This document shows, piece by piece, positions 1 through 64,000 of a DNA stretch of 64,000 bases. Origin of the DNA: Undibacterium sp. (lineage in GTDB: Bacteria > Pseudomonadota > Gammaproteobacteria > Burkholderiales > Burkholderiaceae_D). Made by a program: the position numbers and the translations under genes. The stretch spans positions 62,001-126,000 of the forward strand of contig JAUSNO010000016.1 in assembly GCA_030645915.1 (NCBI GenBank). The letters are read 5' to 3'. Within the stretch, counting starts at the first letter, position 1, and each line of letters begins with the position of its first letter. The notes beneath the pieces were generated by a model. That model saw only the letters and a list, made by a program, of their open reading frames with translations. It was not told the origin of the DNA and did not search any database.

Positions 1-1310
1 CTGACGGTAGCTGGTACTTCAAGCTGCTGCGCGAGGGCAAGAATATTTCCGAGATCCGCGACACGCTGATGTTTGGTGAATCGAGTACCGGCGACGTCGG
101 GCACGAAGGTTTTACCAAGGCGGCGGCTATGCCGGATACGGCCGAGGTCTGCGGTTGCAATGGTGTCTGCAAAGGCACCATCGTCAAGACCATCAAGGAA
201 AAAGGTTTGCTCACTTTGGATGAAGTGCGCAAGCACACCAAGGCATCGGCCTCTTGCGGCTCGTGTACTGGTCTGGTCGAACAGATTTTGATGTTTACGG
301 TTGGGTCGGATTACAGCGATAGCGCCAAAGTCAAAGCCATGTGCAGCTGTACTGATCACACCCATCAGGAAGTGCGCGATGCCATCAAGGCGCAAAAACT
401 GCTGACCGTGGCCGGCACCCAGAAGTTCATGGATTGGCGCACGCCAGACGGTTGCTCAAGCTGCCGTCCTGCGATCAATTACTACCTGATCTCGACCTGG
501 CCGCGTGAAGCCAAGGACGATCCGCAATCGCGTTACATCAACGAACGCTCGCACGCCAATATCCAGAAAGACGGCACTTACTCGGTGATCCCGCGCATGT
601 GGGGCGGCGAGACCAATGCCAGCGAATTGCGTCGTATTGCCGACGTGGTCGATAAGTTCAAGATCCCTACCGTCAAGGTCACCGGTGGCCAGCGTATCGA
701 TTTGCTGGGCGTAAAGAAAGAAGACTTGCGCGAAGTCTGGCACGATCTGGGCATGCCATCAGGCCTGGCTTACGCCAAGGGTTTGCGTACCGTGAAGACT
801 TGCGTCGGCAACGAATGGTGCCGCATGGGCACGCAAAACTCCACCCTGATGGGACAGCAGCTGGAACGCGAACTGGCGCGCATGTACGCACCGCACAAGG
901 TCAAGCTGGCAGTGTCAGGTTGCCCGCGTAATTGTGCCGAGGCAGGGATTAAGGACGTAGGCGTGATCGGGGTCGATTCGGGCTGGGAGATTTATGTCGG
1001 CGGTAACGGCGGCATCAAGACTGAAGTGGCGCAATTTTTCGTCAAGCTGAAAACGCATGAAGAAGTCATGGAATATACCGGCGCTTTCCTGCAACTGTAT
1101 CGCGAAGAGGGTTGGTATCTGGAGCGTACCGTGCATTACCTGGAACGCGTAGGCCTGGATCACGTCAAGCGCATCGTGCTTGACGATGCCGAGCGCCGCA
1201 AGGAGCTGTATGCCAACCTGCTGTTCGCGCTGGAAGGCGAGTCTGATCCATGGCATGAGCCTGAAAAGGCGCAGGTCGATACGCGTCAGTTTGAGATGCT
1301 GAGCGTTTAA
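1..1310 (+). CDS. nirB: Nitrite reductase (NADH) large subunit, 3' part
   Basis: This is the C-terminal 435 residues of the large subunit of cytoplasmic NADH-dependent assimilatory nitrite reductase, which reduces nitrite to ammonium. The frame is open from base 3, so the gene starts outside the window and the N-terminal FAD/NADH domains are not seen. Visible in order are a BFD-like [2Fe-2S] domain (CGCNGVCKGTI, then SCGSC), a second BFD-like Cys cluster (MCSCTDH, SSC), a nitrite/sulphite reductase ferredoxin-like half domain, and the siroheme-[4Fe-4S] ligands TCVGNEWC and SGCPRNC. nirD and nasA follow on the same strand, as in assimilatory nitrate operons. Identification is firm; only completeness is unknown. 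Confidence 0.96.
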   Translation, partial: DGSWYFKLLREGKNISEIRDTLMFGESSTGDVGHEGFTKAAAMPDTAEVCGCNGVCKGTIVKTIKEKGLLTLDEVRKHTKASASCGSCTGLVEQILMFTVGSDYSDSAKVKAMCSCTDHTHQEVRDAIKAQKLLTVAGTQKFMDWRTPDGCSSCRPAINYYLISTWPREAKDDPQSRYINERSHANIQKDGTYSVIPRMWGGETNASELRRIADVVDKFKIPTVKVTGGQRIDLLGVKKEDLREVWHDLGMPSGLAYAKGLRTVKTCVGNEWCRMGTQNSTLMGQQLERELARMYAPHKVKLAVSGCPRNCAEAGIKDVGVIGVDSGWEIYVGGNGGIKTEVAQFFVKLKTHEEVMEYTGAFLQLYREEGWYLERTVHYLERVGLDHVKRIVLDDAERRKELYANLLFALEGESDPWHEPEKAQVDTRQFEMLSV

Positions 1311-1317
1311 TTGTTTT

Positions 1318-1392
1318 GTAGGGTGCGCTATGCGCACCACGTGCTTCAACAAATGCAAGAGCGGTGCGCGATGGTTCACATAGGCACCCTAC
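1318..1392. repeat. Inverted repeat in nirB-nirD spacer
   Basis: The ends GTAGGGTGC (1318-1326) and GCACCCTAC (1384-1392) are perfect inverted repeats of 9 bp, with GGTGCGC/GCGCACC pairing also inside. From memory, short elements with GTAGGGTGC ends are common between genes in proteobacteria; this was not checked. It fills most of the nirB-nirD gap, so it would be transcribed as an RNA hairpin in the operon message. Confidence 0.7.
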
Positions 1393-1415
1393 GAGAAATA
1401 TTTTAAGGAAATATC

Positions 1416-1760
1416 ATGTCCCAGGAATGGAAAGTCATCTGTAAAGTGGAAGACATCCCGGTGTTAGGTGCGCGTGTGGTCGTGCGTAGTGCCAAGCCTG
1501 ATGTCGCTATCTTCAGAAACAGCGAAAACAAGATTTTTGCGTTGCTCGATAAATGTCCGCACAAAGGTGGCCCGCTGTCGCAGGGCATCGTTTTTGGCGA
1601 GAAAGTCGCCTGCCCCTTGCATAACTGGAATATCGAATTGCCGACCGGTTGTGCGGTCTCGCCGGATGAAGGCTGTACGCAAAAATTTGCCCTGAAGGTG
1701 GAGCAGGATCAGGTCTATCTGGATGCGCAAGAGTTACGTACATTGGCGTTAGACGCATAA
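1416..1760 (+). CDS. nirD: Nitrite reductase (NADH) small subunit
   Basis: A 114-residue Rieske-type [2Fe-2S] protein, the small subunit that pairs with NirB in cytoplasmic nitrite reduction to ammonium. The Rieske ligands are seen as CPHKGG (about residues 47-52) and CPLHNW (about 67-72). Length fits the NirD family. The ATG has a good ribosome site (AAGGAA, seven bases upstream). It lies 105 bp after nirB, with a palindromic repeat between them, and 118 bp before nasA, all on one strand, so co-transcription is likely. Confidence 0.95.
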   Translation: MSQEWKVICKVEDIPVLGARVVVRSAKPDVAIFRNSENKIFALLDKCPHKGGPLSQGIVFGEKVACPLHNWNIELPTGCAVSPDEGCTQKFALKVEQDQVYLDAQELRTLALDA

Positions 1761-1770
1761 AGAAAACAAC

Positions 1771-1849
1771 ATACTCCCCTATTATTTCTAATAAATTGCT
1801 CAATCACGCATATAAAACGTGCGACATTGAAAAATACTAGAGGGGGTAT
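1771..1849 (+). promoter_or_regulatory. Possible structured leader before nasA
   Basis: Bases 1771-1778 can pair with 1842-1849 (ATACTCCC against GGGGGTAT, with one G-U pair), enclosing a second hairpin formed by TCAAT-CACG (1800-1808) and CGTG...ATTGA (1818-1830). The structure ends 29 bases before the nasA ATG. It could be a leader that controls nasA within the operon, or an mRNA processing hairpin. I recognise no known riboswitch or ANTAR-type consensus in it. Confidence 0.3.
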
Positions 1850-1878
1850 AAAAATTTGATTGTACAAAGGGCTTGCAT

Positions 1879-4632
1879 ATGACTGAAACCAAAGCCACCT
1901 GTTGTTACTGCGGCGTGGGCTGTGGTGTGCTGATACAGAGCGATGGCCGGCAAGTGCTGGGCGTGCGCGGCGATCCCGACCATCCGGCCAATTTTGGCCG
2001 CCTGTGCAGCAAGGGCAGCACGCTGCATCTATCGGCACAGCCCAACATACAAAAACAAGTGCGCGCGCTGTATCCCGAGATGCGCACTAGCCGTGATGTA
2101 CCGCGCGTGCGTGCCGATTGGGATCTCACGCTGGACTTCATGGCGCAGCAATTTGCCGACACGATCAAGCAGCATGGGCCGGACAGTGTGGCCTTTTATA
2201 TTTCTGGCCAGTTGCTGACCGAGGATTACTACGTCTTCAACAAGCTCGCCAAGGGCCTGATCGGCACCAATAATATCGACAGCAATTCGCGTCTGTGCAT
2301 GTCCAGCGCGGTCGCCGGTTACAAGCAGACCCTGGGTGCCGATGCGCCGCCGGCTTGTTATGAAGATCTTGAGCTGGCCGAGGTGATTTTTATCGTCGGC
2401 TCCAACACCGCCTACGCCCATCCTATCCTGTATCGCCGGATAGAAGATGCCAGAAAAAACAATCCAAATCTTAAAGTCATCGTGGCAGACCCGCGCCGTA
2501 CCGATACCGCGCGCGAAGCCGATCTGTTCCTGGCGATCTTGCCCGGCACCGACGTCGCGCTGTTCAACGGTATGCTGCATCTGTGCCTGTGGGAAGACCT
2601 GATCGATACCGCCTACATCGCCGAACACACCGAAGGCTTTGCCGAACTCAAGCAAACCGTGCGTGACTACACGCCGGCGTTTGTCGCGCAAACCTGCGGC
2701 ATTAGCGAGGCCGATTTAACGCAGGCCGCGCGCTGGTTCGGACTATCCAAAGCCACACTCTCGCTGTATTGCCAGGGCCTGAATCAATCGGCCTCCGGCA
2801 CGGCTAAAAACGCCGCACTGATCAACCTGCATCTGGCCACGCACCAGATCGGCAAGCTCGGCGCCGGGCCGTTCTCGCTTACTGGTCAACCCAATGCCAT
2901 GGGCGGGCGCGAAGTCGGCGGCATGGCTAACCTGATGTCCGGCCATCGCGATCTCGCCAACGCAGAACACCGCGCAGAAATCGCCAAATTATGGGGCGTG
3001 CACGATGTGCCCGCCACTCCCGGCAAAACCGCAGTGGAAATGTTTGAAGCCGTGCGTCAGGGCGAGATCAAGATCATCTGGATCGTCTGCACCAACCCCG
3101 CGCAATCCATGCCCGAGCAAAACCTGATCCGCGAGGCATTGAACAAGGCCGAGCTGGTGATCGTGCAAGAAGCGTATGGCAGCACCGCCACCGTGCCATA
3201 TGCCGACATCCTTTTGCCGGCCACCACCTGGTCAGAAAAATCCGGCACCGTCACCAATTCAGAGCGCCGCATCACGCGCGTCAATGCGGCAATTGAGGCG
3301 CCGGGCGAGACCAGGCACGATTGGGAAATAGCTACCGCCTTTGCGCAAAAACTGGAAGCCCTGATGGCGCGGGAAAAAAGTATTTTTCCTTACCTGACCC
3401 CGGAACACATCTGGAATGAACACCGCGAAAGCACCCGCGGTCGCGATCTCGACATCACCGGTTTGTCCTACCAGATTTTAGAGACCAGGGGCGCGCAGCA
3501 ATGGCCTTATCCGACCGGTGCCAGCGAGGGTAAAAAGCGCTTATACGAAGACGGCATTTTCCCGACTGCCAGCGGCCGCGCCAGGTTCGTCAACACGGTG
3601 TACCAGGCAGTGGCAGACAAGGTCGATCCGCGCCATCCGTTCTCGCTCAACACCGGCCGTCTGCGCGATCAGTGGCATGGCATGAGCCGCACCGGCACGG
3701 TCGCGCAATTGTTTTCGCATGTGGCGGAACCTGGCATCAATATGGCGCGCCAGGATATGGACAGGCGCTTCCTGAAAAACGGCGATCTGGTGCACGTCAC
3801 CAACAGGCGCGGCTCACAGATTTTTTCGGTGAGCGAGAGCGACGAGATGCGCGCAGGCCAGGTCTTTGTCGCCATGCACTGGGGCGAAGAATATGTGTCG
3901 GGGCGAGGCCATGGCAGCAATTTCAGTGTCGGGGTCAATGCCTTGACCTCTCCAGCCATCGATCCGGTGTCAAAGCAGCCGGAACTCAAGCACGCCGCCG
4001 TCAAGATACTGAAGGCAGACTTGCCCTGGCGTTTTCTCGCTTTCGGCTGGGTCGATAGCGCACAGGCACTCAGCCTGCAGCAAGCCTTGCGCCCCTTCAT
4101 GCGCGAGTTCGCCTACGCCTCCTGCGTACCATTTGGCCGCGACAAGGTAGGCGTGTTATTTCGCGCCGCAGACGATTACGCTGCCGCACCAGAACTGCTG
4201 CAAAAGATAGAAAACCTGTTCGGCATCCACGGCGCGCAGGTCTTGCGCTACGACGACAGCAGGCGCGGCAACGCAAGGCATATCCTGGTCAAGGACGGCG
4301 CACTGGCTGCGGTGTCATTAGCCGGCGATATCTCGGCCGAGAGCTGGCTCAAGGCCTATCTGCTCGATCAGCAACCGGTAGCCAAGTTAGGTCGCATGCT
4401 GCTGATGCCAAGCACCAGCGCCCCGCAAGGCTTCAAGCCACGCGGCAAGGTGGTTTGCACTTGCCTGAATGTGGCCGATACCGAGATTAATTCGGCGCTG
4501 GAGACACTTAATGGATCGCCGGTCGATGTGCTGGCGGGCTTGCAGTCGCGCTTGAAGTGCGGGACAAATTGCGGCTCTTGCGTGCCTGAGCTGAAGAAGA
4601 TGATCCTGGTCAGAAATCAGGTCGCGGCCTAG
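1879..4632 (+). CDS. nasA: Assimilatory nitrate reductase, catalytic subunit
   Basis: A 917-residue cytoplasmic molybdenum (bis-MGD) nitrate reductase that makes nitrite for NirBD. The N-terminal [4Fe-4S] site is CCYCGVGC with a fourth Cys in RLCSKG (about residue 47). The molybdopterin oxidoreductase domain covers roughly 50-560 and the molydopterin dinucleotide-binding domain about 590-700. The C-terminal BFD-like [2Fe-2S] domain has CTCLN and KCGTNCGSC (about 860-905). No Tat signal is seen, as expected for the Nas type. The ATG at 1879 is preferred over an upstream TTG at 1873 because AAAGGG lies seven bases upstream. No flavoprotein electron-donor subunit (NasC-like) follows, so electrons may come from a ferredoxin or from a gene elsewhere. 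Confidence 0.95.
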   Translation: MTETKATCCYCGVGCGVLIQSDGRQVLGVRGDPDHPANFGRLCSKGSTLHLSAQPNIQKQVRALYPEMRTSRDVPRVRADWDLTLDFMAQQFADTIKQHGPDSVAFYISGQLLTEDYYVFNKLAKGLIGTNNIDSNSRLCMSSAVAGYKQTLGADAPPACYEDLELAEVIFIVGSNTAYAHPILYRRIEDARKNNPNLKVIVADPRRTDTAREADLFLAILPGTDVALFNGMLHLCLWEDLIDTAYIAEHTEGFAELKQTVRDYTPAFVAQTCGISEADLTQAARWFGLSKATLSLYCQGLNQSASGTAKNAALINLHLATHQIGKLGAGPFSLTGQPNAMGGREVGGMANLMSGHRDLANAEHRAEIAKLWGVHDVPATPGKTAVEMFEAVRQGEIKIIWIVCTNPAQSMPEQNLIREALNKAELVIVQEAYGSTATVPYADILLPATTWSEKSGTVTNSERRITRVNAAIEAPGETRHDWEIATAFAQKLEALMAREKSIFPYLTPEHIWNEHRESTRGRDLDITGLSYQILETRGAQQWPYPTGASEGKKRLYEDGIFPTASGRARFVNTVYQAVADKVDPRHPFSLNTGRLRDQWHGMSRTGTVAQLFSHVAEPGINMARQDMDRRFLKNGDLVHVTNRRGSQIFSVSESDEMRAGQVFVAMHWGEEYVSGRGHGSNFSVGVNALTSPAIDPVSKQPELKHAAVKILKADLPWRFLAFGWVDSAQALSLQQALRPFMREFAYASCVPFGRDKVGVLFRAADDYAAAPELLQKIENLFGIHGAQVLRYDDSRRGNARHILVKDGALAAVSLAGDISAESWLKAYLLDQQPVAKLGRMLLMPSTSAPQGFKPRGKVVCTCLNVADTEINSALETLNGSPVDVLAGLQSRLKCGTNCGSCVPELKKMILVRNQVAA

Positions 4633-4640
4633 GGTTTACT

Positions 4641-4732
4641 CCCTTCTCCCGCTTGCGGGAGAAGGGCAGGGGATGAGGGTGATCGCAATATGTGCTTGTA
4701 ATGAGTTCGTAAGCTGGGATGCAATCCCAGCT
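4641..4732. repeat. Two strong hairpins after nasA
   Basis: The first is a perfect stem with 12-bp arms (CCCTTCTCCCGC/GCGGGAGAAGGG, 4641-4666, TT loop). The second has 9-bp arms AGCTGGGAT/ATCCCAGCT (4712-4732). They lie just after the nasA stop and could end or protect its message, although neither has a clear T run. A decayed form of the first element seems present at about 10838-10879 (CCTTCTGCC...GGCGGGAGAAGG). That suggests a dispersed repeat and not a dedicated terminator. Confidence 0.7.
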
Positions 4733-4802
4733 TTGTTCGTATGTATTTTGGATTCTGGTTTGGAAAGCCGTCGCACTTCGTGGAACCAAGCCGGGAATGG
4801 CC

Positions 4803-5005
4803 CGGCGGCCACTCACTTTTCTTTGCTTCGCCAAAGAAAAAGTAAGCCAAAGAAGGGGGCCGCCGAGGTGCGACCGCAGACTTGCCCTTCGGGTTCCCGT
4901 TTATGCGCTGCAAAAAATGGGAAAAGTCCGAAACTCGCTGCCCTTGCAGGGCGCATATCCGCTTGTAAGCGGATACCGTTACGCAGGCGTGATGCATGCA
5001 TCACG
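4803..5005. repeat. Hairpin-dense intergenic element
   Basis: A run of nested inverted repeats: CGGCGGCC (4803-4810) with GGCCGCCG (4858-4865) enclosing TTTTCTTTG/CAAAGAAAA (4817-4840); TATCCGCTT/AAGCGGATA (4956-4975); and a perfect 18-bp palindrome at 4988-5005 centred on GCATGC. Open frames here encode Lys/Arg-rich low-complexity peptides such as FLCFAKEKVS, a pattern I recall from spurious hypothetical proteins in related genomes. I therefore treat it as repeat DNA and not a gene. No gene is supported between 4633 and 5373. Confidence 0.6.
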
Positions 5006-5187
5006 AAACCCCTGCTACACCTCAAACAACGGACCTTTCTGATCCATTTTCTGCAGCACACAAACGGCTGCGTCCCAAGCGGTTGAAGATCAACAGCAAC
5101 GACAAATTCAAAAACAACCGCAACCGCAACCGCAATTTCATCATGTCCGCCACCGCATTCACAATTCTCAAAAAGCACCCCTACCAC

Positions 5188-5248
5188 CACGCACTATCCA
5201 TGAGGGTTTGCGAGCACATCGCCTGAAAACCCGCATGGATAGTGCGTG
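5188..5248. repeat. Palindromic repeat family, copy 1
   Basis: Arms CACGCACTATCCATG (5188-5202) and CATGGATAGTGCGTG (5234-5248) are perfect 15-bp inverted repeats, and an inner GGGTTT/AAACCC pair extends the stem. It lies between nasA and the lipoprotein gene. It is one of at least seven related intergenic palindromes in the window. Confidence 0.85.
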
Positions 5249-5373
5249 CTGGGCCTATGCCTTTTTCATTATTTAACATGAGCAAATCTGTCATCCGGCG
5301 GTGTGAGAATTATCAACTTTCCTGTCGCTGAACGGCGCAAAGTAAGCGCACTATCGGCTGGTGGGGTGATGTC

Positions 5374-6183
5374 ATGAGAGCTAAGTTGCTGCGCGCTTCA
5401 GCGCAATCCGTGTTGATTGCGATGTGCTTGTCTTTGCTTGGCTGCGGCGGCGGCGGGGGTGATCCTGGCGCTCGTACCGGCACCCTGGATGATGCACCGC
5501 CTGTGGTATCGGCACCCGGCGGTTTGTATGTCGGGTATTTTCAGGAAGATCCTGCCGGCAATCCAGAAGATCCCGAGGCCGGTGCTTTTGCTGTGAAGAT
5601 TCCCGAAGCGGATGGCGCTTTGTCCGGCAGCATGTATTTTACTTATGTCGATTGCCAGAGCCGTAACGCGGGCAGTGTTGCCGGCAGTAAGACCGGCAAT
5701 GCCTTAGCCGGAACCTGGTCGGCTATCATCGACAATAGCGCGCAGTCGGGTACGTTTAGCGGCGCTTACTCTAGCGCTGGCGGCGCTTACGCCGGTGTCT
5801 ACGTTAACGCCGATGGCAAGCAGTTTAAAAATGTCGCCGGTTGCCTGCAGCATTCTCTGGCGGCCAACGGTAGCTGGGCGGTGTTTCCGGTTGAGCAGAA
5901 TCAGCCTTCTTCTTTTGCGTTGTCGGTAGCGGGTACGGCCGTGTCGTGGACTGCCACTGCCGGGTCGAGTTCTGCCCTCGTGTATGTCATCGACTCGACC
6001 GCGGCGCTTGCCGGTAGCAGCAATTCTGTGGTGTTTCAGAACTTGTTTTCTGGTACTGGCAGCAGCTTCAGTCTGGCTACCGTGGGTCTCGTCAAGGGCA
6101 AGGAATATATCGTTGCGGTGATGCTGAGCGACGGCGGCGCTGTACGCAAGGCATTCGGCAGCAAGCGCTTTATCGCGCCTTAG
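5374..6183 (+). CDS. Predicted lipoprotein, unknown function
   Basis: I do not recognise this 269-residue protein. It starts with a signal peptide ending in a lipobox (LSLLGCGGGGG, Cys at about residue 24), so it should be a lipid-anchored envelope protein. The mature part is rich in Gly, Ser and Ala, with about residues 45-155 reading like a repeated beta-strand domain (GGLYVGYF, SGSMYFTYV, GTFSGAYSSAGGAYAG) and a second Ser-rich domain at about 165-265. The start is supported by GGTGGGGTG just upstream. It stands alone between a repeat-rich spacer and a convergent membrane-protein gene, so context gives no function. Confidence 0.75.
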   Translation: MRAKLLRASAQSVLIAMCLSLLGCGGGGGDPGARTGTLDDAPPVVSAPGGLYVGYFQEDPAGNPEDPEAGAFAVKIPEADGALSGSMYFTYVDCQSRNAGSVAGSKTGNALAGTWSAIIDNSAQSGTFSGAYSSAGGAYAGVYVNADGKQFKNVAGCLQHSLAANGSWAVFPVEQNQPSSFALSVAGTAVSWTATAGSSSALVYVIDSTAALAGSSNSVVFQNLFSGTGSSFSLATVGLVKGKEYIVAVMLSDGGAVRKAFGSKRFIAP

Positions 6184-6216
6184 CGGTGCCTTGCGTAAAT
6201 ACAGGGCGGGCTTTGT

Positions 6217-6888
6217 TTACGACGTTGTGGTTTTACTGCCGGGCAGCTGTTGCATCTGTCTATCTTGCACTCTTGAAAAGAACAGCAAGGCCGTGACGGC
6301 ACCGATCAGTGCATAGAACATGTCCGATTGCGTATCCCACTGGTCGCCCTGCGTACCGAGGAATTCATCCGCGCCTTGCCCCATCGCCAGGGCAGCGCCC
6401 CATTCGATAAATTCGTAAGTCGCGCTGATGGCCAGCACGATGCTGACGACGATGAAGGCCAGCATTTTTTTGCCGCGCACGTACTCGCCGCGGATCAAAA
6501 TCTCGCGCGCGACCAGGGCGGGTACCAGGCCCTGGAAGAAGTGGCCGATCTTGTCGTAGGGGTTGCGGCTCAGATGTAGCAGATCGGCAATCTCAAAGCC
6601 CAGCGGCACGCGGGCGTAGGTGTAGGCGCCACCCAGCATTAGTACGGCGGCGTGGGCGAAAATGCCGATGTACAGCAGGGTGCTTAAGGGGAAGCTGCGG
6701 TAAGTGGCAAACAGGATAGGCAGCGCAATCAAGACCGGGAATATTTCCAGCACCCAGGTGGCGCGGTCATACGGTTGCCAGCCTGAGATGGCCAGCAAGG
6801 CCAGTAATGCGCAACAGGCGAGCAGCAAGGCTTTGGTTCTGGATGGTTGTGTCACGCGGTTGGGGTCGATGTAATCAGCTTGTTTCAT
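6217..6888 (-). CDS. DUF2238 / YjdF-type membrane protein
   Basis: A 223-residue inner-membrane protein with about six hydrophobic segments. It matches the DUF2238 (YjdF) family by length and motifs, including YDKIGHFFQG (about residues 110-119), YEFIEWG (about 158-164) and GDQWDTQSDM (about 181-190), whose conserved acidic and His residues are typical. The family's function is not established. It lies after pulA on the same strand, but a strong terminator separates them, so it is probably transcribed on its own. Confidence 0.8.
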   Translation of the reverse strand: MKQADYIDPNRVTQPSRTKALLLACCALLALLAISGWQPYDRATWVLEIFPVLIALPILFATYRSFPLSTLLYIGIFAHAAVLMLGGAYTYARVPLGFEIADLLHLSRNPYDKIGHFFQGLVPALVAREILIRGEYVRGKKMLAFIVVSIVLAISATYEFIEWGAALAMGQGADEFLGTQGDQWDTQSDMFYALIGAVTALLFFSRVQDRQMQQLPGSKTTTS

Positions 6889-6990
6889 GGTGGGCTTCTG
6901 TCAAAGTTTGCGGTTAATCTGGTTAACAAGGTAAGGCGATTGTCGCTCGAAATCAGCCTGCGATGCAATGCCCGTGTTAACTCCAGGTGC

Positions 6991-7028
6991 AAAGAAAAAA
7001 AGCCAGGCCATCACTGGCCCGGCCTTTT
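6991..7028 (-). terminator. Rho-independent terminator after pulA
   Basis: Arms GCCAGGCCA (7002-7010) and TGGCCCGGC (7015-7023) pair with one mismatch around a TCAC loop. On the minus strand the stem is followed by a long T run, from the A-rich 6991-7001. It sits 18 bases past the pulA stop. Confidence 0.85.
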
Positions 7029-7045
7029 TCATAGTAGAAGCAAAT

Positions 7046-10000
7046 CTATTCGACGAACACCACCGTGCTGCGCGCCGGAATCATGAAGCTTCCCGTTGCG
7101 CTGGTGTAGCTGGCGGTCTTGACGACGCTGTCTGCCGACGAGGCTTGCTGTACCGGATGCAGCGCCAGAGTCTTGCCGCCGAGTGCCGCGACGGAGACCG
7201 TCCTGGCGACCTTGTCTGCGTTAAACAGCACCACCACGCTTCGGTAGTTGGCACCGGTATACAGGGTAGGGCTTTGGCCGTCGATGCGCATGACGATCAC
7301 GCCAGGCGTCTGGCTTGGGCCGACGTTGTAAAACTGCAGGCGGTCCTTGACGTCTTGCGCCGTGCGCAGGCGGAACAGGCTGCTGCTCTTGCGGATGGTC
7401 AGCAGATCCAGAAAGCTGTTACGCGCACTGAGTATGCTGGTCATGCCCGGCTTGATCAAAGGGTTGGTCAGCAGAGGGCGCATCAACGGCCATGTGCCCA
7501 CGTTCTTTTCTGCCGATGGCAAACCTACGCCAAAGTTATTGCTCTGGTAGCTGAAGTCCAGCGCGTTAAACCAGTCGCCGGCGTTGTAGCTGTCCCTATC
7601 CAGCGACTTCGAGCGCAACAGTTCCTGGCCGGCCTGGAAGAACGGCACGCCTTGCGAGAGCATGTTGATGGCGTTGCCCAGATTCTGCACCCGCACGCGG
7701 TCATTGATGCTGGTGGTGTTCGGCATCTTGAAGGCATTGATGTCGAACAGGGCCTGATTGTCATGCGCCTCGACGTAGTTGATGCTCTCTTGCGGCGCGC
7801 CTGTGAAGCCGGCTTTCTGGCCTGCATAGTCAACTTCGCCATTGGGCTTGGTGACGCCGTTGTAATCGGTCAGCAGGTAATCCTTCAGGCTGCCTGACAA
7901 GCCTACGCGAACCTGATCGCTCAGGCGCATCAGGTCGGTCACGGTTTGCGTGCTGCTGGCATTGCGATCGTAGAACACGCCGTTGATGAAGCCTTGTTGC
8001 GAGACCGTGTTGGTATCATCGTCGCAGCAACCGCCGCCGCGCACCGCATCGCGGATGCGATCGTTGAACGCGCCTATGCCGCTGCCCGCCATATTGTTTT
8101 GCCGTGCTTGCAGGAAACGGCTGTCGTTGCTGGTGGCGCCGCTGATGTTCCAGGCTTCGCCATACAGGTAAATGTCGCGCCCTGCTGCGGCATTCACATC
8201 TGCCTGCAGCTTCATCATCAGTGGCAATGGGTGCATGCCCATGATGTCGAAGCGGAAGCTGTCAACCTTGTATTGCGTGGCCCAGGTCTTGACGGAATCG
8301 ATCATCAGCTTGCCCATCATCGCGTTCTCTGAGGCGGTATCGGCGCAGCAGCTGTCGCCCGTAATCTCGCCGATGGCGGTAGTGCGGAAGTAGTAGCCTG
8401 GCACGATTTTGTCGAGCACCGATTTGTCATTTTGCTTGGATGCGGCAGTGTGGTTGAAGACGACGTCCATCGCGACGCGCAAGCCGTTTTCGTGCAGTGC
8501 CTTCATCATGGCGCGGTACTCAAGAATGCGCGTCATGCCGTTGTTGGCATTGGTGGAGTAAGAGCCTTCCGGCGCGGTGTAATGCTGCGGATCGTAACCC
8601 CAGTTGAAGCAATCGGTGTCCTTGGTGGCGGCGACGGTGGCTTGCTGGGTTTCCGAGTCGGCCGCAGCCGCTGCTATGTTAGGGGTGACGCAGCCGGTTT
8701 CATTGATACTGGCGATGTCGAAAGTCGGCAGCAGGTGGATGTGCGTCATGCCGGCCTGCGCCAGTGCCTTCAGATGCATCATGCCGTTGGATGTCGTATC
8801 GGTGAAGGCCAAAAATTTACCTTGATGTGACGCTGGCACGGTAGAGTCGCTGACGCTGAAATCGCGCATATGCAACTCGTACAGCGTGATGTCGGTGGGG
8901 TGTGCCAATGCCGGTATCGCATGGCTATCCCAGCCCGCCGGTTTGCTCGCCGCACTGGCCAGGTTGGCCAAAAAGCTGCGTTTGCTATTGGCATTCAAAC
9001 TCACTGAATACGGATCGGTGATCTCATTGGTGACGACCTTGTTGTCGGCCCAGCGCGAGAAGACATTCACGCTAAACGTGTAGTAGGCGACGTTGCTTCT
9101 GGCCGCGTTGGCATCGGTATAGCGCCAGACACCGGTGTCGCTATCTTCAACCATATCGACCGTGGTCTTGACTGTCGTATCGGCGTCGGCATAGAAATTG
9201 AGTTTGACCGATTTTGCGGTCGGCGCCCACACCCGGATGGTCGGTACGCCTGCGTTATCAAATGAAGGGCCGAGGATGGTATTGGCCGCTGCAGTGGCGT
9301 ACAGGGAATCGAGCACGTTGGCAGTCTGGACCGAGGTGGCGTTGCTCAATGCACCGCTGGCATCAAACTGCGCCAGTACCAACTGACCTTTGAGCCTGGT
9401 CTTGGCACTTGCCGCATCGCTTGCATTAAGTATTAAGGCGAGAGCGGTTTTCAGGTGTGGGTATTTGCTTTGCAACGCAGCCGGGAGGCCGGCGCTGTCT
9501 ATGCTGACATCATAGCTGCCATCGGCGCCCAGAATGGTCGTGCCGCTGCCGCTCATGTTGCCATTGATCGCGTAGAACAACTTGTAGCTGCCGCTTGCCG
9601 CAACGTTAGGCCATGCCAGTGTAGTGGCCGTCATCCAGTAAGCCGAGGCCTCGCCCAGCTTGGCCGGTGAGATCACCGGAATCTTGTCATAGATAGTGCA
9701 ATCGGACGGCGCTAACCAAATCTCCTGGCCTGCCGTGGCGATATTGGCGTTGAAGGTTTTTTCCTGGTCGTTGCCGCAGTTTTTATTGCCGTTGCCATCG
9801 GTCACCAGAAACTTGATCGAGCTCGCCGCAGGATCGACCGGGATATCCGTGTAGCCGCCGAACTTATCTGTTTTGGAAAACATGAAGCGGCCGGTGATCC
9901 AGGCCGGGCTAGGTACCTTAGGCCCGGACCAGGAAAACACGCCCCAGTTGTAAGCGTCATTCTGGCTGGCGTGGTAATGCACGCGCAAGTTGCCGGCGGC

Positions 10001-10474
10001 GACAGGCTCTGTCATCGGCACCTTGTCGTAGATGGTGCAGTCGTAGGGCGCTATCCATATCTCCTGGCCGGCGCTGGCAATGTCAGGGGCAAAGGCTTTT
10101 TCCTGATCGTTGCCGCAGTTTTTATTGCCGTTGCCATCCGTGACCAAAAACTTGATCGACGCGACTGCCATATCGACCGGGATATCCACGTAGCCGCCGT
10201 AGCTATCCGTTTTGTTAAACATGAAGCGCCCTGTGATCCAGGCGGGGCTAGGTACTTTTGGCCCGGACCATGAATATACGCCCCAGGACGCAGCGTCATT
10301 CTGGGCATTGTAAAAATGCACGCGCATATTACCCGCCGCCACTATCGGCGTGATCGGGGTCGGCATATTGGTCGGCGGAGGTAGATTGCGGTTGCTTCCA
10401 CCGCAAGCGGTCAGCAACAGTGCCAGCGCAATTGCCGGCATGGTTTTCAGATAGTGCATAAGACGGGATTTCAT
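7046..10474 (-). CDS. pulA: Secreted pullulanase-type alpha-1,6-glucosidase, lipoprotein
   Basis: A 1,142-residue GH13 debranching enzyme that cleaves alpha-1,6 links in pullulan or branched maltodextrins. A signal peptide with lipobox LLLTACGG (Cys about 24) implies a lipid anchor at the cell surface or in the periplasm. Two tandem CBM41-like starch-binding domains follow (about 46-153 and 159-265), then the pullulanase N-terminal beta domains and the GH13 barrel. Catalytic residues are seen in VDSFRFD (Asp about 743), YGEAWN (Glu about 772) and VEAHDN (Asp about 903). The start at 10474 is chosen over a longer frame to 10549 because GGAG lies upstream and the signal peptide follows at once. 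No maltodextrin transport genes are adjacent. Two inverted TGTAG motifs upstream may be operators. Confidence 0.93.
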   Translation of the reverse strand: MKSRLMHYLKTMPAIALALLLTACGGSNRNLPPPTNMPTPITPIVAAGNMRVHFYNAQNDAASWGVYSWSGPKVPSPAWITGRFMFNKTDSYGGYVDIPVDMAVASIKFLVTDGNGNKNCGNDQEKAFAPDIASAGQEIWIAPYDCTIYDKVPMTEPVAAGNLRVHYHASQNDAYNWGVFSWSGPKVPSPAWITGRFMFSKTDKFGGYTDIPVDPAASSIKFLVTDGNGNKNCGNDQEKTFNANIATAGQEIWLAPSDCTIYDKIPVISPAKLGEASAYWMTATTLAWPNVAASGSYKLFYAINGNMSGSGTTILGADGSYDVSIDSAGLPAALQSKYPHLKTALALILNASDAASAKTRLKGQLVLAQFDASGALSNATSVQTANVLDSLYATAAANTILGPSFDNAGVPTIRVWAPTAKSVKLNFYADADTTVKTTVDMVEDSDTGVWRYTDANAARSNVAYYTFSVNVFSRWADNKVVTNEITDPYSVSLNANSKRSFLANLASAASKPAGWDSHAIPALAHPTDITLYELHMRDFSVSDSTVPASHQGKFLAFTDTTSNGMMHLKALAQAGMTHIHLLPTFDIASINETGCVTPNIAAAAADSETQQATVAATKDTDCFNWGYDPQHYTAPEGSYSTNANNGMTRILEYRAMMKALHENGLRVAMDVVFNHTAASKQNDKSVLDKIVPGYYFRTTAIGEITGDSCCADTASENAMMGKLMIDSVKTWATQYKVDSFRFDIMGMHPLPLMMKLQADVNAAAGRDIYLYGEAWNISGATSNDSRFLQARQNNMAGSGIGAFNDRIRDAVRGGGCCDDDTNTVSQQGFINGVFYDRNASSTQTVTDLMRLSDQVRVGLSGSLKDYLLTDYNGVTKPNGEVDYAGQKAGFTGAPQESINYVEAHDNQALFDINAFKMPNTTSINDRVRVQNLGNAINMLSQGVPFFQAGQELLRSKSLDRDSYNAGDWFNALDFSYQSNNFGVGLPSAEKNVGTWPLMRPLLTNPLIKPGMTSILSARNSFLDLLTIRKSSSLFRLRTAQDVKDRLQFYNVGPSQTPGVIVMRIDGQSPTLYTGANYRSVVVLFNADKVARTVSVAALGGKTLALHPVQQASSADSVVKTASYTSATGSFMIPARSTVVFVE
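9671..10340 (-). repeat. Tandem intragenic duplication encoding two CBM41 domains
   Basis: Two direct repeats of about 330 bp (roughly 9671-10000 and 10013-10340) keep long identical blocks, for example around GGCTAGGTAC and TTTTTATTGCCG. They encode near-identical carbohydrate-binding domains with the shared motif PSPAWITGRFMF. The close match at DNA level implies a fairly recent duplication or ongoing gene conversion. Confidence 0.85.
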
Positions 10475-10594
10475 GAAGCGAGACTCCGTAAACAGGGGTT
10501 GTGGGTACGAAAATGCGGATATGGCTTGGATCGGGAACAGGTGCGGCAAGCGCGGTCATTGATGAAAATTGGATGAGCCTGTTTGGTAATAATA

Positions 10595-10611
10595 CTACAT
10601 GCCAATTGTAG
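10595..10611. promoter_or_regulatory. Candidate operator 1 upstream of pulA
   Basis: CTACA and TGTAG arms are separated by 7 bp, about 120 bp upstream of the pulA ATG. The half-sites match those of a second palindrome at 10804-10818. This could be a binding site for a LacI-family sugar regulator. The regulator is not in the window, so this is inference. Confidence 0.35.
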
Positions 10612-10803
10612 AATAAATAATTTTAAAAGACGTCGCTGGCCTTTGCGGTGCTGGTGGCACTTGTCTTGGCACACTCAGCCGAAATGAATTTCTTTGTTGA
10701 AACAGTATTTTTTCATCTGCAAGAGAGACAGGTGATACTTGCATTAAAAAAATCGTGATGGAATTGTAGTTCTTGATACTTTCCAAAAATTATTTATTGA
10801 TGT

Positions 10804-10818
10804 TGTAGCTTTACTACA
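10804..10818. promoter_or_regulatory. Candidate operator 2 upstream of pulA
   Basis: TGTAG-CTTTA-CTACA is a perfect 5-bp inverted repeat with a 5-bp centre, in the AT-rich 559-bp gap between pulA and the M13 peptidase. A further single half-site TTGTAGT lies at 10764-10770. Apart from these motifs, a decayed CCTTCT hairpin repeat and a terminator, I see nothing else in 10475-11033. Confidence 0.4.
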
Positions 10819-10939
10819 TTGCAAATAACCTAAAGCCCTTCTGCCGCGAGCGGTAATCGAAAGCAGGCGGGAGAAGGAATTTTTATAATGACCTGAACAA
10901 TGACGTCGCTTTTTTGTTTCTAGGGCAGCTAGTGCGCCC

Positions 10940-10974
10940 AAAAAAAATCTCGCACAATTTGCACTGTGCGAGAT
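10940..10974 (-). terminator. Rho-independent terminator after the M13 peptidase gene
   Basis: Perfect 10-bp arms ATCTCGCACA (10947-10956) and TGTGCGAGAT (10965-10974) with an 8-base loop. Read on the minus strand the stem runs directly into a T tract, from the A run at 10940-10947. It lies 60 bases past the peptidase stop. Confidence 0.9.
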
Positions 10975-11033
10975 AAGTCCTGATGTATCTGGGTTTAAGC
11001 TTGAATCAAAATAGACTCAGGCAAGGGCGGCGA

Positions 11034-13112
11034 TTACCAGATCGTGGTTCTCTTTTCTGGTGCCACAAACATCTTGTCACCGGCCTTCACGCCAAACGCT
11101 GAATAAAACTCAGGCAGGTTGGTCAGTGGCCCATTGCCGCGGAATGCCGATGGTGAATGCGGATCGGTGGCGATCAGGCGTATCGCTTCTGCATCGCGCG
11201 CCTTGCCGCGCCAGACTTGTGCCCAGCCCATGAACAGGCGCTGGTTGCCGGTGTAGCCATCCAGCACCGGTGCAGGTTTGCCACCCAGTGAGATTTGATA
11301 TGCCTTGTAGGCGATCGCCAGGCCGGAATTGTCGGCAATATTTTCACCTAAAGTCAGCGCGCCGTTGAGTTGGTAGCCGGGCAGCGGGCTGTAGGCGTTG
11401 TATTGCGCTACCAGTGCGCCAGCGAGTTTGCCGAAGTTGGCTTTGTCGTCTGCGGTCCACCAGTCACGCAGATTGCCGTCACCATCGGATTGGCTGCCGG
11501 AATCATCAAAGCCGTGGCTGATTTCGTGGCCGATGACGGCACCGATGCCGCCGTAGTTAACCGCATCGTCTGCCAGGGCGTTAAAGAACGGCGGTTGCAA
11601 GATCGCGGCCGGGAAGACGATTTCGTTCTGGCGTGAGTTGTAATACGCGTTGACGGTTTGCGGGCTCATGCCCCATTCGCTGCGATCGACCGGCTTGCCC
11701 AATTTATTCAATTGTCTTTGGTTGGCCACTTCGCGGCCGCGCATGATATTGCCGACCAGATCATCCTTGGCGATAACGAGTTTGCTGTAATCGCGCCACT
11801 TGTCCGGATAGCCGATCTTGGGCGTGAACTTGGATAATTTGGCCAACGCTTCTTTCTTGGTGTCGGCGCTCATCCAGCTTAAGGTTTCTATGCTTTGCTT
11901 GTAAGCGAGCATCAGGTTATTCACCAATGCCTGCATGCGGGCTTTGTTTTCAGCAGGGAAATGCTTTTCTACATACAGTTGCCCCAGCGCTTCAGACAAG
12001 CCTTCTTCCACCCTGGCGACGCCACGCTTCCAGCGCGCCTGGTTCGTCGGGATGCCGCGCAAGGTCACGCTGGAGAAAGCAAAATCCTGATCGACAAAAC
12101 GCTTGCTGAGGTAGGGCGCGTAGGCGCTCAATACCTGCCATTTGAAATAGGCTTTCCATGCATCGATAGGGGTAGCCTCCATCACTTTTGCCAGGCCGCT
12201 GACAAAGCTTGGCTGGCGCACCACGACGTAATCCATTTTGCCGCCAGTGCCAGCCGCGGCGAAATAAGCAGACCAGTCAAAATCAGGCAGCAACTCATTG
12301 AGCTTGGCCAGCTCTAGCTTGTTGTAGGTCTTGACCGGGTTGCGGTTCTCTACCTTGCTCCACTGAATTTTCGCCAATTCTGTTTCCAGCGCGAGGATAG
12401 CGGCGGCGGTTTTATCCGCGTCTTTTTGCCCGCTCATCGTCAGCATGGCCTCGATGTGTTTAAGGTAGGCATCACGATAACCCTTGAGCTTGGCATCGTC
12501 TTTTAAATAGTAATCACGGTCAGGTAAACCCAGCCCGCCCTGGCTGACGTAGACCGCGTAGCGACTGGAATCCTTCGCGTCTTGCCCGACACCAGATTGC
12601 ACCGGCAAGGAGACGCCAAGCTTGGCCAATTGCGCCATCAACGCCGGCAACTCAGATTTTTTGGTGACGGCATCGATGCGCGCAAAATCGGCCTGCAAAG
12701 GGCTGATATCCAAAGCCTCGGCACGCGCCTCATCCATAAAACTGTTGTACAGGTCGGCGATTTTTTGTTGATTCGAACCCGGGGTCAACTTGGTGCTGGT
12801 GGCCAGGGTTTTGATGATGGCGTGCGAGCGTTGCTCGGACAAATCACGCAACTGATCAAACGCCCCAAAGCGCGCACGGTCTGCCGGAATCTCGGTGGTG
12901 GCTAACCATTTACCCGACATGAACTGAAAAAAATCATCCTGCGGCCGCACGTTCTTGTCCAGCCATTGCAGATCAAGGCCAGAAACCGTTTTGCTAGCGG
13001 CCTTGGCCGATGCCGATGTCGATGCCGGCGCAGGGGATTCGGCGAAGGCAAAGTTGGCGATGCCGGTTGAACATAGTGCAGTGACTGCAAGGGAAATAAA
13101 AGAGCGACGCAT
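11034..13112 (-). CDS. pepO: M13 family zinc metallopeptidase (neprilysin/PepO-like)
   Basis: A 692-residue exported zinc peptidase of the M13 family, which cleaves oligopeptides up to a few kDa. A signal peptide (about residues 1-25, ending ANFAFAES) is followed by the M13 N-terminal domain (about 45-425) and the peptidase domain. Zinc ligands and catalytic Glu are in VIGHEISHGFDD (HExxH) and the third ligand is in LGENIADNSG (ExxxD). The start at 13112 is preferred over 13154 because AAGGA lies eight bases upstream and the signal peptide starts there. It is a single-gene unit with its own terminator. The symbol is by family resemblance. Confidence 0.92.
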   Translation of the reverse strand: MRRSFISLAVTALCSTGIANFAFAESPAPASTSASAKAASKTVSGLDLQWLDKNVRPQDDFFQFMSGKWLATTEIPADRARFGAFDQLRDLSEQRSHAIIKTLATSTKLTPGSNQQKIADLYNSFMDEARAEALDISPLQADFARIDAVTKKSELPALMAQLAKLGVSLPVQSGVGQDAKDSSRYAVYVSQGGLGLPDRDYYLKDDAKLKGYRDAYLKHIEAMLTMSGQKDADKTAAAILALETELAKIQWSKVENRNPVKTYNKLELAKLNELLPDFDWSAYFAAAGTGGKMDYVVVRQPSFVSGLAKVMEATPIDAWKAYFKWQVLSAYAPYLSKRFVDQDFAFSSVTLRGIPTNQARWKRGVARVEEGLSEALGQLYVEKHFPAENKARMQALVNNLMLAYKQSIETLSWMSADTKKEALAKLSKFTPKIGYPDKWRDYSKLVIAKDDLVGNIMRGREVANQRQLNKLGKPVDRSEWGMSPQTVNAYYNSRQNEIVFPAAILQPPFFNALADDAVNYGGIGAVIGHEISHGFDDSGSQSDGDGNLRDWWTADDKANFGKLAGALVAQYNAYSPLPGYQLNGALTLGENIADNSGLAIAYKAYQISLGGKPAPVLDGYTGNQRLFMGWAQVWRGKARDAEAIRLIATDPHSPSAFRGNGPLTNLPEFYSAFGVKAGDKMFVAPEKRTTIW

Positions 13113-13548
13113 GCTTGTTTCCTTAGTAGGTGGGAAGTAAGGTGGGACGTACAACGTTCAAGACACAATAATCGAAACACGAGAACACGGGCATCAGACG
13201 CCAGGACGCCGAAAGAGTTCATATCATAAACAAAATACGGAAATATTTTTTCTTTTTATGAAAATCAATGTCTCATTTTTAATCATGAGGCGGCGCCGCA
13301 GCGAGTCATGTGAAGCGGGTGTCACGCGGTATTTAGGGATTGCTGTTTGATTGGCAGAAATGATCGGAAAAGTTGACTTCAAGATTTATTTCTATTTTGC
13401 TAATATAGTTGGTAGAATGAAAAACGATCCCTGCATTCTTTTTTCGATTTGCTTATGCTGGGAATGTGAACGATATCGCACCTTTAAAATTTATTTATCG
13501 GCGTGCGCGCCTTTCAATTCGACGTTGCACCCGTAATCAAAAGCTCCC
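13113..13548. other. AT-rich divergent gap upstream of the SEFIR gene
   Basis: No gene is supported here. The stretch separates the divergent peptidase and SEFIR genes and becomes AT-rich from about 13220. An extended -10 candidate, TGCTAATAT (13398-13406), could start the SEFIR message; the nearest TTGACT (13373-13378) is 22 bases away, too far for a normal -35. Confidence 0.4.
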
Positions 13549-14994
13549 ATGATCCCATTCATCACACCAAAGCTTTTCGTCTCTTACAGCTGGTCCTCAC
13601 CTACTCATGAGCAGTGGGTGCTTGATCTTGCGACGGAGGTAAACAACTCAGGCGTCGAGGTGATTCTTGACAAGTGGGATCTTCGCGAGGGTCATGATTC
13701 TGTGGCCTTTATGGAAAAAATGGTCACCGATTCTTCGATTACAAAGGTATTGATGATTTGCGATCGGACATACGCGGCGAAGGCGGATGGTCGAGCCGGC
13801 GGAGTTGGAACCGAAACACAGATTATTTCGCGCGAGGTCTACGAGAAACAGTTGCAAGACAAATTTGTTGCTGTCGTCGCCGAGAAAGACGACGCAGGCA
13901 AGCCGTACCTTCCCACTTACTACAAATCTCGCATTTACATTGACCTGAGCGAATCAGACCGCTATGCGGAGGGGTTTGAAAGGCTCTTGCGATGGATTTT
14001 TGACAAACCAATCTATGTCAAGCCTGAAATAGGGAAACCGCCGTCATTTCTGACTGATTGCACAGTCCCGCTACTCGGAACCTCCGCACTTGCCAAGCGA
14101 GTGATTGAAGGATTGAAGAATGACAAGTCATACACACGCGGCGCATTTGACGAGTATCTTTCACTGTTCTCCACCAATCTTGAAAGGTTTCGGTTGTCAG
14201 GCAATGAAGGCGAACAGGACGATCGAGTAGTCAAGTCGATCGAAGATTTCATTCCTTCACGAAACGAGTTTCTTGGCATCCTAATTACGCTTTCTCAGTA
14301 CGGCGATGTCGCAGACTACGGAGCAAGAATCCATCGTTTCTTCGAGTCTCTCATCCCGTACTTCAGTCGCCCACCTGAAGTGAATTCGTGGAACGAGACC
14401 GATTTCGATAACTTCAAGTTTGTGATCCATGAGCTGTTCCTTTACACACTTGCCATCCTGCTTCGCGGAGAACATTTTGACGCAGTAGTGCTACTTTTAT
14501 CGCAGCCCTACTACGTACCCAGCAATTCCGATCACGGAAAAAATGCGACTGTTACCTACGCCGTCTTCCGAGACTATCTGGCATCGCTTGAAGTCCGAAA
14601 TAAGCGCTTGGCCTCACGTCGGCTTTCGCTGAGGGCAGATCTACTGGAACAGCGTTCGAAGACAACTGGAATTACCTTTCAACAAGTCATGCAAGCCGAC
14701 TTCATCTGTTTTCTCAGGGCTGATTTATTGCACAAAAGTCGCTACGATAATTGGTTCCCAGAAACGTTACTGTACGCGGCGCGTCACCATGGCCCATTCG
14801 AGGTTTTCGCTCGCTCCGTATCGAAGTCGTACCTCAGTCGAATCCTCCCGCTGCTAGGAGTCTCAAACTTGGCCGAATTGCAGAAAAAATTGGTAGAATA
14901 TTCTGCCGACCGGAACAGCATCCCACGCTGGGAGTTTCAGTCTTTCAGTCCATCCGGTTTGCTGGGGATCGAGCAACTTGGAACGCAGGTCTAA
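13549..14994 (+). CDS. SEFIR/TIR-like domain protein, candidate anti-phage effector
   Basis: A 481-residue protein with an N-terminal SEFIR domain (about residues 6-155), a relative of TIR. Box 1 reads KLFVSYSW (8-15), followed by LDKWDLREGHD (40-50) and GGVGTETQIIS (84-94), a pattern I recall from bacterial SEFIR proteins. Glu89 is a candidate catalytic residue if it cleaves NAD+. Residues about 175-481 look helical and match nothing I know; they may sense infection or oligomerise. There is no signal peptide or membrane segment. ATG 13549 is the first start after an in-frame stop at 13534, but no clear ribosome site is seen. It stands alone between housekeeping genes with repeats downstream, as expected of a transferred single-gene defence module. 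Bacterial SEFIR proteins are reported anti-phage; that role here is inference. Confidence 0.75.
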   Translation: MIPFITPKLFVSYSWSSPTHEQWVLDLATEVNNSGVEVILDKWDLREGHDSVAFMEKMVTDSSITKVLMICDRTYAAKADGRAGGVGTETQIISREVYEKQLQDKFVAVVAEKDDAGKPYLPTYYKSRIYIDLSESDRYAEGFERLLRWIFDKPIYVKPEIGKPPSFLTDCTVPLLGTSALAKRVIEGLKNDKSYTRGAFDEYLSLFSTNLERFRLSGNEGEQDDRVVKSIEDFIPSRNEFLGILITLSQYGDVADYGARIHRFFESLIPYFSRPPEVNSWNETDFDNFKFVIHELFLYTLAILLRGEHFDAVVLLLSQPYYVPSNSDHGKNATVTYAVFRDYLASLEVRNKRLASRRLSLRADLLEQRSKTTGITFQQVMQADFICFLRADLLHKSRYDNWFPETLLYAARHHGPFEVFARSVSKSYLSRILPLLGVSNLAELQKKLVEYSADRNSIPRWEFQSFSPSGLLGIEQLGTQV

Positions 14995-15023
14995 CCCCTT
15001 ATGTCAAATGTTAGCCCGCGTAG

Positions 15024-15049
15024 GTGCGATTAACGCAGTGTAATCGCAC
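15024..15049. repeat. Hairpin repeat after the SEFIR gene
   Basis: Perfect 8-bp arms GTGCGATT (15024-15031) and AATCGCAC (15042-15049). The phrase around it resembles a GTGCGGATTA...TAATCCGC repeat that I recall as common between genes in proteobacteria. It lies 30 bases past the SEFIR stop. It has no T run, so it is not a typical terminator. Confidence 0.6.
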
Positions 15050-15142
15050 GCATGTTGAGCTTCCAAATAGCGACTCCCTGCTAATTCCACGTCCAACTAT
15101 CACCCTATCTATTGATAGTTGATAAAAATTTCAACATCGACC

Positions 15143-15245
15143 CCGCCACCACGCACTAGGCGGAGCGCAATCCCCATGCGCCTTCCAGGGCAGGCAGCCG
15201 GCAAACCCGCGTGGATAGGGCGCTCCCCCTAGTGCGTGGTGGCGG
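15143..15245. repeat. Palindromic repeat family, copy 2 (compound)
   Basis: Outer perfect 17-bp arms CCGCCACCACGCACTAG (15143-15159) and CTAGTGCGTGGTGGCGG (15229-15245) enclose a second imperfect family element (GCGCAATCCCCATGCGCC left, AACCCGCGTGGATAGGGCGC right). It lies in the convergent gap between the SEFIR gene and livF, 104 bp from the livF stop. No gene is seen in 14995-15348. Confidence 0.8.
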
Positions 15246-15348
15246 TATCGATTATTGAGTTTTACTTTGAATAAGACCGTCATCCGCCATCGGCAGGGCG
15301 CAAAGGCTTCTGTCTATTGCGCCTTACCGATTGCGGATTTTCACTCAA

Positions 15349-16077
15349 TTAATGCTGCGTACCACCACCCAGGTAGGCGGCCTTCACCGCCGGATCATTC
15401 TGCAAACTTGCTGCCGGGCCGTGTACGGAGATTTTTCCATTCTCCAGCACATAGCCGTAGTCGGCCACCGCTAAGGCCGCTGCGGCAAACTGCTCGACCA
15501 GCAGCATGGTCATGCCTTCTTGCTTGAGGCGCTCGATGATGCGGAACACTTCATCGACCAGGATAGGCGCCAGCCCCATTGATGGCTCGTCGAGCAGCAC
15601 GACATCGGGGTTGAGCATGACGGCGCGCGCCATGGCCAGCATTTGCTGCTCGCCACCGGATAGCGTGCCGGCCAGCTGGTTGCGCCTTTCTTTCAGGCGC
15701 GGGAATAATTCCATCGCCTTTTGCAGGTCGTGGTCGATATCGCCGCGTGGCCGCGAGCGGGTAAAGCGCGGGAAAGCGCCCAGCAGCAGATTGTCGGTGA
15801 CCGACATGGTGGCGAACACGCGGCGGCCTTCGGGCGAGTGCGCCAGGCCGGCGCGGGCGATGCGATGCGAATCGAGACCCGTGACGTCGTTACCCGCCAG
15901 CATGACCGTGCCCTGTACCGGCTTGATCATGCCCGAGATGGCGCGCATGGTGGTGGTCTTGCCGGCGCCGTTGGAGCCGATCAGGGTGACTACCTTGCCT
16001 TTTGGCACATCCATGGAGATACCATGCAAGACGGCGACTTTGCCGTAGGCGGCATGCAGATTATTAATTTTTAGCAT
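15349..16077 (-). CDS. livF: Branched-chain amino-acid ABC transporter ATPase
   Basis: A 242-residue ABC ATPase of the LivF type, one of the two nucleotide-binding subunits energising uptake of leucine, isoleucine, valine or related compounds. Walker A is GSNGAGKT (about residues 34-41), the signature is LSGGEQQ (about 139-145), and Walker B is VVLLDEPSMGLAP (about 159-171). It is the last gene of a minus-strand livK-livH-livMG-livF operon, 11 bp after the fused permease-ATPase. Substrate class is from family context; exact specificity cannot be read. Confidence 0.94.
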   Translation of the reverse strand: MLKINNLHAAYGKVAVLHGISMDVPKGKVVTLIGSNGAGKTTTMRAISGMIKPVQGTVMLAGNDVTGLDSHRIARAGLAHSPEGRRVFATMSVTDNLLLGAFPRFTRSRPRGDIDHDLQKAMELFPRLKERRNQLAGTLSGGEQQMLAMARAVMLNPDVVLLDEPSMGLAPILVDEVFRIIERLKQEGMTMLLVEQFAAAALAVADYGYVLENGKISVHGPAASLQNDPAVKAAYLGGGTQH

Positions 16078-16088
16078 GAGTGATCTCC

Positions 16089-18044
16089 TTAGGCCGTGGT
16101 GGTTTCATGGGTAAGTTCGTCGCTGACGCTACCACCCAGATAAGCTTCGATCACTTTAGGATCTGCCTGTACCGCTGCCGGTTTACCCTCTGCAATTTTT
16201 TGGCCAAAATCGAGCACGGTCACGGTATCGCAAATCGACATCACGACATCCATGTGGTGCTCGATCAGGATGATGGTAATGCTGTGCTCGCGTATCTTGC
16301 GGATGATGGCGATCAGTTCCTTGATGTCTGGCGCGGTCAGGCCTGCCGCCGGTTCATCTAGCAAGAGCAATTGCGGATTCAATGCCAGCGCACGGCCGAT
16401 TTCCAGCAAGCGCTGTTTGCCGTAAGGCAGATTGCGCGCCTCTTCATTGGCCAGATCACCCAGGCCAACAAAATTGAGGATGCTGGCAGCGCGCAGGCGG
16501 GCGGCTTTTTCTTCGCGCAGATAGCGTGGGGTATGCAGCATCACATCGAGCACATTGCTGCGGAAGGTGTGGTGCAAGCCGACCAGCACGTTTTCGGTCG
16601 AGGTCATTTCGCCGAATAGCTGCACGTTCTGGAAGGTACGTGCGACACCGCCCAAGGCGATGGCCGATGGCGTGTCGCCAGAAATCACGTGGCCGCAAAA
16701 CTCGACTTCACCCGCCGTCGGTTTATAAATGCCGGTCAGCACGTTCATCATGGTGCTCTTGCCAGAGCCGTTCGGCCCGATCAGGCCGTGTACCGTGCCT
16801 TTGTTGATCTGCAGGTCTACCTGGTTAAGTGCCTTCAAGCCGCCGAACTGCATCAATATTTGTTTGGCGTTGAGCAATGCACCGCTGCTGGTATAGACCG
16901 CTTTGACAATGGCGCTGTCATCGTCGGCGGCAATCTTGATTTCCTTGGCGATCAGATGTTTGGGGCCTTTGCCAAACAAGCCGTTGACGAATCCGACTAT
17001 GCCATCCTGCAAGTAGTAGACCACGAACAGGGTCATCAGACCGAAGACTGTCAGGCGCCAGTCGGTGATGTTTTCCAGCTTGTAGGAGAACATCGCCATC
17101 GCTACCGTTGCCACCACAGGCACCGCCAGTTCACGCACTGTCTTGCGTTTTTTGGCCAGCGTGATGCCAGCTGCAATGACACCGATGACGGCAGCAGCAG
17201 TGGCGATCTTGCGGAACAGTTCTATATCTGCCAGCAAGGACGGCAGCATGACCACGATCATCGCGCCTATCAATGAGCCGCTGCGTGTCTTGCGCCCACC
17301 CATGATCACGGCCAGCAAGAACATGATTGTCAGCTCGAAGTTGTAGGTATTCGGTGAAATATATTCTTCTGAATACGCGTACAGGCTGCCCGCCATACCT
17401 GCCAGCGCAGCGCTGATGACGAAGGCATATACCTTGTAGCGATACACCGAGACACCCATGCAATCGGAGGCGATCGGGCTGTCACGCAGCGCCTGAAAGG
17501 CGCGCCCCAGATGCGAGCGCAATATACGGTGCACCACGATCATCGCCAGCACCATCATCACCGCCACCAGATAGAAATAACCGACTTCGCCGAGTTTTTG
17601 GCCGAACAAGACCGGCTTGCTCAGCTTGATGCCCATCGGGCCTTCGGTCAGGAAGGTCATTTCATTGATCAGGATCTGGATGATGGTACCGAAGGCGAGC
17701 GTCACCATCGCCAGATAAGGCCCGGTCACGCGCAAGGCCGGCAAGGCCAATAAGGCGCCGAATACGGCAGTGACCGCGATACTGGCGGGCAGCGCCAGAA
17801 AAATGGGCAGGCCCAGCTTGAAGTAAAACACCCCGGTGGTGTACGAGCCGATGCCAAATAAACCGGCATGACCTAATGACACCTGGCCGGTATAGCCGAC
17901 CACGATATCGAGACCAAACAGCAAGATGGCGTAGATCAGGATGGTTTCTGCCAGATGCAGATAGTAGGGGTTACCCAATGCGATAGGCATCAGGCCTAAT
18001 GCGGCAATCCCTGCTATGGAAAGAATTAAGTTTTTTTTGCTCAT
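16089..18044 (-). CDS. livM-livG: Fused branched-chain amino-acid permease LivM and ATPase LivG
   Basis: A 651-residue fusion. Residues about 1-300 are a LivM-type permease with many membrane segments (IYAILLFGLDIVVGYTGQVS, then GHAGLFGIGSY). Further hydrophobic segments run to about 355. Residues about 390-645 are a LivG-type ABC ATPase with Walker A GPNGSGKS, signature-like LPYGKQRLLEIG and Walker B LLLLDEPAAGL, ending in the family-typical C-terminal tail. LivM and LivG are normally separate genes; the frame is open across the junction. The fusion fixes one permease to one ATPase, while LivH and LivF stay separate. It starts 9 bp after livH ends. Confidence 0.93.
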   Translation of the reverse strand: MSKKNLILSIAGIAALGLMPIALGNPYYLHLAETILIYAILLFGLDIVVGYTGQVSLGHAGLFGIGSYTTGVFYFKLGLPIFLALPASIAVTAVFGALLALPALRVTGPYLAMVTLAFGTIIQILINEMTFLTEGPMGIKLSKPVLFGQKLGEVGYFYLVAVMMVLAMIVVHRILRSHLGRAFQALRDSPIASDCMGVSVYRYKVYAFVISAALAGMAGSLYAYSEEYISPNTYNFELTIMFLLAVIMGGRKTRSGSLIGAMIVVMLPSLLADIELFRKIATAAAVIGVIAAGITLAKKRKTVRELAVPVVATVAMAMFSYKLENITDWRLTVFGLMTLFVVYYLQDGIVGFVNGLFGKGPKHLIAKEIKIAADDDSAIVKAVYTSSGALLNAKQILMQFGGLKALNQVDLQINKGTVHGLIGPNGSGKSTMMNVLTGIYKPTAGEVEFCGHVISGDTPSAIALGGVARTFQNVQLFGEMTSTENVLVGLHHTFRSNVLDVMLHTPRYLREEKAARLRAASILNFVGLGDLANEEARNLPYGKQRLLEIGRALALNPQLLLLDEPAAGLTAPDIKELIAIIRKIREHSITIILIEHHMDVVMSICDTVTVLDFGQKIAEGKPAAVQADPKVIEAYLGGSVSDELTHETTTA

Positions 18045-18053
18045 GTTGATCTC

Positions 18054-18944
18054 TTATACTTTTTTGATCGCGGCTTTGCCGAACAGGCCTGCGGGTTTGA
18101 TCGCCAATACCAGCAACAGCAGCACCAGGCCTGGCACTTCCTTGTAGCCGGTGGAGATATAAAATCCGGTCAGTGTCTCGGCGATACCGAGGATCAGGCC
18201 GCCGACGACGGCACCCATGCCTGAAGTTAAGCCACCGATAATGGCGACCGCAAACGCCTTTAATCCCAATGCAGAGCCCATCGTTGCACCTGTCAGCGTC
18301 AGCGGTGCCACCAGCACACCGGCAAACGCTGCCGTGGCAGACGACAGCGCATACGAGAAGGTGATGACCATGCGGGTATTGATACCCATCAGGCCGGCGG
18401 CATCACGGTCGTTTGACGTTGCCACCACGGCCTTGCCATAAATCGATTTGCGGTTGAACAGCTCTACCGCCATCATCATCGCCAGCGCACCGGCCACGAC
18501 CACTACCTGCATCGCCTGCACGTTGGCGCCGAGCACCTGAAATGGCGCTGCGGACAAAGGCGAAGGGAAGGTCAGGTCATCCTTGCCCCAGATATTCTCT
18601 GCGACATTCTTGAAGATAATCGCCAGGGCGATGGTTGACATGATCCAGCCAAATTCCGATTTGATCTTGATCGCCGGGCGTACGCCTATCCATTCCACCA
18701 CGACACCTTGCAGGGCGCCAAAAACGATAACGATAGGGATCATCAGCCAGTAATTCATATACGGGCCGCCATGAATAGTGCCGACCAGGCTGAGACCCAC
18801 CAGGGCGCCAAGCATCAGCGATTCACCCTGACCGAAATTGAGTGTGCCGGAAGTGGCGAAGGTGAGTTGGTAGCCGAAGGCAATGACAGCGTAAATCATG
18901 CCGAGCGCGATACCGCTGAATACAAGCTGTAACAAAATGTCCAT
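18054..18944 (-). CDS. livH: Branched-chain amino-acid ABC transporter permease
   Basis: A 296-residue inner-membrane permease of the LivH type, with about eight hydrophobic segments. Typical family motifs are LNFGQGESLMLGA near residues 36-48 and the ending AIKPAGLFGK. It forms the transmembrane pore with the LivM part of the next gene. It lies second in the operon, 159 bp after livK; that gap holds a hairpin. Confidence 0.94.
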   Translation of the reverse strand: MDILLQLVFSGIALGMIYAVIAFGYQLTFATSGTLNFGQGESLMLGALVGLSLVGTIHGGPYMNYWLMIPIVIVFGALQGVVVEWIGVRPAIKIKSEFGWIMSTIALAIIFKNVAENIWGKDDLTFPSPLSAAPFQVLGANVQAMQVVVVAGALAMMMAVELFNRKSIYGKAVVATSNDRDAAGLMGINTRMVITFSYALSSATAAFAGVLVAPLTLTGATMGSALGLKAFAVAIIGGLTSGMGAVVGGLILGIAETLTGFYISTGYKEVPGLVLLLLVLAIKPAGLFGKAAIKKV

Positions 18945-19047
18945 TTTTATTCATCCAATGGAGTGCAGCTGATCAGCCGTTTTTCAGTGCGTGTCGGTGC
19001 CCGACAAGACTAAACCCACGGCCGGAAAACTGCATTACTTAAGAAAA

Positions 19048-19077
19048 GGGTCAGACCTGAAGAGCAAGGGCTGACCC
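19048..19077 (-). terminator. Hairpin between livK and livH
   Basis: Arms GGGTCAG (19048-19054) and CTGACCC (19071-19077) with a 16-base loop. There is no long T run on the minus strand. It most likely acts as a partial terminator or 3' stabiliser that keeps binding-protein mRNA above transporter mRNA, a common arrangement in such operons. This is inference. Confidence 0.5.
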
Positions 19078-19103
19078 GAAAAGATCACACGTAGTGGGGT
19101 AAT

Positions 19104-20261
19104 TTATTTGGCGTGGACGATACGACCATCTTTCGCTTCGCCCATTACCGGCATGCCAGGCTTGATCGCTTCATGATCATCGTGGGTAAATGGCTTGCTG
19201 TATGTGGTGACGACACCTTCGACTTTTTCGGTCAGGTTTTCCAGCGCTTCACGCACTTTCACGCCATCGGTATTGCCGGCTTGCTTGATGGCCGCTGCCA
19301 GCAGATACACCGAGTCATAGCCTTGCGCCGCGGAGACTGGCGATGGAATGCGATCGACTTTATAGGCCTTTTGATAGGCTTCGATGAAGGCCTTGCGTTT
19401 TGGCGTGTTTGGCTCCTGGATGAAGGTTTGCGGCATCAATGCGCCGTCGCCATTCTTGCCGGCGTTGTCGAGGAAGTTACCCATGGATAAAGTCCAGCTG
19501 CCGATCATCGGTACTTTCCAGCCGAGTTTTTCCATGCCGTTGGCAATCTGCGCCAGCTCCGGGCCGATACCGTAAGTCAGCACAGCTTGCGCGCCACCCT
19601 GTTTTGCCTTGAGCAACTGGGCAGTCATATCGACGTCTTTGATATTGTATTTTTCAACGGCGACTGGCTTGATGCCCTTGGCTGTCAGCGCCTTTTCCAG
19701 ATCTTCGCGGCCCAGCTGGCCGTAGTTGGTGGAGTCAGCCAGAATCGCGACCTTGGTGTATTTGCGCTTGGTGATCGCTTCGTCGACGATCATGGCAGAC
19801 TGGATGGTGTCGTTGGCGGCAGTGCGGAAAATGTAATTGTCTTTGTGCTCAGGCGGCAAAAATTGCTTGGTGACGATACTGCCGGTGGCAACGTTATTCA
19901 TGACAGGAATTTTCGCTTCCTGGTAAAAACGCTGCGAGGCCAATGACACGCCCGTGTTGATGTAGCCGACTGTCGCTGCGACTTTTTCTTTATTGATCAG
20001 CTCTTGCGCTACCTGTACGCCACGCTCATTTTTCGCTTCGTCATCGCGTTCGATCAATTGCAGCTGGCGTCCCAATACACCGCCCTTGGCATTGATCTCG
20101 CCGACCGCCAGCTTGACGCCGTCACGCATCGAGACGCCCATAGGCGCAGAGCCGCCGGTAAATGGACCGGTCACGCCGATCTTGATAGGGTCAGCGGCAA
20201 TGCCGGCAACAGCCCAGCTGAGTAACGCCGATGCAACGAGTGATTTCATTTTGAATGACAT
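19104..20261 (-). CDS. livK: Branched-chain amino-acid ABC transporter substrate-binding protein
   Basis: A 385-residue periplasmic binding protein of the Leu/Ile/Val (type I fold) family, which delivers substrate to LivH and LivM. A signal peptide (about 1-22, ending AVAGIAA) precedes DPIKIGVTGPFTGG, a typical start of the mature protein. Family motifs include AGGVLGRQLQL-like KGGVLGRQLQLIERDD and AATVGYINTGV. GGAG lies nine bases upstream of the ATG. It is the first gene of the operon. The exact ligand cannot be told from sequence. Confidence 0.94.
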   Translation of the reverse strand: MSFKMKSLVASALLSWAVAGIAADPIKIGVTGPFTGGSAPMGVSMRDGVKLAVGEINAKGGVLGRQLQLIERDDEAKNERGVQVAQELINKEKVAATVGYINTGVSLASQRFYQEAKIPVMNNVATGSIVTKQFLPPEHKDNYIFRTAANDTIQSAMIVDEAITKRKYTKVAILADSTNYGQLGREDLEKALTAKGIKPVAVEKYNIKDVDMTAQLLKAKQGGAQAVLTYGIGPELAQIANGMEKLGWKVPMIGSWTLSMGNFLDNAGKNGDGALMPQTFIQEPNTPKRKAFIEAYQKAYKVDRIPSPVSAAQGYDSVYLLAAAIKQAGNTDGVKVREALENLTEKVEGVVTTYSKPFTHDDHEAIKPGMPVMGEAKDGRIVHAK

Positions 20262-20671
20262 GTCGGTCTCCGATTTATTGTGATTGCTAATGACGAGAAT
20301 AAAAGCATTTATATTTACTGCTCTGACAAATTAACAGAAAACGGGTTTTGCTATGCAGCATATTCAGGCTAAGTGAAACTACGTAGATCAGCTTGCTTTA
20401 ATAAAATAAAAAAACAGGTAAATGGATGGATTCCCTCGTAAGCCCAGAGACTCATTCAAAAATTATAGGAAATTGAAAATGAAAATGTGCTGATTTTTTT
20501 CAAATAAATATAAATATTCATTTGAACTAAGAATTTTTTTCATCTATCCGGCGCATGGACTTTGCCGATTGCGGCAAAAATGACACATACCTGGTTGAGC
20601 CATGGCATGAATGTTTTAAAAAATCATGGTTTTTGGATAACGAGTGCGCTTGGCAGCGCTTTGTAGACGGC
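20262..20671. other. AT-rich gap upstream of livK
   Basis: The 410 bp between livK and the small membrane-protein gene are AT-rich, especially 20400-20550, and presumably hold the liv promoter. The only clear structure is a short stem TTTGCCG/CGGCAAA (20561-20578), without a T run. I find no supported gene. Confidence 0.4.
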
Positions 20672-21091
20672 TTAGTTGATCTTGTTGGAAAGCCACTTCT
20701 TTGCCAGGTGCCCGCCAAATAGCGCGACCGGCAGTGTGCTTGTATAAGCGATGGCGTTGTACCAGAATGGGGCATCGTTTTCCATGATGACACCAATAAG
20801 CATGGCGACCAGGCCAAACGCCGCCGCATTGAAATAGGGATATGTTCTGGCGATTCTGGCGGCGAGATAGGCGCCGAATATCGTCGTTGCGCTGCCGAAC
20901 AGCAACGACCCCATCAGGTAACCGGGGCTCTGGGTGACGGCGAGGATGGCGGTGTGGACTTGATCGGCATTTAAGCCGTCCGGCAGTTGATCTCCGGCAA
21001 AAATAGTGAGCAAGAGTATGCCGCCTATCGTGTCCAGGACGAGCATAAAAGGTATCGCGATGAGAATTCCCCTGATGCTGATTCGTGTCAT
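20672..21091 (-). CDS. Small membrane protein, unknown function
   Basis: A 139-residue protein I do not recognise. It has four hydrophobic segments (about residues 8-30, 55-78, 85-103 and 108-127), so it should be a small inner-membrane protein. Notable motifs are SPGYLMGSLLFGSATTIFGA and NDAPFWYNAIAY. It lies 68 bp after the glutathione-transferase gene on the same strand and could be co-transcribed with it. No ribosome site is strong. It is probably real, because its hydrophobic pattern and start are coherent and the other frames here are not. Confidence 0.65.
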   Translation of the reverse strand: MTRISIRGILIAIPFMLVLDTIGGILLLTIFAGDQLPDGLNADQVHTAILAVTQSPGYLMGSLLFGSATTIFGAYLAARIARTYPYFNAAAFGLVAMLIGVIMENDAPFWYNAIAYTSTLPVALFGGHLAKKWLSNKIN

Positions 21092-21159
21092 TGTCTAGCC
21101 TTGTTCTTTGATGAAATCGTGTCTCGCGCCAACGCTGGCGGAATTTTACGCATACGATG

Positions 21160-21843
21160 TTACGCGCTACGCTGATCAGACAAGATCGTACCCGCCGCCA
21201 GCGCTGCTGCCTCATGACTTGCTTCGCGCCAGGTTTCTTTCAAAGCTTCGGCTTCCCAATGGCGCATTGCATTGCCCGACAAGACATGTTGCGCATAGGC
21301 CGCCGCTTTTTCGTTGAGCGCGAGACCATACGTTTGCGCGCGGAAAACCACCGGGGCAAAGAAGGCATCTACCGCGGTATATTTTTCACCTGCCAGAAAC
21401 GGGCCGCCAAAGCGGTTGAGCCCTTCAGCCCATAGTTCATTGAGCCGGTCGATATCGCGCTGAACATCGGCAGATGTTTCTGTCATGCGTATCCGCAAGC
21501 CTACATGCATAGGGCAAGTCTGGCGCAGCGCGCCAAAGCCTGAATGCATTTCAGCTGCGGCACAGCGCGCCCAGATACGGGCCTTGGGATCTGCTGGCCA
21601 GACGCCATCGTGCCTCTCGGCCAGAAATTCTGTGATGCCGAGGGAATCCCATACCACCGCGTCGCCGTGATGCAGGCAGGGCACTTTGCCGGCGGGAGAG
21701 AATGTTCTGAAGGCATCCCAATTCACGTCATTGTCAAAAGTGACGGTCTTTTCTTCAAAGGGAATACCGAGTTCGCGCATCAGCACCCAGGGGCGCAACG
21801 ACCAGGACGAGTAATTTTTATTGGCGATATAGAGTGTGTACAT
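21160..21843 (-). CDS. Glutathione S-transferase family protein
   Basis: A 227-residue soluble glutathione transferase. The N-terminal thioredoxin-like domain (about residues 1-80) opens with YTLYIANKNYSSWSLRPWV, where Ser12 or Ser13 is a candidate catalytic residue, and includes GKVPCLHHGDAVVWDSLGI, the usual cis-Pro and glutathione-contact segment. The all-helical C-terminal domain covers about 90-215. The pattern resembles zeta-like or YfcF-like proteins, but the subclass cannot be fixed. It probably detoxifies electrophiles; the substrate is unknown. Confidence 0.88.
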   Translation of the reverse strand: MYTLYIANKNYSSWSLRPWVLMRELGIPFEEKTVTFDNDVNWDAFRTFSPAGKVPCLHHGDAVVWDSLGITEFLAERHDGVWPADPKARIWARCAAAEMHSGFGALRQTCPMHVGLRIRMTETSADVQRDIDRLNELWAEGLNRFGGPFLAGEKYTAVDAFFAPVVFRAQTYGLALNEKAAAYAQHVLSGNAMRHWEAEALKETWREASHEAAALAAGTILSDQRSA

Positions 21844-21992
21844 AATCTGATGGAGTTGGGCAGGCTAAGAACTCGTGAGTGGATACCAGCATGCGCAGAG
21901 CAGCCTGGCAGTATAAATATTACAGGCAAAACGGTGGTAGCGAAGCGGATTAAACCTACCGTCTGTTCATAAAAAAATAAGCATGGCGTCAG

Positions 21993-22053
21993 CACGCAAT
22001 ACCCATGCGGGTTTGCGGGCAATGTGCTCGCAAACCCGCATGGGTATTGCGTG
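21993..22053. repeat. Palindromic repeat family, copy 3
   Basis: Perfect 25-bp arms (21993-22017 and 22029-22053) around an 11-base loop; the left arm begins CACGCAATACCCATGCGGG. Compared with copy 1, the change ACTATCC to AATACCC is matched in the right arm (GGGTATT), keeping the stem intact. It lies between the NHL-M23 gene and the glutathione-transferase gene. Confidence 0.9.
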
Positions 22054-22087
22054 TCGGGCCTGCCATTGTTTGATATTGAGGGCAGGT

Positions 22088-24460
22088 TTACTCCACCCTG
22101 ATCGCCAGGTCGCGCCCGCTGCTGGCCTGGTTGCCGGCATAATCGGCAGCCAGGATGCGAATCAGGTAGTCGCCGGCTGGCACTTCATGCAATTGCCAAA
22201 AGCCGGTTTTGGCATGGCCATCGCGCACGACGTTGGTGACGTTGTAAAGGAAACGCGTCGAGGCGTTGCCGTGCACCGTGATGCCGCTTTGCTCGGCATA
22301 GGCGATCTTCACCGCTTCTTCATCGGCGGGCAGGCGGTTGAATTCGAGGTTGATGCGCGGCTGTTCGTACCCGGCCAACGGCGTGCCATTGTTTTGCAAA
22401 ATCTGGTAACCCACCTGATACAGGCCCAGGCGGCGGCGCTTGGCGTTGCCATCGGCCTGATCATAGGCGTCGACAATGATGCTCACCGCGCCCAATGAAC
22501 GAGCAATCGCGAGGCGTTTATCGTGTTTCTTTTTGCTCAGTGCCTGCCCGCTTTGATCAACAATCATGATGTCTTCTATGGTAGGGATGACCTCGTCCTT
22601 AAATCCCTTGAAGGACAAACTCAGCGGGTTGACGACCTGGCCTGCCGGGTTGTAATTGAGATGCACGTGATACATGCGGTTGACCGTGCCCAGCGTGTCG
22701 CCTACCTGAAACCGGGTGCCGCGTTTGATGCGTATCTGTGCTAACTTATTTTGCTTGCCTTGATTATCTTGCTCATCGTTGATCAGCGTAAATCGGGCCG
22801 GATCAAGCGGCGTATCGTCAGCCGCGCGCCCAACGCGCATGTGGATGTAGGACATGGTGGCGATGCGCATGCCTTCGTTGAGGCCATTGATCCCCCAGGC
22901 CGGCAGCGGGCTGCTGATTTTTTCGCTGGCAACCGCCACCACAGCAGCGCCCATGGCTGCCTGCATGTCGAGGCCGCGATGAAAATGATCGCGGCTTTCG
23001 CCCTCGTAATTGCCACGCACTTCACCGATAGTGCCGACCACTTCGCGCGGCTGATTCTGCGGTTTCAGCGGCCACGGAAAGCTAGCGGTCGCGGGCGCAG
23101 CGGCGGCGCTGCTCTCGAGTACTGGCGGCATGACCGTTGCCACTGGTGTTGCTACCGGTGTTGCCACCGATATTGCTGGTGGATTGCTTGCCTTCGGCAT
23201 GATCTTGCGCACGGCAAAGTTGGTGGCGTCAGTGACGATCAGGCTGCCCGCTTTATCGATCGCGATACCGACCGGACGTTGCAGGCGCAGGCTGATGTCG
23301 TCGCCGCTGACGATATCAATGTCGATCCCTGTCAAGCCGCGCAACTCGTTGCCTGGCGATATTTGCAGAATGCGGCCGTTAGACATTTCGCCCACATACA
23401 GAAACCCATCGTGGGTCAGGGCCAGGCCGATAGGGCGTTTCATCAATGCATCCTGGTCTTCCGGCAAGGCGCGTGTCACGGTTGTCACCTCGCCCGCGCC
23501 ACTTATCTTGCGGATGGCGTTGTTTCTGGTATCGGCAATAAACAGCTCGCCTTTGGCATTGATGACCAGGGCGCAGGGCGTATCGAATAAGGCGTCTTGC
23601 GCCAGACCATCCTGATATCCGGGCCGAGCGCCGCCGGCGATGGTGCTGACCTGGCCATCAGGCGAGATGAGGCGAATCTTGTCGTTGTAGGTATCGGCCA
23701 CATACACCTTGCCGGTCTTGTCAACGGCAACACCAATCGGGCCATTGAATTGCGCCTCTGCGGCGGCCCCATCGAGATAACCCGGCTTGCCATTGCCCGC
23801 CAGCGTGCTTACCATTCCCTGTGGAGTGATTTTGCGGATGGCGTTATTGCCGGTGTCGGCCACATAGATATTGCCGGCGTCATCGATCGCCAGAGCCGAT
23901 GGGGTATGGAAGGCGGCGGCGCTTGCTAATCCATCCGCGTAACCTTCGTGCGAACCCGCAAAAGTCGTGACCACACCAGCCGGCGTGATTTTGCGGATGC
24001 GATTATTCTCGCCCGCATCGGCCACATAGATATTGCCCTGCCGGTCCAGCACCAGGCCGAACGGATCGCCGAAACGCGCCTGCGCAGCCTGTCCAGCCGG
24101 CACATCAAGCAGGCCAGAGCTGCCGCCACCGGATAATGGCGTGACCTGCGCGGGCCAGCCAAGAACGGTGGGAGCCGCTTTCTTTGTCACCAGCGCAAGC
24201 AGGGCGGCAGGACCGGTGCCGCGCTGGATGACAAAATAAGTAAGGACTGTACCTGCAAGCAATAAGGCGATGATAAGGAATCTGGAAATTTGTCTGGACA
24301 CGTGAATCTGACGCTTGAATGTTGGCAAGACGCGCAGCTTATCAATTATTGGGCGATCTGCACACTTTTTTAACCGAGAATTTCCATTGGGATTTGAGAT
24401 GATGATGGATGCACTTTTCGAGGCAGTTTTGGCGTGAATGAGGCACTCATGGCTAGCCAT
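22088..24460 (-). CDS. NHL-repeat protein fused to an M23-like peptidase domain
   Basis: A protein of about 790 residues. A membrane anchor (FLIIALLLAGTVLTYFVIQR, about residues 60-80) puts the rest in the periplasm. Five or six NHL-type repeats follow (about 110-430), each with the pattern GNIYVADTGNNAIRKITP, forming a predicted beta-propeller. After a Pro/Ala/Val linker comes an M23 (LytM-like) domain with HRGLDM (HxxxD, near 492) and YHVHLN (HxH, near 598), so the zinc ligands look intact. A beta-rich tail ends the protein. The start is unsure: ATG 24460 gives an odd N-terminal tail, and GTG 24301 would place the anchor near the N-terminus. It may act on or bind peptidoglycan; I know no characterised protein with this order. 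Confidence 0.8.
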   Translation of the reverse strand: MASHECLIHAKTASKSASIIISNPNGNSRLKKCADRPIIDKLRVLPTFKRQIHVSRQISRFLIIALLLAGTVLTYFVIQRGTGPAALLALVTKKAAPTVLGWPAQVTPLSGGGSSGLLDVPAGQAAQARFGDPFGLVLDRQGNIYVADAGENNRIRKITPAGVVTTFAGSHEGYADGLASAAAFHTPSALAIDDAGNIYVADTGNNAIRKITPQGMVSTLAGNGKPGYLDGAAAEAQFNGPIGVAVDKTGKVYVADTYNDKIRLISPDGQVSTIAGGARPGYQDGLAQDALFDTPCALVINAKGELFIADTRNNAIRKISGAGEVTTVTRALPEDQDALMKRPIGLALTHDGFLYVGEMSNGRILQISPGNELRGLTGIDIDIVSGDDISLRLQRPVGIAIDKAGSLIVTDATNFAVRKIMPKASNPPAISVATPVATPVATVMPPVLESSAAAAPATASFPWPLKPQNQPREVVGTIGEVRGNYEGESRDHFHRGLDMQAAMGAAVVAVASEKISSPLPAWGINGLNEGMRIATMSYIHMRVGRAADDTPLDPARFTLINDEQDNQGKQNKLAQIRIKRGTRFQVGDTLGTVNRMYHVHLNYNPAGQVVNPLSLSFKGFKDEVIPTIEDIMIVDQSGQALSKKKHDKRLAIARSLGAVSIIVDAYDQADGNAKRRRLGLYQVGYQILQNNGTPLAGYEQPRINLEFNRLPADEEAVKIAYAEQSGITVHGNASTRFLYNVTNVVRDGHAKTGFWQLHEVPAGDYLIRILAADYAGNQASSGRDLAIRVE

Positions 24461-24558
24461 GAGCAACGAAGAACGGCAAAAATGACCGAAAATGCGCCGT
24501 CAGCGCTCAAATAGCACCTCTGGTGCGCCCAATGGAAAATCTCGGTTTAAGTGGCAAC

Positions 24559-24629
24559 GCCAGCACGCAATGTTGATGCGCCTTGCAGAGCAACATGGCT
24601 GGAAACCCGCATGGATAGTGCGCTCTGGC
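24559..24629. repeat. Palindromic repeat family, copy 4 (decayed)
   Basis: The left half reads GCCAGCACGCAATGTTGATG and the right half AAACCCGCATGGATAGTGCG then CTCTGGC. The halves pair only partly. The right half carries GGCTGGAAACCCGC, also found in copy 6 and, inverted, in copy 7. It lies in the divergent gap between the NHL-M23 gene and the YbiB-like gene. Confidence 0.7.
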
Positions 24630-24711
24630 CGGGTGCCTGTTTTATTTTGAACGGATCAGGACTGATGTGAAGCGCTTTGCCAGTCGCCGTCGCCCGGTGT
24701 AAGCTATCGCC

Positions 24712-25695
24712 ATGGAAAAAAATCAGACAATGGAAGTCAGGGAACCCTTGGCCGCAGCCCGTTTCATTAAAGAAATCGGCCGCGGCAAGGACGGTGCGCG
24801 CAGCCTGTCGCGCGAGGATGCGCAACATTTATACGGCGCGATGCTGGAGGGCCGCGTCTCGGATCTGGAGATGGGCGGCATCTTGCTCGCCATGCGCATC
24901 AAGGGCGAATCGGTGGAAGAGATCGCCGGCTTTCTGGCGGCGGCTGAAGCGGCCACGACCTTGCTCAATGCGCCTGCTGCATCTGCCTATGCGCCTGTCA
25001 TCATTCCCACTTATAACGGGGCGCGCAAGAAAGCCAATCTGACACCGCTGCTGGCATTGCTGCTGGCGCGCAAAGGCGTGCCGGTGCTGGTGCATGGCGT
25101 CTTGCATGATGCGGGAAGGGTGGCGACGGCAGAAATTTTTGCAGCATTGCATCACCCGTTGGCGCAATCGGTAGCGCAAGCCGAGGCGCAGATGGCGCAG
25201 CACTTGCCGGCTTTCATGGCCATTGATGTGTTGTCGCCTGCGATGGCGCGCCTGCTGGCCATGCGCCGCATTCTTGGGGTGCGCAATTCTACCCATACGC
25301 TGGTAAAGATTTTGCAACCATTCGCTGCGCCGGCATTGAGGCTGACTTCGTATACTCACCCCGAATATTTGCTGATGCTGCAACACTATTTCAGCCAGGT
25401 AGCGCCGCGTGACAGGGGCGATGCGTTTTTGATGCGCGGTACCGAAGGCGAAACGGTCGCCAATACGGCGCGGGCGCAGCAGATAGATTGGTATCACGAA
25501 GGCGAGTGCACGACCCTGGTCCATACGCATCAGAGCGTTGCGGGCGATTTGCCGGATACGCCGGAGTCCTGTGACGCAGCGGCAACGGCGGCCTGGATCA
25601 CTGCGGTGCTGAAAGGCGACATCCCGGTACCGCCAAACATTGCAGATCAGGTCGAACATTGCGCGATGGTGGCAAAGATGTTGCGCACCCGATAG
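24712..25695 (+). CDS. ybiB: YbiB-like protein, TrpD2 family
   Basis: A 327-residue protein of the YbiB/TrpD2 family, related to anthranilate phosphoribosyltransferase but reported to bind nucleic acid and not to make tryptophan. The N-terminal helical domain (about 1-75) contains EDAQHLYGAMLEGRVSDLEM; the alpha/beta domain has PTYNGARKKANLTPLLALLL, HGVLHDAGRV and the GTEGETVAN segment. The glycine-rich PRPP loop of true TrpD (GTGGD) is replaced by YNGARK, which supports the YbiB assignment. Its role in the cell is unclear. Start 24712 is weakly supported; ATG 24730 is an alternative. Confidence 0.85.
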   Translation: MEKNQTMEVREPLAAARFIKEIGRGKDGARSLSREDAQHLYGAMLEGRVSDLEMGGILLAMRIKGESVEEIAGFLAAAEAATTLLNAPAASAYAPVIIPTYNGARKKANLTPLLALLLARKGVPVLVHGVLHDAGRVATAEIFAALHHPLAQSVAQAEAQMAQHLPAFMAIDVLSPAMARLLAMRRILGVRNSTHTLVKILQPFAAPALRLTSYTHPEYLLMLQHYFSQVAPRDRGDAFLMRGTEGETVANTARAQQIDWYHEGECTTLVHTHQSVAGDLPDTPESCDAAATAAWITAVLKGDIPVPPNIADQVEHCAMVAKMLRTR

Positions 25696-25710
25696 TTTTT
25701 ATTTGCTCTA

Positions 25711-25742
25711 AAAAAAAGCGCCGGATGGTTATCCGGCGCTTT
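25711..25742 (-). terminator. Terminator between ybiB and the TonB receptor gene
   Basis: Perfect 10-bp arms AGCGCCGGAT (25717-25726) and ATCCGGCGCT (25731-25740) with a GGTT loop. On the minus strand the stem is followed by a T run (A tract at 25710-25717), which fits the TonB receptor gene. On the plus strand only TTT follows, so termination for ybiB may be weaker. Confidence 0.88.
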
Positions 25743-25762
25743 GCATTACAGGCTCACTTCGA

Positions 25763-28027
25763 TCAGAAGTTCACCTTGAACTGTACGCCGTAGGCGCGTG
25801 GTTCATTCAAAATACCTGTGAGGTTATTGAAATCAATTGCAGCGATGACTTGCTGTTTGTCTGTGATATTGCGGCCATACGCTGCCACTTCATATTTGCC
25901 ATCAGCCCACTTGTAACCGACACGCAAGCCGCCTTCCAGCATGGACTTGGCGGTATATTCCTTGGCTTCGTACAAAAACATGTTGTAGGTGTCTTTGAAC
26001 GACCAGTCAGTGTAGGCATAGATCTCGCCATCGCCCAACGCAGCGTTATAACGCAAGGAGAAATTGCCGACCAGCTTAGGTGCGCGTGGCAACGGATTGC
26101 CGCCGATTAACACCGTGCCAGCCACTGGGCCAGCTTTGTTGGTGACTGTACAACCACCACCGCAAGGGGCAACGAACAGCTTTGCATCCTTGATCTCGGT
26201 ATCGTTGTAGCTGCCGCCGATAGTTGCCTTGAAATTGCGGTTCAGGTTGACCAGAAATTCCACTTCAACACCTTGGCCCGTGGCTTTATCTGCATTCACC
26301 AGTCTGTTTTGGTTGACGCTGCCGCTACCTGCAGTTAGCTGCAAGTCTTTGACATCGTAGCGGAATACCGAGGCGCTGATGCGGGCAGTATTGTTAAACA
26401 AATCTTGCTTGATACCGGCTTCAACGGATAGGTTTTTTTCTGCGTTGGCGATTGAAATATCGTTTCCGAACAATACGCGACCCTGGATACTAGGCGCACG
26501 ATAACCTGTGGCGATGCGCGCATAAACGCTGGTTGCTTTATCTACCGTGTAGTTGGCACCAAGATCCCAGCTGACATTGGTCGATTCCGGATGGGCTATC
26601 AATAACGGCGTGCCACCTGCACCAGTGCGTTGTGCGTCAAAGTCTTTTTTGTCGCTAGTGTAACGAACGCCGGCACGCAATTTAAACGCATCGCTTACCG
26701 CATAATTGACCGAACCAAAACTGGCCCAGGATTTGGCGTGCTGATGTTGCACCGCATAGCCATTCTGTGGATTGCCAGGAGCCAACGAATCGAAGTTGAA
26801 ACTATCGACCTGAATGTCTTCTTTAAAGAAGTACAAACCAGCTATCCATTGCAATGGGTCTTTGGTGTTCGATTGCAGGCGGAGTTCTTGCGTGATTTGT
26901 TTCAGATCGGGTACGCCATCGGCTGTTTCAGCGTTGAATAAATTTCCAGGGCCTGTGACCGTATTTGGTGGACACCAAGGTACAGAGTTGCATCCAAACC
27001 CACCATCAACGTCAGCGCGGCTATACAGCTTTGCTTTATCGTAGGCAGTGATCGAGTACAGAGTCATGCCATCGAGATCCCAGCGCAGGCGTGCATTGAC
27101 ACCCGAGGATTTCAGGGTTTGCGTATTGATGCCATCGGTCGGGTAATTGGCATAATCAAAGCCGGGGACCAGATCGTTGGTACCTTTTTTGATGATGTTG
27201 GCGCGGAACAGCGTGGCGTTGCCCGATAAATCACGGCCATGCGCATTGAACAGGGCGCTGAAATCTTTGGTCGTGTATTGCAGTTGCAGGCGGGCGGCAT
27301 TGTCCTTGTAGCCTTCCAGATCCTTGGTGCCGGTGCTTTGCGGATTGTGTACGCGGTCGTCACGGTTTTGTGACTGACCCGAAAAGCGCATTGCCCATTC
27401 CTTGTTCAAAGGCACATTAACCGCACCTTCAAGGTTGAAGGCGCTGTTGTTGCCGTAGCCAATATTGGCATAACCTTCAAATGCATTGCTAGGCTTGGCG
27501 GAATCAAACTTGATTACCCCAGCTGGCGAATTGCGGCCAAATAAAGTGCCTTGCGGGCCGCGTAATACCTCGATCTGATCGACGTCAAAAACCGGGTAGC
27601 CTTTAAGAATAGGGTTTTCCTGTACCACATCGTCATAGATCAGGCCGACAGGTTGCGATGCATTCAAATCGAAATCGGTATTGCCCAGACCACGAATATA
27701 GAAGCGCGGGAAGACGCGACCAAAATCGGATTCCACATTCAGGCTAGGGATGCGGCTGGCCATGAAGCGGATGTCCTGGCCGCTGGCATTGTAAGTATCC
27801 AAGGCTTCGCCTTTGATCGCGGAGATCGACAATGGCACGTCTTTCAGATTCTCTGAACGACGCTGACCAGTGACGATCACGGTATCGAGCTGGCCGGCTT
27901 CGTCGCCCGCAGGTTTTGCCGCCTGGGCAAATGCCGCCTGTACCGGAAATGCAGTAGCGACGGCGAGAGCGATTAATGAGAGCGTGCTGCTTGGTATAAA
28001 TCGCTGATGTGATGTTGATTGGCGCAT
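25763..28027 (-). CDS. TonB-dependent outer-membrane receptor
   Basis: A 754-residue outer-membrane receptor for active, TonB-driven uptake. A signal peptide (about 1-34, ending VQAAFAQA) is followed by a TonB box-like DTVIVTGQRR (about 48-57), the plug domain (FYIRGLGNTDF, DVDQIEVLRGPQGTLFGRNS) and a 22-strand barrel ending in the typical aromatic C-terminus YGVQFKVNF. The plug style (IEVLRGPQGTLFGRN) is that of the large family used for carbohydrates, polyphenols and other organics, as well as iron. No ferric reductase or siderophore gene is near. A perfect LacI-type palindrome upstream favours a sugar-like or purine-like substrate, by inference. Confidence 0.9.
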   Translation of the reverse strand: MRQSTSHQRFIPSSTLSLIALAVATAFPVQAAFAQAAKPAGDEAGQLDTVIVTGQRRSENLKDVPLSISAIKGEALDTYNASGQDIRFMASRIPSLNVESDFGRVFPRFYIRGLGNTDFDLNASQPVGLIYDDVVQENPILKGYPVFDVDQIEVLRGPQGTLFGRNSPAGVIKFDSAKPSNAFEGYANIGYGNNSAFNLEGAVNVPLNKEWAMRFSGQSQNRDDRVHNPQSTGTKDLEGYKDNAARLQLQYTTKDFSALFNAHGRDLSGNATLFRANIIKKGTNDLVPGFDYANYPTDGINTQTLKSSGVNARLRWDLDGMTLYSITAYDKAKLYSRADVDGGFGCNSVPWCPPNTVTGPGNLFNAETADGVPDLKQITQELRLQSNTKDPLQWIAGLYFFKEDIQVDSFNFDSLAPGNPQNGYAVQHQHAKSWASFGSVNYAVSDAFKLRAGVRYTSDKKDFDAQRTGAGGTPLLIAHPESTNVSWDLGANYTVDKATSVYARIATGYRAPSIQGRVLFGNDISIANAEKNLSVEAGIKQDLFNNTARISASVFRYDVKDLQLTAGSGSVNQNRLVNADKATGQGVEVEFLVNLNRNFKATIGGSYNDTEIKDAKLFVAPCGGGCTVTNKAGPVAGTVLIGGNPLPRAPKLVGNFSLRYNAALGDGEIYAYTDWSFKDTYNMFLYEAKEYTAKSMLEGGLRVGYKWADGKYEVAAYGRNITDKQQVIAAIDFNNLTGILNEPRAYGVQFKVNF

Positions 28028-28142
28028 GGAATCAATCCCAGGTTAGTTTTCAATTAATCGAGCAAAAAACGAGCTAAATCTGTGCATAAAGCCCTACCGA
28101 TAAAGGGGCCGTTAGCGTATCTATTAATGCATTGCAACCAAA

Positions 28143-28160
28143 CGCGCAAACGTTTGCGCG
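28143..28160. promoter_or_regulatory. LacI/PurR-type operator palindrome
   Basis: CGCGCAAACGTTTGCGCG is a perfect 18-bp palindrome whose core matches the PurR/LacI-family consensus CGCAAACGTTTGCG. It lies about 115 bp upstream of the TonB receptor ATG, on the receptor side of the divergent gap with cobA. No LacI-family gene is in the window, so the regulator must be elsewhere. Confidence 0.65.
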
Positions 28161-28344
28161 TCCGATAAAGCTTTATCTCTTTTTGCTTGTGGCAAGTCAA
28201 GAATTAGTTCTTCAAATACAACTACTTTTTAGAAAAGAGAATTAAGACGTTGTAAATTGCAAACAAACTATTGGCGATAGAAAACATTTTTTCGATTTTC
28301 GAATCCTGCGGCAGGCCAAGGACGAGGCAGATTTTTTGCGTCAG

Positions 28345-28374
28345 TGCGCCAATGGCTTGCACTGTTTTGGTGAG
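28345..28374 (+). promoter_or_regulatory. Two overlapping NtrC-like boxes upstream of cobA
   Basis: TGCGCCAATGGCTTGCA (28345-28361) and TGCACTGTTTTGGTGAG (28358-28374) both fit the NtrC enhancer consensus TGCACC-N5-GGTGCA in most positions and overlap by four bases. They lie roughly 75-105 bp upstream of the start predicted from the sigma-54 promoter. That distance suits an enhancer. Confidence 0.55.
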
Positions 28375-28422
28375 TGGAGCCGATTTTTTTAGGGCGGATC
28401 TGCGTTCAAAGCGATTTTAAGC

Positions 28423-28439
28423 TGGAATACAACTTGCAT
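28423..28439 (+). promoter_or_regulatory. Sigma-54 (RpoN) promoter for cobA
   Basis: TGG-AATACAAC-TTGCAT matches the -24/-12 consensus TGGCACG-N4-TTGCA, with the essential GG and GC at the right spacing. Transcription would start near 28450, about 58 bases before the cobA ATG. Together with the NtrC boxes it suggests nitrogen control. Confidence 0.6.
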
Positions 28440-28507
28440 ACGGTCTGGATCAGGCGCGTGAGCGTGTGATTAATCAAGCAGGCAAGCAGACAGGCAATGG
28501 AGTCGTC

Positions 28508-29272
28508 ATGAATAAAACAGGCAAGGTATTTTTGGTAGGCGCAGGGCCGGGCGACCCTGATTTATTGACCATAAAAGCGGTCAAGGCCATCGCGCAGGCG
28601 GATGTGATCTTGATTGACGACTTGGTGAATTCTGATGTGCTGCAACATGCGGCGCCAGCGGCGCGCGTGGTGCATGTGGGTAAGCGTGGCGGTTGTCAAT
28701 CGACCCCGCAAGTGTTCATCGAAAAGATGATGCTGGCCGAAGCCAGGGCAGGTCAGTGCGTAGTGCGTCTGAAGGGCGGTGATCCATTTATCTTCGGGCG
28801 CGGTGGTGAAGAACGTCAGCATCTGATGGGGCAGGGGATCGAGGTCGAGGTGGTTAATGGCATCAGCAGCGGACTAGCCGCGCCAGCCTCTTTGGGAATT
28901 CCGTTGACGCATAGAGATTGGTCGCAGGGGGCGATTTTTGTCACCGGACACGGCAAGAGTGCCGACACCAATCCCGATTGGGCTGCGCTGGCTAAAACCG
29001 GCTTGACGCTGGTGATTTACATGGGTGTGGCGCATTGCCGCGCGATTCAGGATGAATTGATTGCCGGTGGCTTGTCAAGCAAGACGCCAGTCGCAGTTGT
29101 CCAGTACGCCACCCGCGCAAGTCAATCGCAATTGATTACCTGCCTTGGACAGCTGGCGGACGATCTCGCCACCTCTGGCTTAGGCAGTCCGAGCGTGATT
29201 GTGATTGGTGAGGTGGTGCGTTGCGCCGATCAGATGACGGGTCTGGCAAACGGATGTGTGAATGCGGCCTGA
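28508..29272 (+). CDS. cobA: Uroporphyrinogen-III C-methyltransferase
   Basis: A 254-residue SAM-dependent methyltransferase that turns uroporphyrinogen III into precorrin-2, the branch point to siroheme and cobalamin. Motifs are VGAGPGDPDLLTIKA (about 8-22), VVRLKGGDPFIFGRGGEE (about 85-102), and GISSGLAAPASLGIPLTHR (about 121-139). It lacks the CysG dehydrogenase/chelatase domain, so a separate enzyme must finish siroheme. The ATG at 28508 is chosen over an upstream GTG because TGGAG lies six bases before it and the family starts there. Siroheme is needed by NirB at the other end of the window, and its promoter looks nitrogen-regulated. Confidence 0.94.
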   Translation: MNKTGKVFLVGAGPGDPDLLTIKAVKAIAQADVILIDDLVNSDVLQHAAPAARVVHVGKRGGCQSTPQVFIEKMMLAEARAGQCVVRLKGGDPFIFGRGGEERQHLMGQGIEVEVVNGISSGLAAPASLGIPLTHRDWSQGAIFVTGHGKSADTNPDWAALAKTGLTLVIYMGVAHCRAIQDELIAGGLSSKTPVAVVQYATRASQSQLITCLGQLADDLATSGLGSPSVIVIGEVVRCADQMTGLANGCVNAA

Positions 29273-29333
29273 GAACAGGCGGGGTTGGCGTCCGTGAGTG
29301 AATGAATTTAGGATGCGATTAGTCACCTGCCAT

Positions 29334-29885
29334 TTACCGGCAAAATTTTTCACGCTGATGATTTTGAATGATCATCATTCTTTCTATCATGGGTTTGCCC
29401 AGGAGTGCCGCGCGGCATTCAGGCAGCACAACCTGATTTAGTTCGCGGTCTAATCTCGCTTCGATACTCATATTCAGTTTTTTTCTGTCATTCATTTTTT
29501 CTATGCCGGATTTTTCACGAGATTGTTCTATTTGCACCGCCTGATTTCGTAGCGCTTCCACATTGAGCGCGGGACTATTTTCAGTGATCGACGCGTCGGG
29601 CAGCGTGATGCCTATTGTGTTTTGCGGGGCGCTGATCGCTACTTCAATATCCGCTTTGCGTTCATTGCCGGGCTTGCTGTTGCGCGCGGGCAGTGGCATT
29701 GGCATTGGCTCTATCGTTTTGTTAAGCAGTTTTTCAACTGGACTGACATTGAAGGTTTGTAGGTACTGCACCACCTTAATGTGGTGCTGATTGTTGGTGG
29801 GTCTGGCTATCCACAAAACCGCCAGATGCAGGCAAAGGATGCCAAACGCAGTAATCCATCGTTGGGTGTTGATCCGCGTAGACAT
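29334..29885 (-). CDS. Single-membrane-span protein, unknown function
   Basis: I do not recognise this protein of about 183 residues. One N-terminal membrane segment (ITAFGILCLHLAVLWIA, about 10-26) is followed by a Pro/Met-rich stretch (EPMPMPLPARNSKPG) and a charged, probably helical C-terminal half ending in a Cys-containing segment (PECRAALLGKP...KFCR). The layout is like TonB or other envelope-spanning proteins, but the TonB C-terminal domain is not evident. The start is unsure; 29885 is chosen because the membrane segment then lies near the N-terminus, and 29984 is the longest option. Confidence 0.55.
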   Translation of the reverse strand: MSTRINTQRWITAFGILCLHLAVLWIARPTNNQHHIKVVQYLQTFNVSPVEKLLNKTIEPMPMPLPARNSKPGNERKADIEVAISAPQNTIGITLPDASITENSPALNVEALRNQAVQIEQSREKSGIEKMNDRKKLNMSIEARLDRELNQVVLPECRAALLGKPMIERMMIIQNHQREKFCR

Positions 29886-30007
29886 GGGTAATATGAGCAT
29901 GGGTATTACTGCGTTTGGCGGATTTTTGATCTTGCTTCGATTGGTATCGGCGCCATTAGTTCCATGGTGTGTGGCGACGCGCAATTATCTGAAACGGGCA
30001 GGCCCAG

Positions 30008-30068
30008 CACGCAACATCCATGCGCCTTGCAGGCCAGGCAGGCTGGAGAGGCGCATGGGGATTGCGTG
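30008..30068. repeat. Palindromic repeat family, copy 5
   Basis: Left arm CACGCAACATCCATGCGCC, right arm GGCGCATGGGGATTGCGTG; two mismatched pairs within 19 bp. Both halves carry the GCGCC variant in place of GCGGG. It lies between the DUF1499 gene and the single-span protein gene. Confidence 0.8.
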
Positions 30069-30109
30069 GTGGCGCTGCTTACTTTTCAGCTGCAGATTGT
30101 CAATGCCCA

Positions 30110-30595
30110 CTAAGCACTAAATTGGGTACGGATTGTTTCCAGGCGCTTGCGGTTTACGCCCAAGTCTTTACGGCCCAGGCGTGATGCCGAGCGCATCTGG
30201 ATGACACCCGCCGGTTCATCCAAAACAAATTCCACGTCATCGGTAAACTTCAATATTTTGCTTGTGAATTCGGCATAAAGATAAGTGTCTTCCTGGGTGA
30301 TCACGTTGGCGCCATCCATGCCGCGCACGATGGTCGCGAGCTTGGTAAAGGCTTCTTTGCCGCTGCCGCTGTACTTGATCGGCGCGATGACGTGATAGTC
30401 CGTATGTGGCTGTTTTTCGGCATGGCTCGACACGACATTCCAGTATTCCTTGACTGGTGGTTTGAGCAAACCATTCTTCAGGCCGAGATCGGTAGGGCGA
30501 TTGCCGCTTAATAAGCCAAGCTGTCCTGCCATCACAATTGCGAACGGTAATGCGATAAAAATGACGAGTGCGACGATTTTTATGATTTTAATCAT
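30110..30595 (-). CDS. DUF1499 family protein
   Basis: A 161-residue protein of the DUF1499 family, recognised from the C-terminal block DDVEFVLDEPAGVIQMRSAS followed by RLGRKDLGVNRKRLETIR. An N-terminal hydrophobic segment (about 5-25, IIKIVALVIFIALPFAIVMA) is a signal peptide or anchor, so the domain should be periplasmic. The family has no settled function. It is a stand-alone gene with an acceptable ribosome site (CGGAACAG). Confidence 0.8.
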   Translation of the reverse strand: MIKIIKIVALVIFIALPFAIVMAGQLGLLSGNRPTDLGLKNGLLKPPVKEYWNVVSSHAEKQPHTDYHVIAPIKYSGSGKEAFTKLATIVRGMDGANVITQEDTYLYAEFTSKILKFTDDVEFVLDEPAGVIQMRSASRLGRKDLGVNRKRLETIRTQFSA

Positions 30596-30713
30596 GATCT
30601 GTTCCGGGAGAAATGGTGGCCTTATGTTATCCGATTAACAGTGCACGTCAATTGGATTTCCTTGTTGATTTGTCGTCGTCATTGCGGCCGTATGCAAGAT
30701 GTACTGATTCGAA

Positions 30714-30742
30714 TTCATGGACATAAGCTAATCGGCTACAAT
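30714..30742 (+). promoter_or_regulatory. Sigma-70 promoter for the HI0933-type flavoprotein gene
   Basis: TTCATG and TACAAT are separated by 17 bases. The -10 ends 33 bases before the ATG at 30776. Confidence 0.45.
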
Positions 30743-30775
30743 CAGGCTCGTTTTTTAATTCAAGAAAAGCTGGCG

Positions 30776-31999
30776 ATGACTAAGTTGGAGCATAAAGCAG
30801 GAAATAAGCAGCAATATGATGTAGCTGTCATCGGCGCCGGCGCAGCCGGGATGATGTGTGCCGCCGTTGCGGGGCAGCGTGGCAAGAGTGTCGTTGTCAT
30901 CGACCATGCGGGCAAGCTGGCGGAAAAAATTCGCATTTCTGGTGGCGGACGCTGTAACTTTACTAATCTGCATGCTGGCCCGGCGAATTTTCTTTCGGAG
31001 AACGCGCATTTCTGTAAGAGCGCCTTGTCGCGCTATTCCCCCCAGGATTTTCTGGCGATGGTGAAGCGGTATAAGATTGCCTTTCATGAAAAACACAAAG
31101 GGCAGCTATTTTGCGACGATAGCGCGGAAGATATTATTCGCATGCTCAAGAGCGAGTGCGAGCTTGGCAAAGTAAGTTGGCGCATGCCATGCAAGGTGAT
31201 GGATGTGCAAAATACTGAAGATGGTTTTGTGATTAATACCGAGCAGGGTGAAATCCATGCACATAGTGTGGTGATTGCTACTGGCGGTTTATCGATCCCC
31301 AAGATAGGTGCGACCGATTTCTCCTACAAGGTCGCGCAGCAGTTTAATCTTAACGTGATTGAACCCCGGCCAGCCCTGGTTCCTTTAACTTTTGATGCGG
31401 CAAGCTGGGAAGCGTTTTCGCCCTTGTCGGGTATTTCGTTGGAAGTTGATATAGAGACCGGCGAGAAAAAGAATAAAATCGTATTCCGCGAGGATTTGTT
31501 GTTGACGCATAGGGGCTTGTCGGGACCGGCAGTGTTGCAGATATCAAGCTATTGGCAGGCAGGGCAAGCCATTCGCGTCAATCTGCTGCCTGAAATGGAT
31601 GTGGCGCAGGATTTGATTGAGGCCAAAACGACAACCAAGAAGAATCTGGCCAATTACTTATCCGCCTATCTGCCGGCGCGCCTGGTTGATGGGCTATTGA
31701 CTGCTCACGGTTTTGCAGGTGATACCCGAGTTGCCGATATGCAAGATAAGCGCTTGAAATTACTCGGCGATAAACTCAATCGCTGGGAGTTGTTGCCTAG
31801 CGGTTCGGAAGGGTATCGAAAAGCCGAGGTAACACGAGGTGGAGTCGATACGCGAGAGTTATCTCAGCAAAGCATGATGTCAAGTAAGGTACCGGGATTG
31901 TATTTCATAGGCGAAGCGGTGGATGTTACCGGCTGGCTGGGTGGATTTAATTTTCAGTGGGCCTGGGCGTCCGGTTTTGTCGCTGGCCAGGCAGTTTAG
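30776..31999 (+). CDS. HI0933-family FAD-dependent oxidoreductase (YhiN/BaiN-like)
   Basis: A 407-residue cytoplasmic flavoprotein of the HI0933 family. The FAD-binding Rossmann motif is VIGAGAAGMMCA (about 18-29), followed by EKIRISGGGRCNFTNL (about 50-65), diagnostic of this family, and by a C-terminal FAD motif VTGWLGGFNFQWAWASG (about 383-399). The natural substrate in proteobacteria is unknown. ATG 30776 is preferred over an upstream start at 30641 because a promoter lies between them and the family begins here. It is a single gene upstream of rpsU. Confidence 0.88.
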   Translation: MTKLEHKAGNKQQYDVAVIGAGAAGMMCAAVAGQRGKSVVVIDHAGKLAEKIRISGGGRCNFTNLHAGPANFLSENAHFCKSALSRYSPQDFLAMVKRYKIAFHEKHKGQLFCDDSAEDIIRMLKSECELGKVSWRMPCKVMDVQNTEDGFVINTEQGEIHAHSVVIATGGLSIPKIGATDFSYKVAQQFNLNVIEPRPALVPLTFDAASWEAFSPLSGISLEVDIETGEKKNKIVFREDLLLTHRGLSGPAVLQISSYWQAGQAIRVNLLPEMDVAQDLIEAKTTTKKNLANYLSAYLPARLVDGLLTAHGFAGDTRVADMQDKRLKLLGDKLNRWELLPSGSEGYRKAEVTRGGVDTRELSQQSMMSSKVPGLYFIGEAVDVTGWLGGFNFQWAWASGFVAGQAV

Positions 32000-32211
32000 T
32001 AAAATGTTGTATTCTTGCCCGATTACTTTTAGCTGTTGTCTTGCTTCTGGTAAGCAGGCGAATTTTTAGCGCCATAGAGAGCAGTACGCTGTTTTGGGTG
32101 TTACAGACGGCAATAAAGTAAACGCATCGAAGTTATTTGAGTTTATTTGAAAAGGGATTTGATGATGAGGCTTCCCTATTTTAGAATTTACTGCTATTAT
32201 TTCGTTCTTCC

Positions 32212-32217
32212 TATAAT
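32212..32217 (+). promoter_or_regulatory. -10 box upstream of rpsU
   Basis: A perfect TATAAT ends 21 bases before the rpsU ATG. The -35 region is weak (TTTACT at 32187-32192, spacer 19). It would drive the rpsU-yqeY-dnaG-rpoD cluster with a very short leader. Confidence 0.5.
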
Positions 32218-32238
32218 TTTTCATTGGTTCGAACTTAC

Positions 32239-32451
32239 ATGACCACAATTCGCCTTAAAGAAAACGAGCCGTTCGAAGTCGCTATGCGTCGCTTCAAGCG
32301 TACCATCGAAAAGACCGGTCTGTTGACCGATTTGCGCGCTCGCGAGTTCTACGAAAAGCCAACTGCAGAGCGCAAGCGCAAGCTGGCAGCCGCAGTAAAA
32401 CGTCACTACAAACGTATTCGTAGTCAGCAATTGCCTAAAAAGATGTATTAA
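32239..32451 (+). CDS. rpsU: 30S ribosomal protein S21
   Basis: The 70-residue small-subunit protein S21, which helps mRNA binding at the 30S subunit. It begins [20 protein letters not shown] and has the basic C-terminal helix ([20 protein letters not shown]). Length and sequence fit the family. The start at 32239 is chosen over an upstream in-frame start at 32224 by family alignment. It is the first gene of the macromolecular synthesis cluster, with its own terminator downstream. Confidence 0.98.
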
Positions 32452-32515
32452 TTCAGAACTGTTGCCTAAGGTTTCCTTGGCGCATTTCTAGATTCATTTG
32501 TCATTAGGTTTGCAT

Positions 32516-32552
32516 GCCCGCTCCGGTGTACCGCAGCGGGCTTTGTTATTTT
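32516..32552 (+). terminator. Terminator after rpsU
   Basis: GCCCGCT (32516-32522) pairs with AGCGGGC (32535-32541), followed by a T-rich stretch TTTGTTATTTT. It is probably leaky, letting some transcription reach yqeY, dnaG and rpoD, as in this operon in other bacteria. Confidence 0.7.
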
Positions 32553-32627
32553 ATCAATCCACTTTCAATTTGCCTTTTGCTGCGATTCAAATGAATTGCC
32601 AGGCTGGGTAAATCTTCAGAGGGCAAT

Positions 32628-33077
32628 ATGAGCTTAAAAGATCAAATCACCGAAGACATGAAATCCGCGATGCGTGCTAAAGAGGCTGTCAAGCTGGGTA
32701 CGATTCGCCTGATAACTGCGGCCATGAAGCAAAAAGAAGTGGATGAGCGCGTTGAATTGACTGATGTGATGGTGTTGGCGATTATTGAAAAGATGATCAA
32801 GCAGCGCAAAGACTCTATCAGTCAGTTTGAGGCAGGTGGACGTCAGGATCTGGCGGATATCGAAAAAGCTGAGCTGACAATTTTATCGGCCTACATGCCA
32901 GCAGGATTGACTGAGGCAGAAATGCAGGCGGCAGTTGCCGCTGCAGTGGCTGAAACCGGCGCGTCCGGACCGCAAGATATGGGTAAGCTGATGGCGCTAC
33001 TTAAGCCAAAACTGGCGGGTCGTGCTGACATGACCGTGGTTTCTGCATTGGTCAAGGCTGCGCTCGCGCCGCGTTAA
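32628..33077 (+). CDS. yqeY: GatB/YqeY domain protein
   Basis: A 149-residue soluble helical protein of the YqeY family, related to the tail domain of GatB in the tRNA amidotransferase. It starts SLKDQITEDMKSAMRAKEAV and has the typical AYMPAGLTEAEM segment (about residue 88). Such proteins may bind tRNA, but the function of stand-alone YqeY is unclear. AGAGGG seven bases upstream supports the start. It sits between rpsU and dnaG, its usual place in Burkholderiales. Confidence 0.92.
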   Translation: MSLKDQITEDMKSAMRAKEAVKLGTIRLITAAMKQKEVDERVELTDVMVLAIIEKMIKQRKDSISQFEAGGRQDLADIEKAELTILSAYMPAGLTEAEMQAAVAAAVAETGASGPQDMGKLMALLKPKLAGRADMTVVSALVKAALAPR

Positions 33078-33140
33078 TTTCTGCGTGCTGCGATTTGTTG
33101 GTCTGGCGTTAGTCTGATGGCCTTGCTTGAGTATTGCTAA

Positions 33141-34931
33141 TTGATCCCACAAACCTTTATTCAGGATTTGCTTGCCCGCGTTGATATAGTCGACGTTGTG
33201 GGTAAGTACGTTCAACTCAAAAAAGGTGGCGCAAACTTTATGGGTTTGTGCCCCTTTCATAACGAAAAATCTCCCAGTTTTACCGTTAGCCCGACTAAAC
33301 AGTTTTATCACTGTTTTGGCTGCGGTGCGCATGGCACCTCCATCGGATTTTTGATGGAGTATTCCGGCATGAATTTTGTTGATGCTGTCAAGGACCTGGC
33401 TCAGAGTAATGGAATGATCGTGCCGGAAGATGACCGCTTATTGCCAGCGCAACGTGCCGAGGTGAATGCCAGGAGTTTGGCGCTCAGCGATGTGATGACC
33501 AGAGCATGTGACTATTACCGGCAGCAACTACGCGGGGCGGAGTCTGCTGTCGCGTATCTAAAAAAACGTGGTTTGACAGGTGAGATCGCGGCGCGGTTTG
33601 GCCTTGGTTATGCTCCCGAAGGCTGGGATGGCTTGCGTAGTGTTTTTTCAGATTATGCTTCGCCAGCTTTGGTTGAGGCTGGCCTGGTCATTGATAAAAG
33701 TGACGAAGATGCTTCAAGTCGTAAACGTTATGATCGATTTCGCGAACGTATCATGTTTCCGATCAGAAATACTAAAGGGCAGGTAATAGGATTTGGTGGG
33801 CGCATTCTGGACCAGGGTGAGCCTAAATATCTCAACTCACCTGAAACACCATTGTTTCAAAAAGGCCATGAGTTGTATGGTTTATTTGAGGCGCGTCAGG
33901 CCATTCGTGATGCGGGTTATGTCCTGGTGACGGAGGGGTATATGGATGTGGTTGCCCTGGCGCAATTGGGATTTCCGCAAGTGGTGGCAACCCTTGGTAC
34001 TGCCTGTACATCAACCCATGTGCAAAAGCTGTTAAGGCAAACTGATCACGTCGTCTTTAGTTTTGATGGTGATAAAGCGGGGCGTCGTGCCGCACGCCGC
34101 GCGTTAGATGCGTGCCTTCCGCATGTCAATGATAATAAAGTCATTAAATTTTTGTTTTTGCCGGTTGAGCATGACCCTGATAGCTATATTCGTGAACTGG
34201 GTGCCGATGCTTTTGAGGTGCAGGTGCAGGATGCAATGCCTTTATCTCAATTTTTTCTGAAGGAGGTTGTTGGTGATGGCGATCTGGCAACTGCTGAGGG
34301 GCGAGCCAGGGCGCAGTTTGATGCTAAACCGTTATTGCAAATAATGGCACCGTCCAGTTTGCGTTTGCAAATGGTGCGTGGTTTGGCGCAACTGACGCAA
34401 ACTACGCCATCTGAGATTGAGTCTTTATTTGAACTTTCTCAACCGGTAGCTCGTGCCCGAGTCGCACCTCCCAAAAGCAAGCGTAGTGCACCAGTTGGCT
34501 TGGAGCGTCAGGTCATGCGGATTTTGGTTGCTCATCCGTCTTTGGCGTTCATGCTGGATGAGTCCATATTGGACGATGCGGCGAAATTGGCACCCGATGG
34601 TGCTGAAATGTTAACGCAATTGGTGAGTGTTTCTCAGGAAATGGGTGAGCAGGCTAATTTTGCAGCACTTGCGGAGCGTTTGCGTGCAACAGGATCTGAT
34701 TTTGACATTTTAATTGCCGAGATAGCTGAACAAACGGAAACCGATTTTGATGTGGTGAAGTTGGAATTGGCGGGAGCGTTGCGTCAAATCAGTTCTCAAG
34801 TTTTGAAGGTTGAGATGATGCGGTTGGCTGCCGGTGGCTTGCGAGATCCTGCAGATATCGCGCGGTATCGAGAAATTACTCTATTGCAGGAAGAAATTCG
34901 TCGTCAGGCAGAAGTAGAGGCTGCACGATAG
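33141..34931 (+). CDS. dnaG: DNA primase
   Basis: A 596-residue primase that makes RNA primers for replication. The CHC2 zinc finger is CPFHNEKSPSF...HCFGCGAHG (about 36-66). The catalytic core and TOPRIM domain show VTEGYMDVVAL (about 260-270) and SFDGDKAGRRAAR (about 302-314). The C-terminal helicase-binding domain covers about 440-596. The start is a TTG at 33141 (first codons encode MIPQTFIQDLL), because the family N-terminus begins exactly here and no ATG fits; TTG may hold primase levels low. It lies 63 bp after yqeY. Confidence 0.96.
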   Translation: MIPQTFIQDLLARVDIVDVVGKYVQLKKGGANFMGLCPFHNEKSPSFTVSPTKQFYHCFGCGAHGTSIGFLMEYSGMNFVDAVKDLAQSNGMIVPEDDRLLPAQRAEVNARSLALSDVMTRACDYYRQQLRGAESAVAYLKKRGLTGEIAARFGLGYAPEGWDGLRSVFSDYASPALVEAGLVIDKSDEDASSRKRYDRFRERIMFPIRNTKGQVIGFGGRILDQGEPKYLNSPETPLFQKGHELYGLFEARQAIRDAGYVLVTEGYMDVVALAQLGFPQVVATLGTACTSTHVQKLLRQTDHVVFSFDGDKAGRRAARRALDACLPHVNDNKVIKFLFLPVEHDPDSYIRELGADAFEVQVQDAMPLSQFFLKEVVGDGDLATAEGRARAQFDAKPLLQIMAPSSLRLQMVRGLAQLTQTTPSEIESLFELSQPVARARVAPPKSKRSAPVGLERQVMRILVAHPSLAFMLDESILDDAAKLAPDGAEMLTQLVSVSQEMGEQANFAALAERLRATGSDFDILIAEIAEQTETDFDVVKLELAGALRQISSQVLKVEMMRLAAGGLRDPADIARYREITLLQEEIRRQAEVEAAR

Positions 34932-35323
34932 GGAAATTTTGTGCGTGTCTTTGTGTTAAATTGTTATTTTGCATTTATATGGCGACATAATAAATTCGTG
35001 GGGTTTTTCATGCTTCATCATATGAGGTGGGTTTATTGACCTCTGGGCTAGAGAAAATCCCTGTCGCGTGCTATAATTAAAAGCTTTCGATTCAAGGTCT
35101 TAGGTTGTTTCCATTCCTGGCTAGGTCGTTTATGTCAACGCTGGGAATGTGTTGTTTAGGTGAGCAAATGCTCCTCCGAGTAACCCAAAACACCGGCGCT
35201 GAGACTCGGGTTGTCTGGCATAAAAACGGATAGTGCGCTGCGCGCAGATTCTATAATCTGGCGGTAGCGTATTGTTTTTTTGCGTGGAATAGACCGATTC
35301 TCGGAACTGGTAGGTTCGATTCA
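34932..35323 (+). promoter_or_regulatory. Long leader and promoter region of rpoD
   Basis: This 392-bp gap has no gene. An extended -10, TGCTATAAT (35069-35077), would start an rpoD message with a leader of about 240 bases. The leader contains possible stems, including GAGCAAATGCTC (35163-35174) and CCGAGT...ACTCGG (35177-35210). They may be regulatory, but no known RNA motif is recognised. Confidence 0.4.
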
Positions 35324-38053
35324 ATGGCTAACGCAATGAAGAAACCCGCGAAAAAACTAACATCCGCAACAACTAAGCTTGCGACTAAATCGGCTTCGAC
35401 CAAGCCAATTGTTAAAGCTGTCGTAAAATCGGCAGAGAAATCTGTAACTAAGTCAACTGCCAAGCCGATACCTCCAAAAAAAACACCGAGCGTAGCGAAA
35501 GCCACGCCGCTTGCAAGTCAGTCTGTTGCTAAAAAAGAGGTTGCTAAAGATGTTAATGCGCCTAAAGTAAAGAAGACGCCTGCGAAGCCAATGTCAGTGG
35601 AAGTTGTAAGTGAAATACCAAAGATGAGAAATAAAAGCAAAGTAGAGCCAAAATCAGTCATTAAATTGGCTGAACAAGAAACAAAGGGCAAGAATGCAAA
35701 GCCGGCGGTAAAAAAAGAAATGACTTCCACTAAAGCGATACATCTCTCTTCAGGCAAGCAACCAAATGAAAATGCGGATAAGCCACAAACTGCACCATTG
35801 AAAGCTTCTGTGACAATTAACAAAATCGACTCCAAGTCAGTAGCTAAGCCAGCAAAAAGTTCAGCAAAAGCTGATAAGCCTTCTGAAATGCAAGAAATTA
35901 AGACTGGTTCTGCGCCTACTGTCAGCCAAACTACTGATGCTGCGGTATTGGCGTCCATTGACACGTCTGGATATATTTTGCCCGGCGTAAAAGTGCCTGG
36001 TCGTCGCGGTCGCAAACCGAAAGAATATCAGCCCGAGAATGAGGAAATGGCTGCGCTCAATGCGGTTGAGCGCGCCGAGATGAAAGCGATTGATAAGGCC
36101 AAGGCTAAAGATCGTAAGGCGAAAGAGAAAGCGTTGTTAAAAGATGCTTTTTCTGCAGATCCAGAGGCGACTGCCGAAGAGTTGGAGCGTCGGCGTCAGA
36201 AACTGAAAACCTTGATCAAGCTCGGTAAGGATCGCGGATACCTGACATTTGCGGAAATTAACGATCACTTGCCGGAGAATGTCGTCGATCCGGAGGCGAT
36301 TGAAGGCATTATCGGTACATTCAACGACATGGGCGTGGCAGTTTATGAGCAAGCGCCTGATGCCGAGGCATTGCTTTTGTCTGATAACGTTGTTACGGTG
36401 ACCAGCGATGATGATGAGGTAGAGGCTGCGGCTGAAGCTGCATTGTCAACAGTTGATTCCGATTTTGGTCGCACTACTGATCCGGTCCGCATGTACATGC
36501 GTGAGATGGGAACGGTTGAGTTGCTGACGCGCGAAGGTGAGATTGTTATCGCGAAAAAAATCGAAGAAGGCTTGAAGGACATGATTCAGGCGATTTCGGC
36601 CTGTCCAACCACCATTGCTGAAATTTTGGCTGCTGCCGATCGCATTGCTAATGATGAAATCAAAGTGGATGATATCGTCGATGGCTTGGTTAATCCCAAT
36701 GCAGTAGAGGAAGAAGAAAAGCCTGCCCCAGTTGTCGTCGTTGAGGAAGAGGATGACGAGGACGAGGATGAGGATGAGGATGAAGAAGATGAAGAAGACG
36801 CCGCAGCTGTTGCTGCCGGCATCTCCGCTGAGCAACTAGAACAGCTTAAACGTGAAGCGCTTGCGAAATTTGAAATCATTTCGACCAATTTCGACAAAAT
36901 GCGAAAATCCTTCGAAAAAGAAGGATATAACTCCAAATCCTATATCAAGGCGCAAGAAGCAATTTCCAATGAATTGTTGGGCATTCGCTTTACCGCAAAA
37001 GTAGTTGAAAAATTATGTGACACTTTACGTGGGCAAGTGGACGAAGTTCGCCATGTCGAGAAGCAAATTCTCGATGTAGTGGTTAATCGCTGCAATATGC
37101 CGCGCGCACATTTCATCAAAGTTTTTCCAGGTAATGAAACCAATCTTGCATGGGTTGAGGGTGAAGTGAATGCCGGACATTCCTATAGCGCAATTTTGGG
37201 CCGGAATATTCCTGCTGTACAGCAGCTACAGCAAAAATTGATTGATTTGCAGGCGCGTGTTGTCTTGCCTTTGCCTGATCTGCGCGGCATCAATAAAAAG
37301 ATGTCGGCCGGTGAAATGAAGGCACGTAAGGCGAAGCGCGAAATGACTGAGGCCAATCTGCGACTGGTGATTTCTATCGCAAAAAAATACACCAACCGCG
37401 GTCTGCAATTTCTGGATTTAATTCAAGAAGGTAATATTGGTTTGATGAAGGCGGTCGATAAATTTGAATATCGTCGCGGCTATAAATTTTCGACCTATGC
37501 AACATGGTGGATTCGCCAGGCAATCACACGTTCTATCGCTGATCAGGCGCGCACCATTCGTATTCCGGTTCATATGATAGAAACGATCAATAAAATGAAT
37601 CGTATATCGCGTCAGATTTTGCAGGAAACCGGGGCGGAGCCTGATCCTGCAACATTGGCGATCAAGATGGAAATGCCGGAAGATAAAATCCGCAAGATCA
37701 TGAAGATTGCCAAAGAGCCGATTTCCATGGAAACACCAATTGGCGATGACGATGATTCTCACCTGGGGGATTTTATTGAGGATAATCATACTTTGGCGCC
37801 GGCTGATGCTGCTTTGCATGCATCCATGCGAAATGTGGTGAAAGATGTTTTAGATTCTTTGACGCCACGCGAGGCAAAAGTATTGCGCATGCGCTTTGGT
37901 GTTGAGATGTCTACTGATCACACGCTTGAAGAGGTGGGTAAGCAGTTCGATGTGACACGTGAACGTATTCGCCAGATTGAAGCCAAGGCATTGCGAAAAT
38001 TGCGCCATCCATCTCGCTCTGACAAACTTAAGAGTTTCCTCGAAGGTAATTAG
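35324..38053 (+). CDS. rpoD: RNA polymerase sigma factor RpoD (sigma-70)
   Basis: The primary sigma factor, 909 residues, far longer than the 613 of E. coli. Residues about 1-215 are a low-complexity Lys/Ala/Pro/Thr-rich extension with AKPxxK-like repeats. Region 1.1 lies at about 255-345, region 1.2 near 383-415 ([11 protein letters not shown]), and a non-conserved insert with a run of about 19 acidic residues near 475-493. Regions 2-4 are intact: [17 protein letters not shown] (2.3-2.4), [11 protein letters not shown] (3.2) and [19 protein letters not shown] (4.2). It recognises ordinary promoters genome-wide. A CAU tRNA gene follows. Confidence 0.97.
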
Positions 38054-38147
38054 AGCAACGACTTGCCGAAGGTATGAGTCATGAACTGATCAAGCTTTGT
38101 TGTGCTAAATATGTTGTCATGAAATGCAAAAGTATGAGGCATTGACT

Positions 38148-38176
38148 TGTGTTTAGGACCCGTAATGTAATACAAT
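38148..38176 (+). promoter_or_regulatory. Promoter of the CAU tRNA gene
   Basis: TTGTGT and TACAAT are separated by 17 bases, and the -10 ends 18 bases before the tRNA. Confidence 0.5.
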
Positions 38177-38194
38177 CGGCGCTTGATTTTTAAA

Positions 38195-38272
<78 letters not shown>

Positions 38273-38280
38273 TCAGATTC

Positions 38281-38318
38281 AAAGGGTTAGCGTTAACGCT
38301 AACCCTTTTCTGTTTTTG
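38281..38318 (+). terminator. Terminator after the tRNA
   Basis: A perfect 28-bp palindrome (38281-38308) with half-site AAAGGGTTAGCGTT, followed by CTGTTTTT. It starts nine bases past the tRNA CCA. Confidence 0.9.
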
Positions 38319-38422
38319 GGTTTGAATATTCATTAATTGTAAGTATGAAATTTTGTTCGAGTTTTATATCCGAATACCTTAAATCAATACTTTTATCTCT
38401 GATCAATTCCTTTTTTTGCAGC

Positions 38423-40444
38423 ATGCGCAAACATAATTTACAGCCCAAAATTTCATCTTTGTTGATTTCGCTTTTAGCACCATTCTCTATTGCTATTGCG
38501 CAAGACGTGCCAAGTATTTTTTCACCGCAATCTCAGGCAACGCAGGGATCTGCAAATTTGCAATATACAGGAGCCAATTCACGTATTGGCCTGGGTTATC
38601 AGCACGGCGGATCCTGGCGTGCTGAAATATTCGATGTGATATCTGAAACAGTCGATAGCGCTTGGTTGGCTGATGCGTGGATAGCGGATTCAGTTGGTGG
38701 CTTAAAGCTTAGTTACCATTTGCAATCTGGAGCAACTGTAAATAAGTATTTTGCGGGCATTGACCAAAATAAAGCAAGAGATCGTAAGATTAGTCTTGGA
38801 ATTGGGCGTGAGAATAATGCATTTTTTGGCAATGGATACCTGAGTTACAGTCCAAATGGTCGCCGCCAACTTGGCGCCGATTCTGTTAGTACCGAATTGA
38901 CACAAATACGGGGTTCGGAGAGCACTCGCGATTACCTAGATAATATTTCCACTACTACAACAACTCGGATGTTTGAACGTGCATACGAGTACGGAGTGGG
39001 GGCAAGGGTCGGTCGTTACTATGAAGAGCAAGGCCTGCGATTTACTGCAGGTCTGGATTATGAGTGGGGTGTTGTTTCCGCCAAACAATGGGGTGTCTCG
39101 ATGATAGCCGAGAAGTTTTTTGTGGGCACCCCGCATAGCATTGCCTTGCAAGGTGATTCGCATCGAAAATCTGGTTCATTGGATATTGAACGTAACGATA
39201 ATCGGTTCATGCTGATGTATCGATATAGTTTTGGTGGCGATAGTAGTAAACCTGCGAAGCAATATAGAAATGTGGCACAAGATACTGTGCTGACGACGCC
39301 AGTCGTCATTCCAGCTCGTAAAGAAATTCGCTTGGTCAAAACGTCCGTTAGCATGAATGGAGATGCGTTTTTTCAGCTGAGTAGCGCAAAATTAAGCGAT
39401 GCGGCAAAGATTGAATTGGATAGGCTGGCAGAAATTTTGCTTAATAGTCCGCATGAAGGTAATGTTCGCATCGTCGGTCATACATGTGATCTGGGCTCTA
39501 TTAAATTAAATCAACGTTTGTCGTTAGAGCGTGCTAGCGCTGTACGTGATTATTTTCTGCTAAAAGGTGTTTTGAAGGCGGATGAAATTGTAGTGGACGG
39601 GAAAGGGAAATCCGAACCTAAATTCCCACCTTTAGCAGCAACGCGCGAGAAAAATCGTCGTGTTGATCTTGAATTTATCAGCGTAAAAGAAAAAGAAGAA
39701 ATAATTCAGATACCGGAACAAATTCAGATAACTTCGGACCCCATTGTTACCTACAAACGTGAGTTGATAGAGCAAGAGCCATCTTGGTTGCGCCGCGCGC
39801 TGCGTACACCTGCAGAGCATAAGCGTACGATTGATACCTACCGGACGCAACAAAAAATACAATCAGCTACGACCACTCGTACTTGGGTAAATCGGGCTCC
39901 ACAGGCTAGAGATGATATCTATCAGGTCGCTTCTGGCTCGACGGCAAATTTTGCGGTACTTAGTAATGATACAGATTCCGATGCCGGTGATATTCTAAGT
40001 CTGGTATCGGTTGGTACTGCGTCACAAGGCATGGTTCGTGTGGACGGAAGCCAAATTGTTTTTAGTGCCCCTGCAAATTTTAATGGGCAGGCGAGTTTTA
40101 GTTATGTCGTTAGCGATAATCACGGAGTGACATCGACCGCGAATGTGCTGGTTAACATTGTTGCACCAAACCATGCACCGACCGCAACAGATGATCGATT
40201 TGTTGTTAGTGGTGTGCTCGAGAGCGAGCTAGATGTTTTGGCTAATGACGCGGATTCTGATGGAGATATTTTGACTATCGTTAGCATGACTCAGCCTGCC
40301 GGAAATAATGGCATGGTCAGCCTCGTTGGAAATAAAATTAAATTTTTGCCAAAAAACAGATTTGCCTGGGATAGCTTCACCTACACTGTCAGCGATGGAA
40401 AAGGCGGGGTCTCCACTGCTACAGTTTTGTTAATCGATCCTTGA
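38423..40444 (+). CDS. OmpA-domain envelope protein with C-terminal cadherin-like repeats
   Basis: A protein of about 673 residues. A signal peptide (SSLLISLLAPFSIAIAQ, about 10-26) leads to an N-terminal part (about 35-285) with alternating strands and YRYSFGG at its end, like an outer-membrane barrel. An OmpA-type peptidoglycan-binding domain follows (about 310-415; IVGHTCDLGS, NQRLSLERASAVRDYF, NRRVDLEF). Two tandem cadherin-like/VCBS-type repeats end it (about 490-670; NRAPQARDD, NDTDSDAGD, NHAPTATDD, NDADSDGD) with possible calcium-binding DxDxD motifs. The start is unsure: ATG 38423 begins the signal peptide, but ATG 38345 is also open and neither has a good ribosome site. It is more AT-rich than its neighbours and lies between a tRNA and a duplicated piece of it. 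Confidence 0.8.
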   Translation: MRKHNLQPKISSLLISLLAPFSIAIAQDVPSIFSPQSQATQGSANLQYTGANSRIGLGYQHGGSWRAEIFDVISETVDSAWLADAWIADSVGGLKLSYHLQSGATVNKYFAGIDQNKARDRKISLGIGRENNAFFGNGYLSYSPNGRRQLGADSVSTELTQIRGSESTRDYLDNISTTTTTRMFERAYEYGVGARVGRYYEEQGLRFTAGLDYEWGVVSAKQWGVSMIAEKFFVGTPHSIALQGDSHRKSGSLDIERNDNRFMLMYRYSFGGDSSKPAKQYRNVAQDTVLTTPVVIPARKEIRLVKTSVSMNGDAFFQLSSAKLSDAAKIELDRLAEILLNSPHEGNVRIVGHTCDLGSIKLNQRLSLERASAVRDYFLLKGVLKADEIVVDGKGKSEPKFPPLAATREKNRRVDLEFISVKEKEEIIQIPEQIQITSDPIVTYKRELIEQEPSWLRRALRTPAEHKRTIDTYRTQQKIQSATTTRTWVNRAPQARDDIYQVASGSTANFAVLSNDTDSDAGDILSLVSVGTASQGMVRVDGSQIVFSAPANFNGQASFSYVVSDNHGVTSTANVLVNIVAPNHAPTATDDRFVVSGVLESELDVLANDADSDGDILTIVSMTQPAGNNGMVSLVGNKIKFLPKNRFAWDSFTYTVSDGKGGVSTATVLLIDP

Positions 40445-40496
40445 TAGCCCTGAAATTAGGGTAAATTCCGACTTTGGAGGGCGCTTGATGGTGTGG

Positions 40497-40505
40497 TGGT
40501 ATAAT
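40497..40505 (+). promoter_or_regulatory. Extended -10 promoter upstream of rhlE
   Basis: TGGTATAAT combines a TGn element with a perfect -10 box. It lies about 113 bp before the rhlE ATG and upstream of the tRNA-like fragment, so that fragment would be in the rhlE leader. Confidence 0.5.
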
Positions 40506-40569
40506 ATGACCCTATTGTATTATCCTCACGCCTTTACCTCTTGTGACGCAACATCATGGAAATTTTTAC

Positions 40570-40610
40570 TTATCCATAGATACCGTGTTCGACTCACGGA
40601 GACTCAACCT
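40570..40610 (+). repeat. tRNA 3'-half remnant or attachment-site-like repeat
   Basis: TACCGTGTTCGACTCACGG (40581-40599) is identical over 19 bases to the T arm of the tRNA at 38243-38261. Weaker matches extend either side (ATCC five bases upstream in both; AGGCCCACC against AGACTCAACC downstream). It could be an att site left by integration at the tRNA or a decayed tRNA copy. Confidence 0.75.
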
Positions 40611-40617
40611 GCATACC

Positions 40618-42042
40618 ATGACCGATACCACGCCGCATCCAGAGCAAATTCCTGACACCGTACGTTTTGATTCATTCGGGTTGTCGCCAGACATTCTGCG
40701 GGCGCTCAGCGACCAGGGATATGTCTACCCAACGCCAATCCAGGAACAGGCAATTCCAGTCATATTGCAAGGTCGCGATGTAATGGGGGCGGCGCAGACT
40801 GGTACTGGCAAGACTGCCGGTTTTGCCCTGCCGATTATTCAGTTATTGATGGCGCATGCCAATACCAGTGCATCGCCGGCGCGTCATCCGGTACGCGCAT
40901 TGATCTTGACCCCAACGCGTGAGCTGGCGGATCAGGTTGCGGAAAATGTCAAAGCCTATTCACGTCACACGCCTTTGCGTGCGACGGTTGTTTTTGGTGG
41001 TATTGACATGGGACCCCAGAAGGATGCATTGCGTTCCGGAATCGAGATTGTTATCGCCACCCCGGGGCGTTTACTCGATCACGTTCAGCAAAAGACCATT
41101 AATCTGTCGCAAACACAGATTCTGGTAATGGATGAGGCAGATCGCATGCTCGATATGGGTTTCTTGCCCGATCTGCAGCGCATCATCAATTTATTGCCTA
41201 AACAACGTCAAAATTTGATGTTTTCAGCGACTTTTTCGCAAGAAATTAAAAAGTTAGCCGCCAGTTTTTTGACCAATCCAGTGACAATCGAAGTTGCACG
41301 TAGCAACGCGACTGCGGAAAACGTTACACAAATTTTGTACAAGGTTGCCGAAGAAGAAAAACGCGATGCGGTGTCTTTTATTATCCGTGAGCGTGGCCTG
41401 AAGCAAGTCATCGTTTTTTCTAATACTAAAATTGGTGCGTCACGCTTGGCTCTGCATTTGGTCAAGCAAGGTGTTAAAGCATCCGCGATTCACGGCGACA
41501 AGTCGCAGACAGAACGCATGGGCGCACTGGAAGCCTTTAAGCGTGGTGAAGTTGAGGTTTTGGTTGCGACTGACGTGGCGGCACGCGGGCTTGATATTTC
41601 GGAAATGCCATGTGTGATTAATTTTGATCTGCCTTATAACGCTGAAGACTACGTGCACCGCATTGGTCGTACCGGTCGTGCAGGAGCGAAGGGCGACGCT
41701 ATTTCATTGCATACCGATAAGGATGAACGCTTATTGATCGATATCGAAAAGTTGATCAAACAAAAAATTGTACGTTTGCAATTGGCTGGTTTTGTCGCCA
41801 GTTCAGCTTTACACACAGAGCGTAAACCTCGTCGTGCAGAGACCGAGAAGCCAGCGGACAAGGCATATGAGCGTCCAGCGCGCAGCTACAATCCGCCAAA
41901 AGAAAAAATTGATCCGTGGTTTTCCAAGCCTTATCAGCCAAGCGCTACTGCAAATGTCGCATCGGCTGTAACAGTCAGCAATAGCAGTGCCGCTGGCAAG
42001 CCGCAAAAAAGAGCTGCTTTATTGGGTGGAATAGTCAAATAA
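40618..42042 (+). CDS. rhlE: DEAD-box ATP-dependent RNA helicase, RhlE type
   Basis: A 474-residue RNA helicase. Motifs in order are Q (YPTPIQEQAIP), I (AQTGTGKT), Ia (PTRELADQ), II (VMDEADRMLDMG), III (SATFS), V (ATDVAARGLDI) and VI (HRIGRTGR). The C-terminal tail after about residue 400 is basic and of low complexity, as in RhlE proteins. It likely remodels RNA in ribosome assembly or mRNA decay, including at low temperature. ATG 40618 is chosen over GTG 40543 because the upstream part overlaps the tRNA-like fragment and does not resemble the family. Confidence 0.92.
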   Translation: MTDTTPHPEQIPDTVRFDSFGLSPDILRALSDQGYVYPTPIQEQAIPVILQGRDVMGAAQTGTGKTAGFALPIIQLLMAHANTSASPARHPVRALILTPTRELADQVAENVKAYSRHTPLRATVVFGGIDMGPQKDALRSGIEIVIATPGRLLDHVQQKTINLSQTQILVMDEADRMLDMGFLPDLQRIINLLPKQRQNLMFSATFSQEIKKLAASFLTNPVTIEVARSNATAENVTQILYKVAEEEKRDAVSFIIRERGLKQVIVFSNTKIGASRLALHLVKQGVKASAIHGDKSQTERMGALEAFKRGEVEVLVATDVAARGLDISEMPCVINFDLPYNAEDYVHRIGRTGRAGAKGDAISLHTDKDERLLIDIEKLIKQKIVRLQLAGFVASSALHTERKPRRAETEKPADKAYERPARSYNPPKEKIDPWFSKPYQPSATANVASAVTVSNSSAAGKPQKRAALLGGIVK

Positions 42043-42097
42043 TTCGCCTCATTGAGTATGGGTTGATGAAGCGCGATACTTTGTAAATCCGGATAAG

Positions 42098-42134
42098 CCG
42101 CCATTTAGCAATTTTTGCTTATGGCGGTTTTTTT
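42098..42134 (+). terminator. Terminator after rhlE
   Basis: CCGCCAT (42098-42104) pairs with ATGGCGG (42121-42127), with an inner AGCAA/TTGCT stem, followed by seven T. Confidence 0.92.
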
Positions 42135-42229
42135 ATTTGGATGGGAAATAATTTCTTCCATATCTTAAGTATGGGGCTTGTATATAGTAGTGTTAAGCGG
42201 AAGCGCAACAATTTGACCGAGGAATAAAT

Positions 42230-42931
42230 ATGCTCACATTACGAAAATCTGAAGATCGCGGGTATGCCAGCCACGGGTGGCTGGAGTCTTATCATAGTTT
42301 TTCATTCGCGGATTATTATGATCCGACATTTATGGGCTTTGGCCCTTTGCGCGTGATTAACGATGATTGGATTGCCGCCGGTATGGGTTTCGGCACGCAT
42401 GGGCATAGTGATATGGAAATCATTACTTACGTGCTTGAAGGTGAAATTGCACATAAAGACAGCATAGGTAACGGCAGCACAATACGCCCGGGCGACGTGC
42501 AGCGCATGAGTGCTGGTACTGGTGTGCGGCATTCTGAATTTAATCCGTCGCCAGACAATAAAACGCATTTATTGCAAATCTGGATACAGCCAGCGGTTAA
42601 CGGCGATGCACCCGGTTACGAAGAAAAGCACTTCAGCAACGATGAAAAACAGGGGCGCTTACGTCTGGTTGCATCGGAGGATGGTGCCAATGGGGTGGTT
42701 AAAATCCATCAGGATGCCAAATTGTATGTCGGTCTTTTTGACGCAGAGCAGGAAGCCAACTTGGCCCTACTCAAAAGTCGGCTTGCTTATGTCCATCTTG
42801 CCAGCGGTCAGCTGAACGTCAACGGTATTGCCATGCGTGCGGGCGACGCGCTCATGTTGCAGGATGAGGAATTGCTTCGCCTGACGAATGGTGTCAGTGC
42901 GGAGGTGCTGGTATTCGACTTGCCGCAGTAA
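42230..42931 (+). CDS. Pirin family protein
   Basis: A 233-residue bicupin of the pirin family (YhaK/YhhW-like). The N-terminal cupin has the metal-binding pattern GTHGHSDMEIITYVLEGEI (about 56-74; two His and a Glu), then GDVQRMSAGTGVRHSEFN (about 88-105), whose His completes the site. Some relatives have quercetin 2,3-dioxygenase activity; others act in redox or regulation. Function here is open. A ribosome site GAGGAA lies just upstream. It is a single gene after the rhlE terminator. Confidence 0.9.
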   Translation: MLTLRKSEDRGYASHGWLESYHSFSFADYYDPTFMGFGPLRVINDDWIAAGMGFGTHGHSDMEIITYVLEGEIAHKDSIGNGSTIRPGDVQRMSAGTGVRHSEFNPSPDNKTHLLQIWIQPAVNGDAPGYEEKHFSNDEKQGRLRLVASEDGANGVVKIHQDAKLYVGLFDAEQEANLALLKSRLAYVHLASGQLNVNGIAMRAGDALMLQDEELLRLTNGVSAEVLVFDLPQ

Positions 42932-42967
42932 AATATCGCAAATATAGGGAGTATTGTATATCCATCT

Positions 42968-42998
42968 CTCAATACGCACTGTTTACTTGCGTATTGAG
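42968..42998. terminator. Hairpin between convergent pirin and trhO genes
   Basis: Perfect 11-bp arms CTCAATACGCA (42968-42978) and TGCGTATTGAG (42988-42998). No long T run is present on either strand, so it may be a weak bidirectional terminator or a 3'-end stabiliser. Confidence 0.5.
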
Positions 42999-43062
42999 GT
43001 TGCATTTATTGATACTGGATGGGAGTATGTTCCGGCAATCTAGTGGTAACTTGGCGGAAAAT

Positions 43063-43950
43063 TTACGCGGAACATTGGCTTTGGCCGCTTTCCATCACCT
43101 TCTTGCAATGCGGACACGATTTTCCCTCAACGTACCAAGGCGATAATTGTTCTCGCGGTGTCACTACGGCGCGGCAGGCATAGCATTGGGTGGTGTCGGT
43201 GGCTTCCAGTTGCGGGTTTAATGCGGTGCGATAGTCGAACACAAAACAGTCGCCGTGATAGTGCGCGCCGCCGACTTCTTCAAAGTACTTCAGGATGCCG
43301 CCTTCTAGCTGATATACGCTGTCATAGCCCACGTTCTGCATGTGAATTGCTGCTTTCTCGCAGCGGATGCCGCCGGTACAAAAGGTCACTACGGTCTTGT
43401 CATTTAAGGCATCACGATTGGCTTCAATGACCGCAGGGAATTCGGTGAATTTGGTGATGCGATAGTCGATGGTATTGTCGAAACTGCCCACATCCACCTC
43501 AAAATCATTGCGCGTATCAACCATCACGATGGCCTTGCCATTGTCATCATGTCCCTGATCCAGCCAGCGCTTGAGCGTGTGCGCATCCACTGATGGTGCG
43601 CGACCGTCTTCCGGTTTGATCAAGGGCATGCGCATGGTAATGATTTCGGGCTTGAGCTTGATCAGCAGCTTGGTGAACGGCTGATGATCCGACAAACTTT
43701 CTTTCGCTACAACATCCGCAAACCGAGGATCGGAATGCAGCCAATCCATATAGGCATCGATTTCGTTGCGCAAGCCGGCAAGGAACATATTGATGCCCTC
43801 TGGCGTCAGTAGTACCGTACCCTTAAGATTGAGCTCTTCACACTTGGCAATAAATTCAGGACGTCTTTCAGCGGTATCGTTGAACGTGATGAATTTATAG
43901 GCAGAAATATTAATGTATTGATTGTCTTGGGATGTAGTTTGGGCGGGCAT
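43063..43950 (-). CDS. trhO: tRNA uridine(34) hydroxylase, rhodanese-like
   Basis: A 295-residue member of the YceA/TrhO family, which hydroxylates U34 in tRNAs read by wobble (ho5U), using oxygen. The N-terminal acylphosphatase-like domain (about 10-100; [16 protein letters not shown]) is followed by a rhodanese domain with the active-site loop [11 protein letters not shown] (about 185-195, Cys186 likely catalytic). A Cys-rich C-terminal segment (CYACRAVV and CPHCKK) may bind zinc. ATG 43950 is chosen over 43992 on family length. It is divergent from dnaE. Confidence 0.9.
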
Positions 43951-44187
43951 GAAAAATTCGATAAGGTAGTTAAGTCTTTGATTCGATAGCATTATAAGGC
44001 AGAACGATAGCCTTGGATATGGTCTGTAGTAAAGCAGCTTGCCCTAAATGCAAAGGAAATCCTGCAGTCGTCACATCTATTTAATGCGATTTTTCTGGCT
44101 TTTTGTTAACGCTTCAATCTTGCGTGGCATGGTTTCAAGCCTGAACACAATCTCTTAATTTGTCGGGCAACGCGGTAAAATAGCGGG

Positions 44188-47100
44188 ATGAATACTGAAT
44201 CCGCTACTGCCTCCGTTAATGAATTAATACTTCCGGCTGAAACTGCTGGCGCAAGCGCCCAATCTACCGTTTCTCCGCCTCCGTTTCCCCAATTTGTCCA
44301 CCTGCGTCTGCATTCGGAATATTCGATTGTTGATGGCTTGGTGAGAATAGATGATGTCGTTAAGGCTGCTGTCAAAGATCGGCAACCTGCATTGGCAATG
44401 ACCGATCTCGCCAATCTGTTTGGCATGGTGAAATTTTATAAGGCCTCGCGCGGTAAGGGGATTAAACCGATCGTAGGTTGTGACGTCTGGATCACGAATG
44501 AGACGGACAGGGACAAGCCTTCACGTTTATTACTTTTGGTCAAAAACCGTATTGGCTATCTTCAACTGTGCGAGCTACTGGCGCAGGCCTGGATAGAGAA
44601 CCAGCATCGTGGCCGTGCCGAGTTAAAGTTTGAGTGGCTGCAGGCGATTTTTGAGAAAGGCGGCGAACCTGGTTTGATCGCCTTGTCTGGCGCCCATTTC
44701 GGTGACGTCGGCATTGCTATCGACAACGGTAACCTGGATGCCGCCGAGCGTTATGCACAACGCTGGGCGAGTATTTTTCCGCAGCATTTTTACATCGAGA
44801 TACAACGTGCTGGCCAACCCAATATGGAGAATCATGTGCGCCTGGCAGTCGCCTTGGCGCATAAGCTGGGTCTGCCGGTGGTGGCCACCCACCCCATTCA
44901 ATTCATCAACAAAGAAGATTTTACGGCGCACGAAGCGCGCACGTGTATTGCTGAAGGCGAGATGCTGGCCAATGGCCGCCGCGTAAGACGCTTCAATGAT
45001 CAGCAATGCTTTAAGACTCAGGCGGAAATGGCCGTTCTGTTTGCCGACCTGCCTGTCGCACTGCAAAACGCGGTCGAAATTGCCAAACGTTGCAGCCTGA
45101 CGCTGGTTTTGGGCAAGCCTCAGTTGCCGGATTTCCCTACCCCTGAAGGTATGACCATCAATGATTTTCTGGTGGCTGAATCGAAAAAAGGTTTGGAATA
45201 TCGTCTGACACAAGTGTTTCCGAATGAGGAAAAGCGTGAGCAGGAGAGGGCGCGTTACGAGGCGCGCCTGAAGTTCGAGACTGATACCATCGTTAAGATG
45301 GGCTTCCCGGGTTACTTCCTGATCGTCGCTGATTTTATTCAGTGGGCCAAAAACAATGGCGTACCTGTTGGTCCCGGTCGAGGTTCTGGAGCGGGTTCAC
45401 TGGTGGCGTATTCGCTGCTCATTACCGATCTCGATCCTTTACAGTACAACTTGTTGTTCGAGCGTTTCCTGAATCCTGAGCGCGTCTCCATGCCCGATTT
45501 CGATATTGATTTCTGCCAGGAAGGCCGCGATCGCGTGATCCAGTATGTGAAGGATACATACGGCAAGGAAGCCGTGTCGCAGATCGCCACCTTCGGTACC
45601 ATGGCGGCCAAAGGTGCGATCCGTGACGTTGGTCGTGTGCTCGATTTCGGCTACATGTTTTGCGATGGCATTTCTAAGTTGATCCCGTTTAAGCCGGGCA
45701 AACAGGTGACGATTGCCGAGGCGATTATCGAAGAGCCGATGCTGGCCGAGCGCCAGGAGAATGAAGAAGAAGTGAAGACCTTGCTGGATCTGGCGCAGCA
45801 GGTGGAAGGCATTACGCGCAACATCGGTATGCATGCCGGTGGTGTGTTGATTGCGCCAGGTAAGCTCACTGATTTTTGCCCGCTCTATACGCAGGGCGGC
45901 GATACCGGTGTGGTCTCGCAATACGATAAAGATGACGTGGAAGCCGTCGGCTTGGTGAAGTTCGACTTTTTGGGTTTGACTACGTTGACGATTCTTGATA
46001 GGGCAGTACGCTATATCAAAATGCTCGATCCTTCATTGGCTGATTTTGATCTGGCCAAGTTGCCGCTTGATGACAGAGCATCTTATGAGCTGTTGACCAA
46101 GGCAAAGACCGTTGCCGTGTTCCAGCTGGAAAGCCGCGGCATGCAAGGCATGCTGAAGGATGCGCGGCCGGATCGCTTTGAGGACATTATCGCGTTGGTG
46201 GCCTTGTATCGACCTGGTCCTATGGATCTGATTCCGGATTTTTGCAAACGTAAGCACGGCGAAAAATTTGATTATCCCGATCCACGTACCGAAGGCATTT
46301 TGTCGGAAACCTACGGCATCATGGTGTATCAGGAACAGGTAATGCAGATGGCGCAGGTGGTCGGTGGCTACTCGCTCGGTGGCGCCGATTTGCTGCGTCG
46401 TGCAATGGGTAAAAAGAAGGCCGAAGAGATGGCCGAGCACCGCCAGATTTTCCGCGATGGCGCCGCTAAAGATGGTTTGTCGCAAGCCAAGGCCGACGAG
46501 ATTTTCGATCTGATGGAGAAGTTTGCGGGTTACGGTTTTAATAAATCGCATGCCGCCGCGTATGCCTTGCTGTCGTATCACACTGCGTATTTAAAGGCGC
46601 ATCATCCTGCCGCGTTTATGGCGGCGAATATGTCGCTGGCGATGGACGATACCGAAAAAATCAAAATTTTGGTGGAAGACACGCTGGATATCTGCAAGCT
46701 CACCTTGCTGCCGCCCGACATCAATCAATCCGATTATCGCTTCATGCCGGTAGGTGTGCCAGGCAAGAAGGCAACGCAGATCCGTTACGGCATGGGCGCG
46801 GTAAAAGGATCGGGGCAAAATGCGATCGAGAATATCGTTGCCGCGCGCAAGACGGGCGGCCCGTTTGTCAGCCTGTTTGATTTTTGTAAGCGCGTCGATA
46901 AACGTCAGGTTAACCGCCGCACGATAGAATCGCTGATACGTGCCGGTGCCATGGATAGTCTGAAGCAAGACAGGGCCATTTTGCTCGCCACAGTGGATTA
47001 TGCGATGGAGGGAGCGTTGCAGGCGGATGCGGCAGCAAATCAGGTGAGTTTATTCGGCGATGACGATGACATGATCCCGCCACCGGAATACATCAAGGCC

Positions 47101-47739
47101 GAGGTGTGGTCAGACCGTCAGCGTCTGCTCGAGGAAAAACAGGCGCTGGGTTTTTATCTGTCAGGCCATCTGTTCGACGCCTACGCGCCTGAAGTGCGGC
47201 AATTCGTCAAGACCACGTTAGCAAAGCTTGATCCGTCGCGCGATTTACGGCTGCTCGGTGGCGTCATTTCTGGTTTGCGCACGCAGATGACACAGCGTGG
47301 GAAAATTCTGATCGTCACCCTCGATGATGGTACCGCCACCGTCGATGTCACGGTGTACAGCGAACTGGCCGATCAGTACAAAAACATTTTCAAGGAAGAT
47401 GAATTCCTGGCGGTGCTGGGCAAGGTTTCTGAAGACCGGTTTTCGGGTGGCTTGCGTATCACGGCTGAAAAAGTGATGGACATCGGTCGCGCCAGGGTGC
47501 AGTTCTCGCAAGGCTTACGCATCACGCTGAGCGCGCAAGCAGACACGGCCAAATTGACCGACATCCTCAAGCCGCATATCAATCAGGAAGGCTGTCCGGT
47601 GCTTATCCGCTATCAAAATAACGATGCCAGCGCCGAGTTGTATCTGGCGGACCAATGGCGGGTGAACCCGGATGACCATTTGAGAAAAAAACTAGGTGAT
47701 TGGCTGAGTCCAAAAAACGTGCAGATTGAATATGCCTGA
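44188..47739 (+). CDS. dnaE: DNA polymerase III alpha subunit
   Basis: The 1,183-residue replicative polymerase. The PHP domain opens at HLRLHSEYSIVDGLVRI (about 33-49). The palm holds the catalytic acidic residues in MPDFDIDFCQEGRD (about 435-448) and VGPGRGSGAGSLVAY lies just before. The thumb and fingers, the beta-binding motif near QVSLFGD (about 952-958) and the OB fold (about 1020-1100) follow. Length fits DnaE1. It overlaps the O-antigen ligase-like gene by 8 bp, so the two are translationally linked. Confidence 0.97.
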   Translation: MNTESATASVNELILPAETAGASAQSTVSPPPFPQFVHLRLHSEYSIVDGLVRIDDVVKAAVKDRQPALAMTDLANLFGMVKFYKASRGKGIKPIVGCDVWITNETDRDKPSRLLLLVKNRIGYLQLCELLAQAWIENQHRGRAELKFEWLQAIFEKGGEPGLIALSGAHFGDVGIAIDNGNLDAAERYAQRWASIFPQHFYIEIQRAGQPNMENHVRLAVALAHKLGLPVVATHPIQFINKEDFTAHEARTCIAEGEMLANGRRVRRFNDQQCFKTQAEMAVLFADLPVALQNAVEIAKRCSLTLVLGKPQLPDFPTPEGMTINDFLVAESKKGLEYRLTQVFPNEEKREQERARYEARLKFETDTIVKMGFPGYFLIVADFIQWAKNNGVPVGPGRGSGAGSLVAYSLLITDLDPLQYNLLFERFLNPERVSMPDFDIDFCQEGRDRVIQYVKDTYGKEAVSQIATFGTMAAKGAIRDVGRVLDFGYMFCDGISKLIPFKPGKQVTIAEAIIEEPMLAERQENEEEVKTLLDLAQQVEGITRNIGMHAGGVLIAPGKLTDFCPLYTQGGDTGVVSQYDKDDVEAVGLVKFDFLGLTTLTILDRAVRYIKMLDPSLADFDLAKLPLDDRASYELLTKAKTVAVFQLESRGMQGMLKDARPDRFEDIIALVALYRPGPMDLIPDFCKRKHGEKFDYPDPRTEGILSETYGIMVYQEQVMQMAQVVGGYSLGGADLLRRAMGKKKAEEMAEHRQIFRDGAAKDGLSQAKADEIFDLMEKFAGYGFNKSHAAAYALLSYHTAYLKAHHPAAFMAANMSLAMDDTEKIKILVEDTLDICKLTLLPPDINQSDYRFMPVGVPGKKATQIRYGMGAVKGSGQNAIENIVAARKTGGPFVSLFDFCKRVDKRQVNRRTIESLIRAGAMDSLKQDRAILLATVDYAMEGALQADAAANQVSLFGDDDDMIPPPEYIKAEVWSDRQRLLEEKQALGFYLSGHLFDAYAPEVRQFVKTTLAKLDPSRDLRLLGGVISGLRTQMTQRGKILIVTLDDGTATVDVTVYSELADQYKNIFKEDEFLAVLGKVSEDRFSGGLRITAEKVMDIGRARVQFSQGLRITLSAQADTAKLTDILKPHINQEGCPVLIRYQNNDASAELYLADQWRVNPDDHLRKKLGDWLSPKNVQIEYA

Positions 47740-49015
47740 TCGCCAAATGAACCCGCCAGCGGCGCACGACGCATGGCGCTTAGCTTTGCCACAGCAGGTA
47801 TTGGCTTGGCTTCCGCTGAGCCTGTTCTTTCCTCTAGGCGTGATGTATGGCGGCATTTTACTGTTTTATATCAGTCTGATTGTTTCAGGTCGTTATGCGG
47901 AAAAATGGCAAAACGTGCGCGCTAGCCCCATGTTGTTGCCAATACTTGCCCTGAGTGCCATGACGCTTGTTATCGGACTATTTCAGGACAGGCATGCAGG
48001 TGAATTCTGGCCCGGTTTCTTGCACTACCAAACTTACTTATTCCTGCTGCCATTTTTGTCCGTTGGTGCGGGTGCGTGGCAAAAAAAAGCCCAGCAAATA
48101 TTTTTTGCCGGCGCTGTTTATGCCGCTACCCTGTACTACCTGAGCGCCTTGCAATGGCTGCCCAATATCAAATTTTTTCGCAGTTACGCCATATACGAAG
48201 GGAATAAATCCATTCTGTTTGGGATATTGCTGGCGTTAGCTGCAGGATGGATGCTGCACGCGTGGCGCTGGCAAAAGGATCACGTAGCCTGGCGTGCTGC
48301 GGCCTTGCTTTATGTCGTTACCGCATTGTTGTTACTGGCAAAAACCCGCACGGCTAGTTTGATTTTTATCTTGTTGTGCCTGGTTATAGTATTTCGTCAA
48401 TTCAGTTTTACCTGGCGTAAATTGCTTGCACTCTTCATTCTGCTTCTGATGGTAGCGGCGAGCATGAATTACATCGCTGGTCTGCCTGCACCGGCGACTT
48501 GTCTTGTGAATGCGATGCGCGATGCGCAAATGAAGTCGACGGATATTATGCTCACGCGCGGCGTGTGCACCGTACATCAGATCCGCGATTTCAGTCAGGG
48601 AAAACAAATTGCCGAAGATGGCATGCGTCTGGAAATTTATAAGAACACGATTGAACTGATCGCGGAAAAACCGTGGGGCGGACATGGCATCGGCAATTGG
48701 ATGCCTCTGTATCAAGCCAAGGCAAAAGACATGATGAGCGGTACCATGACCACGCCACATAATGACTACTTGTTATATTGCACCGAGCTCGGCATATTTG
48801 GATTGCTGGTGTTGTTATGGATATGGTGCAAGCAATTGCTGATTGCCAGGCAAATGCAAAGTGGCGTGCATGAAGAGCGGGCAATGCTGCTGTCATTGCT
48901 GGGTATGACCATGATGGTCGGCGGCATGTTTAATGCCGTCTTGCGTGATGGCGTCTTTGGCATGGCGTTTATGATTCTGCTGGCGATACCCTTGGCTGGC
49001 GTGAAGAAGCTTTAG
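47732..49015 (+). CDS. O-antigen ligase family membrane protein
   Basis: A 427-residue polytopic protein with about ten membrane segments and a large periplasmic loop. It fits the WaaL/RfaL O-antigen ligase superfamily by the loop motif GHGIGNWMPLYQAKAKD (about 317-333) and the following HNDYLLYCTELGIFG (about 343-357), where His and Arg residues are usually needed. It probably transfers an undecaprenyl-linked glycan to lipid A-core in the periplasm. It starts within dnaE and lies before msbA and waaF, which supports a lipopolysaccharide role. Another Wzy-like role is possible. Confidence 0.85.
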   Translation: MPDRQMNPPAAHDAWRLALPQQVLAWLPLSLFFPLGVMYGGILLFYISLIVSGRYAEKWQNVRASPMLLPILALSAMTLVIGLFQDRHAGEFWPGFLHYQTYLFLLPFLSVGAGAWQKKAQQIFFAGAVYAATLYYLSALQWLPNIKFFRSYAIYEGNKSILFGILLALAAGWMLHAWRWQKDHVAWRAAALLYVVTALLLLAKTRTASLIFILLCLVIVFRQFSFTWRKLLALFILLLMVAASMNYIAGLPAPATCLVNAMRDAQMKSTDIMLTRGVCTVHQIRDFSQGKQIAEDGMRLEIYKNTIELIAEKPWGGHGIGNWMPLYQAKAKDMMSGTMTTPHNDYLLYCTELGIFGLLVLLWIWCKQLLIARQMQSGVHEERAMLLSLLGMTMMVGGMFNAVLRDGVFGMAFMILLAIPLAGVKKL

Positions 49016-49058
49016 CGCACTTATCCACGCCCACGTTGATGAAATATTGAAATAGAAC

Positions 49059-49118
49059 ACGCAGTATCCATGAGCCTTCTGGCATGAAAATGGCTGGAAA
49101 CCCGCATGGATACTGCGT
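49059..49118. repeat. Palindromic repeat family, copy 6
   Basis: Arms ACGCAGTATCCATG (49059-49072) and CATGGATACTGCGT (49105-49118) are perfect 14-bp inverted repeats. AGTATCC replaces ACTATCC of copy 1, and the right arm changes with it (GGATACT). The inner right part carries GGCTGGAAACCCGC. It lies between the ligase-like gene and msbA. Confidence 0.9.
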
Positions 49119-49135
49119 AACAAAAAATGAAATAA

Positions 49136-50872
49136 ATGAATAAAATTACTTTAGCCGTGTTCCAGCGATTGTGGATATCCATCTGCCAGTATCGTGGCTA
49201 TCTCTTGCTGACCTTGGTAACCATGCTCGGCACCGCATTGACTGAGGTTGCACTGCCCTATATGTTTGGTTATCTGATGGATCATGGCTTTAAAGGCGAA
49301 CAAACTAAGCTGCCTCTATGGAAAGTGCCGACTTTTATTATCGGCGTTTTTCTTGTGCGTGGCGTCTGTACTTTCATTACCAGCTATCTGATGACCTGGA
49401 TCTCGACGCGTTTGCTGAATGATTTGCGGGCCCAGATTTTCTCGAAAATTATGCGTGTGCCAGTCGATTTTTATCACAGTGAATCATCCGGCCGTATCAT
49501 CAATACCATCATGTTCGAGGCGCAGCAGATCGTTGAAATGGTGAAAGTCACGATCACCACACTGATCCGCGATTCACTGACGGTGATCGTGCTGATGGTG
49601 TATCTGTTATGGGTCAACTGGAAACTGACTGCAGTGACACTGGTGCTGATCCCTGCGATGGCGGCGCTGATACGTGCGGTCAGCAAGCGTCTGCGCTTGC
49701 TCAATCAAAGGCAATTGGAAGTGAATGGCGAACTGACTCAAGTCATCGAAGAAACCACGCGCGCGCATCAGGTGATCCGCATTTTCGGTGGACAGAAGTA
49801 TGAGCAAAAACGCTTTGATGCAAAGAACGAAAAATTGCGCGGCTATTCGATGAAGACCACGGTGGCAGTCGCTTCCACTACCCCGATCACGCAAGTTTTG
49901 GCAGCTGTGGCGGTGGCGATCGTCATCATGCTGGCCTTAGTGCAGGCCCGAGATGACGCGACTACCCAGGGCGCTTTTGTCAGTTTCATTACCTCGATGT
50001 TGATGCTTCTGGCGCCCTTAAAACGTCTGGCCGATCTGAATGGCCCCATGCAGCGCGGCCTGGCCGCTTCCGAGTCTGTGTTCGGCATGATCGACGCAGA
50101 ATCTGAACGGGACAGCGGCGCGCACCTCGCGGCAAGAGCGCAGGGCAAGCTAGAATTCAACCACACCAGTTTCACCTATCCTGAACAAGAACAGGAAGCG
50201 CTGACAGATATTAATTTGTGCATACAACCTGGCGAAACGATTGCGCTGGTAGGTATGTCGGGCGGTGGCAAGACATCGCTGGTGAATCTGGTGCCGCGTT
50301 TTTACACGCCCGATTCTGGTGATATTTTGCTCGATGGGCGCTCACTGAAAGATATTTCCTTATCCAGTCTGCGCGAACAAATCGCCATGGTCAGTCAGCA
50401 TGTGGTCTTGTTTGACGATACGATCGCCGCGAATATCGCTTACGGCGACACACAGCCAGATCCGGACAGAATTACCGCAGCCGTGCAGGCAGCGCATTTG
50501 AAAGAGGTGATCAGCGATATGCCGGAAGGGCTGAACACGATGATAGGCGACAATGGCATGCGTTTATCCGGCGGTCAGCGCCAGCGCTTGGCGATTGCCA
50601 GAGCGATCTATAAAAATGCGCCTATCTTGATTCTGGATGAAGCGACTTCCGCACTCGATACTGAATCTGAACGAGCGGTGCAGGCTGCCCTGGATGGACT
50701 GATGCAGGGCCGAACTACCTTGGTCATTGCGCATAGACTCTCAACGATTGAGCGCGCCAGTCGCATTGCGGTGCTGGTAGACGGCCGTATCGTGGAAATC
50801 GGCACTCATGCCGAGTTGCTCGCCAAAGACGCTGTGTATGCCAATTTGTATCGCTTGCAGTTTGCGGCGTAA
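49136..50872 (+). CDS. msbA: Lipid A/lipopolysaccharide flippase MsbA
   Basis: A 578-residue half-transporter that flips lipid A-core across the inner membrane. Six membrane segments lie in about 1-310. The ATPase has Walker A GMSGGGKTS (about 373-381), signature LSGGQRQRLAIARA (about 480-493) and Walker B ILILDEATSALD (about 499-510). The family MsbA is favoured over other ABC exporters by its place between an O-antigen ligase-like gene and waaF. It starts 17 bp after palindromic copy 6. Confidence 0.93.
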   Translation: MNKITLAVFQRLWISICQYRGYLLLTLVTMLGTALTEVALPYMFGYLMDHGFKGEQTKLPLWKVPTFIIGVFLVRGVCTFITSYLMTWISTRLLNDLRAQIFSKIMRVPVDFYHSESSGRIINTIMFEAQQIVEMVKVTITTLIRDSLTVIVLMVYLLWVNWKLTAVTLVLIPAMAALIRAVSKRLRLLNQRQLEVNGELTQVIEETTRAHQVIRIFGGQKYEQKRFDAKNEKLRGYSMKTTVAVASTTPITQVLAAVAVAIVIMLALVQARDDATTQGAFVSFITSMLMLLAPLKRLADLNGPMQRGLAASESVFGMIDAESERDSGAHLAARAQGKLEFNHTSFTYPEQEQEALTDINLCIQPGETIALVGMSGGGKTSLVNLVPRFYTPDSGDILLDGRSLKDISLSSLREQIAMVSQHVVLFDDTIAANIAYGDTQPDPDRITAAVQAAHLKEVISDMPEGLNTMIGDNGMRLSGGQRQRLAIARAIYKNAPILILDEATSALDTESERAVQAALDGLMQGRTTLVIAHRLSTIERASRIAVLVDGRIVEIGTHAELLAKDAVYANLYRLQFAA

Positions 50873-50874
50873 TC

Positions 50875-51945
50875 ATGGCTGAGCCAATTCCATCCCGAAT
50901 TCTGGTGATAGCGCCCAACTGGATAGGTGATGCCGTGATGGCGCAGCCTCTCTTAGGGTTGCTGAAGAAAACCTATCCTGAGCAACCGATCGACGTGCTG
51001 ACACCAAGCTGGGTGGCACCGGTATTGCGCGCCATGGCAGAAGTCGATACCGTGCTGGAAACCCCTTTCAAGCATGGCGCATTGCAATTGCGCGAACGTT
51101 GGCGTTTTGCGCAAATGCTGCGTCTGCGTGGCTATGCCAGCGCCTATGTCTTGCCCAATACCTTGAAGTTTGCTCTGTTGCCGTGGATGGCAGGCATCAA
51201 GAAGCGCATCGGTTATATAGGCGAGAGTCGTTACGGCCTGATCAATGTGATGCATCACGACGATCCTGTCGCACCGCGCGCAATGGTGCCGTTTTATGCA
51301 GCACTGGCGACAACGCCAGCTTCACAGGCGCCAACGTCATTGCCGCGACCGGCATTGCACGTAGCCGACCAGCAGATAAGGCAAGTGTTAGGGATGCTAG
51401 GCTTGTCCGCGCAAAATCCGCTCATCGCCTTTGCGCCAGGTGCCGAATTTGGCAATGCCAAGCGCTGGCCAACTTCGCACTTTGCCCAGCTTGCTGTCAG
51501 TATTTTAAAATTACATCCGGATGCGCAAATCGTGTTGCTAGGTTCGCCCAAGGACAATGCGGTGTGCGATGAGATCAAAACCCTTTGTCCAGCGGTACAT
51601 CATCTGGCGGGTAAAACAACGCTGGATCAAGCCGTCGCCCTGATCGCCAGTTCGGCTGCAGTTGTCAGTAATGACTCTGGCTTGTTGCATATCGCCTCAG
51701 CGCTCAATCGTCCTGTCATTGCCTTATATGGCCCAACTGACCCCGATCATGCGCCACCATTCTCGGACATCTCCCATTCACTTTCGCTACGTCTGGCGTG
51801 CGCGCCATGCAAGCAACGAGAGTGTCCGCTGGGGCATCAGGATTGTATGCAAAAACTTACTAGCGACATGGTATGGAAGCCATTGCAAGGCATCTTGCAA
51901 GCAAGTGAAGCTGCGGACAGAAAAATTGATTTTTTTTGCGTTTGA
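50875..51945 (+). CDS. waaF: ADP-heptose:LPS heptosyltransferase II
   Basis: A 356-residue GT9 glycosyltransferase adding the second heptose to the lipopolysaccharide inner core. Typical motifs are IAPNWIGDAVMAQPLLG (about 11-27), AFAPGAEFGNAKRWP (about 184-198) and SNDSGLLHIASALNRPVIALYGPTDP (about 262-287). It starts 2 bp after the msbA stop and so belongs to the same operon. Assignment as heptosyltransferase II and not I rests on APNWIGDAVM and PGAEFGNAKRWP. Confidence 0.93.
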   Translation: MAEPIPSRILVIAPNWIGDAVMAQPLLGLLKKTYPEQPIDVLTPSWVAPVLRAMAEVDTVLETPFKHGALQLRERWRFAQMLRLRGYASAYVLPNTLKFALLPWMAGIKKRIGYIGESRYGLINVMHHDDPVAPRAMVPFYAALATTPASQAPTSLPRPALHVADQQIRQVLGMLGLSAQNPLIAFAPGAEFGNAKRWPTSHFAQLAVSILKLHPDAQIVLLGSPKDNAVCDEIKTLCPAVHHLAGKTTLDQAVALIASSAAVVSNDSGLLHIASALNRPVIALYGPTDPDHAPPFSDISHSLSLRLACAPCKQRECPLGHQDCMQKLTSDMVWKPLQGILQASEAADRKIDFFCV

Positions 51946-52071
51946 TCATTGACCGTTGTCAATTGCCCATCTTCGTTTTGTCATAGCGTATGGCATGAAG
52001 CGTTTTGCTCAGATCGCGCTATGATTGCAGGCTGGGTTGTGTAATATTGCACTCCCTGAATGGAGAATTGA

Positions 52072-53115
52072 ATGAATTACGGCACGATTATTCCGCGCCC
52101 ACTAAACGAAGAGAAGCGCTTGGCAGCGTTGCGCCGTTATGCCGTGCTCGACACGCCTGTTGACAGCGACTTTGATTTTTTGACCGAGATTGCCGCCACT
52201 TTGTGTGAGACGCCATTCGCCTTCATCGCTCTGGTCGATGAGGATAGGGTCTGGTACAAATCCGCGCATGGATCATTGGCGCGCGAAATTCCACGGGATT
52301 ATGATTATTGTTCCTACGCGATTCTGGAGGATGGTGAGCTCCATATCCCAGATTTGCACCTGGACCCTCGCACGGCGCGCCTGCCGCTGACGCGGGGTCC
52401 CCTGCATTATCGTATGTATAGCGGAGTGAATTTACAAAGTTCTGATGGCTATCCTATCGGGACTTTATGCGTGCTCGACACCAGGACTCGCGAATTGAGC
52501 CTGGAACAGCAGAATTTTTTACGTAAGCTTGCGCGCCAGGTAATGTTTCTCTTTGAGCTAAGTGCGAAAGACGCTGCGCTGGAAACGCTTAATGAAAAAA
52601 TTCAAAAGGTAGTCGTTTTTGATGAGCTTACCGGCCTGTCCAATCGACGCGCTTTGCTGGCCCGTTTACAGGCAGAAATGGATAGAAGCAGGCGTATCGG
52701 TACCGAACTGAGCGTCGTCATGATTGCATTGGACCATTTCAAACAGATCAATGATCGCCACGGCCAAGCCCTGGGAGATATTGTGTTGCGCGGCGTCGCA
52801 GCCTTATTGCGCGAGCATATCCGTGTTACCGATATCGCAGGACGATATGACGGCGACCAATTCTGCATACTTTTGCCAGGCACAAGTGTGGCTGATGCAA
52901 CTTTCGTCGCCAACACCTTGCGCATAGCGATCGCCGAGGCAGTTTTTTCGGGAATGGGCCATCAAGTCAAGGTAACCGCCAGCATCGGCATCACTTTTTA
53001 CAGTGCCAAAAATACACCAACGGTAGAAAGCCTCATAGAACTTTCTGCCCATGCCATGTTTCGGGCGAAAGTGGCTGGCCGCAATCGCGTCGAAACCGCA
53101 GCGGGCAACCCTTAA
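52072..53115 (+). CDS. GAF-GGDEF protein with degenerate active site
   Basis: A 347-residue soluble protein with an N-terminal GAF domain (about 20-165; CETPFAFIALVDEDRVWYKS, YPIGTLCVLDT) and a C-terminal GGDEF domain (about 180-340; FDELTGLSNRRAL). The active-site motif reads DGDQF in place of GGDEF, and the upstream helix has GQALGD for the usual GHxxGD, so diguanylate cyclase activity is doubtful. It may bind c-di-GMP or GTP or act through protein contacts. GGAG seven bases upstream supports the start. It is a single gene, convergent with rng. Confidence 0.88.
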   Translation: MNYGTIIPRPLNEEKRLAALRRYAVLDTPVDSDFDFLTEIAATLCETPFAFIALVDEDRVWYKSAHGSLAREIPRDYDYCSYAILEDGELHIPDLHLDPRTARLPLTRGPLHYRMYSGVNLQSSDGYPIGTLCVLDTRTRELSLEQQNFLRKLARQVMFLFELSAKDAALETLNEKIQKVVVFDELTGLSNRRALLARLQAEMDRSRRIGTELSVVMIALDHFKQINDRHGQALGDIVLRGVAALLREHIRVTDIAGRYDGDQFCILLPGTSVADATFVANTLRIAIAEAVFSGMGHQVKVTASIGITFYSAKNTPTVESLIELSAHAMFRAKVAGRNRVETAAGNP

Positions 53116-53125
53116 AATACAATTT

Positions 53126-54598
53126 TTACATCAAAATAATGTCGTATTGCTCTTGATGAAAAACATTCTCGACCTGAAGTGAAATTGGTTTTCCGATGAA
53201 GTCACCTAGCATGGCCAGATGTTGCGACTCTTCTTCCAGAAACATGTCCACTACGATTTGTGAAGCGATGATGCGGAACTCACGCGGGTTGAATTGCTTG
53301 GCTTCACGTAGTAACTCTCGCAGTATTTCGTAGCAGATGGTGCGGGCGGTTTTGACTTGTCCTTTGCCACTGCAAGCAGGGCAGGGCTCGCATAAAATGT
53401 GTGCGAGTGATTCTCTGGTTCGCTTGCGTGTGACTTCAACTAAACCCAGCGCAGAATAACCGGACACGGAAAGTTTGGTGCGGTCGCGTGATAATGCTTT
53501 ATTTAATTCAGCCAGTACTGCAGTTTTGTGTTCTTCATTCTCCATGTCAATAATATCGAGAATGATGATGCCACCCAAGTTGCGCAAGCGTAGCTGGCGC
53601 GCAATGGCGAGCGCAGCTTCCAGATTGGTTTTGAAGATGGTATCGTCAAAATTACGACCTGCAACGAAGCTACCTGTATTGACGTCTATTGTCGTCATTG
53701 CCTCGGTCTGATCGATGATCAGATAACCGCCAGACTTGAGATTGACACGGCGCCCCAGCGCACGCTCAATTTCTTCTTCCACACCATACAAATCGAATAA
53801 GGGACGCTCGCCTGTATAGTGCTGCAGTTTGGGTAATACGGAGGGCGTATAGGTCGTTGCAAATTCGACCAACATAAGATAATTTTCTCTTGAATCCACC
53901 TGTATGCTATCGGTCTCTTCGTTGACAAAATCACGCATCACCCTTTGCGCCAGATTCAGATCTTGATGCAATAGAGTCGTGCTTGGCTGGGTTTTTGCAA
54001 GTTGAGTGATGGTAGCCCAGGTCCTACGCAGATATTCGACATCGGTCTTTAGATCCTGGTCTGAAGCGTCTTCTGCCATCGTGCGAACGATGAAGCCGCC
54101 TTTTTCATCGACCTGCTGCAATCCTTTTACTTTGTTACGCAGGGCTTCGCGTTCCGCCTCGTTTTCTATGCGCTGCGAAATGCCTATATGTGAATCTTGC
54201 GGAAGGTAGACCAGCATGCGTCCAGCAATCGATATCTGTGTTGAAAGCCGGGCACCTTTGGTACCGATAGGATCTTTAACCACCTGAACGGTCACAGATT
54301 GACCATCGTATAAAAGTTTTTCGATCGGTGTCAGTGCATTGCTATTGCCGCCTTCCTGGGATTGCGTACGCGCATCAAAAATATCGGCAACGTGCAGAAA
54401 TGCGGCGCGCTCAAGTCCGATATCGATGAAGGCCGATTGCATTCCGGGAAGTACCCGCACGACTTTTCCGAGGTAAATATTGCCGACCAAACCACGGGAT
54501 AGCGTGCGTTCAATGTGAAGTTCTTGCACCGCGCCCTGAAAAATAAGGGCAACGCGAGTTTCTTGCGGAGTGATGTTGATGAGGAGATTTTCGCTCAT
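53126..54598 (-). CDS. rng: Ribonuclease G
   Basis: A 490-residue endoribonuclease of the RNase E/G family, used in 16S rRNA 5' maturation and mRNA decay. The S1 domain (about 38-125) contains GLERAAFLHVADIF. Catalytic aspartates are in TTIDVNTGSF (about 300-309) and IIILDIIDM (about 340-348), and the zinc-link is CEPCPACSGKG (about 403-413). There is no long RNase E-type C-terminal scaffold. It ends a seven-gene minus-strand run of purD-hemF-nadD-rsfS-rlmH-maf-rng, 10 bp after maf. Confidence 0.95.
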   Translation of the reverse strand: MSENLLINITPQETRVALIFQGAVQELHIERTLSRGLVGNIYLGKVVRVLPGMQSAFIDIGLERAAFLHVADIFDARTQSQEGGNSNALTPIEKLLYDGQSVTVQVVKDPIGTKGARLSTQISIAGRMLVYLPQDSHIGISQRIENEAEREALRNKVKGLQQVDEKGGFIVRTMAEDASDQDLKTDVEYLRRTWATITQLAKTQPSTTLLHQDLNLAQRVMRDFVNEETDSIQVDSRENYLMLVEFATTYTPSVLPKLQHYTGERPLFDLYGVEEEIERALGRRVNLKSGGYLIIDQTEAMTTIDVNTGSFVAGRNFDDTIFKTNLEAALAIARQLRLRNLGGIIILDIIDMENEEHKTAVLAELNKALSRDRTKLSVSGYSALGLVEVTRKRTRESLAHILCEPCPACSGKGQVKTARTICYEILRELLREAKQFNPREFRIIASQIVVDMFLEEESQHLAMLGDFIGKPISLQVENVFHQEQYDIILM

Positions 54599-54608
54599 AA
54601 ATTAAAAA

Positions 54609-55253
54609 TTAGGAGAGTTCAATACCTGCCTGCCGTAACAAAACTGTAGTCTCAAACAGAGGTAGTCCCATGATGCCAGAATAGCTGCCGCTGATGTGAG
54701 AAATAAAGCGCGCAGCCAAGCCTTGGATGCCGTAACCGCCAGCTTTATCGTAGGGTTCTTGTGTGGCACAATACGCGCGAATTTGCTCTTCGGTTAAGCA
54801 GGCAAAAGTCACATCGGACGTTTGTATACAATGAAAATTTGATTCATGATAATGCACGGCCAGGCTAGTGAGAACCTGATGCGTCTTACCAGAAAGTTGT
54901 CTCAACATCTGTATCGCTTCATCATGATCGGCTGGCTTGCCGAGAATTTTCTGATCGATGACCACGGTAGTGTCTGCTGCCAGGACAGGATGCAATGGCA
55001 ATCTTCGGGCTAGCATGAAGGTCCATGCGGTACTGGCTTTTTCCTGGGTGACGCGGGAAACATAGGCTTCAGGCAGTTCATCCGGAAACACAATTTCAGA
55101 CACATCAGGGCCGCGTGGCATGGCATCACGGAGTAGCAGCAACTCGAAGTCAATGCCAACCTGGCGTAACAATTCACGACGGCGAGGACTTTTTGAGGCC
55201 AGATAGATTTTATGTTGGGCTTTATGTTGAATTTTATTTTGTGTAAGAGGCAT
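54609..55253 (-). CDS. maf: Maf family nucleoside triphosphate pyrophosphatase
   Basis: A 214-residue house-cleaning pyrophosphatase that hydrolyses abnormal or excess nucleoside triphosphates. The N-terminal motif ASKSPRRRELLRQVGIDF (about 19-36), the loop VLAADTTVV (about 90-98, catalytic Asp) and YGIQGLAARFI (about 173-183) are diagnostic of Maf. The AADTTV loop and YGIQGLA favour dTTP/UTP-type specificity. It lies 33 bp after rlmH. Confidence 0.93.
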   Translation of the reverse strand: MPLTQNKIQHKAQHKIYLASKSPRRRELLRQVGIDFELLLLRDAMPRGPDVSEIVFPDELPEAYVSRVTQEKASTAWTFMLARRLPLHPVLAADTTVVIDQKILGKPADHDEAIQMLRQLSGKTHQVLTSLAVHYHESNFHCIQTSDVTFACLTEEQIRAYCATQEPYDKAGGYGIQGLAARFISHISGSYSGIMGLPLFETTVLLRQAGIELS

Positions 55254-55286
55254 AGTCCCTCCAGCAGCAGATGTGAATACTTGTGA

Positions 55287-55757
55287 TCATACTCTATGAT
55301 AAGGATGATTTTGCGTAATCGACCAGGCGCGATATAGCTGTTCAGCAAGTAATACCCGCACCATGCCATGCGGTAAAGTGAGACTGGAAATACGAATCAG
55401 CATATCTGCCTTGGATTTGAATTGCGCATCCAGTCCGTCGGCTCCACCGATGACAAAAACCACGTCGCGCCCATCCTGTTGCCATAGCGTGAGCTGTTGC
55501 GAAAGTCCTACTGAGGTGAGATCTTTGCCATGTTCATCCAATGCGATGACGCGTGCATTTTTTGGTATGACCGCTTCTATCCGGGTACGTTCGAGCGCCA
55601 TGACGGTTTCTGCCGTTTTGCTTCCGGAGCGTTCTACCGGTTTGATTTCTTTAATGTGCACCCTGCATTCGGGTGGCATGCGCTTGGCGTATTCTTGGTA
55701 GGCAGTTTCTATCCAGGCTGGCATTTTATGCCCGACGGCGGCGATGATGAGTTGCAT
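55287..55757 (-). CDS. rlmH: 23S rRNA (pseudouridine-1915-N3)-methyltransferase
   Basis: A 156-residue SPOUT methyltransferase that modifies pseudouridine 1915 in helix 69 of assembled ribosomes. It starts [15 protein letters not shown] and has the SAM-binding knot elements [10 protein letters not shown] (about 102-111) and [20 protein letters not shown] (about 127-146), ending HPYHRV, the conserved C-terminus. ATG 55757 is chosen over 55823 by family length (155-156). It follows rsfS in the ribosome-related cluster. Confidence 0.96.
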
Positions 55758-55865
55758 GAATGATGGGGAATGATGCGCGAAGTAGGCGGGAATTGTCGCG
55801 TTTGGCAATTGTTCTTGGATCACTCAGTACAGAGTTAATCCGGGTGCTATTTGAAATGTGTGATG

Positions 55866-55903
55866 TAAAGTAGGCAGCAGATTTACTGATGCTACCTACT
55901 TTA
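55866..55903 (-). terminator. Hairpin between rsfS and rlmH
   Basis: 14-bp arms beginning TAAAGTAGG (55866-55879) and ending CCTACTTTA (55890-55903), with one non-Watson-Crick position. No T run follows on the minus strand, so it may attenuate or stabilise the message and not end it. Confidence 0.55.
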
Positions 55904-55932
55904 CTTCCGGAATTGCATTATCCGGTTATCAC

Positions 55933-56673
55933 TTAAGCAGCTGTCTTGCTGCGGGTTGTGGCGCGTTTGGTTGCAGCTTGTTTGGCTGAGGCCGTTGCCG
56001 TTTTTGTTGAGGCAACTTTAACGCGGGCACCAGCAGGCGTTTTAACACGTGGCTTCTTGACTGGCGCTGCCGTACTTGTCTTGGTCGTACCGGCCGTTTT
56101 ACTTGCGCTTGGCTTGCGCACTGGTTTTGCGGGTGCCGCGTCAGTCGCCGCTTTGTTAGCGCGTGGTTTGCGTACTGGTTTTTTGACGTCGTCATCCAGA
56201 GTTGTCTGGATCGCCATCATGTCTGGTGTAACTTCGACTGGCGCCGCTTTGCTGCGGCTGGCGCGTTTTGGTTTTTCGCCAGACGCTTCTTCCGGTTCGG
56301 AAGCTTTGGCCAAGCCCTTGACAGTGCGTTTCGCTGCACCGAATTTAACTTCCTTCTCACCCCAGAGTTCTTCCAGGCGATAGTAGGCACGGATAGCCGG
56401 TTGCATGATGTGGACAACCATGTCGCCCAGATCAACCAGCACCCATTCGCCAGTCGTTTCACCTTCCATGCCGATAATCTCGCCACCGTTTTCTTTTACT
56501 GCATCACGTACCGATGCAGCAAGCGCTTTGGTTTGACGGTTGGAGGTACCGGAGGCAATCGCGACGCGATCGAACAGGCTAGTAAGGTGTACTGTGTCGA
56601 AGACTTGAATATCTTGCGCCTTGACGTCTTCCAGTGCTTCAACGACTAGGGTTTGTAATTTTTTGATGTCCAT
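55933..56673 (-). CDS. rsfS: Ribosomal silencing factor RsfS with long basic tail
   Basis: A 246-residue protein. Residues about 1-112 are a normal RsfS/IojAP domain (VEALEDVKAQDIQVFDT, DRVAIASGTSNRQTKALA, WVLVDLGDMVVHIM, YRLEELW), which binds L14 and blocks subunit joining. The rest, about 130 residues, is Lys/Ala/Thr/Pro-rich with KPRxxK-like repeats, reminiscent of histone H1 or AlgP tails. RsfS usually ends near residue 105-120, so the protein is about twice normal length. The tail could bind rRNA or DNA. ATG 56673 is chosen over 56799 by family alignment. It lies 11 bp after nadD. Confidence 0.93.
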   Translation of the reverse strand: MDIKKLQTLVVEALEDVKAQDIQVFDTVHLTSLFDRVAIASGTSNRQTKALAASVRDAVKENGGEIIGMEGETTGEWVLVDLGDMVVHIMQPAIRAYYRLEELWGEKEVKFGAAKRTVKGLAKASEPEEASGEKPKRASRSKAAPVEVTPDMMAIQTTLDDDVKKPVRKPRANKAATDAAPAKPVRKPSASKTAGTTKTSTAAPVKKPRVKTPAGARVKVASTKTATASAKQAATKRATTRSKTAA

Positions 56674-56684
56674 ATGATCTGTAT

Positions 56685-57356
56685 TTATCTGTATAAATGA
56701 TGTTGTTGAATATAGTCTAACACCTTGCTTGGTATTAGCGATGTTGTTTGCTGTTTTTGCTTCAATTCGCGGCGAATGTCGGTGGCGGATACATCCCATG
56801 CCAAATCTTGTGCAATAAAGGTTTTACCTGCAGGAGCCCGCTTAATTTCTTGCAGTGTCCCTTTTCTTTCGCTCCATTCTTGTGCCACTTCTTGGTTGAT
56901 ACTATTTTCGTCTAGCGTAAATCCCGGTCTGGCGGCAACGCAAATGTGTGCCAGGGTAAACAATTGCCTCCACTGTTTCCAGGTATGTAAATTTTGCAAC
57001 TGATCTGCGCCGATCAGAAAAACGATGGATGTTTTATCTCCCAACTCCGCGCGCAGTTTGTTCAAAGTTTCTACGCTGTAGCTAGGCTGTTGCTGTTGCG
57101 CACGTTCAATTTCCTGCCGGTCTATTACTACGGGTAAGTCGAAGTCAATGTCAAAAGCCAGCTTTAACATTTGCATACGGTGTTCTGCGCTGACGACCAG
57201 TTCACTCTTCTGCCAGGGTTGTCCTGAGGGAATAAGTCGTAGTTCCTGCGGCTGTAATAGTGTAACAAAGTGCTTTGCCAGCGCCACATGCCCGCAATGC
57301 ACCGGGTCAAAGCTGCCGCCTAAAATCAGCACGCAGCGATATGGATTTATACCCAT
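56685..57356 (-). CDS. nadD: Nicotinate-nucleotide adenylyltransferase
   Basis: A 223-residue enzyme making deamido-NAD from nicotinate mononucleotide and ATP. The nucleotidyltransferase motif is [17 protein letters not shown] (about 13-29; the HxGH signature is HCGH), and the C-terminal ISATDIR-type motif is [10 protein letters not shown] (about 189-198). It overlaps the end of hemF by 10 bp, so they are translationally coupled, and precedes rsfS, a very common pairing. Confidence 0.95.
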
Positions 57357-58246
57357 TCCTTATGTACCAAAAAATCTGTTGCGAGTTTGGCCTCTGGACT
57401 GCCCGCTTCCGGTTTCCAGTCATAACGCCATTTAACGACCGGCGGCATCGACATCAATATTGATTCAGTTCTGCCGCCAGATTGAAGACCAAATAAAGTA
57501 CCACGATCAAACACCAGATTAAATTCAACATAACGTCCGCGACGGTACGCCTGAAAATCACGTTCGTTTTCACCATAGGCGATATCTTTGCGTTTTTCAA
57601 GAATCGGTTGATATGCCGCGACAAACGCGTCGCCCACACTTCTGGTCATCGCAAAGCTGGAGGTAAAATCAAGTTCATTGAAATCATCAAAAAAGATACC
57701 ACCGACACCGCGCGCTTCCTTGCGATGTTTGAGATAAAAATACTCGTCACACCATTTTTTAAAGCGCGGATGCAGATCATCACCATAAGGGCTGAGGGCA
57801 TCTTTGCAGGTCTGATGAAAATGCTGCGCATCTTCGACAACGCCATAGTACGGCGTCAAATCCATTCCGCCGCCAAACCACCATACGGGCACCGTGCCTT
57901 CTGCATAAGTAGTAAAGAACCGCACGTTCATATGCACGGTCGGCGCATACGGATTGCGCGGGTGCAGGACAAGTGAGACCCCCATCGCCTCCCATTTTCT
58001 TCCTGCAAGTTCAGGGCGACTGGCGGCAGCTGATGGCGGTAGACTATTTCCCATCACATGAGAAAAATTGACTCCGCCTCGCTCGAAGACATTGCCCTCT
58101 TCGATGACACGTGAGATACCGCCGCCACCTTCTGGGCGTTGCCAGCTATCGGTCAAGAAAGGCTTGCCATCCACGGCTTCCATTGCCGCCACAATGCGTG
58201 ATTGCAGATCCAATAGATAATTTTTTACAGAGGCGGAATCGGTCAT
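57347..58246 (-). CDS. hemF: Oxygen-dependent coproporphyrinogen III oxidase
   Basis: A 299-residue haem biosynthesis enzyme that oxidatively decarboxylates coproporphyrinogen III using O2. Diagnostic segments are [21 protein letters not shown], read here in part (GGGISRV, about 38-44), [13 protein letters not shown] (about 95-107), [13 protein letters not shown] (about 116-128) and GGIFFDDFN (about 180-188). Its presence implies aerobic life. ATG 58246 is preferred over 58297 on family length. It lies 23 bp after purD. Confidence 0.95.
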
Positions 58247-58269
58247 GTGCGTGTCAATAGTTTGCGTTT

Positions 58270-59544
58270 TTAGTGTTTTTTGTTGAGCGCGCGCCAACCG
58301 ATATCACGCCTATACTGCGCGCCGTCAAAATGAATTTTTTCTACTGTTTCATAGGCATTCTTTTGCGCCAGTTTGACAGTGTCTCCCAATCCAACGACAC
58401 ATAAGACTCGACCGCCGTTGGTGATCAAGCGTCCATCTAATACAGTGGTGCCCGCATGAAATGTAATGCAGTCGGTAGTCTCTGCCGGAATGCCGGAAAT
58501 GACATCACCCTTACGAGGCGCATCCGGATAGCCTGCCGCAGCCATGACTACGCCCATTGCAGTGCGTCTGTCCCATTCGAGCTCGATAGTGTCCAGGGTG
58601 CCGTTCACTGCGTGCTCCATGACGGTGACCAGATCGGTTTTCAAGCGCGCCATGATAGGCTGTGTTTCCGGGTCACCCATGCGGCAATTGAATTCCAGTG
58701 TTTTCGGGTTGCCTTGGTCGTCTATCATCAAGCCGGCATACAGAAAACCTGTGAAGACGATGCCGTCTTTTGCCATGCCTTGTACGGTCGGTTGGATGAT
58801 TTCGCGCATCACGCGTGCATGCAGTTGTGGGGTCACAATTGGTGCTGGCGAGTAAGCGCCCATGCCACCGGTGTTTGGTCCCAGATCATCATCGAGCAAA
58901 CGCTTGTGATCCTGACTGGTGGCCAAAGGCAAAATGTTTTTGCCATCAACCATGACGATGAAACTTGCTTCTTCACCGGCCAAAAATTCTTCAATGACCA
59001 CACGCGCACCGGCGTCGCCCAGGCTATTGTCGGACAACATCATATCGACTGCGCCATGAGCTTCGTCCAGGCTCATGGCAACGACTACGCCTTTGCCGGC
59101 AGCCAAGCCATCTGCCTTGATGACGATAGGGGCGCCTTTGAGATCAATGTAGGCATGTGCCGCGCTCAGGTCGGAGAAGGTTTGATATTCCGCCGTAGGG
59201 ATCGCGTGACGTTGCATGAAAGCCTTGGCGAAATCCTTGGAGCTTTCCAGCTGCGCGGCTTCTTTAGTCGGGCCAAAAATCTTCAACTCTTTAGCGCGAA
59301 AAATATTCACAATACCCGCAGCCAGTGGCACTTCCGGGCCGACTACCGTGATATCAATTTTTTCCTGTATGGCAAATTCGGCCAAGGCATGTGGGTTGCT
59401 GAGGGGTATCGTTTTTAAATGTGGGTGCAACGCAGTCCCGCCATTGCCTGGCGCAACGAATACCGTCTGTATACGCTCGGATTGCACTAATTTCCAGGCA
59501 ATAGCATGTTCACGTCCACCGGAGCCAACAACAAGAATTTTCAT
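58270..59544 (-). CDS. purD: Phosphoribosylamine-glycine ligase
   Basis: A 424-residue ATP-grasp enzyme, second step of de novo purine synthesis. It starts [19 protein letters not shown], with [11 protein letters not shown] (about 69-79), the ATP-grasp segment [18 protein letters not shown] (about 135-152), and [19 protein letters not shown] (about 214-232), all diagnostic. Length fits. It opens the purD-to-rng gene run, 39 bp after yebC. Confidence 0.97.
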
Positions 59545-59583
59545 AATATTTTTCGAATCAATCTTCTGAATTAATTTTCTGCA

Positions 59584-60309
59584 TTAATCTTCAATAATGG
59601 CGTTGGTAAACACTTCCTGAACATCGTCCAGGTTTTCCAGCGCGTCAATTAATTTTTGCATTTTTACCGCGTCGTCACCCGTAAACACAGTTTCTGTTTG
59701 CGGCTTCATGACGACTTCTGCCATCTCGGATTTAAAGCCGGCTTTTTCCAGTGCATCTTTCACTGCGGATAAGTCGTGCGGCGGCGTCAATACTTCGATA
59801 CCGCCTTCTTCGTCTGTCGTGACATCGTCGGCGCCGGCTTCCAGTGCTGCTTCCATCAAGGCATCTTCGTTAGTGCCAGGGGCAAAATACATCTGCCCGC
59901 AATGGGTGAACAGGAAGGCAACGGAGCCTTCATTGCCCATATTGCCGCCATTCTTATTGAAGGCATTGCGCACCTCGGCCACAGTGCGGACACGATTGTC
60001 GGTCATGCAGTCAACCACGACAGCTGCGCCGCCGACACCATAACCTTCATAGCGCACTTCTTCATAATTCGCGCCTTCCAGCGTGCCTGCACCGCGTTGT
60101 ATCGCGCGCGTGACATTCTCTTTCGGCATATTCGCGTCAGCTGCTTTATCTACAGCAAGGCGCAAGCGCGGGTTGGTGCTGACGTCTTCTCCACCCATGC
60201 GTGCACCAACAGTAATTTCCTTGATAAGACGCGTCCAGACCTTGCCACGCTTGGCATCGGTCGCCGCTTTCTTATGCTTGATATTTGCCCATTTACTATG
60301 TCCAGCCAT
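59584..60309 (-). CDS. yebC: YebC/PmpR family protein
   Basis: A 241-residue member of the YebC/PmpR family, described as a transcriptional regulator; recent work ties relatives to translation of proline-rich stretches. It begins [20 protein letters not shown], the family signature, followed by [20 protein letters not shown] (about 103-122) and [13 protein letters not shown] (about 137-149). Length is typical. It is upstream of purD on the same strand. Confidence 0.95.
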
Positions 60310-60450
60310 GATCGCTCTCTCTAGATTTGCAATAGTTCACCATCGTTGCCGTATTTTTGCGGCAGGTTGGCGTAGCTTTGGTTTTATAATGAAGGGCGCT
60401 ATTCTAACATATTGATTTTATTCAAATTCCACAATAAAACAGCCAAAGCC

Positions 60451-62082
60451 ATGTCAAAACCCCTTCATATCGCCAAATCGCTTGTAAAAAAAGAAACTCT
60501 TGAGCTGAACTTGTTATCCGACTGGGCCAATCGCCATGGTTGCATTACCGGTGCAACTGGCACAGGCAAGACCGTTACTTTGCAAGTCATGGCACAGGCC
60601 TTTTCCGATATCGGCGTGCCGGTATTTATGGCAGACGTTAAAGGTGATCTGTCCGGCATGGCGCATGCCGGGCAGCTTTCGCCAAAAATGCAGCAGCGCA
60701 TAGAACAGTTAGCCATCGAGGTGCCGCAATGGCAGGCTTGCCCGGTCACCTTTTGGGATGTGTTTGGCAAACAGGGGCATCCGGTGCGCGCCACCATTTC
60801 AGATCTCGGACCTTTGTTACTGGGGCGTATGCTGAACCTGAATGAAACGCAGGCAGGCGTCATGCAGTTGGCTTTCAAGATTGCCGATGACAATGGCCTG
60901 CTGCTGCTTGATACCAAAGACTTGCGCGCCATGCTGCAGCATCTGGGCGATAACGCGGCCACTTTTCAAACTGAGTACGGCAATATTTCTGCCGCCAGCA
61001 TCGGTGCGATACAGCGCGGTTTGCTGGCGATTTCCGAGCAGGGCGGCGAACAGTTCTTTGGCGAGCCTATGCTCAATCTTGACGATATGCTGCAGACCGA
61101 TGCGTCCGGAAAAGGCGTGGTCAATATCCTGGCCGCTGATCAGTTGTTGCAATCGCCCAGACTGTACTCGACTTTCCTGTTGTGGATGCTCTCTGAGCTG
61201 TATGAGCATTTGCCGGAGGTCGGTGATCTGGATCAACCAAAGATGGTGTTTTTCTTCGATGAGGCGCATTTGTTATTCGACGAAGCCCCGAAGATTCTTT
61301 TACAAAAAATAGAACAAGTCGTGCGCCTGATACGCTCCAAAGGCGTAGGCGTGTATTTCGTGACACAAAATCCCCTGGATATTCCCGATACGGTGCTGGG
61401 TCAACTGGGCAATCGCGTTCAGCATGCCTTGCGTGCGTACACGCCACGCGATCAAAAGGCGGTGCAGGCCGCTGCCGAGACTTTCCGGCCGAATCCCGAT
61501 CTCGATACGGCGCAAGTCATCAGTGAACTCGGTGTGGGCGAAGCACTGATTTCTTTCCTGGATGAGAAGGGAAGGCCAAGCATTGTGCAACGCGGTTTTA
61601 TTCTGTCCCCCGCATCGCAGATAGGTGCCATCAGCGCCGAAGAACGGCAAAAAATCATCGCAAGCTCAATCGTCGCAGGTGTTTATGAGAAGGCCGTCGA
61701 TAGAGAGTCTGCCTACGAAAAATTGAAGGGGCGCGTGGCGGCAAGTGCCGCGCAGCGTTCTGACGTTCCAGCGGATTCTTCAGGAAATCCTGGCAATGAG
61801 TGGGGCAATTCTTCAGGCAATGCGCCCATTCCCCCCCATTCAGCGTCGCCTTCAAATAGCACGGCGAATCAACAGCAGCCAGCGCCGTCAGCGTCGGAAG
61901 AGGGTGGTATCGGCGGCGCATTAAACGACATGTTTGGCAATTTATTTGGCAGCGACAAGAGCAAACGCCGCAATGACAACGTAGCGGAAACCATGGTGAA
62001 ATCAGCTGTGCGTACGATAGGTTCGCAAGTGGGGCGAGAGATCATACGTGGCGTGCTAGGTTCGATTCTGAAGAAGCGTTAA
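60451..62082 (+). CDS. HerA-like ATPase, DUF853 (YjgR type)
   Basis: A 543-residue P-loop ATPase of the HerA/FtsK superfamily, DUF853 group. Walker A is [10 protein letters not shown] (about 29-38); Walker B is [14 protein letters not shown] (about 264-277), with an arginine-finger region near [16 protein letters not shown] (about 296-311). The C-terminal part (about 430-490) is a Ser/Asn/Gly/Pro-rich linker before a basic helical end ([15 protein letters not shown]). The substrate is unknown; relatives pump DNA. No NurA nuclease is next to it, so a HerA-NurA repair role is not indicated. ATG 60451 is chosen over 60412 by family start. Confidence 0.9.
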
Positions 62083-62118
62083 CATCACCGGATTGCTTGG
62101 GAAATCAAAAACGGACAA

Positions 62119-62191
62119 GCCCATCACGCACTATCCATGCGGGTTTCCAGCCGCTCTGGCCTGTAGCCCGCATGGATAGTGCGTGATGGGC
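62119..62191. repeat. Palindromic repeat family, copy 7
   Basis: Perfect 25-bp arms (62119-62143 and 62167-62191) around a 23-base loop; the left arm contains CACGCACTATCCATGCGGG. The loop side carries GGTTTCCAGCC, the inverse of the GGCTGGAAACC found in copies 4 and 6. It lies between the HerA-like and DMT transporter genes. Confidence 0.9.
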
Positions 62192-62261
62192 ATGGTGCTA
62201 TTTGAATTTTCACGGATGCATTTGCTTTACAGCCCAACGGCTCGTCGCATAAGTCATTACA

Positions 62262-63182
62262 ATGGCAGCCATGAATCTTACACACCACCAGCTTCGCGAC
62301 CGACGGCATTATTTGATCGGCCTGGCCATTGCCATCTTTGCAGCAGTTTTATTTTCCGCCAAAGCCATAGTTGCCAAGTTAATTTATCGCTATCAGGTTG
62401 ATGCGGTGACGCTGATTGCCTTTCGTATGCTGTTTTCGTTGCCCATATTCGCCATCATCGCACTCTGGCAGGCGCGCAATGGCAGTCGCTTGTCCTGGCT
62501 TGATCGCGGACGGTTGATAGGCTTGGGTTTGGTTGGATATTACCTGTCCAGTTTTTTAGATTTTTTGGGTTTGCAGTACATTACTGCAGGTCTTGAGCGC
62601 TTGATTCTTTTTTTGACACCTTCTTTTGTTTTGTTGATTTCCGCCGTGTTTTTGAAGCGTAAAGTAAGTACCATTGAATGGGCCGCACTGGGTGTTTCTT
62701 ATCTAGGGATCGTGCTGGTTTTTTTGCATGACTTAAAATTTGGCGGTGATCAGGTGATGCTGGGCTCGGTGCTGGTTCTGGGGGCGGCGATTGCCTATGC
62801 CATGTACCTCATCCAATCCGGGCAACTGGTGATGCGGCTTGGTTCTTTGCGCTTGGTGTCGTATGCCATGTGCGTCTCGAGTGTTGCGTGTATTACGCAG
62901 TTTTTTGTATTGCGACCGGTATCCATGTTGGTTCAGCCGCATGAGGTATATTGGCTATCGCTGGTGAATGCAATTTTTTGTACGGTGTTTCCTGTGTTTT
63001 TGACCATGTTTGCGGTACAAAGAATCGGTGCTGCGACGACCTCCCAGGCTGGCATGATAGGGCCAGTGTCGACCCTATTTTTAGGAACGTTTTTCTTGGC
63101 TGAACCTGTCACTGGCTGGCAATTGGCGGGGACAGCTCTGGTATTAACCGGCATGTATTTACTGAGTAAAAAAAAGGACTGA
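62262..63182 (+). CDS. DMT-superfamily (EamA) transporter
   Basis: A 306-residue inner-membrane protein with ten predicted helices made of two EamA repeats (about 18-150 and 160-302). Visible features are FAAVLFSAKAIVAKLIY in helix 1 and FFLAEPVTGWQLAGTALVLTGMYLL at the end, partly quoted here, typical of drug/metabolite exporters. The substrate cannot be told. ATG 62271 is an alternative start. One base separates it from the next gene, so the two are co-transcribed. Confidence 0.88.
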   Translation: MAAMNLTHHQLRDRRHYLIGLAIAIFAAVLFSAKAIVAKLIYRYQVDAVTLIAFRMLFSLPIFAIIALWQARNGSRLSWLDRGRLIGLGLVGYYLSSFLDFLGLQYITAGLERLILFLTPSFVLLISAVFLKRKVSTIEWAALGVSYLGIVLVFLHDLKFGGDQVMLGSVLVLGAAIAYAMYLIQSGQLVMRLGSLRLVSYAMCVSSVACITQFFVLRPVSMLVQPHEVYWLSLVNAIFCTVFPVFLTMFAVQRIGAATTSQAGMIGPVSTLFLGTFFLAEPVTGWQLAGTALVLTGMYLLSKKKD

Positions 63183-63183
63183 G

Positions 63184-64000
63184 ATGACAAAAGCAATCAG
63201 AATGCAGCAAGTGGGCGGACCTGAAGTGATGGAGTACGTCGATGTTGATTTGCCTGAACCGGGCGCGGGCGAAGCGCTGGTACGACACAAGGCGTGCGGC
63301 TTGAATTTTATTGATGTGTATTTTCGTACCGGTTTGTATCCTCATCCTTTGCCAGCTGGATTGGGCATGGAAGGAGCGGGTATTGTCGAGGCTGTCGGTG
63401 CGGGCGTCAGTTTTGTGAAACCAGGAGATCGCGTTGCATATGCCGGCCGTCCTTTGGGCGCCTATGCCGAGGCGCGTGTTATGCCTGCAGATAGCCTGGT
63501 CAGATTGCCAGACAGCATTAGCTTTGAGACTGCGGCGGCGGTGATGTTGCAAGGACTGACAGTGCAATACCTGTTTCACCGGACTTTTCCTCTTAAGGGG
63601 GGAGAGACCATCTTGTTTCATGCCGCCGCCGGTGGCGTTGGATTGATTGCTTGCCAATGGGCGCGTGCCATAGGCGTAACCATGATAGGCACTGTCGGTT
63701 CGGATGAAAAAGCCGCTTTGGCTAAAGCACATGGTTGCGCGCACGTGATCAATTACAACACAGAAAATTTTGTCGAACGGGTGCGTGAAATTACGGAAGG
63801 CAAGGGTGTTCCCGTAGTTTACGATTCAATCGGAAAAGACACCTTTAAAGCGTCGCTCGATTGCCTTGCGCCTTTGGGCATGATGGTCAGTTTTGGCAGC
63901 GCGTCTGGACCAGTCCCTGACTTTAGCCTTAACGAATTAGCGTCTCGTGGCTCTCTATTCATTACACGCCCTAGTTTGATGAGTTACACGGCTAAACGCT
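63184..64000 (+). CDS. qor: Quinone oxidoreductase (zinc-free MDR), 5' part
   Basis: The first 272 residues of an NADPH-dependent quinone oxidoreductase of the medium-chain dehydrogenase/reductase family; the gene runs off the window end. The GroES-like domain shows CGLNFIDVYFRTGLYP (about 39-54) and lacks the zinc-ligand pattern of alcohol dehydrogenases. The NADPH site is HAAAGGVGLIACQWA (about 142-156), with YDSIGK near 215. Usual length is about 325. GAG lies directly before the ATG, one base after the transporter stop. Confidence 0.92.
   Translation, partial: MTKAIRMQQVGGPEVMEYVDVDLPEPGAGEALVRHKACGLNFIDVYFRTGLYPHPLPAGLGMEGAGIVEAVGAGVSFVKPGDRVAYAGRPLGAYAEARVMPADSLVRLPDSISFETAAAVMLQGLTVQYLFHRTFPLKGGETILFHAAAGGVGLIACQWARAIGVTMIGTVGSDEKAALAKAHGCAHVINYNTENFVERVREITEGKGVPVVYDSIGKDTFKASLDCLAPLGMMVSFGSASGPVPDFSLNELASRGSLFITRPSLMSYTAKR

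Follow-up and report, generated by a model that had tools for sequence, protein, structure and literature searches.

A bSEFIR gene of Undibacterium sp. and the apparent occurrence of its C-terminal domain on AAA_14-DUF4143 proteins

Identity and parts of the gene

The gene located at positions 13549..14994 (+ strand) of the window, i.e., the whole stretch of 64,000 nucleotides of Undibacterium sp. DNA that was analysed, is, to judge from its sequence, an ordinary new member of the known bSEFIR family. The new point is that proteins of a wholly different kind also carry the tail of this family, which represents a modest lead. The PADLOC bSEFIR model PDLC03957 matches the product over residues 6-480 in one stretch, tail included (E 3.3e-117, 390.8 bits, profile positions 38-385 of 412); since the model spans these residues, the C-terminus that the initial annotation had left unassigned is part of a described family, and the idea that this SEFIR system might be undescribed has to be abandoned. 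The statement that the C-terminus lacks a recognised domain holds for Pfam, where a search of the 481-aa protein at E <= 10 yielded only SEFIR and TIR_2 and none in the C-terminus, and for NCBIfam, where nothing was found in this region beyond one sub-threshold match (E 0.036), but it does not hold for PADLOC. In addition to bSEFIR, the only PADLOC models matching the protein at E <= 10 were two Aga_TIR models; no Thoeris model was among them.

The coding sequence comprises an ATG start, 481 codons for amino acids and a stop, and the ATG at 13549 is the only plausible start because the stop-to-stop frame is just 485 codons long. The open reading frame is real, and the N-terminal SEFIR-like domain recognised earlier from the motifs KLFVSYSW and GGVGTETQIIS, both of which were found, was borne out by the profile searches: Pfam SEFIR (PF08357) matches residues 8-130 (E 9.9e-17) and TIR_2 residues 10-147 (E 1.9e-15). 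The SEFIR/TIR domain, a predicted NADase effector, was placed at residues 8-154 (13570..14010, + strand) and contains the codon of Glu89 (13813..13815, +), the candidate catalytic glutamate. A probable flexible linker (residues 158-171, 14020..14061, +; pLDDT under 50) joins it to an all-helical C-terminal domain (CTD; residues 172-481, 14062..14991, +), a candidate sensor or regulatory module, whose core motif W402-x-P404 ... F420-x-R422 is encoded at 14752..14814 (+).

Structure and conservation

When the CTD was modelled alone (residues 170-481), a confident helical domain was obtained (pLDDT 91.2, pTM 0.92), and a profile search against the PDB gave no convincing match; the structure prediction and fold search proposed for the C-terminus thus yielded a confident fold with no convincing counterpart in the PDB. 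In the full-length model the position of the CTD relative to SEFIR is predicted with only moderate confidence (pTM 0.65), and residues 83-88, adjoining Glu89, are poorly modelled. The SEFIR domain is 42-43% identical over 143-153 aligned residues to the prokaryotic SEFIR structures 5y8e and 5y8f, and Foldseek also matched it weakly to EcThsB2 (8v6t, E 0.43).

Conservation was read from a 76-row alignment composed of the query, 23 of the 120 listed homologues, 48 of the 59 genome loci and four of the ten viral loci; the 11 genome loci left out are three intact close relatives and eight that are broken or partial. Glu89 is invariant in all 76 rows, and the invariant positions of the CTD include Glu295, Trp402, Pro404 and Phe420. 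Stops in the matched frame occur at 6 of the 59 genome loci. By eye, the bSEFIR tails seem to form two groups in alignment A7 (e.g., rows L075-L095 versus L044-L070).

Genomic neighbourhood

The gene has the ORF 11034-13154 (-) on one side and 15349-18944 (-) on the other and stands alone between them. For the 42 other ORFs of the window, the Pfam table, which is not resolved by ORF, includes families of branched-chain amino acid transporters as well as Peptidase_M13, in agreement with the earlier placing of the gene between an M13 peptidase and the liv operon. The AT-rich gap noticed upstream was also found: the intergenic region 13223..13548 falls within windows (13000-13749) of 43% GC, against 51.9% for the whole window. 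Promoter-like and terminator-like sites in this region did not exceed chance. The gene itself has a GC content of 49.2% and a GC3 of 0.551, the mean of the window ORFs being 0.579 (sd 0.093), so that nothing in its base composition points to a foreign origin. The Pfam families listed for the 42 other ORFs (25 of 95) read as housekeeping, with no sign of a defence island, and the same ORFs, read as housekeeping genes, also match 23 PADLOC families.

Downstream of the gene and outside the system, a dispersed palindromic repeat is located at 15125..15263, an inverted repeat with 56-nt arms, where two repeats had been noticed earlier. Its predicted RNA fold reaches -83 kcal/mol (z -9.7 versus shuffles), and an Rfam search of the palindrome gave no match. 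The repeat family has 48 matches in the same genome (both strands counted) and is matched in 7 of 30 same-genus genomes, own included; the window itself has partial copies around 24576-24625, 30010-30066 and 62127-62183.

All 43 same-genus genomes have matches to both the M13 peptidase and LivF, counting paralogues; by eye, the two are not adjacent in any of the 23 other genomes whose LivF is at least 83% identical, and hence there is no clean empty site for comparison. On the flank at the livF end (15349), a convergent ORF of 363-375 codons directly follows LivF in four of six fetched relatives (L113-L118), and the own-genome counterpart of that of L113 (75% identity) sits on another contig, which suggests that the livF flank has been rearranged.

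Distribution and mobility of the homologues

At least 2769 homologues were found at E <= 0.001 among 7993 candidates scored, many more than chance would give, and a 99% identical protein is present in the protein database. The search among relatives gave a match in 2 of 60 genomes, namely its own and one of 35 same-genus relatives (50% identity). Because a relative is present in only one of those 35, the gene is accessory, and the absence from close relatives that was to be checked is largely what was found. A pattern-limited scan of named genomes disclosed 59 loci out of 82 stretches, which include Pseudomonadota, a Microcystis MAG, Chloroflexi, Planctomycetes, Bacillota and three archaeal records. 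Among plasmids, 148 records match (8 covering at least 80%); among phages, 5 records match, and the two covering at least 80% are both records of one phage.

Accessory positions of P2-like phages are defence hotspots. In Klebsiella phage ST15-OXA48phi14.1 (Peduoviridae, with integrase and repressor), the bSEFIR gene directly adjoins the portal gene; in a Pseudomonas luteola plasmid it lies close to portal, terminase and capsid genes of P2 type, and in a Bacillus velezensis plasmid among small ORFs (YopX family, YoqO family, hypothetical). The 47 neighbours in 9 of 10 viral contigs have portal, integrase, terminase and HEPN_AbiV among the matches listed (25 of 65 and 25 of 35 families). HEPN_AbiV is matched by two members of this neighbour set, and in the viral contigs L101 and L102 an ORF of about 217 aa, perhaps HEPN_AbiV, is located just upstream of bSEFIR (7138-7788).

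The commonest Pfam family among 114 homologue-neighbour ORFs, a subset of 241 listed ORFs, is found in only 4 of them, and therefore no obligate partner is apparent. Strong PADLOC matches among these 114 ORFs include DRT, type I and type II restriction-modification and PDC-S (25 of 130 families listed). The check for defence islands thus disclosed such neighbours, but no enrichment is claimed, since the housekeeping-like ORFs of the window match 23 PADLOC families too. As for the proposal of single-gene abortive anti-phage defence, it is probably correct; the gene is not universal in the genus, and relatives are found in phages, plasmids and viral contigs. The gene was probably acquired horizontally.

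The C-terminal domain on AAA_14-DUF4143 proteins

A profile of 53 bSEFIR CTDs (A3) was searched over 369 same-class genomes and matched eight of them, seven with bSEFIR or its fragments and one otherwise. The latter, G389, is a betaproteobacterial MAG (85% complete, 1% contamination) that is not one of the 38 genomes in which the bSEFIR model found a match; it harbors five A3 matches in ORFs of 626-728 codons (E 3.5e-9 to 9.0e-7). A second profile, A6, built on the first five G389 tails, gave ten matches in the same genome, nine of them within ORFs of 382-730 codons, and no match in four other genomes of its order. All nine ORFs are recognised by the bSEFIR CTD profile (E <= 9.5e-5), and none by the SEFIR profile at E <= 0.001. 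Pfam assigned AAA_14 and DUF4143 to eight of them; the ninth, L150, reaches the end of its locus and retains only the final part of DUF4143. Eight of the nine ORFs have a Walker A motif, and seven have an intact PD-(D/E)XK-like pattern, which shows R in place of K in one of the other two and is degenerate in the remaining one; DUF4143 presumably belongs to the PD-(D/E)XK superfamily. The nine paralogues (L135, L137-L140, L148-L151) occur in a genome of 1.6 Mb, which has the aspect of an expansion. A protein-database search returned one protein, P0132, identical to the query over its length. The G389 tails are 25-51% identical to the first one, and this divergence, together with their distribution over several contigs, disfavours a chimeric assembly.

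The relationship between the two tail types was assessed by profile comparison and by profile searches in both directions. hhalign aligned A3 and A6 with a probability of 99.2% (E 1.4e-19, 263 columns, 18% identity), A6 aligning to columns 184-449 of the full-length bSEFIR profile, i.e., to the CTD only; as controls, A3 gave E 0.33 with the AAA_14-DUF4143 part and E 0.46 with M13 peptidases. An hmmsearch with A3 recovered all five G389 tails at E <= 2e-8, and one shuffle, at E 0.32, was listed from a control of 2000 shuffles and 5 reversals. In the opposite direction, A6 recovered 51 of the 53 CTDs of bSEFIR (E <= 0.0021) and another at 0.035, with the CTD of the window at E 5.4e-5; among the matches listed, no shuffle of 2120 stood above the CTD at 0.035. 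Since the tails had been found with A3, this test does not stand independently of their discovery; four of the nine ORFs are outside A6. Eight G389 tails (L139 being left out) were then compared at the bSEFIR positions: Pro404, Phe420 and Ala383 are found in 8/8, Tyr321 and Arg238 in 7/8, Arg422 in 5/8 and Trp402 in 4/8, while Glu295 is found in 1/8, with Asp in its place in 6/8. The positions common to both tail types are R238, Y321, A383, P404 and F420. The top scores with the AAA_14-DUF4143 tail profile belong to L086, L081 and L088, all of one bSEFIR tail group.

These data suggest that the CTD is a movable module, within limits. The AAA_14-DUF4143-CTD architecture was found in 1 of 369 same-class genomes (G389) and in 1 of 5 genomes of its order, in none of 398 same-phylum genomes, and in no viral contig by a pattern search; the tail of L138 gave nothing in plasmids at E <= 0.01. 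This rarity may partly reflect limited search sensitivity. When residues 165-481 were searched against the protein database, 1481 proteins were retrieved, and the best 120 listed showed no partner other than SEFIR/TIR, which counts against a wide portability of the CTD. Six of these 120 carry no SEFIR/TIR Pfam entry; by eye, they start inside or after SEFIR and look 5'-truncated. Four SEFIR-less CTD ORFs from genomes were also discarded, being taken as split or broken bSEFIR: for L132 (G140) and L133 (G098), pieces of SEFIR are found directly upstream or on a different contig, L141 starts close to the beginning of a contig, and for L167 the SEFIR lies in another ORF of the same locus.

Proposed mechanism and alternatives

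On the whole, it is very probable that the gene is a bSEFIR member, probably acquired horizontally, in which the CTD would sense a phage product and SEFIR would consume NAD+ with an abortive outcome. We infer the following order of events: during infection the CTD would detect a phage product (the major capsid protein is reported for a studied SEFIR system), the SEFIR domains would then associate and form an active site around Glu89, the assembled SEFIR would hydrolyse NAD+, and the infected cell would be halted before phage release.

TIR folds can either deplete NAD+ or make a signal. Accordingly, the SEFIR domain might produce a cyclic ADP-ribose-like signal for a separate effector, as Thoeris ThsB does, without depleting NAD+ itself, and the weak match to EcThsB2 (8v6t, E 0.43) points in this direction; however, none of the PADLOC models listed for the protein is Thoeris, no ThsA is present among the 23 PADLOC families of the 42 window ORFs, and the homologues have no recurrent neighbour, so that signalling appears quite improbable. 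It is likewise hard to credit that the domain works as a non-enzymatic adaptor or scaffold, like those of animal IL-17 receptor/ACT1, in a protein regulating a non-defence process: against this stand the invariant Glu89, the phage accessory positions of bSEFIR genes and the match to the full bSEFIR family. A remnant or decaying gene with no current function, of the kind that the relatives broken by stops at some genome loci might call to mind, is very hard to reconcile with the intact 481-codon frame, the conserved core residues and the 99% identical protein in the database.

Returning to the NAD+-consuming bSEFIR system, a sensor or regulatory module is the favoured role for the CTD, because it stays the same while the N-terminal part is of two types; a role in oligomerisation or autoinhibition would, however, lead to this pattern as well. 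The sensor or oligomerisation role put forward in the initial annotation receives indirect support only, the CTD being common to AAA_14-DUF4143 proteins without SEFIR. It is possible, although we would put it somewhat below an even chance, that the CTD is a portable phage-sensing tail which has become attached to two or more effectors of unrelated type, namely the SEFIR NADase and an ATPase of the AAA_14 family that bears a PD-(D/E)XK-like DUF4143. The latter would then be an undescribed single-gene defence family, of which a single small genome of a betaproteobacterium has at least nine paralogues. If the same helical module does serve both an NAD+-consuming domain and an ATPase/putative nuclease, then sensing or regulation is probably its task, and a part in phage defence may be considered for the AAA_14-DUF4143 proteins.

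Comparison with known systems

SEFIR is presented as an NAD+-depleting system, in part called abortive (PMC12774641, PMC12322248, PMC11084316, PMC11559045, PMC12926258), and is credited to Millman 2022 by PMC12322248 (its reference 16) and PMC12926258. According to the Discussion of PMC10884400, it recognises the major capsid protein; a review table places it among the systems bypassed through mutations of phage structural proteins (PMC10286901), and a Streptococcus system is described as active solely on specific phages within one genus (PMC12322248). The literature searches found nothing combining SEFIR with AAA_14, nor anything under the name bSEFIR.

SPARTA structures (TIR-APAZ) align, except for one row, to residues 5-155 of the protein; no Argonaute family is found among the PADLOC matches of the 42 other window ORFs, and the CTD-alone fold searches gave no APAZ-type chain among the matches listed. 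Thoeris differs in having the partner effector ThsA next to its TIR gene; no ThsA is found among the 23 PADLOC families matched by those ORFs, the adjoining ones being M13 peptidase and liv. The structures 5y8e and 5y8f have the SEFIR domain in common with the protein and contain that domain only. P0132 and the G389 paralogues have the CTD in common with bSEFIR and differ in carrying AAA_14 and DUF4143 in place of SEFIR.

The closest system is bSEFIR itself (PADLOC PDLC03957), which we take to be the system of Millman et al. 2022. The two have in common the N-terminal SEFIR, the same C-terminal region, the single-gene layout and a profile match over the whole length; the member described here, known from sequence alone, differs in its host and by ordinary sequence divergence.
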